36,406 bases of DNA, taken from positions 1 to 36,406 of the forward strand of contig CAITDR010000606.1 of assembly GCA_903891165.1 (NCBI GenBank), read 5' to 3'. Below are positions 1 to 36,406 of this stretch, piece by piece. Position numbers and translations under genes: made by a program. Position 1 is the first letter of the stretch, and every line of letters begins with the position of its first letter. This DNA comes from an uncultured Pseudomonadota bacterium (GTDB lineage: Bacteria > Myxococcota_A > UBA796 > SXON01). The notes beneath the pieces are model-generated. The model saw only the letters and a program-made list of their open reading frames with translations. It had not been told where the DNA came from and did not search any database.

Positions 1-1189
1 CCAACAGGTGCCCGAGCTGTTCCCGTCGGGCGGCAAGAAAAGCGTCCCTATCCGGGTGCGGCGTGGTGCGCAGCGGAATCCTCTCGACGACATTCAGTCC
101 AAAGCCTTCGAGGCCGACAATTTTGCGCGGGTTGTTGGTGAGCAGACGCAGGCTGGTCGCACCCAGGTCGCGGAGAATCTGCGCACCCGTTCCCATATCG
201 CGCAGGGCATCCTTGCCGGAGGGCGCGGCTTCGGGGCTCATGTGCTCGCGGAGGCGGGAGAGGAAGCGGTCCGGGGAGCCGCCGTCGATGTTCAGGTAGA
301 GGAGGATACCCCGATTTGTTTCGGAGATCGCCGAGAGGGCGGCGCGCAATTGCCCGCTGGAGTCCGAAGCCAGAGAGCGGAAGACGTCCACCGGACCGCA
401 GGCGGTCTGCACCCGGGCGAGTACCGGTGCCCCGGAGGGTTCCCCTTTCCATAGCGCGAGGTGCAGGCTTCCATCGTGAGAACGGTACACACGGCTTTGA
501 AAATTGCCGTACTCTTCCGTGGGAAAAGCCGCCTCCAAAACCCGCTCTACCTGGCGTTCCGTGCGCAGACGATAGCGGACGAGGTCTGCCACCGTCACGA
601 TGTGGATGTGGTGCTTGGCCCCGAAGCGCTCCAGGTCAGGCAGGCGTGCCATGGTGCCATCTTCGTTCATGATCTCGCAGATCACCCCCGAAGGATTCAG
701 CCCCGCCATCCTCGCCAGATCCACAGAACCTTCGGTCTGGCCGGTGCGGACCAACACCCCACCATTCCGGGCGCGAAGTGGGAAGACATGGCCAGGGGTG
801 ACCAGATCGTCGGGAACGGTGGCGGGATCGATGGCCACTTTCACCGTTTGTGCCCGGTCCGCGGCCGAGATTCCCGTGGTCACCCCTTCCCGCGCTTCGA
901 TGGACACCGTAAATGCGGTGGAGAAGGGCGAGCGGTTGTTGGTGGCCATCATCGGCAACGCGAGGCGATCCACCTGGGCTTCGGTCAAGGTGAGACAGAT
1001 CAGCCCGCGGCCATGGGTGGCCATAAAGTTGATCGCCTCCGGCGTCACCATCTCCGAGGCCATCGTCAGATCGCCTTCGTTTTCGCGATCTTCGTCGTCC
1101 ACGAGGATGACGATTTTACCAGCGCGGATGTCTTCAATGGCTACCTGTACCCGGCGGTCGGGATCGGGAGACATCACTTCGAATTCCAT
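1..1189 (-). CDS. ribBA: RibBA: DHBP synthase with degenerate GTP cyclohydrolase II half (3' end off the window)
   Basis: I translated this frame by hand from the ATG at 1189; it stays open to the left edge (396 visible codons), so only the extreme C-terminus is missing. The N-terminal half is a 3,4-dihydroxy-2-butanone-4-phosphate synthase, which makes the four-carbon unit of riboflavin from ribulose 5-phosphate. It keeps the acidic motif VDDEDRENEGDL, the THGRGLICL segment and the TPGHVFPLRA segment. The C-terminal half follows the GTP cyclohydrolase II fold and ends in the typical LLTNNPRK and GLEGFGL motifs. Its zinc/catalytic motif is eroded: the usual ECLTGDVFGSxRCDCG reads ACGPVDVFRSLASDSSG, so two of three zinc cysteines are Ser, and the RQEGRGIG loop reads NIDGGSPD. 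I infer an active RibB half and an inactive RibA half. The gene lies 9 bp after ribE and is last in the visible operon. Confidence 0.9.
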   Translation of the reverse strand, partial: MEFEVMSPDPDRRVQVAIEDIRAGKIVILVDDEDRENEGDLTMASEMVTPEAINFMATHGRGLICLTLTEAQVDRLALPMMATNNRSPFSTAFTVSIEAREGVTTGISAADRAQTVKVAIDPATVPDDLVTPGHVFPLRARNGGVLVRTGQTEGSVDLARMAGLNPSGVICEIMNEDGTMARLPDLERFGAKHHIHIVTVADLVRYRLRTERQVERVLEAAFPTEEYGNFQSRVYRSHDGSLHLALWKGEPSGAPVLARVQTACGPVDVFRSLASDSSGQLRAALSAISETNRGILLYLNIDGGSPDRFLSRLREHMSPEAAPSGKDALRDMGTGAQILRDLGATSLRLLTNNPRKIVGLEGFGLNVVERIPLRTTPHPDRDAFLAARREQLGHLL

Positions 1190-1198
1190 AGGTCCTCT

Positions 1199-1828
1199 CT
1201 ATGCGAAGCCGTGTTCGCGAAGTTTATTCAAATCCAGACCGCCGCCAGGGGCGCCCAAAAGGCGCTCCACATATTTGGCAAGCAGGTCTACCTCCAGGTT
1301 GACCCGATCCCCCGGCCGCAGCGCGGCGAGGCGGGTCACCGTCTGGGTGTGCGGGATAATTCCCACCGAAAATCGACTTCCTTCTACGGAATTGACCGTC
1401 AGGCTCACTCCGTCGATGCAGATACTGCCCTTGGCCACGATGTAGCGGGCCAATTCCGAAGGAGCCTCGATCTCGATGCCCAGCCAGCCCGGCTGGGGGG
1501 TCAAAGAACGAAGCACCCCCACCCCATCCACATGGCCCTGGACGATGTGCCCCCCCAGGCGATCTCCGAGGCGCAAAGCGCGCTCCAGGTGGACGTTCTG
1601 CCCAACACTTCGGTGGCCCCAGGTGGTCCGACGCAGCGTCTCCTCCCCTGCCGTCACCTGAAAACCGGCCGCATCCATGGCTTCCACGGTCAGACAGACG
1701 CCGTCACAGGCAATACTCTCGCCCAGCTCCAGACCGGTGTAGGGCGCATTGATCCAGAGCAGACGCCCCGTTCCTGCGGATCGGATACTGCGAAGGGTGC
1801 CCAGAGCACTGACCAGTCCGGTAAACAT
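1199..1828 (-). CDS. ribE: Riboflavin synthase, alpha subunit
   Basis: A 209-residue protein starting with the family hallmark MFTGLV. Two lumazine-binding repeats are visible: roughly residues 1-97, and 98-200 beginning at HIVQGHVDGVG. The enzyme dismutates two 6,7-dimethyl-8-ribityllumazine molecules into riboflavin and the pyrimidine precursor. Length matches the family. It lies 3 bp downstream of ribD and 9 bp upstream of ribBA, so the three are almost certainly co-transcribed. The lumazine synthase gene (ribH) that usually follows ribBA would lie beyond the left edge. This gene is often labelled ribC or ribE depending on the species. Confidence 0.96.
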   Translation of the reverse strand: MFTGLVSALGTLRSIRSAGTGRLLWINAPYTGLELGESIACDGVCLTVEAMDAAGFQVTAGEETLRRTTWGHRSVGQNVHLERALRLGDRLGGHIVQGHVDGVGVLRSLTPQPGWLGIEIEAPSELARYIVAKGSICIDGVSLTVNSVEGSRFSVGIIPHTQTVTRLAALRPGDRVNLEVDLLAKYVERLLGAPGGGLDLNKLREHGFA

Positions 1829-1831
1829 CGT

Positions 1832-2920
1832 TCAGCCGCGACTCGGGTAGTCCGCCGGAAGGCGCCCGTCCAGGTCCGCCTCCAGGCGAAGGTGGAGATC
1901 CTCGCCCACGGGGGCACTGCTTACAAAGCGGAAGGCGGGCGCCGAGGAGAGGTGAAAGCCCGGTCCCGACATCAGACCCGCCGAGCCGCCCAGGAGCCGC
2001 CCGTTGACAAAAAGCTCCAGCACGTCCACGAGGTCCCCGTCCAGAAGTGACCGGTGTACCTGGCCGCCCCCCTCCGCGAGTACCCGATGATAGCCCCGGC
2101 GGGCCAATTCGCGAAGAACATCCTGGATCGGTAGACGATCCTGCTGGAGGGGGAGGCGGACAAGATCTGCCGGCAGCTCACGTTCTTCCGCCTGCTCGCC
2201 ACAAAAGATCAGAGGCTTTCGCCGAAGCAATTTTGAATCGGCCGGAATGCGGAGCTGGCTGTCCAGCACCACAGGACGGGCATCCCGCCCACCCGGGATC
2301 CGCGTCGTCAGCTCGGGATCATCGGCAAGCACCGTGCCGATGCCGACCAAAACGGCGTCATGCCGATCTCTCAGGTGGTGGGCCGCCTCGCGCGCCGCCG
2401 GGCCGGTGATCCATCGGCTTTCTCGATAGTCCGAGGCAATTCTTCCATCCAAGCTCATCCCGGCCTTCAGGCTGACCATCGGCAGCCCAAGGAGCGTAGA
2501 CCGGAAAAAGCCAAGATTCATCCTTCGACAATCCTGCCCCCGCAGCCCCACATCCACCTGAATTCCGGCCTCGCGAAGACGACGCACCCCCGCCCCAGAC
2601 ACCAAGGGAAAGGGATCGATCGTACCCACAACAACACGACGGATCCCGGCTTTGATCAAGGCATCGGTGCAGGGTGGGGTGCGCCCCCAGTGGCAGCAAG
2701 GCTCCAGGGTGACGTACATCGTCGCGCCTTCCGCCGGGCCGCTCACCTGTCGCAACGCGTTCACCTCGGCGTGATCCTGGCCAGGAGGCTGGGTAAAACC
2801 CTCTGCCAGCAGCTCGCCGTCGCGGACGATCACCGCCCCCACCACCGGGTTGGGCGCTGTACGTCCCAGCCCTCGTGCTGCCACCTCCAGCGCCAGCCCC
2901 ATCCACCGGGCATCGCTCAC
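1832..2920 (-). CDS. ribD: Bifunctional riboflavin deaminase/reductase RibD
   Basis: A 362-residue bifunctional cytosolic enzyme for the second and third steps of riboflavin synthesis. The N-terminal deaminase domain (about 1-145) has the zinc site: HAEV near residue 50 and the PCCHWGRTPPC motif with two zinc cysteines. The C-terminal reductase domain (about 148-355) carries SLDGRIA, an ITGPAAREAAH segment and the NADPH-site segment VLAEGGGQVH. Its ATG overlaps the stop of nrdR by 4 bp, which suggests translational coupling. Length is normal for the fused form, and both active sites look intact. Confidence 0.97.
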   Translation of the reverse strand: MSDARWMGLALEVAARGLGRTAPNPVVGAVIVRDGELLAEGFTQPPGQDHAEVNALRQVSGPAEGATMYVTLEPCCHWGRTPPCTDALIKAGIRRVVVGTIDPFPLVSGAGVRRLREAGIQVDVGLRGQDCRRMNLGFFRSTLLGLPMVSLKAGMSLDGRIASDYRESRWITGPAAREAAHHLRDRHDAVLVGIGTVLADDPELTTRIPGGRDARPVVLDSQLRIPADSKLLRRKPLIFCGEQAEERELPADLVRLPLQQDRLPIQDVLRELARRGYHRVLAEGGGQVHRSLLDGDLVDVLELFVNGRLLGGSAGLMSGPGFHLSSAPAFRFVSSAPVGEDLHLRLEADLDGRLPADYPSRG

Positions 2921-3366
2921 TGATCCTCCAGCAGCGGGCGAAGCACCTCCATAAAATCTTGAGGGCTGCCCAAGGCCTGGTAGACCGACGCAAAGCGGAT
3001 GTAAGCCACCGGATCCATCCCCCGCAATTCTTCAAGGGCCACCTTACCGATCTCGTGGGTACTCACCTCACGCTCGGCACGACGGGCCAGCTGCTGCTCT
3101 ACCCGGCCAACCGCCGCATCAATCGCCTCTTCCGAGATCGGGCGCTTTCTGCAGGCGAGGCGAATGCCCTCCCCCAGCTTGTCGCGATCAAAGGGCTCAC
3201 GGCGCCCATCCCGCTTCACCACCATGGGCATACGGACTTCTGCCCGCTCAAAGGTGGTAAAGCGATGACTACAACTGATACACTCCCGACGACGGCGCAC
3301 AGAGTCCCGGGACTCCCGAGAGTCCACCACGCGGGTCTCTTCGTGCTGGCAGGCGGGACACTGCAC
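2917..3366 (-). CDS. nrdR: Transcriptional repressor NrdR
   Basis: A 149-residue zinc-ribbon/ATP-cone regulator that represses ribonucleotide reductase genes according to ATP/dATP level. The zinc ribbon is at the N-terminus: C3-P-A-C6 and C31-I-S-C34 type pairs around the RRRRECISC segment. The ATP-cone follows from about residue 46 (VVKRDGRREPFDRDKL). The start is a GTG immediately after the glyA stop codon; the next gene, ribD, overlaps its stop by 4 bp. The glyA-nrdR-rib order is common in proteobacteria and related lineages. No NrdR-box was identified in this window. Confidence 0.96.
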   Translation of the reverse strand: MQCPACQHEETRVVDSRESRDSVRRRRECISCSHRFTTFERAEVRMPMVVKRDGRREPFDRDKLGEGIRLACRKRPISEEAIDAAVGRVEQQLARRAEREVSTHEIGKVALEELRGMDPVAYIRFASVYQALGSPQDFMEVLRPLLEDQ

Positions 3367-4614
3367 CTACAGCCCCGGCACCGGAAAGCCGGCGGTCAAA
3401 GCCTGGACCCGCTGACGTACCGACGCAAGCACTTCGGGCTTCTGCCAGCCTTCCAGGGCCTCGGTGATCCACAGGGCAATCTGGCGCGCCTCGGCCTTGC
3501 CCATACCCCGGGTGGTCATCGCCGGACTGCCGATCCGGACGCCGCTGGTGATAAAGGGGCTGCGCTTTTCGTTCGGTACGGTGTTTTTATTGACGGTAAT
3601 CCCTGCTTTTCCGAGTGCCTCTTCGGCATCTTTCCCCGAGTAAGGCCGCTCCGAAAAGTCCAGCAACATCAGGTGGTTGTCGGTACCGCCGGAGACCAGT
3701 GCAAAACCCTGCTCCATCAGGGTCTCGGCCATCACCTGTGCATTCTCCAGTACCTTCGCCGAGTAGTCCTTGAAGGAGGGCCGGAGCGCCTCGCCAAAGG
3801 CCACTGCCTTGCCCGCGATCACATGCAGCAGCGGCCCGCCCTGAAGGCCGGGGAACACCGCCGAATTCAGGCCTTTCATGCGGTCGGCCTTGGCCAACAC
3901 CAGCCCCCCACGCGGACCGCGAAGGGTCTTATGTGTAGTGGTCGATACATAGTCGGCATGCGGGAAGGGGTTGGGGTGATGCCCCGTGGCCACCAAGCCC
4001 GCCACATGCGCAATGTCGGCCACCAGGATGGCGCCCACTTCGTCGGCAACCGAGCGGAAAGCGGCAAAATCCCAGAAGCGCGGGTAGGCTGAGGCGCCGG
4101 TCATGATCAACTTCGGGCGCTCACGTAGGGCCACCTCGCGCACCTGATCCATGTCAATTCGTCCGGAAGCATCCACACGATAATGCACCGCATGGTAGAT
4201 TTTCCCGGAGGAATTCGCCGACGATCCGTGGGTGAGGTGCCCGCCGTTGGAGAGGTCCAGCCCCAGGAGCACATCGCCTGGTTTCAGGGTGGCCAGGTAG
4301 ATGGCACCGTTGGCCTGTGCGCCGGAGTGGGGCTGCACATTCGCACCAATCTCGCAGCCGTCAACCTGAAAAAGCTGGATGGCGCGACTGCGGGCCAGCT
4401 CCTCTATTTTGTCCACCTCTTCGCAGCCACCGTAGTAGCGCTTTCCCGGCAATCCCTCGGCATATTTGTTGGTAAGCACCGAGCCGGTGGCCTCCATCAC
4501 CGCCGCTGAGGTGTAGTTCTCCGAAGCGATCAGCTCCAGATCCTCACGCTGGCGACGGCGTTCCGACTGGATAATGTGGAAAATATCGGGATCGGTAGCT
4601 TCGAGCGCGCTCAT
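3367..4614 (-). CDS. glyA: Serine hydroxymethyltransferase
   Basis: A 415-residue PLP enzyme that interconverts serine and glycine while loading one-carbon units on tetrahydrofolate. The PLP lysine is K229 in the signature [14 protein letters not shown]. Also visible are the N-terminal IASENYTS motif, the [11 protein letters not shown] segment and the [10 protein letters not shown] segment with the PLP-contacting Asp and His. Length is typical of bacterial enzymes. Its start codon overlaps the stop of rpiB by 4 bp and its stop abuts the nrdR GTG, so it sits inside one operon. Confidence 0.98.
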
Positions 4615-5057
4615 ACATCCTTCCTGTCGAGTGCCTGGATCATGCCCACCCGCCGGGCATGGCGGCCACCCTCATAGGGGGTGGAAAGAAAAATTTCAAG
4701 GATCTGCGCCGCCAATCCAGGTCCCACCACCCGCTCGCCCAGGCAAAGCACATTGGCGTCGTTGTGTTGGCGGGTAGCCGCTGCGGTGAAGCCTTCCGAG
4801 ACCACCGCTGCCCGGACGCCGGGAATCCGGTTGGCGACCATGGCCATACCCTGGCCGGTGCCACAGACGAGAAGCCCAAAATCAGCGTTGCCCGCCGATA
4901 CCTGGCGGGCAACGGCCACGGCGTAGTCGGGGTAGTCCACCGAGGCGCTCTCCAGGGTGCCCAGGTCCTCCACCTCACGACCGGACTTCCGAAGCTGCTC
5001 CACTAGCACTTTTTTCAAGCTCAACCCGGCATGATCACTGCCTGCAACAACGCGCAT
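4611..5057 (-). CDS. rpiB: Ribose-5-phosphate isomerase B
   Basis: A 148-residue RpiB/LacAB-type isomerase converting ribose 5-phosphate to ribulose 5-phosphate, the direct substrate of the RibB domain encoded downstream. The start [11 protein letters not shown] gives the family N-terminus; a longer frame from 5099 would overlap fabF and is less likely. The catalytic cysteine is C65 in [10 protein letters not shown], and the [12 protein letters not shown] motif follows. The gene starts 2 bp after fabF and overlaps glyA by 4 bp. The rpiB-glyA-nrdR-rib order is a known conserved cluster. Confidence 0.95.
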
Positions 5058-5059
5058 CT

Positions 5060-6298
5060 TCACTCCTCCCAGCGACGGAACACCAGCGTGGCATTGCAAC
5101 CACCAAAGCCGAAGGCGTTGGAGAGCACCACCTGAGGGTTCGTCCGTCGCGCATGGTTGGGAACGTAGTCCAGGTCACAGTTTGGATCCGGATGGCTCAG
5201 GTTTGCGGTGGGCGGAAGGATCCCGGTGCGCAGGGCCATCACGGCCGCCACCGCTTCGACACCGCCCGCAGCCCCCAACAGGTGCCCGGTCACACTTTTG
5301 GTGCTGGAGATCGCCAGCTTGCGCGCGTGATCCCCAAAAACACTCTTAATCGCCTGCGTTTCGTTTACGTCGTTCTGAGGGGTGGATGTGCCATGGGCAT
5401 TGATATAGTCCACCTGTTCCGGCTGCAGACCCGCCGAACGCAGAGCCATCCGCATACAGCGAGCGGCACCGGCGCCAGCGGGAGCCGGAGCGGTGTCGTG
5501 GAAGGCATCGTTGGTCAGGCCATAGCCCACCAGCTCGGCCAGGATCGTTCCTCCCCGACGCTGTGCGTGCTCCAGCTCCTCCAAAACAAGAATTCCCGAG
5601 CCTTCGCCCATGACAAAGCCATCGCGGTCGGCATCAAAGGGGCGACTGGCCGTGGCGGGATCGTCGTTACGTTTGGACAGGGCTTTCATGACCGCAAAGC
5701 CGTTGAGTCCCAGTGGGATTACTGCGGCCTCGGCACCCCCGGCAAAAATGCGATCGGCGTCGCCCGCGCGGATCGCCCGCCAGGCTTCGCCGATGGAATG
5801 GTTGCCGGTGGCGCAGGCGGTGCTCACGCAGAGCGAAGGCCCCTGAGCGCCGAAATGCAGCGCCAGCTGCCCACAGGCCATATTCGTGAGCGCGCGGGGG
5901 ATAAAGAGGGGGGAAAGCCCCTTGTAGCCTTCCTGAGCAAACAGATCTGCGCCGGTCACGATCTCATGGAGACCGCCAATCCCCGTGCCCACATAGATGC
6001 CCAGGCGTTCATCGCCCTCGGCATCCGGTCTGATACCCGCCATGGCCGCGGCTTCTATCGAAGCCACCATGGCATATTGCGTAAACAGATCCTGTCGACG
6101 CGCCTGTTTGCGCCCGAGGATCCCGTCCACGTCAAAGTTTTTGACCTCGGCGGCGATACGCACAGGGTATTGAGAGGCGTCAAAGCGCCGGATCAGCCCC
6201 ACGCCAGAGCGCCCCGCCACCATGGCATCCCAGGTGGCGGCGACATCATTGCCGCATGGGGTGACCGCACCGAGGCCGGTAACTACGACCCTGCGCAA
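5060..6298 (-). CDS. fabF: Beta-ketoacyl-ACP synthase II
   Basis: A 412-residue condensing enzyme of type II fatty-acid synthesis that elongates acyl-ACP with malonyl-ACP. The Cys-His-His triad is clear: C162 in STACATG, H302 in INAHGTST and H339 in SVTGHLLGAAGG, with K334 between the histidines. The C-terminal GFGGCNA motif is present, and length matches FabF. It lies 20 bp after acpP, its protein substrate carrier, and 2 bp before rpiB. The Cys-His-His rather than Cys-His-Asn triad separates it from FabH. Confidence 0.97.
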   Translation of the reverse strand: MRRVVVTGLGAVTPCGNDVAATWDAMVAGRSGVGLIRRFDASQYPVRIAAEVKNFDVDGILGRKQARRQDLFTQYAMVASIEAAAMAGIRPDAEGDERLGIYVGTGIGGLHEIVTGADLFAQEGYKGLSPLFIPRALTNMACGQLALHFGAQGPSLCVSTACATGNHSIGEAWRAIRAGDADRIFAGGAEAAVIPLGLNGFAVMKALSKRNDDPATASRPFDADRDGFVMGEGSGILVLEELEHAQRRGGTILAELVGYGLTNDAFHDTAPAPAGAGAARCMRMALRSAGLQPEQVDYINAHGTSTPQNDVNETQAIKSVFGDHARKLAISSTKSVTGHLLGAAGGVEAVAAVMALRTGILPPTANLSHPDPNCDLDYVPNHARRTNPQVVLSNAFGFGGCNATLVFRRWEE

Positions 6299-6318
6299 TG
6301 GACCTCCGAAGGCGAGCT

Positions 6319-6576
<258 letters not shown>

Positions 6577-6598
6577 TTAAGCGTTCGAAAATTTCACA

Positions 6599-6614
6599 TC
6601 CCGCCGAAGCGGGA
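6599..6614 (-). terminator. UUCG-tetraloop hairpin between rpmF and acpP (possible attenuator)
   Basis: Read on the minus strand, a 6-bp stem TCCCGC/GCGGGA closes a TTCG loop, giving the very stable C(UUCG)G tetraloop. It is followed by TGTGAAATTTTCG, a weak T-run. It lies just after the rpmF stop and about 30 bp before the acpP start. It could be a partial terminator, a processing site or an mRNA stabiliser that sets different levels of L32 and ACP. Confidence 0.5.
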
Positions 6615-6621
6615 AGCTTGA

Positions 6622-6831
6622 TCAGGAGGAAGCCTCAGCAGAGCCGGCATCCGCATCCTGAAAGACCGCGCGCCCCTTGTAGAAACCACAAGAAGGGCAG
6701 ACGTGGTGGCGCTGCGACAGGTTGCCACAATTCGGGCAATCCTGCACGGCGTGGTGGTTGATGGCGAGGTGATCATGAGAGCGCCGGATATTGCGCACGC
6801 TGCGCGAGGTGCGCTTCTTGGGTACAGGCAC
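6622..6831 (-). CDS. rpmF: Large ribosomal subunit protein bL32
   Basis: A 69-residue ribosomal protein. The N-terminus (M)PVPKKRTSRSVRNIRRSH is the family signature, and a zinc-ribbon follows with CPNCGNL and CPSCGFY pairs. I chose the GTG at 6831 because a GGAG Shine-Dalgarno lies 6 bases upstream and the protein then begins as bL32 does; the open frame reaches further back into yceD. The C-terminal tail is acidic and Ser/Ala-rich (DADAGSAEASS), a mild extension. It follows yceD, the usual partner of rpmF across bacteria. Confidence 0.94.
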   Translation of the reverse strand: MPVPKKRTSRSVRNIRRSHDHLAINHHAVQDCPNCGNLSQRHHVCPSCGFYKGRAVFQDADAGSAEASS

Positions 6832-6871
6832 GAGGGACTCCGTTGTCGCCCGGAAAGACGGGGCTGGCGGT

Positions 6872-7456
6872 TTAACGGGGCGGCTTGAATCCGGCGAGGG
6901 CTGCAAAGGGGTTCTCTGCAGCCATTCCATCATCCAGCGTTCCTGCTACAGAACGCCACCGCTCCAAACATTCAACTTCAAAGGCACTATCTACATCAGA
7001 ACATCGTAAAGAGACCGGGCGTTCCAGAGCAAAAAACTCTCTGACCACATCCCGCAGGTCCAGGGCCACACCATCATACTCGCCCTGGTCATCGACCGGC
7101 TGCGGAAGATCGATCGGCATCGGAAAATCCCCATCCGCATCCTCTTCCCGCTCGGGAAGGGTGGAGACCGGAGAGTACAGGCAGTCCACTTTTCCCACGA
7201 TCGGCAGGGCCAGGACACGCCGACAGCGATCGCAGGGCAGGGTCGCAAGACCACTGACTTCTCCGCGTACAACGAAGTGTACACCCGAATGGCGGGTAAT
7301 CTTAAGGCGCCCCTTGAGCTCCTCCACCGACCCTTCAGCCCCCTCCCCTGCGGGTGCAACGGCCCACGCGCCCAGCTCGACCTGGAGCCCATGCGGGGGC
7401 ACCGCATCGGGAGCGAGGCGTGGGAAGGTAGGGACGGTATCTGTGGAGCTAGACAT
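6872..7456 (-). CDS. yceD: YceD/DUF177 family protein
   Basis: A 194-residue DUF177 protein. The family cysteines appear in LPCDRCRRVL near residue 75 and again in SLRCSDVD and VECLER. The C-terminus ends with the recurring NPFAALAGFK motif. This family is nearly always beside rpmF and has been linked to 23S rRNA accumulation in E. coli and plants; the molecular role is not settled. It lies 40 bp upstream of the rpmF start and 33 bp downstream of the radical-SAM-like gene. Confidence 0.9.
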   Translation of the reverse strand: MSSSTDTVPTFPRLAPDAVPPHGLQVELGAWAVAPAGEGAEGSVEELKGRLKITRHSGVHFVVRGEVSGLATLPCDRCRRVLALPIVGKVDCLYSPVSTLPEREEDADGDFPMPIDLPQPVDDQGEYDGVALDLRDVVREFFALERPVSLRCSDVDSAFEVECLERWRSVAGTLDDGMAAENPFAALAGFKPPR

Positions 7457-7489
7457 GCAGCCGCGCGGCTAACCGATCCTGGGCCTCTG

Positions 7490-8395
7490 TCAAGGCATCA
7501 GGTCCGGGTGGTGGCAGACCCGGTCACAACGACGGATCCGATCGTGGTGGGCGGCCAGCTGCTGGGAAAGCTGGTCGAAGGAGGAGGAGGCAGCGACTGC
7601 TCCAGGATGAAAAGGGCAGGAACGAACCGATCGATCCGTCATCACCTCCAGCTGGCCTCCCACCGGACAGCGCCCCCCGTGCCGGGGACTGCCGGGCTGG
7701 CCGTCTTCCATCTCCCGCAGCCCCGCCAGCACAGTCGGAGGGGTGATATGGAAGGGAGGACGCTCCAATGCCAGAAGATCAACCATCACCGACTGACGAC
7801 TATCCCAGGCCGGCCCCACCCAGGGAGGCAGGACCCGCACCCGGTCCACGCCCAGCTCCTTCGCCTCTCGGAAGATCCCCGGCAGCTCTCGGGCAGACTC
7901 CAGGCGAAACACCGCCTCGATCCCTACTTTCAGGGGCACCTTCCGATCCGCACGCGCCCGCAGGATAGCGCGGACAGCGTCGTGGGTGACCGCCAGCGGC
8001 TCTTCACAGAGCTGCTCATGGCTGGCGGCTCCGGCCATGCGGATCCACAGGCTATCCAAGCCGTCATCCACCAGCCCCTCGGCGGCACGCAGGCTCAACC
8101 CGCTGCCTGCGGTGCGCAGCGTGGTCGGCGCCTCCAAACGATGGCAGAAGCGGATCAGACTGGAGACAAGCGGGTTTCCCACCCGCCCCACCAACACGGT
8201 AGGCAGCACCCCGGCCCAGGTATAGAGCTCTACCAGCTGGGTCTGCCAGGCTTCCACGTTCAGATCGGTCGCGGGCAGCGGGCCGGGCGCGTCCAGGTCG
8301 TCCAGACGAAGAAGCAGCCGCGATGGCCGAGAAGCCCCACGTAGACGTCGGAAACGTGCCCGCAGATCGATCCAGCCCTTCTCCAGCAGCTTCAC
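7490..8395 (-). CDS. Radical-SAM/SPASM-like protein lacking the SAM-cluster cysteines
   Basis: A 301-residue protein that reads like a radical SAM TIM barrel. It has a beta strand at about 26-33 (RLLLRLDD), a helix EAWQTQLVELYTWAG, then VLVGRVGNPLVSSLIRFC in the place of the usual GGEP-type segment, LVDDGLDSLWIRMAG as the next strand, and a late AKELGVDRVRVLPP strand. No CX3CX2C motif exists; its expected place near residues 33-45 has no cysteine. The only cysteines are 84, 130, 243, 260, 290 and 294. The last four (GGRCPVGGQ, VRSCPFHPG, CDRVC) resemble a SPASM auxiliary-cluster region. The GTG start has a strong GGGGAGG Shine-Dalgarno 5 bases upstream. It is first in the minus operon, ahead of yceD. 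The function is unknown; I infer a catalytically repurposed radical SAM relative. Confidence 0.7.
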   Translation of the reverse strand: MKLLEKGWIDLRARFRRLRGASRPSRLLLRLDDLDAPGPLPATDLNVEAWQTQLVELYTWAGVLPTVLVGRVGNPLVSSLIRFCHRLEAPTTLRTAGSGLSLRAAEGLVDDGLDSLWIRMAGAASHEQLCEEPLAVTHDAVRAILRARADRKVPLKVGIEAVFRLESARELPGIFREAKELGVDRVRVLPPWVGPAWDSRQSVMVDLLALERPPFHITPPTVLAGLREMEDGQPGSPRHGGRCPVGGQLEVMTDRSVRSCPFHPGAVAASSSFDQLSQQLAAHHDRIRRCDRVCHHPDLMP

Positions 8396-8493
8396 CCGAA
8401 CCTCCCCGATGGCCTCTAACGACCTTTGCCCACACGCGCCCCGCCTCGCGCTGTTGGCGGCCGCAGGTTAACCGCCGCGCCTCGGAAAGAACC

Positions 8494-9912
8494 ATGTCCC
8501 TGCGTGTACGTTTTGCCCCCAGCCCTACCGGAAACCTCCACATCGGGGGGGCCAGGACGGCCCTGTTCAACCACATGCTGGCCCGGCGCCAGGGTGGGAC
8601 TTTTATCCTCCGTATCGAGGACACCGATACGGGACGTTCGACGCCCGAATATGAGGCGGTGATTCTGCGGGAGCTGCGCTGGCTGGACATCAGCTGGGAC
8701 GAGGGTCCAGAGGTGGGTGGCCCTCACGCTCCCTACCGGCAGTCGGAAAGAGCGGGGATCTACGCGGCCTATACGCAGAAACTCCTCGAAGGTGGGATGG
8801 CCTACCGCTGCACCTGTACGGTGGAGCGCCTGGACGCGCTGCGTGCCGGGCAGGAAGCCGCCAAGCAGAAGCCCGGCTACGACGGGCATTGTCGCGATCA
8901 GAACCTCGGCGCCGACTGCGGCCCCCACGTGGTACGTCTGCGGGTACCCGACCAGGGCGAGACGGTGGTGGACGACTATTTCAAGGGTCCGGTCTCCTTC
9001 GCCAACGCAGAGTTGGACGATATGATCCTGGTACGTACCGATGGGGTCCCCACCTACAATTTTGTGGTGGTGGTGGACGACGCACATATGGGCATCACCC
9101 ATGTCCTGCGTGGGGATGAGCACCTGAACAACACGCCCAAACAGCTCTTAATCTACGCGGCCCTGGGCCTGAACCCGCCACGTTTTGGGCATATGCCCTT
9201 GATTCTGGGGCCGGACGGCTCTAAGCTCTCCAAGCGACACGGTGCCACTTCCGTTGCCGGCTACCGGGAAATGGGCATTCTCCCGGAAGCGCTCATCAAC
9301 TACCTGACCCGGCTGGGCTGGGCACACGGCGACATGGAGATCTTTACCAAGGCTGAGGCGGTGGAGGTCTTTTCCCTGGAGGGTGTAGGAAAAAGCCCTG
9401 GAAAGTGGGATATGGACAAGCTCTTGTGGGTGAATGCCCAGTGGATGAAGCGGCTGGCCCCGGAGCGGGTGGCCGAGGCGCTGCGGCCCCACCTGCTGGC
9501 GCGGGGACTCCAGGTGGAAGGCCGGGATCTCACGGCTGTGGTGCTGGCACTACGCGAGCGCGCCCGGACTCTGGTGGAGCTGGCCGATGGCGCCGCCTTC
9601 TTCTTCCAGGCCGATCAGGATGTCAAGCGGGACGAGGAGGCCGCAAAAGCCTTCCTTGGACCAGACAATGTGGCCATGCTTGCCGCTTTGGCGGACCATC
9701 TGGAGGGGGTGGACTGGACCGATGCAGCCCTGGAAACCTCAGTCAACCAGTTCTGCACCGCACACGGGTTGAAGCTGGGGAAAGTGGCGCAGCCCGCGCG
9801 GGTGGCCACCTGCGGCCAGAAGGTGGGGCCCGGCCTCTTCCAGACTTTGACCATTCTGGGCAAAGAAACGGCACTCCGCCGCCTGCGTGCCCCCGCCAAA
9901 AATTCCGCTTGA
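8494..9912 (+). CDS. gltX: Glutamyl-tRNA synthetase
   Basis: A 472-residue class I synthetase that charges tRNA-Glu. The ATG at 8494 gives the family N-terminus MSLRVRFAPSPTGNLHIGGA, where HIGG is the HIGH motif. The KMSKS-like motif is KLSKRHG near residue 245. A zinc-type segment CTCTVERLDAL is present in the insertion domain. The open frame extends upstream to 8323, but that part overlaps the divergent gene and is unlikely to be translated. It is followed at once by tRNA-Gln and tRNA-Glu genes. A non-discriminating enzyme that also charges tRNA-Gln is possible but cannot be told from this reading. Confidence 0.96.
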   Translation: MSLRVRFAPSPTGNLHIGGARTALFNHMLARRQGGTFILRIEDTDTGRSTPEYEAVILRELRWLDISWDEGPEVGGPHAPYRQSERAGIYAAYTQKLLEGGMAYRCTCTVERLDALRAGQEAAKQKPGYDGHCRDQNLGADCGPHVVRLRVPDQGETVVDDYFKGPVSFANAELDDMILVRTDGVPTYNFVVVVDDAHMGITHVLRGDEHLNNTPKQLLIYAALGLNPPRFGHMPLILGPDGSKLSKRHGATSVAGYREMGILPEALINYLTRLGWAHGDMEIFTKAEAVEVFSLEGVGKSPGKWDMDKLLWVNAQWMKRLAPERVAEALRPHLLARGLQVEGRDLTAVVLALRERARTLVELADGAAFFFQADQDVKRDEEAAKAFLGPDNVAMLAALADHLEGVDWTDAALETSVNQFCTAHGLKLGKVAQPARVATCGQKVGPGLFQTLTILGKETALRRLRAPAKNSA

Positions 9913-9937
9913 CGGTTGCTCCATCCGAATATACATT
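9909..9937 (+). promoter_or_regulatory. Predicted sigma70-type promoter for the tRNA pair
   Basis: A TTGACG -35 box (9909-9914) overlaps the gltX stop codon. After a 17-base spacer comes TACATT (9932-9937) as a -10 box. The predicted start lies just upstream of the tRNA-Gln at 9952. The tRNAs may therefore be transcribed on their own as well as by readthrough from gltX. Confidence 0.5.
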
Positions 9938-9951
9938 GACGTTGCCTCTGG

Positions 9952-10024
9952 TGAGGTGTAGTGTAATCGGCAACACGTCAGGTTCTGACCCTGAAGAGTC
10001 TAGGTTCGACCCCTAGCACCTCAA
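9952..10024 (+). tRNA. tRNA-Gln (anticodon CUG)
   Basis: A full cloverleaf can be drawn. The acceptor stem is TGAGGTG/CACCTCA, the D stem GTGT/ACAC, the anticodon stem TCAGG/CCTGA with loop TTCTGAC (anticodon CTG, reads CAG), and the T arm CTAGG-TTCGACC-CCTAG. The first pair is U1-A72, typical of bacterial tRNA-Gln and known as an identity element for the GatCAB amidotransferase. Base 73 is A. The 3' CCA is not encoded and must be added by the nucleotidyltransferase. Confidence 0.96.
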
Positions 10025-10051
10025 TCATCACCTCCTCCATTTTATGTTCGT

Positions 10052-10127
10052 GGTCCCATCGTCTAGAGGCCCAGGACACTGCCCTCTCACGGCAGGAACA
10101 CGGGTTCGAATCCCGTTGGGACTACCA
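10052..10127 (+). tRNA. tRNA-Glu (anticodon CUC)
   Basis: The acceptor stem is GGTCCCA/TGGGACT with a G1-U72 wobble. The anticodon stem CTGCC/GGCAG holds loop CTCTCAC (anticodon CTC, reads GAG). The T arm is ACGGG-TTCGAAT-CCCGT. The discriminator A and a genomically encoded CCA follow, unlike the neighbouring tRNA-Gln. It sits 27 bases after that tRNA and is probably in the same transcript. Confidence 0.97.
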
Positions 10128-10130
10128 CCT

Positions 10131-10175
10131 TGAACCCCGGTCTGGGCAACCAGCCGGGGTTCATCATTTTTCTTT
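10131..10175 (+). terminator. Rho-independent terminator after the tRNA pair
   Basis: A perfect 10-bp stem, TGAACCCCGG (10131-10140) and CCGGGGTTCA (10154-10163), closes a 13-base loop. It is followed by TCATTTTTCTTT. It lies 3 bases after the tRNA-Glu CCA and separates the tRNA transcript from the helicase gene. Confidence 0.85.
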
Positions 10176-10216
10176 CCCAGTTCGCCCCAGGTGGGACGCC
10201 GGACAGCGGGGGCCTT

Positions 10217-12271
10217 ATGCAATATCGCGGTTTTGAACTTGATCCTTTCCAGGAGACCTCCATCACCGCACTGAGTGAAGGACGCTCCGTGCTGGTGAGT
10301 GCACCCACCGGCACCGGAAAGACGCTGATCGCCGACTACGTGGTCGAACGTGCGCTGAGTCATGGCCGCTCGGTGATCTACACGGCCCCCGTAAAAGCCC
10401 TGTCCAACCAGAAGTATCGCGACTGGTGCCGTCTGCATGGCGAAGACAAGGTGGGGCTGATCACCGGGGATCTGGTGATTCGCCGTGACGCTCCCTGCCG
10501 GGTGATGACCACGGAGATTCTGCGCAACATGCTGCTGACCGGCGAGGAACTGCCGGCCTTGGAAGCGGTGATCATTGACGAGATCCACTTCCTGGACGAC
10601 CGGGAGCGTGGCACCACCTGGGAGGAGGTATTGATCTACCTGCCCCACCGGGTGCAGATCCTGGGCCTTTCCGCAACGCTGCAGAATCTATCGGCATTTT
10701 CCGGCTGGCTGGGCTCGGTGCGTGGGGCCGAGGTGGAGGTGGTACAGGCCGACCGCCGCACGGTTCCGCTGAGCTATCAGGTCTTTTCTCACCGGGAAGG
10801 CCTGCTTTCTCCCAAGGAATTCCACAAGGCCTGGGCCCGACACGGCAATAAACCGGCGGCCCCCAAGGGCCCCCCCCGCCGCGGGGGACGTCGGGAGCGC
10901 GACAGCAACCGCGAGGCGCCGACCAGCCATGTGGAGCTGGTGCAGAAGCTGGACGAGGAGCAGTATCTCCCCTGCCTCTACTTCTCTTTTTCGCGAAAGA
11001 ATACGGAGCGCTTCGCACGGGAATTGGGAGAGTACTGGCGACGCCACAGCCGCCAGCAGCTTCTGAATCGCTTTGAGCAGCGTGAGCTGGAAAAACACCT
11101 CGATGCCTTCGCCGCCAGTGATTCTGGCAATGCGATGGACCGGGATCTTCGCGATCTCTACCGCGAGGGCATCGCCTTCCACCACGCCGGGCTGCACGTC
11201 CAGCTCAAAGCCCTGGTCGAAGACCTCTACGAAAAGCGCCTGATCAAAGTGCTCTATTGTACCAGCACCTTCGCCCTGGGCATCAACATGCCCGCCCGCA
11301 CCGTGGTCTTTGATGGCCTGAAAAAGTACGACGGAATCCGGCTTCGCCCCCTGAACAACCGCGAGTTCCAGCAGAAAGCGGGTCGCGCCGGGCGTCGCGG
11401 GCTGGACACCGAGGGCCATGTGGTGATCCGGGTGGACTCCGAATATTGGCCGGACAACCGGGAACTTCTGGATGGCTACCTTAAGGGCGCGCCCGAGCCG
11501 GTGCGCTCTTCCTTCTCCCTCTGCTTCAACTCGGTGGTGAATCTCCTGGCGCGAAACCCGGAAAGTCATATCCGCGAGATCGTCGAAAAGTCCTTTTTGT
11601 GCTGGACCCGTATCCAGGAGGCGGAGCGGCTGGAGGAGCGGGCAGGAGAGCGGAACGCCGGGAAATTCCTGGCCAAAGCCGAGAAGATCCGGGAGCGCAG
11701 CTGGGAGGAGTTTGAACAGCGGGTGTCCTTCCTCCAGAAAGTGGGCTACCTCGCCGAAGATCGCAGCTTCAACGCGGGCGGTCGTATCCTCCAGCATGTG
11801 CAGATTGAAGAGGTCTTTGTTACGGAGCTGGTGCTCTCAGGACTGTTGGAAGACATTCCCATGCCGCTGCTCTTCGGGCTTTGTTGCTCGTTAAACAAAG
11901 AATTTCCGCGTGACGTACGTCTGCGCTACAAGATGCGCGGAGGCGAGCTGGATCTGGCGCGCGAGGCCAACCGCATCCGCTACGGCGCCGTGGTGCAACA
12001 GGCCGAAGAGCTCACCCGTATGCCGGTGACTTGGTGCCCGGACATGATCCCCTTTGGCAAGATGTGGGCCGAAGGAAAAAGTCTGGCAGAGCTGGAAAGT
12101 TGGCTGATCGCCTCCACCGATCTGACCGGCGACCTGGTGGGTGCCTTCCGACGCGCCAAAGATCTGATCACCCAGCTACGCCTGGTGTGGAAGGGCGATA
12201 AACGCCGTTGCGACGAGCTGACTGAGCTGCTCGCCTCCGTGTCGCGCGACGAGGTGCTGGTGGTGGACTGA
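10217..12271 (+). CDS. Ski2/Mtr4-like DEAD/DEAH-box RNA helicase
   Basis: A 684-residue superfamily 2 helicase of the Ski2/Dob1 (COG4581-like) type. Motif I is APTGTGKT (29-36), motif II DEIH (121-124), motif III SAT (152-154) and motif VI QKAGRAGRRGLD (386-397). A basic, low-complexity insert at about 208-238 (PRRGGRRERD) interrupts the region between the two RecA domains. The C-terminal 90 residues resemble the DSHCT helical region. The ATG at 10217 begins MQYRGFELDPFQ, a usual start for the family; the open frame continues upstream into the tRNA terminator. Relatives in eukaryotes feed RNA to the exosome; bacterial members such as HelY are poorly understood. I infer a role in RNA unwinding or decay. 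Confidence 0.88.
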   Translation: MQYRGFELDPFQETSITALSEGRSVLVSAPTGTGKTLIADYVVERALSHGRSVIYTAPVKALSNQKYRDWCRLHGEDKVGLITGDLVIRRDAPCRVMTTEILRNMLLTGEELPALEAVIIDEIHFLDDRERGTTWEEVLIYLPHRVQILGLSATLQNLSAFSGWLGSVRGAEVEVVQADRRTVPLSYQVFSHREGLLSPKEFHKAWARHGNKPAAPKGPPRRGGRRERDSNREAPTSHVELVQKLDEEQYLPCLYFSFSRKNTERFARELGEYWRRHSRQQLLNRFEQRELEKHLDAFAASDSGNAMDRDLRDLYREGIAFHHAGLHVQLKALVEDLYEKRLIKVLYCTSTFALGINMPARTVVFDGLKKYDGIRLRPLNNREFQQKAGRAGRRGLDTEGHVVIRVDSEYWPDNRELLDGYLKGAPEPVRSSFSLCFNSVVNLLARNPESHIREIVEKSFLCWTRIQEAERLEERAGERNAGKFLAKAEKIRERSWEEFEQRVSFLQKVGYLAEDRSFNAGGRILQHVQIEEVFVTELVLSGLLEDIPMPLLFGLCCSLNKEFPRDVRLRYKMRGGELDLAREANRIRYGAVVQQAEELTRMPVTWCPDMIPFGKMWAEGKSLAELESWLIASTDLTGDLVGAFRRAKDLITQLRLVWKGDKRRCDELTELLASVSRDEVLVVD

Positions 12272-12332
12272 GCGCCCTGCAAAATTCCGGCAACGGGCAT
12301 AAGAGCGGCCCCGGCTGCGCTACACTGCCGCC

Positions 12333-13556
12333 ATGCAGAGCCTCCTCCTCCTCGCCCCCCTGGCCCTGGCCAACGGCCAGACCTCCCATGCCTGGATCAC
12401 CCTCCACGCTCTGGAGCATCTCCCTGCGGGAGAACTTCGTGACTTTTTAAGCCGCGAAGATCTGCGTACCATGCTGATCAATGGCACCATGTTTCCCGAC
12501 GGGGGCTACCCTCAGCACGACGACTATGGAGAGATGGCCCACTGGGAGCCCTTTCAGTCCCGCTATCGCGACTGGATCCTGGCCCAACAACAGGCTCCCT
12601 ATTCCGACGATATGGCACAGCATGTCGCTTTCTACCTGGGGATGTCCTCTCATGGGATGGCGGACCAGGTCTACGATTCGCTGTACATGGAGCGCGCCAA
12701 ACAACACGACGCGGCCTCGGACTGGGGGGCCTACTCGATGGACGAGGCGACCGACGTGGCCTATGCCGCCTTGCAGGGGCCGATCACCGCCCCTGCGGAC
12801 TGGGTGCCCTACGATACCTTCCTCCAACTGTACACGGAAGCAGGTCATCCAGTGACGCGAGACCTGATGTCTACCGGGCAAGGAATGCTGCGGGTGGCCA
12901 TCGGCTTTGTGGGCGCCAGCTCTCAGGTCCCTGAAACCCTTACCAAATACGAAGACCGTTTTCCCTGGGCCACCACCCACCTGGACGACCCCGAAGCCCA
13001 CGGGAACCCCGCCTGTGAAGGGGCGGTGATCGCCCGCTACTGGCAGGTTTTGTGGGATAGACTACAGGAACGGCCGTCCGGGCTGGAGCCGGTGCTCCAG
13101 AGCTTTCCCTCAGTGGGCCAACGTGTGCAGTCTCGCGACCACACGCTGGTAGAATCCAGGGTCAGCTTGGTTTTTTCACGCGGGATTGATACCAACACCC
13201 TGAACAGCAACCTCTTTCATGTCCGGGATGCTGCTGGGAAGGACTTCCCCTTCGAGCTGCAGGTCTTCTACGGCTACTCCTCGCACGTGGTCCACCTGAT
13301 TCCCCTTCAGGATTGGACTTCTGACATGGACTATACCATTACCGTGGATGCTGGTGTCCCGACCTTCGAGGGCGACAGCTTCGCCGCCTACGCCGGCTCC
13401 TTCACAACCCGCTCGCCAGCGACTTCTCCCCTTCCCTCCACGGAAAAAGGGTGTAGCACCACCGCAGGTGCCGATTGGGCTGGCCTGTTTCTGGGGCTGA
13501 CCGTCGTCTTGTGCAGGCGTAGAACGGGGGGCAATACCCCCGAAGCCGTTCAGTAA
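12333..13556 (+). CDS. Secreted zinc-phospholipase-C-like protein with MYXO-CTERM-like anchor
   Basis: A 407-residue exported protein. Residues 1-15 form a signal peptide (QSLLLLAPLALANG). The next 180 residues are rich in spaced His/Asp/Glu: SHAW, LHALEH, FPDG, MAHW, then HVAFYLGMSSHGMADQVYD and MDEATD. This pattern resembles the zinc-dependent phospholipase C/S1-P1 nuclease fold. Residues about 265-365 form a beta domain of the Big_5/SwmB type (VSLVFSRGIDTNTL, YTITVDAG). The C-terminus has Cys374, a hydrophobic helix and an RRR cluster, the layout of MYXO-CTERM sorting signals, followed by a 10-residue tail. The substrate is unknown. It is convergent with the BMC-T gene and overlaps its end by 7 bp. 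Confidence 0.68.
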   Translation: MQSLLLLAPLALANGQTSHAWITLHALEHLPAGELRDFLSREDLRTMLINGTMFPDGGYPQHDDYGEMAHWEPFQSRYRDWILAQQQAPYSDDMAQHVAFYLGMSSHGMADQVYDSLYMERAKQHDAASDWGAYSMDEATDVAYAALQGPITAPADWVPYDTFLQLYTEAGHPVTRDLMSTGQGMLRVAIGFVGASSQVPETLTKYEDRFPWATTHLDDPEAHGNPACEGAVIARYWQVLWDRLQERPSGLEPVLQSFPSVGQRVQSRDHTLVESRVSLVFSRGIDTNTLNSNLFHVRDAAGKDFPFELQVFYGYSSHVVHLIPLQDWTSDMDYTITVDAGVPTFEGDSFAAYAGSFTTRSPATSPLPSTEKGCSTTAGADWAGLFLGLTVVLCRRRTGGNTPEAVQ

Positions 13557-14200
13557 AAGGCAGCACCGGGACCGGGATTTTCGCGACCGTCGATGCTGTC
13601 CAGCACCGCAATTGCCGCCTTGGCAGCCTCGGCGATCTCGTCCTCGCTGCCGCCCAGATACAGCCGCCCGAAAGCGCCGAAGGACACAATCTCCAGGATG
13701 TCGATCTTTGCGGCTTTTTCAGCCTCGTTTGCGGCAATCAGCGCATAGCCGGCGGGATGTACTTCGAGTACCCACATCGTGGCCCCCTCGTCCAGCACAT
13801 TCCCGTGGCGGAAGCGGTTGACGATCTGCGCATGGTAGCCGGTCACCCCGGTGATGGTCTGCCCCGACACAATCCGGGGCCGCAGCCGATCCTGCACCTT
13901 CAAGTGCAGTGCATCCAGCACCGCCTCGCCCGCCGCACGAACCTGCCCCTGATCGTAGGAGTGCAGCTCCAAACAGCCAAACTGCCTCTCCACTATCTGC
14001 ATGCCGGGGGTGCAGGAGGTATTCTTCAACGCGATGTCGGTCACCAGGTTGATATCCATCCCCGGCGCCACTTCAAAGAAGACCGAAGCCTTGTTCTTCA
14101 GCGGCATGTACCCGCGCGAGACGGTGGCCAGAAAAGAGGCGGTCTGCGGCTGCAGAACGTCGATGTAGGTGAAGCAGCGTAGCTCGATACCGGAGGCCAT
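13550..14200 (-). CDS. Tandem-domain bacterial microcompartment shell protein (BMC-T)
   Basis: A 216-residue protein with two BMC domains in tandem. Domain 1 spans about 36-100: helix DINLVTDIALKNTSC, strand GMQIVERQFGCLELH, then DQGQVRAAGEAVLDAL. Domain 2 spans about 135-205: WVLEVHPAGYALIAANEAEKA as one block, then the strand VSFGAFGRLYLGG and EIAEAAKAAIAVL. Such proteins form pseudohexameric trimers in the shells of protein organelles. By alignment to the BMC fold, the pore loop of domain 1 is QFGC (Cys76) and that of domain 2 is FGAFG. No other shell gene (BMC-H or BMC-P) and no encapsulated enzyme is in the window. A ferredoxin gene lies 24 bp upstream on the same strand, so the two probably form an operon. 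Confidence 0.85.
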   Translation of the reverse strand: MASGIELRCFTYIDVLQPQTASFLATVSRGYMPLKNKASVFFEVAPGMDINLVTDIALKNTSCTPGMQIVERQFGCLELHSYDQGQVRAAGEAVLDALHLKVQDRLRPRIVSGQTITGVTGYHAQIVNRFRHGNVLDEGATMWVLEVHPAGYALIAANEAEKAAKIDILEIVSFGAFGRLYLGGSEDEIAEAAKAAIAVLDSIDGRENPGPGAAFY

Positions 14201-14224
14201 GCCCGCCCTCGTAGATCCGACCCT

Positions 14225-14686
14225 CTAACCTGCTGTGGTCTTTCCCGGAAGCCCCTCCACCAGACTCAGCGCCCCGGACGGACATGCCGCCACACAGGCG
14301 GGTTCGCGATTCAGCGGTTTACATCCGTCACATTTGACCGCAATCCCCAGCTCCGTCACCCGCCGGATGGCCCGAAAAGAGCATGCCGCGATGCACTTTC
14401 CGCAGCCGGTACAGCGATCCTCGCGGAGATCCACCCGTCCATCTGGAAAGCGCAGGAGTGCGAGGTGGGGACAGACCGGCACGCAGGGGCTTTCCGTGCA
14501 GTGGGTGCACACGTCCAAGCTGGGCTCTATCGCCCACTCCCGGACCGCAAGGCGGCGCCGCTCCAGCACAAAGGGGTCGTCTGCCTGGAAAGGTCCTCCC
14601 CCATAGCGGGCCTCCACACAGGCGATCTCGCAGGCGTGGCAACGGGTACACAGGGAGGGATCCAGCACCGGGTAGCGGAAGGCCAC
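14225..14686 (-). CDS. Ferredoxin-type electron carrier with four [4Fe-4S] motifs
   Basis: A 153-residue iron-sulfur protein of the HycB/CooF/DmsB type. Sixteen cysteines fall in four groups: C13-x2-C16-x2-C19-x3-C23; C60-x2-C63-x4-C68-x3-C72; C92-x2-C95-x2-C98-x3-C102; and C119-x2-C122-x8-C131-x3-C135. No signal peptide or Tat motif is seen, so it is likely cytosolic. The start is GTG with an AAGGAGG Shine-Dalgarno just upstream. Relatives pass electrons between oxidoreductase subunits such as formate dehydrogenase, hydrogenase or CO dehydrogenase. Here its only partner is the BMC-T shell gene, 24 bp downstream. Confidence 0.92.
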   Translation of the reverse strand: MAFRYPVLDPSLCTRCHACEIACVEARYGGGPFQADDPFVLERRRLAVREWAIEPSLDVCTHCTESPCVPVCPHLALLRFPDGRVDLREDRCTGCGKCIAACSFRAIRRVTELGIAVKCDGCKPLNREPACVAACPSGALSLVEGLPGKTTAG

Positions 14687-14743
14687 ACCTCCTTCTACCC
14701 TTTCCCGGCCGCTTGTGGTATCCTCACCCCTTCGGAGCCTGCG

Positions 14744-15325
14744 ATGCGCCTGTTTTCCGCCCTCCTGCTGCTGCCGCTGCTGACCGGCTGCGATCCCGAC
14801 TGTACCGACTTTGACCGTATCGACGGCACCTGGTCGGTGTGGATGACGGTGGACAATGTGCCCCGCGATGGCAGCGAGGGCGGCCTGGTCCTGTCTGAGG
14901 GCTACCCCACCGAGGAGCTTTTTATCAACGGGACCACGAAGTGGAAGCTGAACTATCAGGCCTCCTCGGAGCGCACAACCGTCCTGATGAATGATGTGTT
15001 GGAGCCCACCGACCTACCGGGGGAAAACGATGTGTTCACCCAGGTGGAGATCTCGGGATCGCTGAAGCAGGACCCCGACAACTGCAACGTGCTGGATCTG
15101 GCCATGGAAGACAGCTACGAAGCCTCGACCACCGCTTTTACCGGCGAGATCCTCACCGAAAGCAACCACGACTTCAACTTCAGTGCCACACTCGTCTATG
15201 CGGGCGACCAGCTTTCGGGCACCTTCACCTACAGCGACACCATGCGGGGGCTGGATGGCGATGGAGTGCCCTTTGAAGGCTCTATTTCGGACGCCACCGG
15301 CACCTTTATCGGCACCCGGCAGTAG
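14744..15325 (+). CDS. Predicted outer-membrane or periplasmic lipoprotein
   Basis: A 193-residue protein of unknown function. The start at 14744 gives a lipoprotein signal, MRLFSALLLLPLLTGCDPDC, with the lipobox LLTGC. The mature part is acidic and appears all-beta, with repeated Thr/Gly/Ser-rich strands (DGTWSVWMTVD, GQ-like GSLKQDPDN, FTGEILTES, DQLSGTFTYSD). A lipocalin-like or jellyroll barrel is possible. A GGAG Shine-Dalgarno precedes the ATG. The open frame extends upstream into the divergent ferredoxin gene, which I reject as coding. The Asp after the lipidated Cys would suggest inner-membrane retention under E. coli rules, but that rule may not hold here. Confidence 0.75.
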   Translation: MRLFSALLLLPLLTGCDPDCTDFDRIDGTWSVWMTVDNVPRDGSEGGLVLSEGYPTEELFINGTTKWKLNYQASSERTTVLMNDVLEPTDLPGENDVFTQVEISGSLKQDPDNCNVLDLAMEDSYEASTTAFTGEILTESNHDFNFSATLVYAGDQLSGTFTYSDTMRGLDGDGVPFEGSISDATGTFIGTRQ

Positions 15326-15346
15326 GCAACGCCCCTCCCATTTGAG

Positions 15347-16480
15347 GTGCGCGAGCGCTGGAAATCGGTTAGCGCCGCCGCCATGTATACCCTCCTGATT
15401 TCGGCGGGCGCGGGGCTTGTGGGCTTTGCGCTGGGTGCGGCGGCGGTGAATGCGTGGGCGGGTTTTATTCCCGGTCTGTTGGCCTTCGTCCTCGTCTTTC
15501 TGCTGCTCTCGCGTCGTACCATGGCGCAGGTGCAGGCGATCTTTGCCACCGCGCAGGGTCAGCTGCAGAAAGCGCCACCGCCCAACATCATGCACGACCT
15601 CCAGGAAGCCCAGCGGCAGGCCCAGAATCCGCCGCCCGAGCTGATGCGCAAGCTGCAGGAGGCCCAGCGCAACGGCGACCAGCGCGGCTTCAACCGTGCC
15701 CGTGAAGGGCTTATGGAGTTTCAAGCGACCAAACAGCGCGAGTTTGACAAGGCGCGCGAAGCGATGATCGCCTACCAGCGTAGCCAGCGCGAGGAGGTAC
15801 GGAACGTTCTCCGATCCGCGTTAATCCATGAAAAATGGCAATATCTGGTTCGGGAGAACGTCTACACCCAGCTGGGCACCATCGACTACCAGGAGGGCGT
15901 CGAGGCGGTGATGATGCGGCAGCAGGAGGCCACTGGGCGCAGCATCGACATCGGTACCCTACCAGATACCGCGGGTCCCTACTTTGAACAAGCGCGGGAT
16001 AACCTGCAAAAAGCATGGCACCCCCAGCTTTCTTCGGTCCTGAAGGACTGGCGCTCGCGTGCACTGTTGGCGGCGGTCCACCACCGGCTGGGGGAGGCTG
16101 AGCTGGCTCAGAAAGTGCTGGGAGAGGCCGAAGCGGCAGGTACCCTGGAGCCCACCTATTGGGGGCTTCGCGCCTGGCTTTTGTCGGGGAAACCTGACGA
16201 AGCGATGCAGATCGTCGGCAAGGGTCTGGTGGCCTGCCCCAGCTCGCAGGCTCTGAAAGAGCTGCAGGCTCAGCTCACCAACAAAAAGCCCCTCAATATG
16301 GAGGGCTTCGGCGACACCTGGTACCAGTTCTTCCCCGATCAGATTCCCCAGTCCAAACGGGATGAAATGGCGCGTGCGGCAGGTATGGAAGTGCCGACCC
16401 AGAACGTCTCTTCCGCGCCTCAGCAGGCGGCCAACCGCCCGCCCATCCCCCAGAAGACCTGGCCCCATCCGCGTCGGTAG
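15347..16480 (+). CDS. Membrane-anchored protein with coiled-coil and TPR-like regions
   Basis: A 377-residue protein of unknown function. Two adjacent hydrophobic helices sit at about 13-52 (TLLISAGAGLVGFALGAAAV and FIPGLLAFVLVFLLL). A long Gln/Arg/Glu-rich helical or coiled-coil stretch follows at about 55-145 (QVQAIFATAQGQL, LMRKLQEAQRNGDQ). Alpha-alpha repeats resembling TPRs lie at about 205-310 (YFEQARDNLQKAW, HHRLGEAELAQKVLGEAE). The tail is Pro/Gln-rich. The start may be the GTG at 15347 or the ATG at 15383; neither has a good Shine-Dalgarno. It lies 21 bp after the lipoprotein gene and is probably co-transcribed. Confidence 0.75.
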   Translation: MRERWKSVSAAAMYTLLISAGAGLVGFALGAAAVNAWAGFIPGLLAFVLVFLLLSRRTMAQVQAIFATAQGQLQKAPPPNIMHDLQEAQRQAQNPPPELMRKLQEAQRNGDQRGFNRAREGLMEFQATKQREFDKAREAMIAYQRSQREEVRNVLRSALIHEKWQYLVRENVYTQLGTIDYQEGVEAVMMRQQEATGRSIDIGTLPDTAGPYFEQARDNLQKAWHPQLSSVLKDWRSRALLAAVHHRLGEAELAQKVLGEAEAAGTLEPTYWGLRAWLLSGKPDEAMQIVGKGLVACPSSQALKELQAQLTNKKPLNMEGFGDTWYQFFPDQIPQSKRDEMARAAGMEVPTQNVSSAPQQAANRPPIPQKTWPHPRR

Positions 16481-16524
16481 CGCTCGGTCGCTGCAACTGG
16501 CCGCTCCAGACTGGGAATAACCGC

Positions 16525-18084
16525 CTACTGTCCCACCAAAAATCCCGCCCCTCCCTTCCGGGGATCGGCGGCCGCCTGCCAGGTTCCGTCCTTCCGAACG
16601 ACGACCTGTGCAGACGACAAGCCGGCCACCTCCTTGATCCCGTGGCCGGCTTCGACCAGCATGGCCTGGGCCGGATGGTTGGCCTCCAGCATCACCAGAT
16701 CCGGCATCCACTGGTGGTGCCAGCGGGGTGCTGCAGTCGCCAGCTCAGCCCGCATGTCGTGATCCAGGATGTTCCGGATCACCTGGTAGGTGGAGGTGAT
16801 GATAAACGGGCCACCCGATGCCCCGACCACCAGAAAGGGCTCCCCCGCTGAATCCAGCAGGATCGTAGGCGTCATACTGGAGAGTGGGCGTTTACCCGGT
16901 GCAATCGCGTTGGCCTCGCTCTGCACCAGGCCAAAGGCATTGGGCTGACCGGGGCGGGTGGTGAAGTCGTCCATCTGGTTGTTGAGGAGAATTCCACTCT
17001 TCGGACCTACCACCTGGCTGCCGAAGGACGTGTTGATGGTGGTGGTCAGCGCCACCGCCAAGCCTTGACCATCCAACACCGAAATATGGGAGGTACCCGC
17101 GTTACGCGGCGGCTCTACCAGCGCACCATAGTGCTCAGAAGCGTAGGTTTTTGCACCACAATCCGCCCGAATTGCCGCAATACGGGCAGGGTCGATGGGG
17201 TTGCTGCCCACCGCCACATCTCCTGCACTCAAGGCCCGGCGCGCCATGGCATGTTTGGCAGCTTCCACCTCACATTGCACCGATGTCACCCCCTCGGTAG
17301 CCCCTAGCAACTCCAGCAGCACCGTCCCCCCGGAGGAGGGGCTGGGCATGGTCAGCACACCATAGCCGTCGTAGACACCCTGAAGTGCAACCCGTTCCTC
17401 GACTTTATAGGAAGCGAGGTCTTCCATCGTCAGCACACCTCCGGCCCCCTGCACCGCCGCCACCAGATCCTGCGCCACCCAGCCGCGTCGAAAACTCTCC
17501 CCCCGATCCTTGGCCAGACTCAGCAGCGCCGCCGCCAGACCACTCCGGCGGTTCCCCTCTCCAAAAAGGATAGACATCTGCGGATTTTTCAGCAGTCCCT
17601 TCGCCAGGTGCTCCCCGCGCTCAAAACCGCTGCTCGCCAGCTTCTGCGCCGGTGCCACCACTTTTGCCCAGGCCAACTTCCCATAACGCTGGTGCAGCTC
17701 CACCAGACCAAAAGCCTCCGCCGGGGTTCCCACCGCCAGACCACCCAGCGTCGAGCTGCTCCCCTCCTTCAAAAACATCTCGCGACTGGCCGCTTTTGGA
17801 GCCGTCTCCCGGAAGTCCAGCACATGGTGCTCCCCTTTTCGGGCCACCAGCGCAAAGCCCCCTCCCCCCAGCCCCGAGCCCGCCGGCTGCACCACACCAA
17901 GCGCCAACGCCGCCGCCACTGCCGCATCCACGGCATTCCCCCCGCGCGCCAGCACATCCACCCCCGCCCGACTGGCCAGCGGATGATCGGTCGAGATCGC
18001 CCCCGTCTTCGCCCCCGAATGTGCAGGCGTAGCGACGAGAAAGAGACAGAAGCAGAGGAGAGCCAGAAGAAGAGAACGGCGCAT
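16525..18084 (-). CDS. ggt: Gamma-glutamyltransferase (gamma-glutamyltranspeptidase)
   Basis: A 519-residue exported Ntn-hydrolase that cleaves the gamma-glutamyl bond of glutathione. Residues 1-23 form a signal peptide ending TPAHS. The precursor self-cleaves before the nucleophile T331 in NAGTSHISVLD. Other family motifs are GGNAVDAAVAAALALGVV, GSGLGGGGFAL, DFRETAP and the PLSSMTPTIL segment of the small subunit. It is somewhat shorter than the E. coli enzyme. It lies 36 bp downstream of the BamD/YbgF-like gene on the same strand. The periplasm is the likely location. Confidence 0.95.
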   Translation of the reverse strand: MRRSLLLALLCFCLFLVATPAHSGAKTGAISTDHPLASRAGVDVLARGGNAVDAAVAAALALGVVQPAGSGLGGGGFALVARKGEHHVLDFRETAPKAASREMFLKEGSSSTLGGLAVGTPAEAFGLVELHQRYGKLAWAKVVAPAQKLASSGFERGEHLAKGLLKNPQMSILFGEGNRRSGLAAALLSLAKDRGESFRRGWVAQDLVAAVQGAGGVLTMEDLASYKVEERVALQGVYDGYGVLTMPSPSSGGTVLLELLGATEGVTSVQCEVEAAKHAMARRALSAGDVAVGSNPIDPARIAAIRADCGAKTYASEHYGALVEPPRNAGTSHISVLDGQGLAVALTTTINTSFGSQVVGPKSGILLNNQMDDFTTRPGQPNAFGLVQSEANAIAPGKRPLSSMTPTILLDSAGEPFLVVGASGGPFIITSTYQVIRNILDHDMRAELATAAPRWHHQWMPDLVMLEANHPAQAMLVEAGHGIKEVAGLSSAQVVVRKDGTWQAAADPRKGGAGFLVGQ

Positions 18085-18120
18085 CTGCCTCTCTATACGA
18101 CTGGACGGCGGGCTGCCTCC

Positions 18121-18918
18121 TCAGGGAGCGGCGGGCGTGCTTGCGGGCGGCGTCTCCACCGGAGCCACCAGCACCCGGCGCAGCTTCAACACCCCGGCAT
18201 AGCCCGGATAGTCCTCTTCCAAACGCTTCAAAACCTCGGCCGCCATGTCCGGCTGGTTGGTCTGAGTGTAGGCCACCCCCAACATCACTAGCGCCCGGGG
18301 CACATCGGGCGAATCCGGATAGCGCTGCAACATCCCCAGGATCCGGCCCTGCACCGCCAATGGCGCCTTCCGCTGCTCATAAAACGCAGCGATCACCATC
18401 TCCTTTTTGGCCAGACGATCCCGCGCCTTCTTCAACAGCTTTTCCACTTCAGGCTTGTGTTCGCTCTCCGGGAAGCGGGCCGAAAAAGAGGACCAGGTAT
18501 TCACCGCCTGACGGGTCCATGCCTGATCCCGATCGGGCACAATCGGGGCCTTTTTGTAATGCGTCATACCAAGACGGTAGAAAACATAGTCAAAGGGCAC
18601 CGAACCGTCGGAGCGACGCGAGCTGGCCGGATGGGCGCGCAAAAACTCTTCGTAGGCAATACGGGCGGCATCCCACTCGTTTTTCTCGAAGTGCATATCG
18701 GCAATCGCGATCTCGGCACGGAGCGCAAAGGGATCATCGCGGAAGTAGGTGCGCACCCGGTTGAACTGCTCCAAGGCCTTCAAATAGTAGCCGCGCTTGA
18801 GGTAGCGCTCTCCCAATTCATAGGTCTCCTGAGCGGTCATCTGCGAGCGACCGGCCCACGCGGGAGGGGACCAGGCCACCAGGAACAGCATCAGGAAAAG
18901 GGGGGAGAAGAAGCGCAC
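18121..18918 (-). CDS. BamD/YbgF-like TPR envelope protein
   Basis: A 265-residue exported protein. I chose the GTG at 18918 because it gives a clean signal peptide (MRFFSPLFLMLFLVAWSPPAWA) and has a GGAGG just upstream; an ATG at 18954 and a GTG at 18978 are in frame. The mature part is a string of TPR-like helices as in BamD: ETYELGERYLKRGYYLKALEQF, then AEIAIADMHFEKNEWDAA, then a repeat with FDYVFYRLGMTHYKK. BamD is a lipoprotein of the outer-membrane beta-barrel assembly machine, but no lipobox cysteine is present here. It may be a BamD paralogue or a CpoB/YbgF-type protein. The C-terminus is Pro/Ala-rich. Confidence 0.7.
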   Translation of the reverse strand: MRFFSPLFLMLFLVAWSPPAWAGRSQMTAQETYELGERYLKRGYYLKALEQFNRVRTYFRDDPFALRAEIAIADMHFEKNEWDAARIAYEEFLRAHPASSRRSDGSVPFDYVFYRLGMTHYKKAPIVPDRDQAWTRQAVNTWSSFSARFPESEHKPEVEKLLKKARDRLAKKEMVIAAFYEQRKAPLAVQGRILGMLQRYPDSPDVPRALVMLGVAYTQTNQPDMAAEVLKRLEEDYPGYAGVLKLRRVLVAPVETPPASTPAAP

Positions 18919-18980
18919 GAAGCCTCCGCGGCCTTGGGCTATCGCGCCGGGCATGATAAGGCGAGGCACCAGGAGCACAG

Positions 18981-19232
18981 ATGGCCACGGAACCGCCGGT
19001 AAACTTCTCGACCTTCTTGATCTCCCTCGCGGGCACCGCGCTCATGCACCTGGGCGAGGTGGACGATCCCTCCGGCCAGGGTCAGGTGGACATGAACCTC
19101 GCCCGGCAGACCATCGACGTGATCGGCATGCTCGCAGACAAGACCAAAGGCAACCTCGATCCCGATGAACAGCGCCTTCTCGACGCCATCCGCTCCGAGC
19201 TGCATGCAAAGTACAACCAGCGGCAGAAATAG
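18981..19232 (+). CDS. DUF1844 domain protein
   Basis: An 83-residue small protein that matches the DUF1844 family pattern: VNFSTFLISLAGTALMHLGE, then NLARQTIDVIGMLADKTKGN and LDPDEQRLLDAIRSELHAKY. No signal peptide or cysteine is seen. Members are widespread in Myxococcota, Planctomycetota and others, and have no known function. It is divergent from the BamD-like gene with 62 bp between the starts. Confidence 0.85.
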   Translation: MATEPPVNFSTFLISLAGTALMHLGEVDDPSGQGQVDMNLARQTIDVIGMLADKTKGNLDPDEQRLLDAIRSELHAKYNQRQK

Positions 19233-19271
19233 GTCCACACCAGAGAATTGCGCCTCAAGCCTGACGGCCAG

Positions 19272-19301
19272 TTGACAGGTCCACCGCTTTACAGGTACAG
19301 T
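19272..19301 (+). promoter_or_regulatory. Predicted sigma70-type promoter of the first tandem lipoprotein
   Basis: A perfect TTGACA -35 box (19272-19277), an 18-base spacer and TACAGT (19296-19301) precede the gene. A GAGGAGGAG Shine-Dalgarno then sits just ahead of the ATG at 19325. The strong -35 and Shine-Dalgarno suggest a well-expressed lipoprotein. Confidence 0.6.
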
Positions 19302-19324
19302 CCCCGCGTTCTCGAGGAGGAGAC

Positions 19325-20314
19325 ATGAATCGTTCCCTGTATCTGCTTGGTGTGCTTGGACTGGTAGTGGGCTGTGATGGCGGTGGAAAGGACTCCACCG
19401 ACGACTCCGGTGTCGTCTCTGAGTGTACGATCACCGTAGACAAGACCATTCCTTCCAAGGATCAGTCTGACTTCTACAACCGTGGCGTGCTCGAGTTCCA
19501 CCTGTCCGACAAGGACGCCTCCGCCAAGGTCACCGCCGACTTCAGCGGCACCACGACCACCAGCGAAGACGGCACCATCGTCTACTACACCCCCGACGCG
19601 CCGCTGGATCCCTCGACCAGCTACTCTGCCACCTTCACCTACTGTGACGGGGACAAGACCTTCGACCTGCCCTTCTCCACCAGCTCGCTGGGCACCGACC
19701 TGACCGTGGATCTGGTCGGCAAGGCCTACCAGCTCGACCTGGCCAAGGCGAACATCGTCAAGCCCCCGAACATCGGCTCCGTGCTCGGCAGCCTGCTCAC
19801 CACCCCGATCCTGATCGGCGTGGCGGAAGTCTCTGGCACCCAGCTCACCATGATCGGCGCCATCGGCGTGGAAGGTGGCGGCGGGCAGGACTACTGCACC
19901 CAGACCATCGACTTCCCGGTTGCCGATTTCTCCGGTGCGCCCTACGTCAAGGTCGGCCCCCAGGACACCACCCTGTCCATCTCCGGCGCCAGCATCAAGA
20001 TTGGCAACCTGGAGATCACCGGCACCTTCGCGGCGGACGGCTCCTACTTCGGCGGCGGCACCCTGGAAGGTTCGGTCGACGCACGTGACATCGCCGCCGC
20101 CCTGCCCGATCTGGGCTACGACGCCGACGGCCTCTGCGAGCTGATCGCCGGCTTCGGCGCGGCCTGCGAAGTCTGCCCCACCGACTCCCAGCCCTACTGC
20201 CTGACCCTGGTGGCCAACTCCATCATCGCCGAAGGTATCTCCGGCTCGGTGGAAGTGGTCCCCGCTTCCGACTGCCCCGGATGTGACGTGGGCGAGCCCG
20301 CCTGCCCGATGTAG
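19325..20314 (+). CDS. Paralogous surface lipoprotein 1
   Basis: A 329-residue lipoprotein with signal MNRSLYLLGVLGLVVGC and lipobox VVGC. A short acidic linker (KDSTDDSG) follows. Residues about 33-115 form a beta domain of the Big_5 type ending in the pattern PLDPSTSYSATFTYCDGDKTF. The rest is a conserved module shared with the next two loci: VDLVGKAYQLDL, VGPQDTTLSISG, a DGSYFGGGTLEGSVDARDIAAAL segment in two halves, and a Cys-rich end (CELIAGFGAAC, CPGCDVGEPAC). The even number of mature cysteines suggests disulfides. Function unknown; likely exposed on the cell surface. A strong terminator follows. Confidence 0.85.
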   Translation: MNRSLYLLGVLGLVVGCDGGGKDSTDDSGVVSECTITVDKTIPSKDQSDFYNRGVLEFHLSDKDASAKVTADFSGTTTTSEDGTIVYYTPDAPLDPSTSYSATFTYCDGDKTFDLPFSTSSLGTDLTVDLVGKAYQLDLAKANIVKPPNIGSVLGSLLTTPILIGVAEVSGTQLTMIGAIGVEGGGGQDYCTQTIDFPVADFSGAPYVKVGPQDTTLSISGASIKIGNLEITGTFAADGSYFGGGTLEGSVDARDIAAALPDLGYDADGLCELIAGFGAACEVCPTDSQPYCLTLVANSIIAEGISGSVEVVPASDCPGCDVGEPACPM

Positions 20315-20335
20315 TCCGCTTCTGCGGCTGAAAAA

Positions 20336-20373
20336 GGGGGGGAGCGCCTTGGCGTTCCCCTCTTTGCTTTTTA
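20336..20373 (+). terminator. Rho-independent terminator
   Basis: A 9-bp stem, GGGGAGCGC (20339-20347) and GCGTTCCCC (20352-20360), with one G-T pair, closes a CTTG loop. It is followed by TCTTTGCTTTTT. It lies 22 bp past the stop of lipoprotein 1, ending its transcript. Confidence 0.88.
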
Positions 20374-20498
20374 CACCGATGTTGTAGGAGGTTTTTGAGG
20401 GAGAAAGGCGGGTGGGGGGAGGAGGAGGTGATCTGGCATCTTGGATGTGCCGCTTGAACAACATGCTGATTGCATGTACCCTCGTGCTCGGAGAGACC

Positions 20499-21262
20499 AT
20501 GAGACGCTACTAGACCATTCTGACCTTATTGGCCGCCTGTGACCCCACCCTCCGCTGGACTATGCGACCTCCTACACGGTGCCCCTCAGCTACTGCAACT
20601 CAGAAAGTACCTTTATCCTTGATTTTTCCACAGAAGCCCTCCCGGGTCCGACCGTGGATCTGACCGGTCGCAGCTACACGGTGGACCTGACCGACGGGCA
20701 GACGGTGCAGCCACCGGCCATCAGCAGCGTCCTCGCCAGCCTGTGGGAGAGGCCGCTGTTGATCTCGGTCGGTACCCAGACCGAAAGCAGCCTGGAGCTG
20801 GCGGCGGGCATCGCCGAGGAGGGGAGCGATGTGCAGGATACCTGCATCGCAACCGGAACATTCTCAACCACCTCGATCAACGGCTCCACCTTCGCCGCAG
20901 TCGGTACCTCCCTGAGCGTTCCGGTAGAAAATGTGGCCATCTGGCTCTACGATCTGCAGGCCACCGGCATTTTTGCTGTGGACGGCAGCACCTAAACCAA
21001 CGGCACGCTGAACGCGACCCTCGACATGCGGGAGGTGGCGCTGCTCTCCGACTTTGATGTCATGGACGGAGGAGCAGAGATCTGCGGGTTGCTGGCTGAC
21101 TTCGGTACAAGCTGCGTCGCCTGCGCCAGCGATGGCCAGCCCTACTGCAGCCCGCTGGAAATCCAGGAGCTGACGGGGAAAGAAGTCAGCACCTCCTTCC
21201 AGGAGGTCGCCGCCGCCGACTGCCCGGACTGCGAGCTGGGCACCCCGGTGTGCTCCCAGTAG
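20499..21262 (+). pseudogene. Decayed paralogous lipoprotein 2
   Basis: A remnant of the same lipoprotein family. A start ATG at 20499 gives MRRY, then a TAG stop, then TILTLLAACDP, a still visible lipobox. About 65 codons found in the intact paralogues are missing around 20550, and the frame shifts there. It resumes as PLDYATSYTVPLSYC, the counterpart of PLDPSTSYSATFTYC in lipoprotein 1. A second in-frame stop, TAA at 20993-20995, interrupts the DGST segment. Reading resumes in the same frame and ends at 21262 with the family Cys-rich tail (CGLLADFGTSC, CPDCELGTPVC). An upstream TTGAAC-17 bp-TACCCT promoter-like pair (20454-20482) and a GGAGA site survive. Similarity outside the lesions is high, so decay looks recent. 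Confidence 0.85.
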
Positions 21263-21359
21263 AAGGCGCCCACAGAGCGGAGGCGGCGGGCGCCTCCAAT
21301 CCCTGCGGTGGTGGTCGCGGTTTTCGACCGCCACGGTTATTGTGCACGGAGGAGACACC

Positions 21360-22442
21360 ATGCGCATCCTCTGGCTCTTTCTGTTGCCCCTCGCTGCCTG
21401 CAAAACCGACGAGAACAAACCCGCCAACGACTCCGACGGCGTGGTGAAAGAGTCCGAAGAAACCGACACGGATACCGATACGGATACCGACACCGATACC
21501 GACTCGGACACCGACACCGACTCCGATACGGACAGCGACACCGACGCAGATACCGATGCGGATACCGATGCCGATGCCGATCCCTGCACAGCCACCGTGG
21601 GCAGCACCGACCCCACCGATGGCGCCACCGACGTCAACCTGGAAGTCACGCCCACCGCGTGGTTCACGGCGCCCGCCACCGAGGCCACCCTGGAGTTATA
21701 CCAGGGGAATACCGCCATTCCCGGCACCATTAGTCTCGCGGGCGACGGCCTCTCCGCCACCTTCACCCCCGATGCACTGCTGGACTACCTCAGCGACTAC
21801 AGCCTGACCACCACCGTCTGCGCCGCGGCCACAACCACCACCTTCACCACGGTGGAAGAGCCCTTGGACTTCACGGGGACCAACTACCTCGTGGACATGA
21901 CCGGCAACGACATCGTGTGGAACAGCCCGCCCAGCAGCATCGTGTCGCTGTTGTGGTCCTACACCACCAACACACTCCTGATCTACGAAGTGGAGTCTTT
22001 TGACGGGGCCAACCTCGATTTGATCGGCGCTGTCGGCGATACCACGGGCGGCAGCCACCAGTATGCCTGCCTGGCCCCAATGGACTACCCCTCGGTGCCC
22101 TACACCGGCGGTACCTTTACTGTGGGGCCGGTGGACACCACGCTCAGCATCAGCGGCGTGAGCGCCGATCTCCTGTCCCTGTCCACCGTGGGCAGCATCG
22201 CTTCCGATGGCTCTGAGATGACGGATGTAAACGTTACCGCACTCGTGGATATCAGCGCCGCACTTAGTAGTGCAGGCTACAGTTGCCAACTCCTGGCGCA
22301 GCTTGGGGTAAACTGCGTGGCCTGTGGCAACGGAAGCAACTCCTGCATCGAACTCGATTTTGTGGATCCCACGGCGCCAGCCAATAGTCTCTTGAACATC
22401 AACCCGGCCTTCCCCGACCTCAACGCGCCTGAGTGCCAGTAG
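21360..22442 (+). CDS. Paralogous surface lipoprotein 3 with acidic dipeptide repeat
   Basis: A 360-residue lipoprotein. The ATG at 21360, after a GGAGGAG Shine-Dalgarno, gives the signal MRILWLFLLPLAAC with lipobox LAAC. A spacer of 20 acidic dipeptides (TD/SD/AD) follows the lipid anchor. A Big_5-like beta domain (about 75-160, beginning CTATVGSTDPTDGATDV) comes next. The last part is the family module: FTGTNYLVDMTGN, VGPVDTTLSISGVS, a DGSEMTDVNVTALVD segment, and Cys-rich CQLLAQLGVNCVAC. It lacks the final CPxC pair of its paralogues. The tail overlaps the convergent rluD by 23 bp. Function unknown. Confidence 0.85.
   Translation: MRILWLFLLPLAACKTDENKPANDSDGVVKESEETDTDTDTDTDTDTDSDTDTDSDTDSDTDADTDADTDADADPCTATVGSTDPTDGATDVNLEVTPTAWFTAPATEATLELYQGNTAIPGTISLAGDGLSATFTPDALLDYLSDYSLTTTVCAAATTTTFTTVEEPLDFTGTNYLVDMTGNDIVWNSPPSSIVSLLWSYTTNTLLIYEVESFDGANLDLIGAVGDTTGGSHQYACLAPMDYPSVPYTGGTFTVGPVDTTLSISGVSADLLSLSTVGSIASDGSEMTDVNVTALVDISAALSSAGYSCQLLAQLGVNCVACGNGSNSCIELDFVDPTAPANSLLNINPAFPDLNAPECQ
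21462..21581 (+). repeat. In-frame hexanucleotide repeat coding 20 Thr/Ser/Ala-Asp dipeptides
   Basis: Twenty consecutive 6-base units of the form ACC-GAC, with AC(C/G), T/A-G-C or GC(C/G/A) first codons and GAC/GAT second codons. They encode TD seven times, then a mix of SD, TD and AD. The run sits just after the lipid-anchored Cys and gives a long, negatively charged, flexible stalk. Codon choice is varied, so the dipeptide pattern rather than the DNA appears to be kept. Similar stalks are frequent in Myxococcota lipoproteins. Confidence 0.92.
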
Positions 22443-23394
22443 GCAGCAGATAGGGGTGCTGCAGGGCGGCGGCAGCACAGAAGTCCAGAAAGTCCGGGGG
22501 CGGCGGCGCAGAAAAGTGCAGCCGCTCCTTCGTTTTTGGGTGCTCAAAAGCCAGCACCCGCGCGTGCAGGAGCGGGTGGGTGAGCGCATCGGCGCGCTCC
22601 CGCAGGGTGGCGGTGGGGGTGCAGTCGCGACGCGTATAGGCACGATCGCCCAAAAGGGGATGGCCGGCCTCGGTCATATGGACCCGGATCTGGTGGGTAC
22701 GCCCGGTTTCGAGCTTGCACTCCACCAGGGCCACCCGGTCGCCCCGTGCCAGGCATTCCCAGTGGGTGACCGCCTCTTTTCCACTTTCCACCGATGCAAA
22801 GCGCATCCGATCACGCGGGTCGCGGCCCAGCTCTGAGCGCACCGTTCCCCGGTCGTGCAGCGGCACCTTGTGCACCACCGCGAGGTAGCGCCGCTCGATG
22901 CTGTGGGCCTCAAACTGTTTCGCAAGACGACGATGTGCAGTGTCGCTCTTGGCCACCACCATCACCCCCGAGGTGCCCGCATCCAGGCGATGGACGATGC
23001 CCGGCCGCAGCTCCCCGCCGATGCCGGACAGCTCCATACCCCGGCCCATCAGGGCATTCACCAGGGTGCCCCGCTCATTTCCGGCACCCGGGTGCACCAC
23101 CATTCCCGCCACTTTGTTCAAGACTACCAGCTCGGCATCCTCGTAGAGGATCTCCAGCGGAATCTGCTCCGGCACAATGCCAGCGTCGGCGAGATCGGGG
23201 ACATCCACCTCTACAATCTGGCCGCGCACCGGCTTCTCCGAGCTGCGGCCGAGCCGGCCGTCCACCCGCACCTGCCCCTGCTCGATCAGCGCCTGCACCC
23301 GCGCGCGGGAAAATTCAGGGAAAACCTCGGCCAGACTCCGATCCAGGCGGCTGGTCGCCCGACCATCCACCTCCCACTTCAAGCTCTTCTGCAT
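22420..23394 (-). CDS. rluD: Pseudouridine synthase, RluA/RluD family
   Basis: A 324-residue enzyme that isomerises uridine to pseudouridine in 23S rRNA or tRNA. An N-terminal S4 RNA-binding domain (about 15-65, SRLDRSLAEVFPEFSRARV) precedes the catalytic domain. The catalytic aspartate is D138 in the signature HRLDAGTSG. The LETGRTHQIRVHM motif is also present. The full S4 plus catalytic layout suggests RluD rather than RluA or TruC, but the exact target site is not certain. It starts 2 bp after the J/RodZ gene and overlaps the convergent lipoprotein gene by 23 bp at its end. Confidence 0.92.
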   Translation of the reverse strand: MQKSLKWEVDGRATSRLDRSLAEVFPEFSRARVQALIEQGQVRVDGRLGRSSEKPVRGQIVEVDVPDLADAGIVPEQIPLEILYEDAELVVLNKVAGMVVHPGAGNERGTLVNALMGRGMELSGIGGELRPGIVHRLDAGTSGVMVVAKSDTAHRRLAKQFEAHSIERRYLAVVHKVPLHDRGTVRSELGRDPRDRMRFASVESGKEAVTHWECLARGDRVALVECKLETGRTHQIRVHMTEAGHPLLGDRAYTRRDCTPTATLRERADALTHPLLHARVLAFEHPKTKERLHFSAPPPPDFLDFCAAAALQHPYLLPTGTQAR

Positions 23395-23396
23395 AA

Positions 23397-24512
23397 CTAC
23401 CCGCGGTTCCGATGGAATCTTGCCATATAGCCGTCCACAAACTCATCCAGCTCGGGACCGTGGTTCACCATATGAAGCATCCTCACCACCATTTTAACAT
23501 AACCACGCACAAAAGTGGCGGCCGGAAGTTCATGATAGGCATCCCGCTCTAGCGCTTCAATAAAGCGCTGCGAGATCCGGGTGGTGTGGGACAGCTCCTG
23601 AGGGGTGATGCCCCGCGCCTCGCGCACCGCCTTGAGGCATGCGCCGGTGGGACCGTACTGATCCAACATCCGTGCGATGTCCTCCGCCGAGGCCACTTTG
23701 GGCTTCCGCGGCGGAAGATCCTTGATCTCTACCCGTGCCGGGCCGGGGCGCACGTCGTCGTCCAGTGGCTCGACCCGCACCTGAGCGACGGCATGGTGAT
23801 CGGGGAGTTCGATTCGTGGACCTTGGGCTTTCCGGGTGTCCACCTTGGCGGAGGGGCCCAGAAGCACCACCTCTTCGTCTTCGATGATCTCCATGGAGAC
23901 GGAGTCCGCAGGCAGCTCGGGGACACGCAGCTTTGGACGCCGAGGTTGTGGCGCAGGCTCAGGCGGTCGGGAGGCACGCGGGTCGGGACGCGGCACCTCT
24001 GGCCGCGGGTCGGCAACCCGTGGCTCGGCATTGCGGGTCTCGCGGGGGCGGGGCTCGGCGGAGCGCGGCTCGGGACGGGGCTCGGCGGAGCGGGGCTCGG
24101 GAGCACGGTTGCTCTCCGCACGTTTGGGATCCACTTCCTGGCGTACACCAAAGGGATCTCCCACCTTCAGCTCGGTGAGGGTGCGCACCACCTCCAGGGC
24201 CGCAGCCGCGGCAGGGTCCACCATGGACGGTGCAGCGAGGTTCCACAGCTCTTCCGGATCGGTAGGCATCGCCCCCTTGGACAGCTCGCGGAAGCGGTCG
24301 TAGCGACGCCGCCGCGGCGCATCGGAGAGCACGGCAAAGGCCTCCGCGAGGGTCTGGCGGCGCGCCTCCACCGCGGCCATGTCGGCCTGACGGGCCTCGG
24401 CGGCGCGGGCCTTCCGCACCACCTGGGCAACCTGATCCTGATAGGCCACCCGAATGGTATCGAGGCTGGCATCCGCTGGAACCTGGAGAAGCTCGTAGAA
24501 GCCGATCGACAT
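23397..24512 (-). CDS. J-like domain fused to a RodZ-type helix-turn-helix
   Basis: A 371-residue protein. Residues 1-78 follow a J domain (FYELLQVPADASLDTIRVAY ... LAEAFAVLSDAPRRRRYDRF in two blocks), but the HPD tripeptide needed to stimulate Hsp70 is missing. A Pro/Arg/Glu-rich linker (about 125-200) contains a duplicated 9-residue unit. Residues about 288-350 match the HTH_25 domain of RodZ: ACLKAVREARGITPQELS, TRISQRFIEALERDAYHELP and FVRGYVKMVVRML. No transmembrane helix follows, unlike true RodZ. I infer a cytosolic scaffold or DNA-binding protein; cell-shape control is possible but unproven. It lies between selA and rluD on the same strand. Confidence 0.75.
   Translation of the reverse strand: MSIGFYELLQVPADASLDTIRVAYQDQVAQVVRKARAAEARQADMAAVEARRQTLAEAFAVLSDAPRRRRYDRFRELSKGAMPTDPEELWNLAAPSMVDPAAAAALEVVRTLTELKVGDPFGVRQEVDPKRAESNRAPEPRSAEPRPEPRSAEPRPRETRNAEPRVADPRPEVPRPDPRASRPPEPAPQPRRPKLRVPELPADSVSMEIIEDEEVVLLGPSAKVDTRKAQGPRIELPDHHAVAQVRVEPLDDDVRPGPARVEIKDLPPRKPKVASAEDIARMLDQYGPTGACLKAVREARGITPQELSHTTRISQRFIEALERDAYHELPAATFVRGYVKMVVRMLHMVNHGPELDEFVDGYMARFHRNRG
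24049..24102. repeat. 27-bp tandem duplication in the linker of the J/RodZ gene
   Basis: Two adjacent 27-base units (24049-24075 and 24076-24102) differ at one base. On the minus strand they encode EPRSAEPRP twice, in the disordered linker. This is an in-frame duplication and likely recent. Confidence 0.88.
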
Positions 24513-24600
24513 GGCCGCCCAGAAAGAAGCCCTCTATTAACCCGCCGGAGGCGTAAAAGAAAGCAGAAAGGGTGGCCCGCCAGCGCGCATCCTGCACCTC

Positions 24601-25908
24601 CTACAGATTCTGCGCCTTCCATGCGGTGATAATCGCAGTCAAAAGCGCCTCCTCCTCCTCCTCCCGCACCGTCCGCGGATCCAGCCGAAGGCTGCCTTCC
24701 TTCAGCCGACCCAGAACGGCCGGGCGGCCCAGGCGCAGGTGCCTGGCCAGCGCCACTACCGGCCCCTCCATGCACAACACCGGCCCCGGCAACCCCTCCC
24801 CCGGCAGAGATCCTCCGCCTGCAAAGCCTACATCCTCAACAATTGTCGATGGAATACCAGCGTCCTTCAGCCTCTCCTGCCAGCGCCGGAGCCGAGGCAT
24901 CAGAAGCTTCCCTTCCACCTGGATCATCTGCACGGCGGGTGGCAGCTCGCCCGATAGATAGCCACGCAGGGTGGCCTCCAGCGCCGCCAGTACCAGACGA
25001 TCCACCCGAAGTGCACGATAGAGCGGGTGTTTTCGCAATTTCTGGATCAGATCCGCCCGCCCTACCAGGATGCCCGCTTGCGGCCCACCCAGCAGCTTGT
25101 CTCCCGAGAACATCACCAGATCCACCCCTTGATCGAGCAATTCGGCCACGGTCGGCTCGCCCAGGCCAGCCACGAGCGCGCCCGCGCCCAGATCCTCCAG
25201 GAGTGGGATGCCGCGAAGATGGGCGGCCTCGGCGAGCTTTTTGCGATCGGGCTTTTCTGTGAAGCCTGTGACCTTAAAATTGGAGGGGTGTACCAGCAGC
25301 CATGCCCCCGTATTCACCCCACTGGCATTTTCGTAGTCTACATTACGGGTCCGATTGGTTGTGCCCACTTCTACCAGCCGGGCGCCCCCCTGAGCGATCA
25401 CCTCGGGCACCCGGAAGCTGCCGCCGATCTCCACCAGCTCGCCGCGCGACACCACCACTTCTCGGCCCGCTGCAATGCCGGAAAGCGCCAGAAGTACGGC
25501 TGCAGCATTGTTATTGACCACCAGGGCGTCGGCAGCACCACAGAGTTCGGCCAAGAGCCCACGCACCGGCCCCAGCCGCTCGCCGCGCTCTCCCGTCTCC
25601 AGATCCAGCTCCAAGTTGATATAGCCCTGGGCCGCCGTCGCAACCGCCGCGGCAACTGACGCCGACATCGGCGCCCGGCCCAGGTTGGTGTGCAACACCA
25701 CCCCGGTTGCGTTGATCACCGGCCGGAGCATCGGTAGCTGTTCCCGTTCGACACGTTGAATAAGCGCTTGTACCCAGTCTTCTGGTGCAGGTTTTCCTGC
25801 GCGCACTTCAGCGACCAAGCGGCGCGCCTCCCGCAGCGCGAGGCTACGAGGGAGCTGGGGCACCTGCCGGAGCAGGCGATCGATAGCGGGCAACGCGCGA
25901 GGATCCAT
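24601..25908 (-). CDS. selA: L-seryl-tRNA(Sec) selenium transferase
   Basis: A 435-residue PLP enzyme that converts seryl-tRNA(Sec) to selenocysteinyl-tRNA using selenophosphate. Visible motifs are RPVINATGVVLHTNLGRAP (62-80), VNNNAAAVLLALS (131-143) and the PLP lysine K271 in FSGDKLLGGPQAG. I chose the ATG at 25908 (MDPRALPAIDRLL); an in-frame ATG at 25944 would overlap the divergent kinase. Length fits bacterial SelA. Its presence means the cell likely makes selenoproteins; selB, selD and tRNA-Sec are not in the window. It is upstream of the J/RodZ gene and rluD on the same strand, with 88 bp to the former. Confidence 0.96.
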   Translation of the reverse strand: MDPRALPAIDRLLRQVPQLPRSLALREARRLVAEVRAGKPAPEDWVQALIQRVEREQLPMLRPVINATGVVLHTNLGRAPMSASVAAAVATAAQGYINLELDLETGERGERLGPVRGLLAELCGAADALVVNNNAAAVLLALSGIAAGREVVVSRGELVEIGGSFRVPEVIAQGGARLVEVGTTNRTRNVDYENASGVNTGAWLLVHPSNFKVTGFTEKPDRKKLAEAAHLRGIPLLEDLGAGALVAGLGEPTVAELLDQGVDLVMFSGDKLLGGPQAGILVGRADLIQKLRKHPLYRALRVDRLVLAALEATLRGYLSGELPPAVQMIQVEGKLLMPRLRRWQERLKDAGIPSTIVEDVGFAGGGSLPGEGLPGPVLCMEGPVVALARHLRLGRPAVLGRLKEGSLRLDPRTVREEEEEALLTAIITAWKAQNL

Positions 25909-25930
25909 GCAGACGGGATAACCGGCTGCG

Positions 25931-28051
25931 GTGAATGTCTTCATCTATGCCCTGACCGGGATGTTGACCCTGGTCATCGCCGCCCGCACCTTGCGTCGCG
26001 ACCCGACCCAGCCACTACGTCTGGCTTTTGCCCGTCTGGCGATGGCAATTGCCGGTGTCTGGCTTTGTTTCTGCGCCTACCTGCTTTTGGATACCGATCT
26101 GCTGCGCCTGCTTCGGGGCGCCATCGCCATCGCGGTCCCCTTCTACTTCCGAGCCTTCCTGGATGCGCTGCTGGGGGCCGAGCGGCGGCCAGAGGAGCTG
26201 CCCGGACCGCTGCGCTCCCCTGCCCTCCCCTGGGGCTTTCTCCTGGTCTACCTCGGGCTTTCCCTGACCGCACGGCAGTGGGACATCCTGTGGCTGGCGC
26301 GCGGCACCGAGGTGGGGCTGGGCACGGTGCTGTTGGGACTTTTATGCGTGGAAGCTCTACGATTGCTCCGTCTGGCCTCGGTACAGGAGCTGCCGCTGGA
26401 GCAGGGGCGCCTGCGCAACCTGCTGGTGCTGATGGGTGTGCCGGTGATCCTCCTGGGCATCGAGGCGATCGGACGATTCCAAGCCGGACCCATTGAACAC
26501 AACTTAGACCTACTCTATCGAGCGGTCCAACTACAGGGGGTTGCGCCGCCTACCAGTGCTATTCTTGCGACGGTTTCGATCTACATCCTGTCCCAGGCGG
26601 TGAGCCGCCAGCGGATGCTGGACCTGGACGAGCTGATTCTGGTGGTTTCCCGTGGGCTTACCCAGGTGGGCAACATCGGTGCGGCCGCGGCGGCGCTGGG
26701 CGCGGTGACGCTGATCCAGGTGGGTCCGTCGATGCCGGGTCACTCCTCATTCCAGGCGATCCTGGCGGTTCTTCTTGGCTTGTTGGCCTTGGACCCGGTA
26801 CGGGGTTGGCTGGAGGGGCATGCCCTGGAGTGGCTGGATCGCCGAGGCCAACGCCTGCGCGAGGCGATGCAGCAGGTGGATGCGGGGCTGGCCCGGGTGA
26901 TCTCCACCGATGGCCTCGCCGATGAGTTGCTGGGAAGGCTGGTCGGAAGCGGAAGAATCCGCTCCGCGTCGCTGTATCTGTGGGAGGGCGAGCGCGGCTC
27001 TTACCGGCTGAACAACCGCAGAGGGGAGGGAGAAGGCGGACAGTTGGAGAGGCTGGCCGGAGAGCCGCTGCGCGCGGTGTTGCCCCGTCGGAACGCACTG
27101 GTGCGTCCCTGGCTGGAGGTGGAGCGACGCCACTTTCCCAACCAGATGGAAGAAGCCAATGGAATCCTTCGGATTTTGGATGGCATGCGGGCGGATGCAG
27201 CTCTGCCGCTGCGCACCGGAGAGACGCTCTTGGGCTGGCTGGTGCTCTCGGATGGCGACGGGGGTGGCTTTTCGGTGGAGGAGATGCGGCGGCTGGAAGC
27301 GCTGACGGGAAGAGTCAGCATTATCCTTGAAAATCTCCACGACTTCGAGCGTCTGAAGGAGATGCACCGGCTCGCCGCCCTGGGTACCATGGCCGCCGGG
27401 CTGGCGCATGAGATTCGCAACCCCCTGGCCGGGATCAAAGGGGCTGCACAATATCTTCAGACCGACGATGGCCCACCGGACGGGGAGATGGTGCAGGTGA
27501 TCGTGGACGAGGTGGATCGTCTCAACGGGGTGGTTACCCAATTTCTGGACTATGCCCGTCCCCTCCAGTTGAATCTGGAGCCGGTACGCCTGGACCAGTT
27601 GATCGCCCAGGTGGCCAGCCTGCTGCGGGCCCAGGGCCTCGGTGAAGTCCGTTGGGAGGAGGACATTTTGGAAGATCTTCCAACTATATCTGTGGATGCC
27701 CCGCGCCTGAAGCAGGTCCTCTTAAATCTCTGCCAGAATGCCGTCCAGGCTATAAAGGGCGATGGAACGCTGAGGATCCGGGTGCGCTCCGGTCGCTTCC
27801 AAAACCCCCAATTGTGGGACCACCGCTGCCTGGAGCTGGCGGTGGAGGACAGCGGACCAGGAATCCAGCCTTCAGACCTGGATCAGATCTTCGTCCCCTT
27901 CTTTACCACCCGCGCCGACGGCACCGGTCTGGGGCTGCCCATCTGTCAGCGGATCGTGCAGGCCCACCGGGGCGAGCTGGACGTACAGACCACCGTCGGC
28001 AAAGGGAGTGTGTTCACCGTTCGGCTCCCTCTGGAGAATTCAGATTTTTGA
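25931..28051 (+). CDS. Membrane sensor histidine kinase, NtrB-like
   Basis: A 706-residue kinase. The first 295 residues hold about seven hydrophobic segments, forming a membrane sensor. A GAF-like domain lies at about 315-468. The dimerisation/phosphoacceptor site is H493 in AAGLAHEIRNPLAG, the type seen in NtrB-like kinases. The ATPase domain has the N box LLNLCQNAVQAI (N603), DSGPGI, FFTTRADGTGLGLPI and a final G-rich box. The GTG at 25931 is assumed; an ATG at 25961 is also in frame. No response regulator is adjacent. Its start is only 22 bp from that of selA on the other strand, and its 3' end overlaps mobA by 38 bp. Confidence 0.9.
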   Translation: MNVFIYALTGMLTLVIAARTLRRDPTQPLRLAFARLAMAIAGVWLCFCAYLLLDTDLLRLLRGAIAIAVPFYFRAFLDALLGAERRPEELPGPLRSPALPWGFLLVYLGLSLTARQWDILWLARGTEVGLGTVLLGLLCVEALRLLRLASVQELPLEQGRLRNLLVLMGVPVILLGIEAIGRFQAGPIEHNLDLLYRAVQLQGVAPPTSAILATVSIYILSQAVSRQRMLDLDELILVVSRGLTQVGNIGAAAAALGAVTLIQVGPSMPGHSSFQAILAVLLGLLALDPVRGWLEGHALEWLDRRGQRLREAMQQVDAGLARVISTDGLADELLGRLVGSGRIRSASLYLWEGERGSYRLNNRRGEGEGGQLERLAGEPLRAVLPRRNALVRPWLEVERRHFPNQMEEANGILRILDGMRADAALPLRTGETLLGWLVLSDGDGGGFSVEEMRRLEALTGRVSIILENLHDFERLKEMHRLAALGTMAAGLAHEIRNPLAGIKGAAQYLQTDDGPPDGEMVQVIVDEVDRLNGVVTQFLDYARPLQLNLEPVRLDQLIAQVASLLRAQGLGEVRWEEDILEDLPTISVDAPRLKQVLLNLCQNAVQAIKGDGTLRIRVRSGRFQNPQLWDHRCLELAVEDSGPGIQPSDLDQIFVPFFTTRADGTGLGLPICQRIVQAHRGELDVQTTVGKGSVFTVRLPLENSDF

Positions 28052-28511
28052 ACGCGCCTATATTCACAATCGTAAGCTGGGATACAAAGTCATAGACGCG
28101 GCCGCCCCGTGCGGCCAGAGACCTTGATTTTTCCCACAAAGAAGCTGGAAAAACCCCCAAAAGAGGCTGGCCCGCAGCATAGACCCCTTCCGGGTGCTCC
28201 TCCCAGGCCTCCAACAGCCGCCGCAGCGCCGTTGCCTCCAGATCCGGCAGGTCGCAGGGACAGAAGAGCGCCGCCCCCTCCTGCAGGCCAGCGGCCACCC
28301 CCCAAAGTGGATGGCGTGACGACCGCTCTTCTTCCAGAAGCTCGGGGATACCAATGTTTCTGACGTGCCGTCCCACCAAGATCGGCTCCAGACCCGCCTC
28401 CGCCATACGGGCGGCGATCCGCAGCGCCAGTGGTTGCCCACCTATCTGAAAAAGCGCCTTATCCGTGCCAAAACGCGAAGACAGCCCGCCAGCCAGGATA
28501 CAGCCGCGCAT
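28014..28511 (-). CDS. mobA: Molybdenum cofactor guanylyltransferase
   Basis: A 165-residue nucleotidyltransferase that adds GMP to molybdopterin to form the bis-MGD cofactor. The signature is ILAGGLSSRFGTDKAL near the N-terminus, and FCPCDLPDLEA holds the metal-binding aspartate region. The C-terminal NLNSPEG corresponds to the NINTPED box. It is somewhat shorter than E. coli MobA. Its ATG overlaps the moeA stop by one base (TGATG), so translation is probably coupled. The 3' end overlaps the kinase gene on the other strand by 38 bp. Confidence 0.9.
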   Translation of the reverse strand: MRGCILAGGLSSRFGTDKALFQIGGQPLALRIAARMAEAGLEPILVGRHVRNIGIPELLEEERSSRHPLWGVAAGLQEGAALFCPCDLPDLEATALRRLLEAWEEHPEGVYAAGQPLLGVFPASLWEKSRSLAARGGRVYDFVSQLTIVNIGAFKNLNSPEGAER

Positions 28512-29764
28512 CAGCAGCCGTCGTCGTGGGCGGGTACCTCGGCGGACCAGGGGTAAAAAGGCTCTTCCGCGCAGAGGAAAGAGTTGTCGAAAACCTGCAC
28601 CCAAACCCGATCTTCCAGTAAGACCTCGTCGAGATCGGCCAGAAGAAGTCCGTGCGCCTGGGCCATGGCTGCCAAATTGCCGCTGCCCTGGTGCCCACCC
28701 ACAGCGCGCGCCCACAGCTGCTCCCCATCGTGACGCAGCGCCACACGGAGGAGCTCGGGACGATCGGGACGACGTTTGATCGGCGCCTCCAATCTGGCAC
28801 GGAGTACCGGCAGAAAAGGGCGCGGATCCCCCACCATCAACCGGATCATCGGCCGCACGAACTGTAGGAAATTCACCATACAGCTGACGGGATTGCCGGG
28901 CAGGCCGAAGATGGGGCGGCTGCCGATATTGCCAAAGGCCAGCGGTTTTCCGGGCTTCATCCAGACTTTCCAGAAGTCCATGACTACCCCCAGATCCTGG
29001 AGCACCTCCTTCACATAGTCGAAGTCGCCCACACTCACCCCGCCAGTGGACAGCAGGATGTCGCAGCGGAGTCCCTCGTGGAAAGCTGCCTTTAACGCCG
29101 CTGGTTCGTCACGCACGATGCCCAGATCCACCGGAACCCCGCCCGCCTGCTCCACCAGGGCCGCCAAAGAGCGGCTGTTGGAGGACCAGATCTGCCCATG
29201 ATCGAGGGGAAAGCCCGTTTCTACGACCTCATCCCCGGTGGAGAGGATGCCCACCCGGGGGCGCACGGCCACACGCAGGCTGGGCACCCCCACCGCAGCC
29301 GCGAGGCCCAGCGCACCGGCCCCGAGCACCGTCCCCGGCTGCAGGACGACGGTCCCCGCCTGCAGATCTGAACCTTTTCGGCGGATATGCTGCCCTTCTC
29401 GGGGTTGCCGCCGGAAGCTCACCTCCTCCCCCTCCCCCTCGCTCTCCTCCACCATCACCACGGCGTCGGCGCCGGCCGGTACGGGCGCACCCGTCATAAT
29501 CCGCGTCGCGGTTCCTTTTTCAACTGGAAACTGCGGCACCGCACCCGCCGCCACCGTCTCCAACACCCGCAGGCGACCGGGCAGATCGGCCCAGCGCACC
29601 GCAAAGCCATCCATCGCCGAGTTGTCCCAGGCGGGAAGATCGATGGTAGAAACAACAGCTTCGGCCAGGACCCGGCCCAAGGCCTGACTCAACGGCACCC
29701 GCTCGGTGGCCAGCGGCGGCACATGCGGGAGGATACGGTCGAGGGCTTCTTGAACGCTCAGCAT
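28511..29764 (-). CDS. moeA: Molybdopterin molybdenumtransferase
   Basis: A 417-residue enzyme that inserts molybdate into adenylylated molybdopterin. Typical motifs are PAWDNSAMDGFAV (45-57), RIMTGAPVPAGADAVVMVE, GILSTGDEV, SNSRSLAALVEQAGG, STGGVSVGDFDYV and FGLPGNPVS. The four-domain MoeA length is normal. It starts 10 bp after the lytic transglycosylase gene and couples to mobA. Together the two genes complete the final steps of Mo-bis-MGD cofactor synthesis. Confidence 0.96.
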   Translation of the reverse strand: MLSVQEALDRILPHVPPLATERVPLSQALGRVLAEAVVSTIDLPAWDNSAMDGFAVRWADLPGRLRVLETVAAGAVPQFPVEKGTATRIMTGAPVPAGADAVVMVEESEGEGEEVSFRRQPREGQHIRRKGSDLQAGTVVLQPGTVLGAGALGLAAAVGVPSLRVAVRPRVGILSTGDEVVETGFPLDHGQIWSSNSRSLAALVEQAGGVPVDLGIVRDEPAALKAAFHEGLRCDILLSTGGVSVGDFDYVKEVLQDLGVVMDFWKVWMKPGKPLAFGNIGSRPIFGLPGNPVSCMVNFLQFVRPMIRLMVGDPRPFLPVLRARLEAPIKRRPDRPELLRVALRHDGEQLWARAVGGHQGSGNLAAMAQAHGLLLADLDEVLLEDRVWVQVFDNSFLCAEEPFYPWSAEVPAHDDGC

Positions 29765-29774
29765 TTTGCCCTAC

Positions 29775-31757
29775 CTATTTCTGGATCTTCAGCTTCTGGC
29801 CTGGATAGATCGTAGAGCTGCTCAGCTTGTTCCACGCCTTGAGCTGCTCTACCGTACAGTTATAGCGGTCGGCGATCGCGCCCAGGGTATCGCCCTTTCG
29901 AACGGTGTAGCTGGTGGATCCGCTGGAAGTAGCCGCGGAGCTACCAGAAGAGCTGCTCGATGTGCCACCGGAGCTGCCCGCCGAGCTGCTGGTGCTGCCA
30001 CTGGTTGCGGGCCGCACCACCAGCTTCTGCCCAGCCTGGATCGCTGTAGAGCTGAGCTTGTTCCAGGCTTTAATCTGGTCGATGGTCACGCCATACTTGG
30101 AGGCGATTCCCGACAGAGTGTCCCCGGCCACCACGGTATGGGTGGTGGCGGGCTTGGCGGCACTTCCAGAAGTAGAGCTACTTCCGTTTTTAGAGCTGCT
30201 TCCGTTTGTAGAGCTACTTCCACTTGTAGAGCTGCTGGTGGAGGTCGTCGTCTGACCTACCTTAAGCTTCTGGCCGGCATAGATGGTGTCCGAGCTTTTC
30301 AGTCCGTTCCAGCTACGTAATTGGTCCAGGCTGATCTTGTGCGTAGACGCGATCCCCGAAAGTGTATCCCCCGAGCGAACTGTATAGTAGACCGGTTTTG
30401 TTGCGGCCGCTGGAGCGGGTGCTGAAGCGGCGGCGGGAGCAGGCGCCGCACTGGAAGCGGTGGGCGGCGCGGAGGCCGACGCCCGGCTGCCGGTGGAGGG
30501 AATCACCAGCTCCATGCCCACATAGATCTGGTTGACATTGCCGATTCGATTGACCCGAGCGATGTCCTCCACCCGCACGTTGTACTTGGCGGCGATGCCC
30601 GCCAGACTCTCGCCGCGCTTGACCACATGGCGGGCAAAACTGACCCTTTCCTGGGGTGGAATCTTGTCAAAGGCTTCCTTGAAGGCGGCGGCGCCCCCCT
30701 TCCGAACACGGATCTTCTGCACTTCAGGGTCGGGAGGAAGCGAGAAGCGGAGGATTGCGGGATTATAATCCAGAAACTCCTCTTCGGTCATCTTTGCGCA
30801 GCGGGCCAGCACCTCTACCGCTACCGAAGCGGGCACCTCTACACTGTCGAAACTGAAGGCTTCCTGATATTTGATCCCGACAAAACCGTAGCGCTCGGGA
30901 TGTTTGCCGATGATGGCCGCAGCGATGAGCTTGGGAACGTAATTTTCGGTCTCAGGATGCAGCACATCGGCCTTGACAATCTTCCAAAAATCTGCGGTGC
31001 CGAGGCGTCGGGTCGCGTTCATCACCCGACCCTGCCCGCCATTGTAGGAGGCCCAGGCTAGCCACCAGTCTCCGCTGAACATCCGGTGCAGGTCGGAAAG
31101 GTAGCTTAATGCTGCTTTTGTAGAGGCTTCGGGATCCCGGCGCTCATCGATCCACCAGTCGATACGCAGATGGTAGTCTTTTCCGGTCCCTGACATAAAC
31201 TGCCACAGTCCCACCGCCGAAGCATAGGAGTAGGCCCCGGTGTTAAAGCCGCTCTCGATCATCGAGAGATAGGCCAGATCCCGAGGTAGACCGCGTGCAT
31301 CCATCTCGGCGTGCATCATCGGCAGCCAGCGGGTGGAGCGCGCGAGGTAGCGGGTGTAGTACTTCCGGCCGGGGCCTAAAAAGTAGGTCATCCACTGCTT
31401 CACCATGTCGTTGACCACGACTGGGATGTCGAACTCCGCCGGGTTCAGCTTGTCCAGGTGGAAAGGGTCCAACGCGGTGGCGCCCACCGGATCCAGGTAG
31501 TAGTCCACGGGAGGCTCAGCCCCCACCATCCCCATAAAACCGAGCTCGGCAAAGCGCTCTGCGGCCAGCTCCGCGGTGGCCTGCACGTCGCCCTGGCGGG
31601 GAGGGGCCCCCTCGATATAGCTCCACAGGCTCTCGGCAGGCTCGGCTGCCGGTGCGTCCGGGTCGGGTCCAGAACCCTCCTGAGCAAAAGCAGGACGCGC
31701 CCACAAAAGAGCGCTCCCCAGGGGGAGCAGGCAGACGAGCGGAGACAGAAGGCGCAT
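29775..31757 (-). CDS. mltD: MltD-like lytic transglycosylase with four LysM domains
   Basis: A 660-residue periplasmic or surface enzyme that cleaves peptidoglycan. A signal peptide covers about residues 1-25 (LVCLLPLGSALLWARPAFA). The transglycosylase domain has catalytic E168 in YLSMIESGF, followed by ASAVGLWQFM and WASYNGGQGRV. Four LysM repeats follow: VVKRGESLAGIAAKY, YTVRSGDTLSGIAST, HTVVAGDTLSGIASKYG and YTVRKGDTLGAIADRY, each joined by Ser/Thr/Gly or Ala/Pro linkers. The start at 31757 is chosen for the signal peptide. MltD usually has two or three LysM, so four is at the high end. It leads the moeA-mobA genes. Confidence 0.92.
   Translation of the reverse strand: MRLLSPLVCLLPLGSALLWARPAFAQEGSGPDPDAPAAEPAESLWSYIEGAPPRQGDVQATAELAAERFAELGFMGMVGAEPPVDYYLDPVGATALDPFHLDKLNPAEFDIPVVVNDMVKQWMTYFLGPGRKYYTRYLARSTRWLPMMHAEMDARGLPRDLAYLSMIESGFNTGAYSYASAVGLWQFMSGTGKDYHLRIDWWIDERRDPEASTKAALSYLSDLHRMFSGDWWLAWASYNGGQGRVMNATRRLGTADFWKIVKADVLHPETENYVPKLIAAAIIGKHPERYGFVGIKYQEAFSFDSVEVPASVAVEVLARCAKMTEEEFLDYNPAILRFSLPPDPEVQKIRVRKGGAAAFKEAFDKIPPQERVSFARHVVKRGESLAGIAAKYNVRVEDIARVNRIGNVNQIYVGMELVIPSTGSRASASAPPTASSAAPAPAAASAPAPAAATKPVYYTVRSGDTLSGIASTHKISLDQLRSWNGLKSSDTIYAGQKLKVGQTTTSTSSSTSGSSSTNGSSSKNGSSSTSGSAAKPATTHTVVAGDTLSGIASKYGVTIDQIKAWNKLSSTAIQAGQKLVVRPATSGSTSSSAGSSGGTSSSSSGSSAATSSGSTSYTVRKGDTLGAIADRYNCTVEQLKAWNKLSSSTIYPGQKLKIQK
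30163..30234. repeat. Four 18-bp tandem units in an MltD linker
   Basis: Four near-identical 18-base units (30163-30180, 30181-30198, 30199-30216 and 30217-30234) of the form CTTCCNNTTNTAGAGCTN. On the minus strand they encode six-residue Ser/Thr/Asn/Lys/Gly units such as SSTSGS and SSKNGS. They form a flexible spacer between LysM domains 2 and 3. The units are notably richer in A and T than the gene around them. Confidence 0.9.
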
Positions 31758-31792
31758 GATCTGACGCACTAACCGATCCGCAGATGAGCGGC

Positions 31793-32356
31793 TCAGCGCA
31801 GCGCCCGGATCGTCGCGCGCGGATCGGCAGATCCCCAGATAGCCCCGATCACCGCCCACGCCGCAACCCCCGTCTGCCGCACGGCGTCGATGTTGCTGAG
31901 ATCGATGCCACCGATGGCCACCACCGGAACCGGGCTTTGTCGGACCACTTCCGCCAACAGCTCCAGTCCTCGGGGGGCACGAACCCCGGCCTTGGTGGTG
32001 GAGGCGAAGACCGGCCCAAATCCGATGTAGGCTGCACTACCGATTTTCGCAAGATCTCGGAGGCTGTGGGTGGAGCGGCCGAAGGGGAGAGGAGGGTCCG
32101 CGCCATCCTCTTGACCCAGGTGTACCCAACAGCCTGCCGCCCCGGCAACCGGGATCCGATCGTTGACAACCCGGAGGGGTCCGTCGGTACCTGCTTCGCA
32201 CACGAGCTCAAAAAGTTTTTCGTCTGTCCAGCCTTTACAGCGAAATTGTACCACGGAAACCCCCTCCGCTGCCAGAAGGTGGTACTGCGCCAAGGGGTCA
32301 CCCCACGAAGCATCTGCCATTCCATAGAGTCCGCCAACAGCGCTGGTCGTGGCCAC
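31793..32356 (-). CDS. ThiE/TenI-like thiamine phosphate synthase family protein
   Basis: A 187-residue TIM-barrel protein of the ThiE/TenI superfamily. Motifs include VSVVQFRCKG near the start, then LRVVNDRIPVAGAAGCWVHLGQED (split as NDRIPVA and VHLGQED), IGFGPVFASTTKAG, and VVAIGGIDLSNI. ThiE joins the thiazole and pyrimidine parts of thiamine; TenI is a related aromatase. I chose the GTG at 32356, which has a GGAGGG about 7 bases upstream. It is a little shorter than typical ThiE. QFR replaces the usual QLR/QYR in the first motif, so ThiE or TenI cannot be decided. No other thi gene is in the window. Confidence 0.8.
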   Translation of the reverse strand: MATTSAVGGLYGMADASWGDPLAQYHLLAAEGVSVVQFRCKGWTDEKLFELVCEAGTDGPLRVVNDRIPVAGAAGCWVHLGQEDGADPPLPFGRSTHSLRDLAKIGSAAYIGFGPVFASTTKAGVRAPRGLELLAEVVRQSPVPVVAIGGIDLSNIDAVRQTGVAAWAVIGAIWGSADPRATIRALR

Positions 32357-32442
32357 CGGGATGCCCTCCAATTTGCCGAACTTAGTCTAACAGGGAGGTG
32401 CCGGCCTCCCCGATTTGAGATAGCCCGGCGTTGGGTGGGAGA

Positions 32443-34344
32443 ATGTTGATCCTTGTCGCGGACCGTTCCGAGTCCGTCGGGCGCCTACTGGGAGACATGC
32501 TAGAGGCCGATGGACACCGTGTCCATGTGGCGGGTAGTGGCCCCATGGCCCGCAGTTTACTGAATAAGGAACGTTGGGACCTACTGATCCTGGATGCGGG
32601 CATGACCGCCCCTTCAGGTCTGGAGCTGTTGCGCGTGCTGCGGCAACAGACCAACCCGGTGCCCGCCTTCCTGACCGTAGACCAGCTGGACAGCCGCACC
32701 ATGCAGGTCGGAGAGCTGCTGCGGGCCGAGCTGTACAGTCGCCCCTTTAACGCCTTCACCCTCACCGATCGGGTGCGCAGCATCGCGCCGGCCCCCCCTC
32801 CAGCTCCTCCGCCCCCCAGCGGGAGCACCGTGGAGGAGAACCTGCGTCTGCTCACCGAGCTGTGGTCCCAAAAAAGCAGCGGGATCCTCCGTTTGAATGT
32901 AGACGGCACCGAGCGCCAGGCCGAGATGGGCGAAGGGGGTCCGGTGGGAATTGACGCCATCAACCTGATTCGCGAGGCGCTGCGGCACGGCACCCTGAGC
33001 TTCCACACCGCGGAGGTGGACCGCTCCGGCTCTCGGATGATGCTGGGGGACCTCCTGTACCAACGCGCGCAGGAACTGGGCGCTACGCTGCCGCTCCGGG
33101 ACCAGAGCCACCTCAACTTCGATTTGCGGGCTATCGAGGATCTTCCTATTGCATCTGTGGTGCGCGCCACGCTGCGCAGCACCAGCGGACACTCCTCGCT
33201 TGCGATGCTGGCCCAGCCCGGGGTCTGCAGTGAGCCCGAGCTGCGCACCCTCTTGCAGGCCCTGCTCCTGATGGGGCTGGCCAAAGAAGGTGCGCCAATC
33301 GCGGGGGGCACGGGGCGAGACATCGCGCCGCTGGAGCGTGTGGTCCACGCTCCCCGCAGGTCTATCCTGGAAAATCAACCTCCACGCTCCTCCACCCGAC
33401 AGGCTCTGGTGGCGTCTGAGCTGGAGAGCCGGAGCGGAAGCCTGCACGGGGGCAGCTTCGGCTCCCAACCCGACGGGCCCAGTGCCTCCCTTTCCTCGCG
33501 TCACGTGCGCACCATTCCGGCCCGGAACCGCGCTTCTTTCCCCGAAAAAGTTTCCAGCTCTATTGTGGACCTGCGTGGGAACACTGCCCGGGCGTCCATC
33601 CCCGACCGCCCCTTCAGTACCGAAAGTGCCCCGACGCACACCCGCTCCATCGAGCCGGTGGTGCCAACGGTGGGACCGGCCTCCACCATGGGCAAAGAGC
33701 AGCTGGTGGCGATGCTTCGTCGGGAGGGAGATCTGCTACGGGATGCCAGTCCATGGATGGTACTTGGCATTCAACCTGGGTCTCCAGAGGAACGGATTGA
33801 GCGAGCAGCAAGCCGTATGCTGGGACGCTACACCGATCTGGTACGGCATCCGGATGCGGAGGTGTCCGCGCTGGCGCGCCGGATGCTGCGTCGGGTCGAG
33901 GAGGCGCAGAAGCAGCTGCGCGATCGGGTCCCGGAGCCGGAGGAGCTGTCCGAGGAAGTGGGACCGGACGAGGCACATTTTCTTCAAGGGAAGGCGGCCC
34001 TGGCCAAGCAGGCATGGGCGCTGGCCGAGCAGCATTTTTCGAAGGCGCGTGACATTATGCCAGGTTCAGCCAGAAATATCGCCTGGCTGGGCTGGGCACA
34101 CTATCAGAACCCGCGCGCCGAGTCTGCCGATCAAGAAGAGACCTCGATGACGCTCTTGCGCCTGGCCGAGCAGCTGGATCCCAAGCTGGTGGATCCCACG
34201 TGGTTCCTCTGCCAGATCCTGTACCAACAGGGGGACGAAGAGGCCACCCAACGTCGTCTTGCGCGAGTGCTAAAACTCAAGCCCGACCATGCCGAGGCCC
34301 TGGCCCTGTCACGAAAGCTGCGCCCTTCCTCCACTTCCGGCTGA
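32443..34344 (+). CDS. REC-PATAN-J-like-TPR fusion protein
   Basis: A 633-residue multidomain protein. A receiver-like domain (1-112) keeps the phospho-acceptor D51 in LLILDAGM and acid residue D7, but the conserved Lys is Arg (SRPF, 100-102). A PATAN/DUF4388-like domain lies at about 128-215 (SGILRLNVDGTERQAE, then the FHTAEVDRSG segment). A Ser/Pro/Arg-rich linker covers about 300-415. A J-like segment at about 435-495 (SPWMVLGIQPGSPEERIERA) contains HPD at 469-471. TPR-like repeats fill about 508-625. Such fusions are frequent in Myxococcota and often tied to motility or polarity, but that is family knowledge and not shown here. The ATG at 32443 is preferred over an in-frame GTG at 32431. 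Confidence 0.82.
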   Translation: MLILVADRSESVGRLLGDMLEADGHRVHVAGSGPMARSLLNKERWDLLILDAGMTAPSGLELLRVLRQQTNPVPAFLTVDQLDSRTMQVGELLRAELYSRPFNAFTLTDRVRSIAPAPPPAPPPPSGSTVEENLRLLTELWSQKSSGILRLNVDGTERQAEMGEGGPVGIDAINLIREALRHGTLSFHTAEVDRSGSRMMLGDLLYQRAQELGATLPLRDQSHLNFDLRAIEDLPIASVVRATLRSTSGHSSLAMLAQPGVCSEPELRTLLQALLLMGLAKEGAPIAGGTGRDIAPLERVVHAPRRSILENQPPRSSTRQALVASELESRSGSLHGGSFGSQPDGPSASLSSRHVRTIPARNRASFPEKVSSSIVDLRGNTARASIPDRPFSTESAPTHTRSIEPVVPTVGPASTMGKEQLVAMLRREGDLLRDASPWMVLGIQPGSPEERIERAASRMLGRYTDLVRHPDAEVSALARRMLRRVEEAQKQLRDRVPEPEELSEEVGPDEAHFLQGKAALAKQAWALAEQHFSKARDIMPGSARNIAWLGWAHYQNPRAESADQEETSMTLLRLAEQLDPKLVDPTWFLCQILYQQGDEEATQRRLARVLKLKPDHAEALALSRKLRPSSTSG

Positions 34345-34377
34345 AGGGCAGCGGGTTATAGCCGCTCTGGAGGTCCG

Positions 34378-35100
34378 ATGCCGTCCAATCCGTCCGATGA
34401 TGAGAAAGACCAGCCTGGAACCCTGGAAGGGGTGCGTGCGGTCCCTGTTGCCGCCAAGCCGGAGCCGGTGCGGCGCTCCAACCCCACCATCGTCTTCAGC
34501 GGGGACGACGAACTTTCTCTGGAAATTGGGGCACCGGAGCCCCCGCGGCCGCCTCCCCTGCCTTCCAGCGCGACACCGCCGCCACTGCCGGTAGGTGGAT
34601 CAGGAGGTTCACCGCCACCTCTTCCGTCAATGGGGCCGCAGGGAGGGCCGCCGCCACTGCCGACCACCGATGCCAGGAGGGTCGCGACCACACCGGACCC
34701 GCAACCTGCCGAGCGCCGTGCCGCACGCACCATGGTTCCGCCCGATCTTCCTGAAGGTTTAGAGGAGGAGAGCGCCCCTACGGTAGCCGTGGTGACCCGC
34801 CCGGAGATCGATGCGGCGGTGGGCAAGCCGCCGGTAAAGGCGGTGGTCCGCGCTGCACCGGCCCCGGCCGAGCCGGTGGCCCAGGTGTCCGGCGGGCTGG
34901 CAGCAGTGATCAGCCTGTTTCTACCGGGCGCCGGCCAGATCTACCTGGGCCAGACGGTCAAGGGCGGCGTGATGTTGGGGCTGGCCCTGATCAGCTGTGG
35001 CTGCTTCGGTCTGCTCAACCTGATCGCCGCCGCCGACGCTTGGATGTTGGCGGGCAAGCGTAACCAGGGCAAGCAGCTGGGCGACTGGGAGATGTTTTAG
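34378..35100 (+). CDS. TM2-domain protein with Pro-rich N-terminus
   Basis: A 240-residue protein with a GGAGG Shine-Dalgarno before the ATG. Residues 1-165 are disordered, rich in Pro, Glu and Ala (PPRPPPLPSSATPPPLP type). The C-terminal 65 residues match a TM2-like domain: two hydrophobic helices, VISLFLPGAGQIYLGQTVKGG and MLGLALISCGCFGLLNLIAA, then DAWMLAGKRNQGKQ. TM2 proteins are small inner-membrane proteins of unknown function. It lies 33 bp after the REC-PATAN gene and is probably co-transcribed with it. Confidence 0.82.
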   Translation: MPSNPSDDEKDQPGTLEGVRAVPVAAKPEPVRRSNPTIVFSGDDELSLEIGAPEPPRPPPLPSSATPPPLPVGGSGGSPPPLPSMGPQGGPPPLPTTDARRVATTPDPQPAERRAARTMVPPDLPEGLEEESAPTVAVVTRPEIDAAVGKPPVKAVVRAAPAPAEPVAQVSGGLAAVISLFLPGAGQIYLGQTVKGGVMLGLALISCGCFGLLNLIAAADAWMLAGKRNQGKQLGDWEMF

Positions 35101-35118
35101 ACAGCTCTGTAGTCTGGA

Positions 35119-36406
35119 CTACCGGGTGAACTGACGCTCCACGAGGCGGTGGTAGAGGCCATTGGCCGCAACCAGCTCGTCGTGTGTGCCCGCTTCGGCA
35201 ATTTTCCCGCCTTCTACCACTATAACCCGGTCGGCATTCTTCACCGTGGACAGGCGGTGGGCGATGACCAGCACGGTGCGGCCCTTCATCAGGCGCTCCA
35301 GAGCCTCCTGGACCAGGTGCTCACTCTCCGCATCCAAGGCGGAAGTTGCCTCGTCCAGCACCAGGACGCGGGGATCTTTGAGCAGGGCCCGCGCAATGGC
35401 AATCCGCTGCCGCTGCCCACCGGAGAGCCGCACGCCACGCTCGCCCACCTGAGTGCGGTAGCCATCGGGCAGGGCCATGATAAAATCATGGGCATTTGCC
35501 GCTTTTGCGGCGGCCTCCACCTCTGCATCGCTGGCCTCGGGGCGGCCATAGCGGATGTTGTCGCCGAGGCTCATCGCAAAAAGCACCGGTTCCTGCGCTA
35601 CCATTCCGATCTGCCGCCGTAGCCAGGAGGGATCCAGCTCGCGCAGGTCCACCCCATCGAGTCGCACCAGCCCGGAAAGCGGATCGTAGAAGCGTGAAAG
35701 CAGCGCCGCAACCGTACTTTTTCCACCACCGGAAGGCCCGACGAGTGCCACCACCCGCCCCGGATCCAGGGTGATGTCCACCCCACCGAGTACGGTCACG
35801 TCCGGACGACTCGGATAGGCAAAAACCACCTGTTCCAGCTCCATCTTCCCCACCACCTCCGGCAGCACCTTGCTGCCTGGACGTAGGACCGGCTCCTGGC
35901 TCAAGAGCTCAAAAACCCGCTGGCTGGCACCCACTGCACGTTGGTAGTCCCCGTAGAGCCCGGACAGCGCCCCAAGCGAAAAAGCCAGGTAAAAGGTGTA
36001 GAGAAGGAAGGAAGTGAGGGTGCCCACCGACAGCTCCCCGCTCATCACCCGGTGACCACCAAACCAGAGCACCAGCGAGATGGAGCCAAAAGCGGCAAAA
36101 CTCGCCGCTCCCTGAAAGGAGCCGTAGGCCAGCCCCATCTGCCGTCCCAATGCCAGCGCCTCGTTCACCCGCGTCGCGTAGCGGTCCAGCTCCCCGGACT
36201 CCCGTGCAAAGCTGCGCACCGTGCGGATATTGGAAAAAACCTCCTCCGCAACGGTAGAAGCGCCCGCCAGGGCATCCTGGGTGCGCTTGGAGAGACTGCG
36301 CACATAGCGCGCAAAAATTGCCGCTCCGATGGCCACAAAAGGCACCATCGCCAGCATCAGCAGCGTCAGGTGGATGCTGGTCCAGAACAGCACGCCCAGG
36401 CTGCCG
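35119..36406 (-). CDS. ABC exporter, fused permease-ATPase (5' part off the window)
   Basis: The 3' part of an ABCB/MsbA-like half-transporter; the frame is open to the right edge (about 428 visible residues). The first part is the C-terminal half of the membrane domain (FWTSIHLTLLMLAMVPFVAI, EEVFSNIRTVRSFARE). The ATPase has Walker A GPSGGGKST, Q-loop MVAQEPVLF, signature LSGGQRQRIAIARALL and Walker B VLVLDEATSALD, then H-loop VIAHRLSTV. Substrates of relatives include lipids, peptides and drugs; the substrate here cannot be told. It is convergent with the TM2 gene, 18 bp apart. Confidence 0.94.
   Translation of the reverse strand, partial: GSLGVLFWTSIHLTLLMLAMVPFVAIGAAIFARYVRSLSKRTQDALAGASTVAEEVFSNIRTVRSFARESGELDRYATRVNEALALGRQMGLAYGSFQGAASFAAFGSISLVLWFGGHRVMSGELSVGTLTSFLLYTFYLAFSLGALSGLYGDYQRAVGASQRVFELLSQEPVLRPGSKVLPEVVGKMELEQVVFAYPSRPDVTVLGGVDITLDPGRVVALVGPSGGGKSTVAALLSRFYDPLSGLVRLDGVDLRELDPSWLRRQIGMVAQEPVLFAMSLGDNIRYGRPEASDAEVEAAAKAANAHDFIMALPDGYRTQVGERGVRLSGGQRQRIAIARALLKDPRVLVLDEATSALDAESEHLVQEALERLMKGRTVLVIAHRLSTVKNADRVIVVEGGKIAEAGTHDELVAANGLYHRLVERQFTR

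What the first reader, a model, noticed from the sequence alone, without database searches (positions are those of the whole stretch)
13550..14686. Isolated BMC-T shell gene paired with a four-cluster ferredoxin
A tandem-domain microcompartment shell protein and a 16-cysteine ferredoxin are adjacent on one strand, 24 bp apart, with no BMC-H, BMC-P, aldehyde dehydrogenase or other cargo gene within the 36 kb. BMC shell genes normally sit in large loci. This may be a satellite locus for a shell encoded elsewhere, or a shell-type protein used outside an organelle, with the ferredoxin as its electron partner.
Basis: partly seen in the sequence, partly recalled or inferred. Interest (0 to 1): 0.85.

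Follow-up and report, generated by a model that had tools for sequence, protein, structure and literature searches.

The report
Microcompartment satellite gene with ferredoxin partner
An uncultured myxobacterium-like bacterium carries, away from the main gene cluster of a protein-shelled organelle, one extra gated shell protein whose gene is paired with an electron-carrying ferredoxin; the organelle is of a known type, but the pairing, conserved in one bacterial family, looks new, and its purpose is inferred rather than shown.

Summary
Window 13550-14200(-) encodes a CcmP/CsoS1D-type tandem shell protein whose best sequence and fold match is Haliangium ochraceum BMC-T3, HO-3341 (E 3.6e-78; TM 0.96). 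Window 14225-14686(-) encodes a four-cluster ferredoxin with 16 conserved cysteines, 24 bp upstream.

It is not an orphan shell gene. The same genome encodes one BMC-H, three BMC-P, a BMC-Tsp, the second BMC-Tdp, an aldehyde dehydrogenase with an encapsulation-type N-terminus, and an EutB-EutC-EutL satellite. This is an HO-type microcompartment. Two relatives have its main locus 42-47 kb from the pair on the same contig.

The pair is a family-level trait. It is adjacent in 16 of 22 genomes of the taxonomic family. In all 5 genomes of one genus the ferredoxin sits beside cyanophycinase instead. One genome lacks both genes. No other genome sampled in the order (63) has the ferredoxin.

BMC-T3 in this family carries unique substitutions (Q73, C76, usually E78Q and H80Q) just behind the invariant pore gate Glu71-Arg72. 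That suggests, but does not prove, a redox accessory to the shell. The main rival is a passenger ferredoxin. Satellite status about 0.95; functional link about 0.45.

The parts
13550..14200 (-). BMC-T3: tandem-domain (BMC-Tdp, CcmP/CsoS1D/HO-3341 type) shell protein, 216 aa
   Evidence: PDB 5v76 E 3.6e-78; fold match TM 0.96 to 5v76; NCBIfam CcmP 263 bits, below its 340-bit equivalog cut-off
14225..14686 (-). Four-cluster (4 x [4Fe-4S]) ferredoxin of the HycB/HydN/DmsB kind, 153 aa, GTG start
   Evidence: Fer4_11 E 4e-15; best PDB match formate hydrogenlyase subunit 2 E 1.4e-16; 16 Cys conserved
14201..14224 (-). 24-bp gap between the two genes, compatible with one transcript
   Evidence: sequence; short gaps also in relatives
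13985..13990 (-). Codons for pore-gate residues Glu71-Arg72 (CcmP Glu69-Arg70)
   Evidence: invariant in 47 of 47 aligned sequences; gate role in CcmP as stated in PMC13316943
13961..13981 (-). Gate-proximal strand, residues 74-80, including family-specific Cys76; this genome keeps the ancestral Glu78 and His80
   Evidence: strand 75-81 in the model
14744..15325 (+). Divergent lipoprotein-like gene; conserved flank, sits directly upstream of BMC-T3 in outgroups lacking the ferredoxin; not thought to be part of the system
15389..16480 (+). TPR-like membrane protein gene; conserved upstream flank; not thought to be part of the system

Best explanation
The pair is a satellite locus of an HO-type bacterial microcompartment whose main locus (BMC-T2, BMC-H, BMC-P, aldehyde dehydrogenase, BMC-Tsp, BMC-P, BMC-P) and ethanolamine module (EutB-EutC-EutL) lie elsewhere in the same genome. 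This part is shown by sequence. BMC-T3 most likely forms a trimer, or stacked double trimer, that sits as a special tile in the facet and carries a large Glu/Arg-gated pore; this is inferred from its homologues HO-3341 and CcmP. In this family the gene was joined by a four-cluster ferredoxin, inserted between BMC-T3 and its ancestral upstream neighbour. The likeliest mechanism, which is inferred, is that the soluble ferredoxin is made together with the tile and serves as its redox accessory, taking electrons from or giving them to reactions of the shell or its cargo (NADH made by the aldehyde dehydrogenase, or cobalamin reactivation for EutBC). It may dock at the altered gate-proximal face (Cys76 and neighbours). 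Confidence: satellite status about 0.95; functional redox link about 0.45.
For: HO-type set in the same genome: BMC-H best natural match HO-5815, BMC-T2 best match HO-5816 E 3.2e-87, a BMC-P best match from the HO shell structure, three BMC-P in all, aldehyde dehydrogenase 646 bits and EutC/EutL, EutB end. Contigs C199 and C460 end inside the locus that is continuous in G171 and G113. Pairing adjacent in 16 of 22 family genomes across four genera, while the downstream flank differs between genera. Outgroups have the same upstream flank next to BMC-T3 without the ferredoxin. Family-specific BMC-T3 substitutions cluster behind the gate: 4 of 5 internal ones fall within 8 residues (simulated P 0.0004). 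No other Fe-S protein was seen in the main locus or EUT module of a well-assembled relative.
Against: In genus g3 all five genomes keep both genes but apart, with the ferredoxin divergent from cyanophycinase. BMC-T3 occurs without this ferredoxin across the phylum. The ferredoxin shows no obvious encapsulation peptide. Cys76 and the ferredoxin are both traits of one clade, so their coincidence is a single evolutionary event. This genome itself keeps Glu78/His80. Cys76 does not align with the cluster-binding cysteine of PduT (hand alignment).
Confidence: 0.45

Rival explanations
1. BMC-T3 is an ordinary HO-type satellite shell gene, and the ferredoxin is a passenger: an independent four-cluster electron carrier serving some other enzyme, which landed beside BMC-T3 in the family ancestor and stayed by ordinary synteny.
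For: In genus g3 the ferredoxin is stably placed next to cyanophycinase, not BMC-T3. Unrelated upstream genes (lipoprotein, TPR) are also conserved beside BMC-T3, so background synteny is high. The protein resembles electron-transfer subunits of formate and hydrogenase enzymes, and all family genomes hold molybdopterin oxidoreductases.
Against: The adjacency with short gaps survives in four genera while the downstream flank changes; in genus g4 the TPR gene has left the upstream side but the pair remains.
Confidence: 0.4
2. A shell-type protein used outside any organelle, with the ferredoxin as its redox partner.
For: The two genes stand alone on this contig.
Against: The full HO-type shell set is in the same genome and in all 22 family genomes. 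The closest relative, HO-3341, is a structurally solved BMC shell protein and the gate residues are conserved.
Confidence: 0.04
3. The link is nitrogen storage rather than redox: the ferredoxin belongs with cyanophycin turnover, and its site by BMC-T3 reflects joint regulation of ethanolamine nitrogen use and cyanophycin.
For: Ferredoxin beside cyanophycinase and cyanophycin synthetase in all five g3 genomes. A cyanophycinase-like gene is in 21 of 22 family genomes and absent in G185, which also lacks the ferredoxin and BMC-T3.
Against: Outside g3 cyanophycinase is unlinked to the ferredoxin; the ferredoxin tree nests g3 among BMC-T3-linked sequences with moderate support; no ferredoxin step in cyanophycin hydrolysis is known to the writer.
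Confidence: 0.08

Closest known systems
HO-type BMC of Haliangium ochraceum and its BMC-T3 HO-3341 (PDB 5v76)
   Same: BMC-T3 is 58% identical to 5v76 over the fold alignment, TM-score 0.96; same shell inventory of one BMC-H, three BMC-T (plus EutL here) and three BMC-P; aldehyde dehydrogenase; EUT-module satellite as described for HO loci (PMC8217296)
   Different: BMC-T3 paired with a four-cluster ferredoxin; Cys76 behind the gate; BMC-Tsp closer to PduT than to the BMC-T structure 5dih that occurs in HO shell entries
PduT-PduS / GrpU accessory Fe-S system of PDU and GRM microcompartments (PMC6325248)
   Same: A BMC-T gene next to an Fe-S electron-transfer protein gene, no encapsulation peptide on the Fe-S protein
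   Different: PduS is an FMN/NADH flavoprotein, this is a four-cluster ferredoxin with no flavin domain; PduT is BMC-Tsp with a pore cysteine, this is BMC-Tdp without that cysteine; the pair here is outside the main locus
CcmP / CsoS1D
   Same: Same tandem fold and gate pair Glu-Arg
   Different: Carboxysome proteins; score here below the CcmP equivalog cut-off; no such ferredoxin neighbour came up in the papers read
HydN / HycB / DmsB-type four-cluster ferredoxins
   Same: Four 4Fe-4S motifs in one chain
   Different: No catalytic partner gene adjacent

Membership tests
HO-type BMC | BMC-P triplet | tested here: met
   three PF03319 genes
HO-type BMC | Aldehyde dehydrogenase in the locus | tested here: met
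   L010 9005-10405, NF011927 646 bits, N-terminus MERDQVEAIVSQVLGRLQKG of encapsulation-peptide type by inspection
HO-type BMC | HO-like BMC-Tdp proteins | tested here: met
   best PDB matches HO-5816 and HO-3341
HO-type BMC | Aldolase with the two BMC-P genes | tested here: inconclusive
   aldolase-like protein by inspection beside them in relative G185; none seen beside them on contig C460 of this genome
BMC satellite locus | Shell gene distant from a main locus holding BMC-H and BMC-P | tested here: met
   42 and 47 kb apart in G171 and G113
PF00936 BMC domain (Pfam cut-off) | Score above 24.5 bits | tested here: not met
   16.9 bits; homology is shown by other means
CcmP (NCBIfam equivalog) | Score above 340 bits | tested here: not met
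   263 bits
PduT-type Fe-S shell protein | Pore-loop cysteine binding a 4Fe-4S cluster | tested here: not met
   BMC-T3 has Arg72 at the equivalent place by hand alignment; the genome's PduT-like BMC-Tsp reads NIVEPGKF, Glu for Cys
PduS | FMN/NADH and RnfC-like domains | tested here: not met
   only Fer4-type domains in the ferredoxin
Four-cluster ferredoxin | 16 cysteines in four cluster motifs | tested here: met
Shell-bound redox accessory | Physical association with the shell | not testable with these tools
   needs co-purification or a complex structure

The most novel reading that the evidence does not exclude
BMC-T3 of this family is an electron-handling pore: the three Cys76 thiols per trimer and the altered gate-proximal strand form a docking or cofactor site for the co-expressed ferredoxin. 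That would be a shell-crossing electron route independent of PduS/PduT, in a microcompartment type whose function is unknown.
Probability: 0.1. Interest if true: 0.75.

Novelty: new variant of a known kind. Interest (0 to 1): 0.45.

Why it matters
HO shells are a main structural model for microcompartments, yet their natural function is described as enigmatic (PMC8217296). A family in which one shell tile is tied to a defined electron carrier gives a concrete handle on redox balance inside these organelles, and on whether electrons cross shells outside PduS/PduT and GrpU systems. If the ferredoxin is a passenger, the locus is still a clean example of a shell satellite about 40-50 kb from its main locus in the relatives where both lie on one contig.

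Tried and rejected
(1) Orphan shell protein outside an organelle: rejected, full shell set in the genome. (2) Fe-S cluster on the PduT-like BMC-Tsp of the same genome: rejected on sequence, Glu replaces the pore Cys. (3) Ferredoxin as partner of an adjacent molybdoenzyme: no such gene beside it, and molybdopterin oxidoreductases occur in all family genomes including G185, which lacks the ferredoxin, so the profile does not discriminate. (4) Cys9 and Cys63 as redox residues: both also occur in genomes without the ferredoxin. (5) AlphaFold model of the ferredoxin was poor (pLDDT 63) and not used. (7) Literature searches found no report of a BMC-T/ferredoxin pair of this kind in the held open-access library.

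Full report
What is there. The minus-strand ORF 13550-14200 (216 aa, ATG) and the ORF 14225-14686 (153 aa, GTG) are real and adjacent, with a 24-bp gap. The first scores only 16.9 bits against PF00936, below the cut-off. That is expected of the permuted tandem (BMC-Tdp) class and does not refute the assignment. NCBIfam CcmP scores 263 bits, below its equivalog cut-off. The closest solved chain is 5v76, H. ochraceum BMC-T HO-3341, at E 3.6e-78, followed by CcmP and then HO-5816. An AlphaFold model from 22 sequences (pLDDT 91.3) matches 5v76 with TM-score 0.96 and rmsd 1.3. The second protein has four 4Fe-4S motifs and is nearest to HycB-like electron-transfer subunits. Its 16 cysteines are kept in relatives. 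Substitutions concentrate at third codon positions in both genes.

The rest of the organelle. The window is a whole contig, C606, of a 7.05-Mb, 711-contig genome estimated 84% complete. Elsewhere the genome has five further BMC-domain matches and three BMC-P genes. Contig C199 begins with BMC-P, BMC-H and BMC-T2. Contig C460 ends with BMC-P, BMC-P, BMC-Tsp and an aldehyde dehydrogenase starting MERDQVEAIVSQVLGRLQKG, which by inspection looks like an encapsulation peptide. Contig C568 has the end of EutB, then EutC and EutL. BMC-H, BMC-T2 and the tested BMC-P are closest to HO shell proteins. In relatives G171 and G113 the two halves are one locus, and the BMC-T3/ferredoxin pair lies about 42 and 47 kb away on the same contig. 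The published HO description (a BMC-P triplet, HO-like BMC-Tdp, an aldehyde dehydrogenase, satellites including EUT modules with EutL; PMC8217296) fits. This is therefore a satellite of an HO-type BMC.

Conservation of the pair. BMC-T3 relatives (E below 1e-30) occur in 106 of 237 sampled genomes of the phylum; this count can include the paralogue BMC-T2. The ferredoxin at E below 1e-18 occurs in 17 of those 237, 16 of them in the window's own family. In the whole order, 21 of 63 genomes have it, all in that family. Among 22 family genomes, 16 have it directly upstream of BMC-T3. In one of these, G225, the two halves of the ferredoxin gene lie at two contig ends. All five g3 genomes have it beside cyanophycinase and cyanophycin synthetase, with BMC-T3 elsewhere. 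G185 lacks both BMC-T3 and the ferredoxin but keeps the rest of the shell. In the ferredoxin tree g3 nests among BMC-T3-linked sequences with moderate support (90/95), so BMC-T3 linkage is the likelier ancestral state of the family. Outgroup loci have the same divergent lipoprotein gene directly upstream of BMC-T3 without the ferredoxin, which indicates insertion. Downstream neighbours differ between genera.

The gate-proximal change. Glu71-Arg72, equivalent to the CcmP gate Glu69-Arg70 (PMC13316943), are invariant in 47 of 47 sequences. Residues fixed in this family and rare outside it are Q73, C76, Q78, Q80, A124 and the C-terminal Y216, with Q78 and Q80 in 19 of 20 family sequences. Glu78 and His80 are otherwise invariant (28 of 28, including the window itself). 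Four of the five internal positions lie within eight residues; a random draw of five gives this with P about 0.0004. That test was designed after seeing the pattern and ignores rate variation among sites. Residues 76, 78 and 80 alternate along the strand modelled at 75-81, so they should face one way. Because the family is a single clade, this association with the ferredoxin counts as one event, and it is present in g3 as well.

Mechanism. Shown: the gene inventory, the conserved pairing, the clade-specific changes. Inferred from homologues: trimer or stacked double trimer with a gated pore. Inferred only from linkage: a redox role of the ferredoxin at the shell. Two uses are reasonable, removing reducing equivalents generated by the aldehyde dehydrogenase and supplying electrons for cobalamin reactivation of EutBC; neither is tested. 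Gene pairing of a BMC-T with an Fe-S protein has a precedent in PduT-PduS (PMC6325248; PMC4207490), but the protein families and cofactors differ, so this is at most an analogue.

Assessment. The isolated appearance is explained by a fragmented assembly plus a genuine satellite position. The organelle is known. The ferredoxin pairing was not found in the catalogues' main texts or in the searched open-access library; supplementary tables could not be read, so it may be listed there.

Noticed in passing
L095-L098 and L113 (genus g3): The ferredoxin orthologue sits divergently beside cyanophycinase in a cyanophycin synthetase locus in all five genomes of one genus.
   Followed up: partly
L010:8427-9002: PduT-like BMC-Tsp of the main locus has Glu where PduT has its cluster-binding Cys.
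   Followed up: partly
L011:1-1888; L123; L124: Ethanolamine module of EutB, EutC and EutL; no EutA recognised beside it.
   Followed up: no
L125:4535-5260: Class II aldolase-like protein (by inspection) next to the BMC-P pair in relative G185, as described for type II HO loci.
   Followed up: no
window 2-5099: Riboflavin genes, nrdR, glyA and an rpiB-family gene; RpiB is a signature of sugar-phosphate BMCs but here lies in a housekeeping-looking cluster.
   Followed up: no
window 24601-25944 and 28511-29764: SelA (selenocysteine synthesis) and MoeA (molybdenum cofactor) genes in the same window as the ferredoxin.
   Followed up: no
L015, L023: Public records titled Klebsiella pneumoniae that hold this family's genes; apparently mislabelled metagenome bins.
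   Followed up: no
G113:C118:5175-5683: A second pair of BMC-P genes in one relative, possibly from a second strain in the bin.
   Followed up: no
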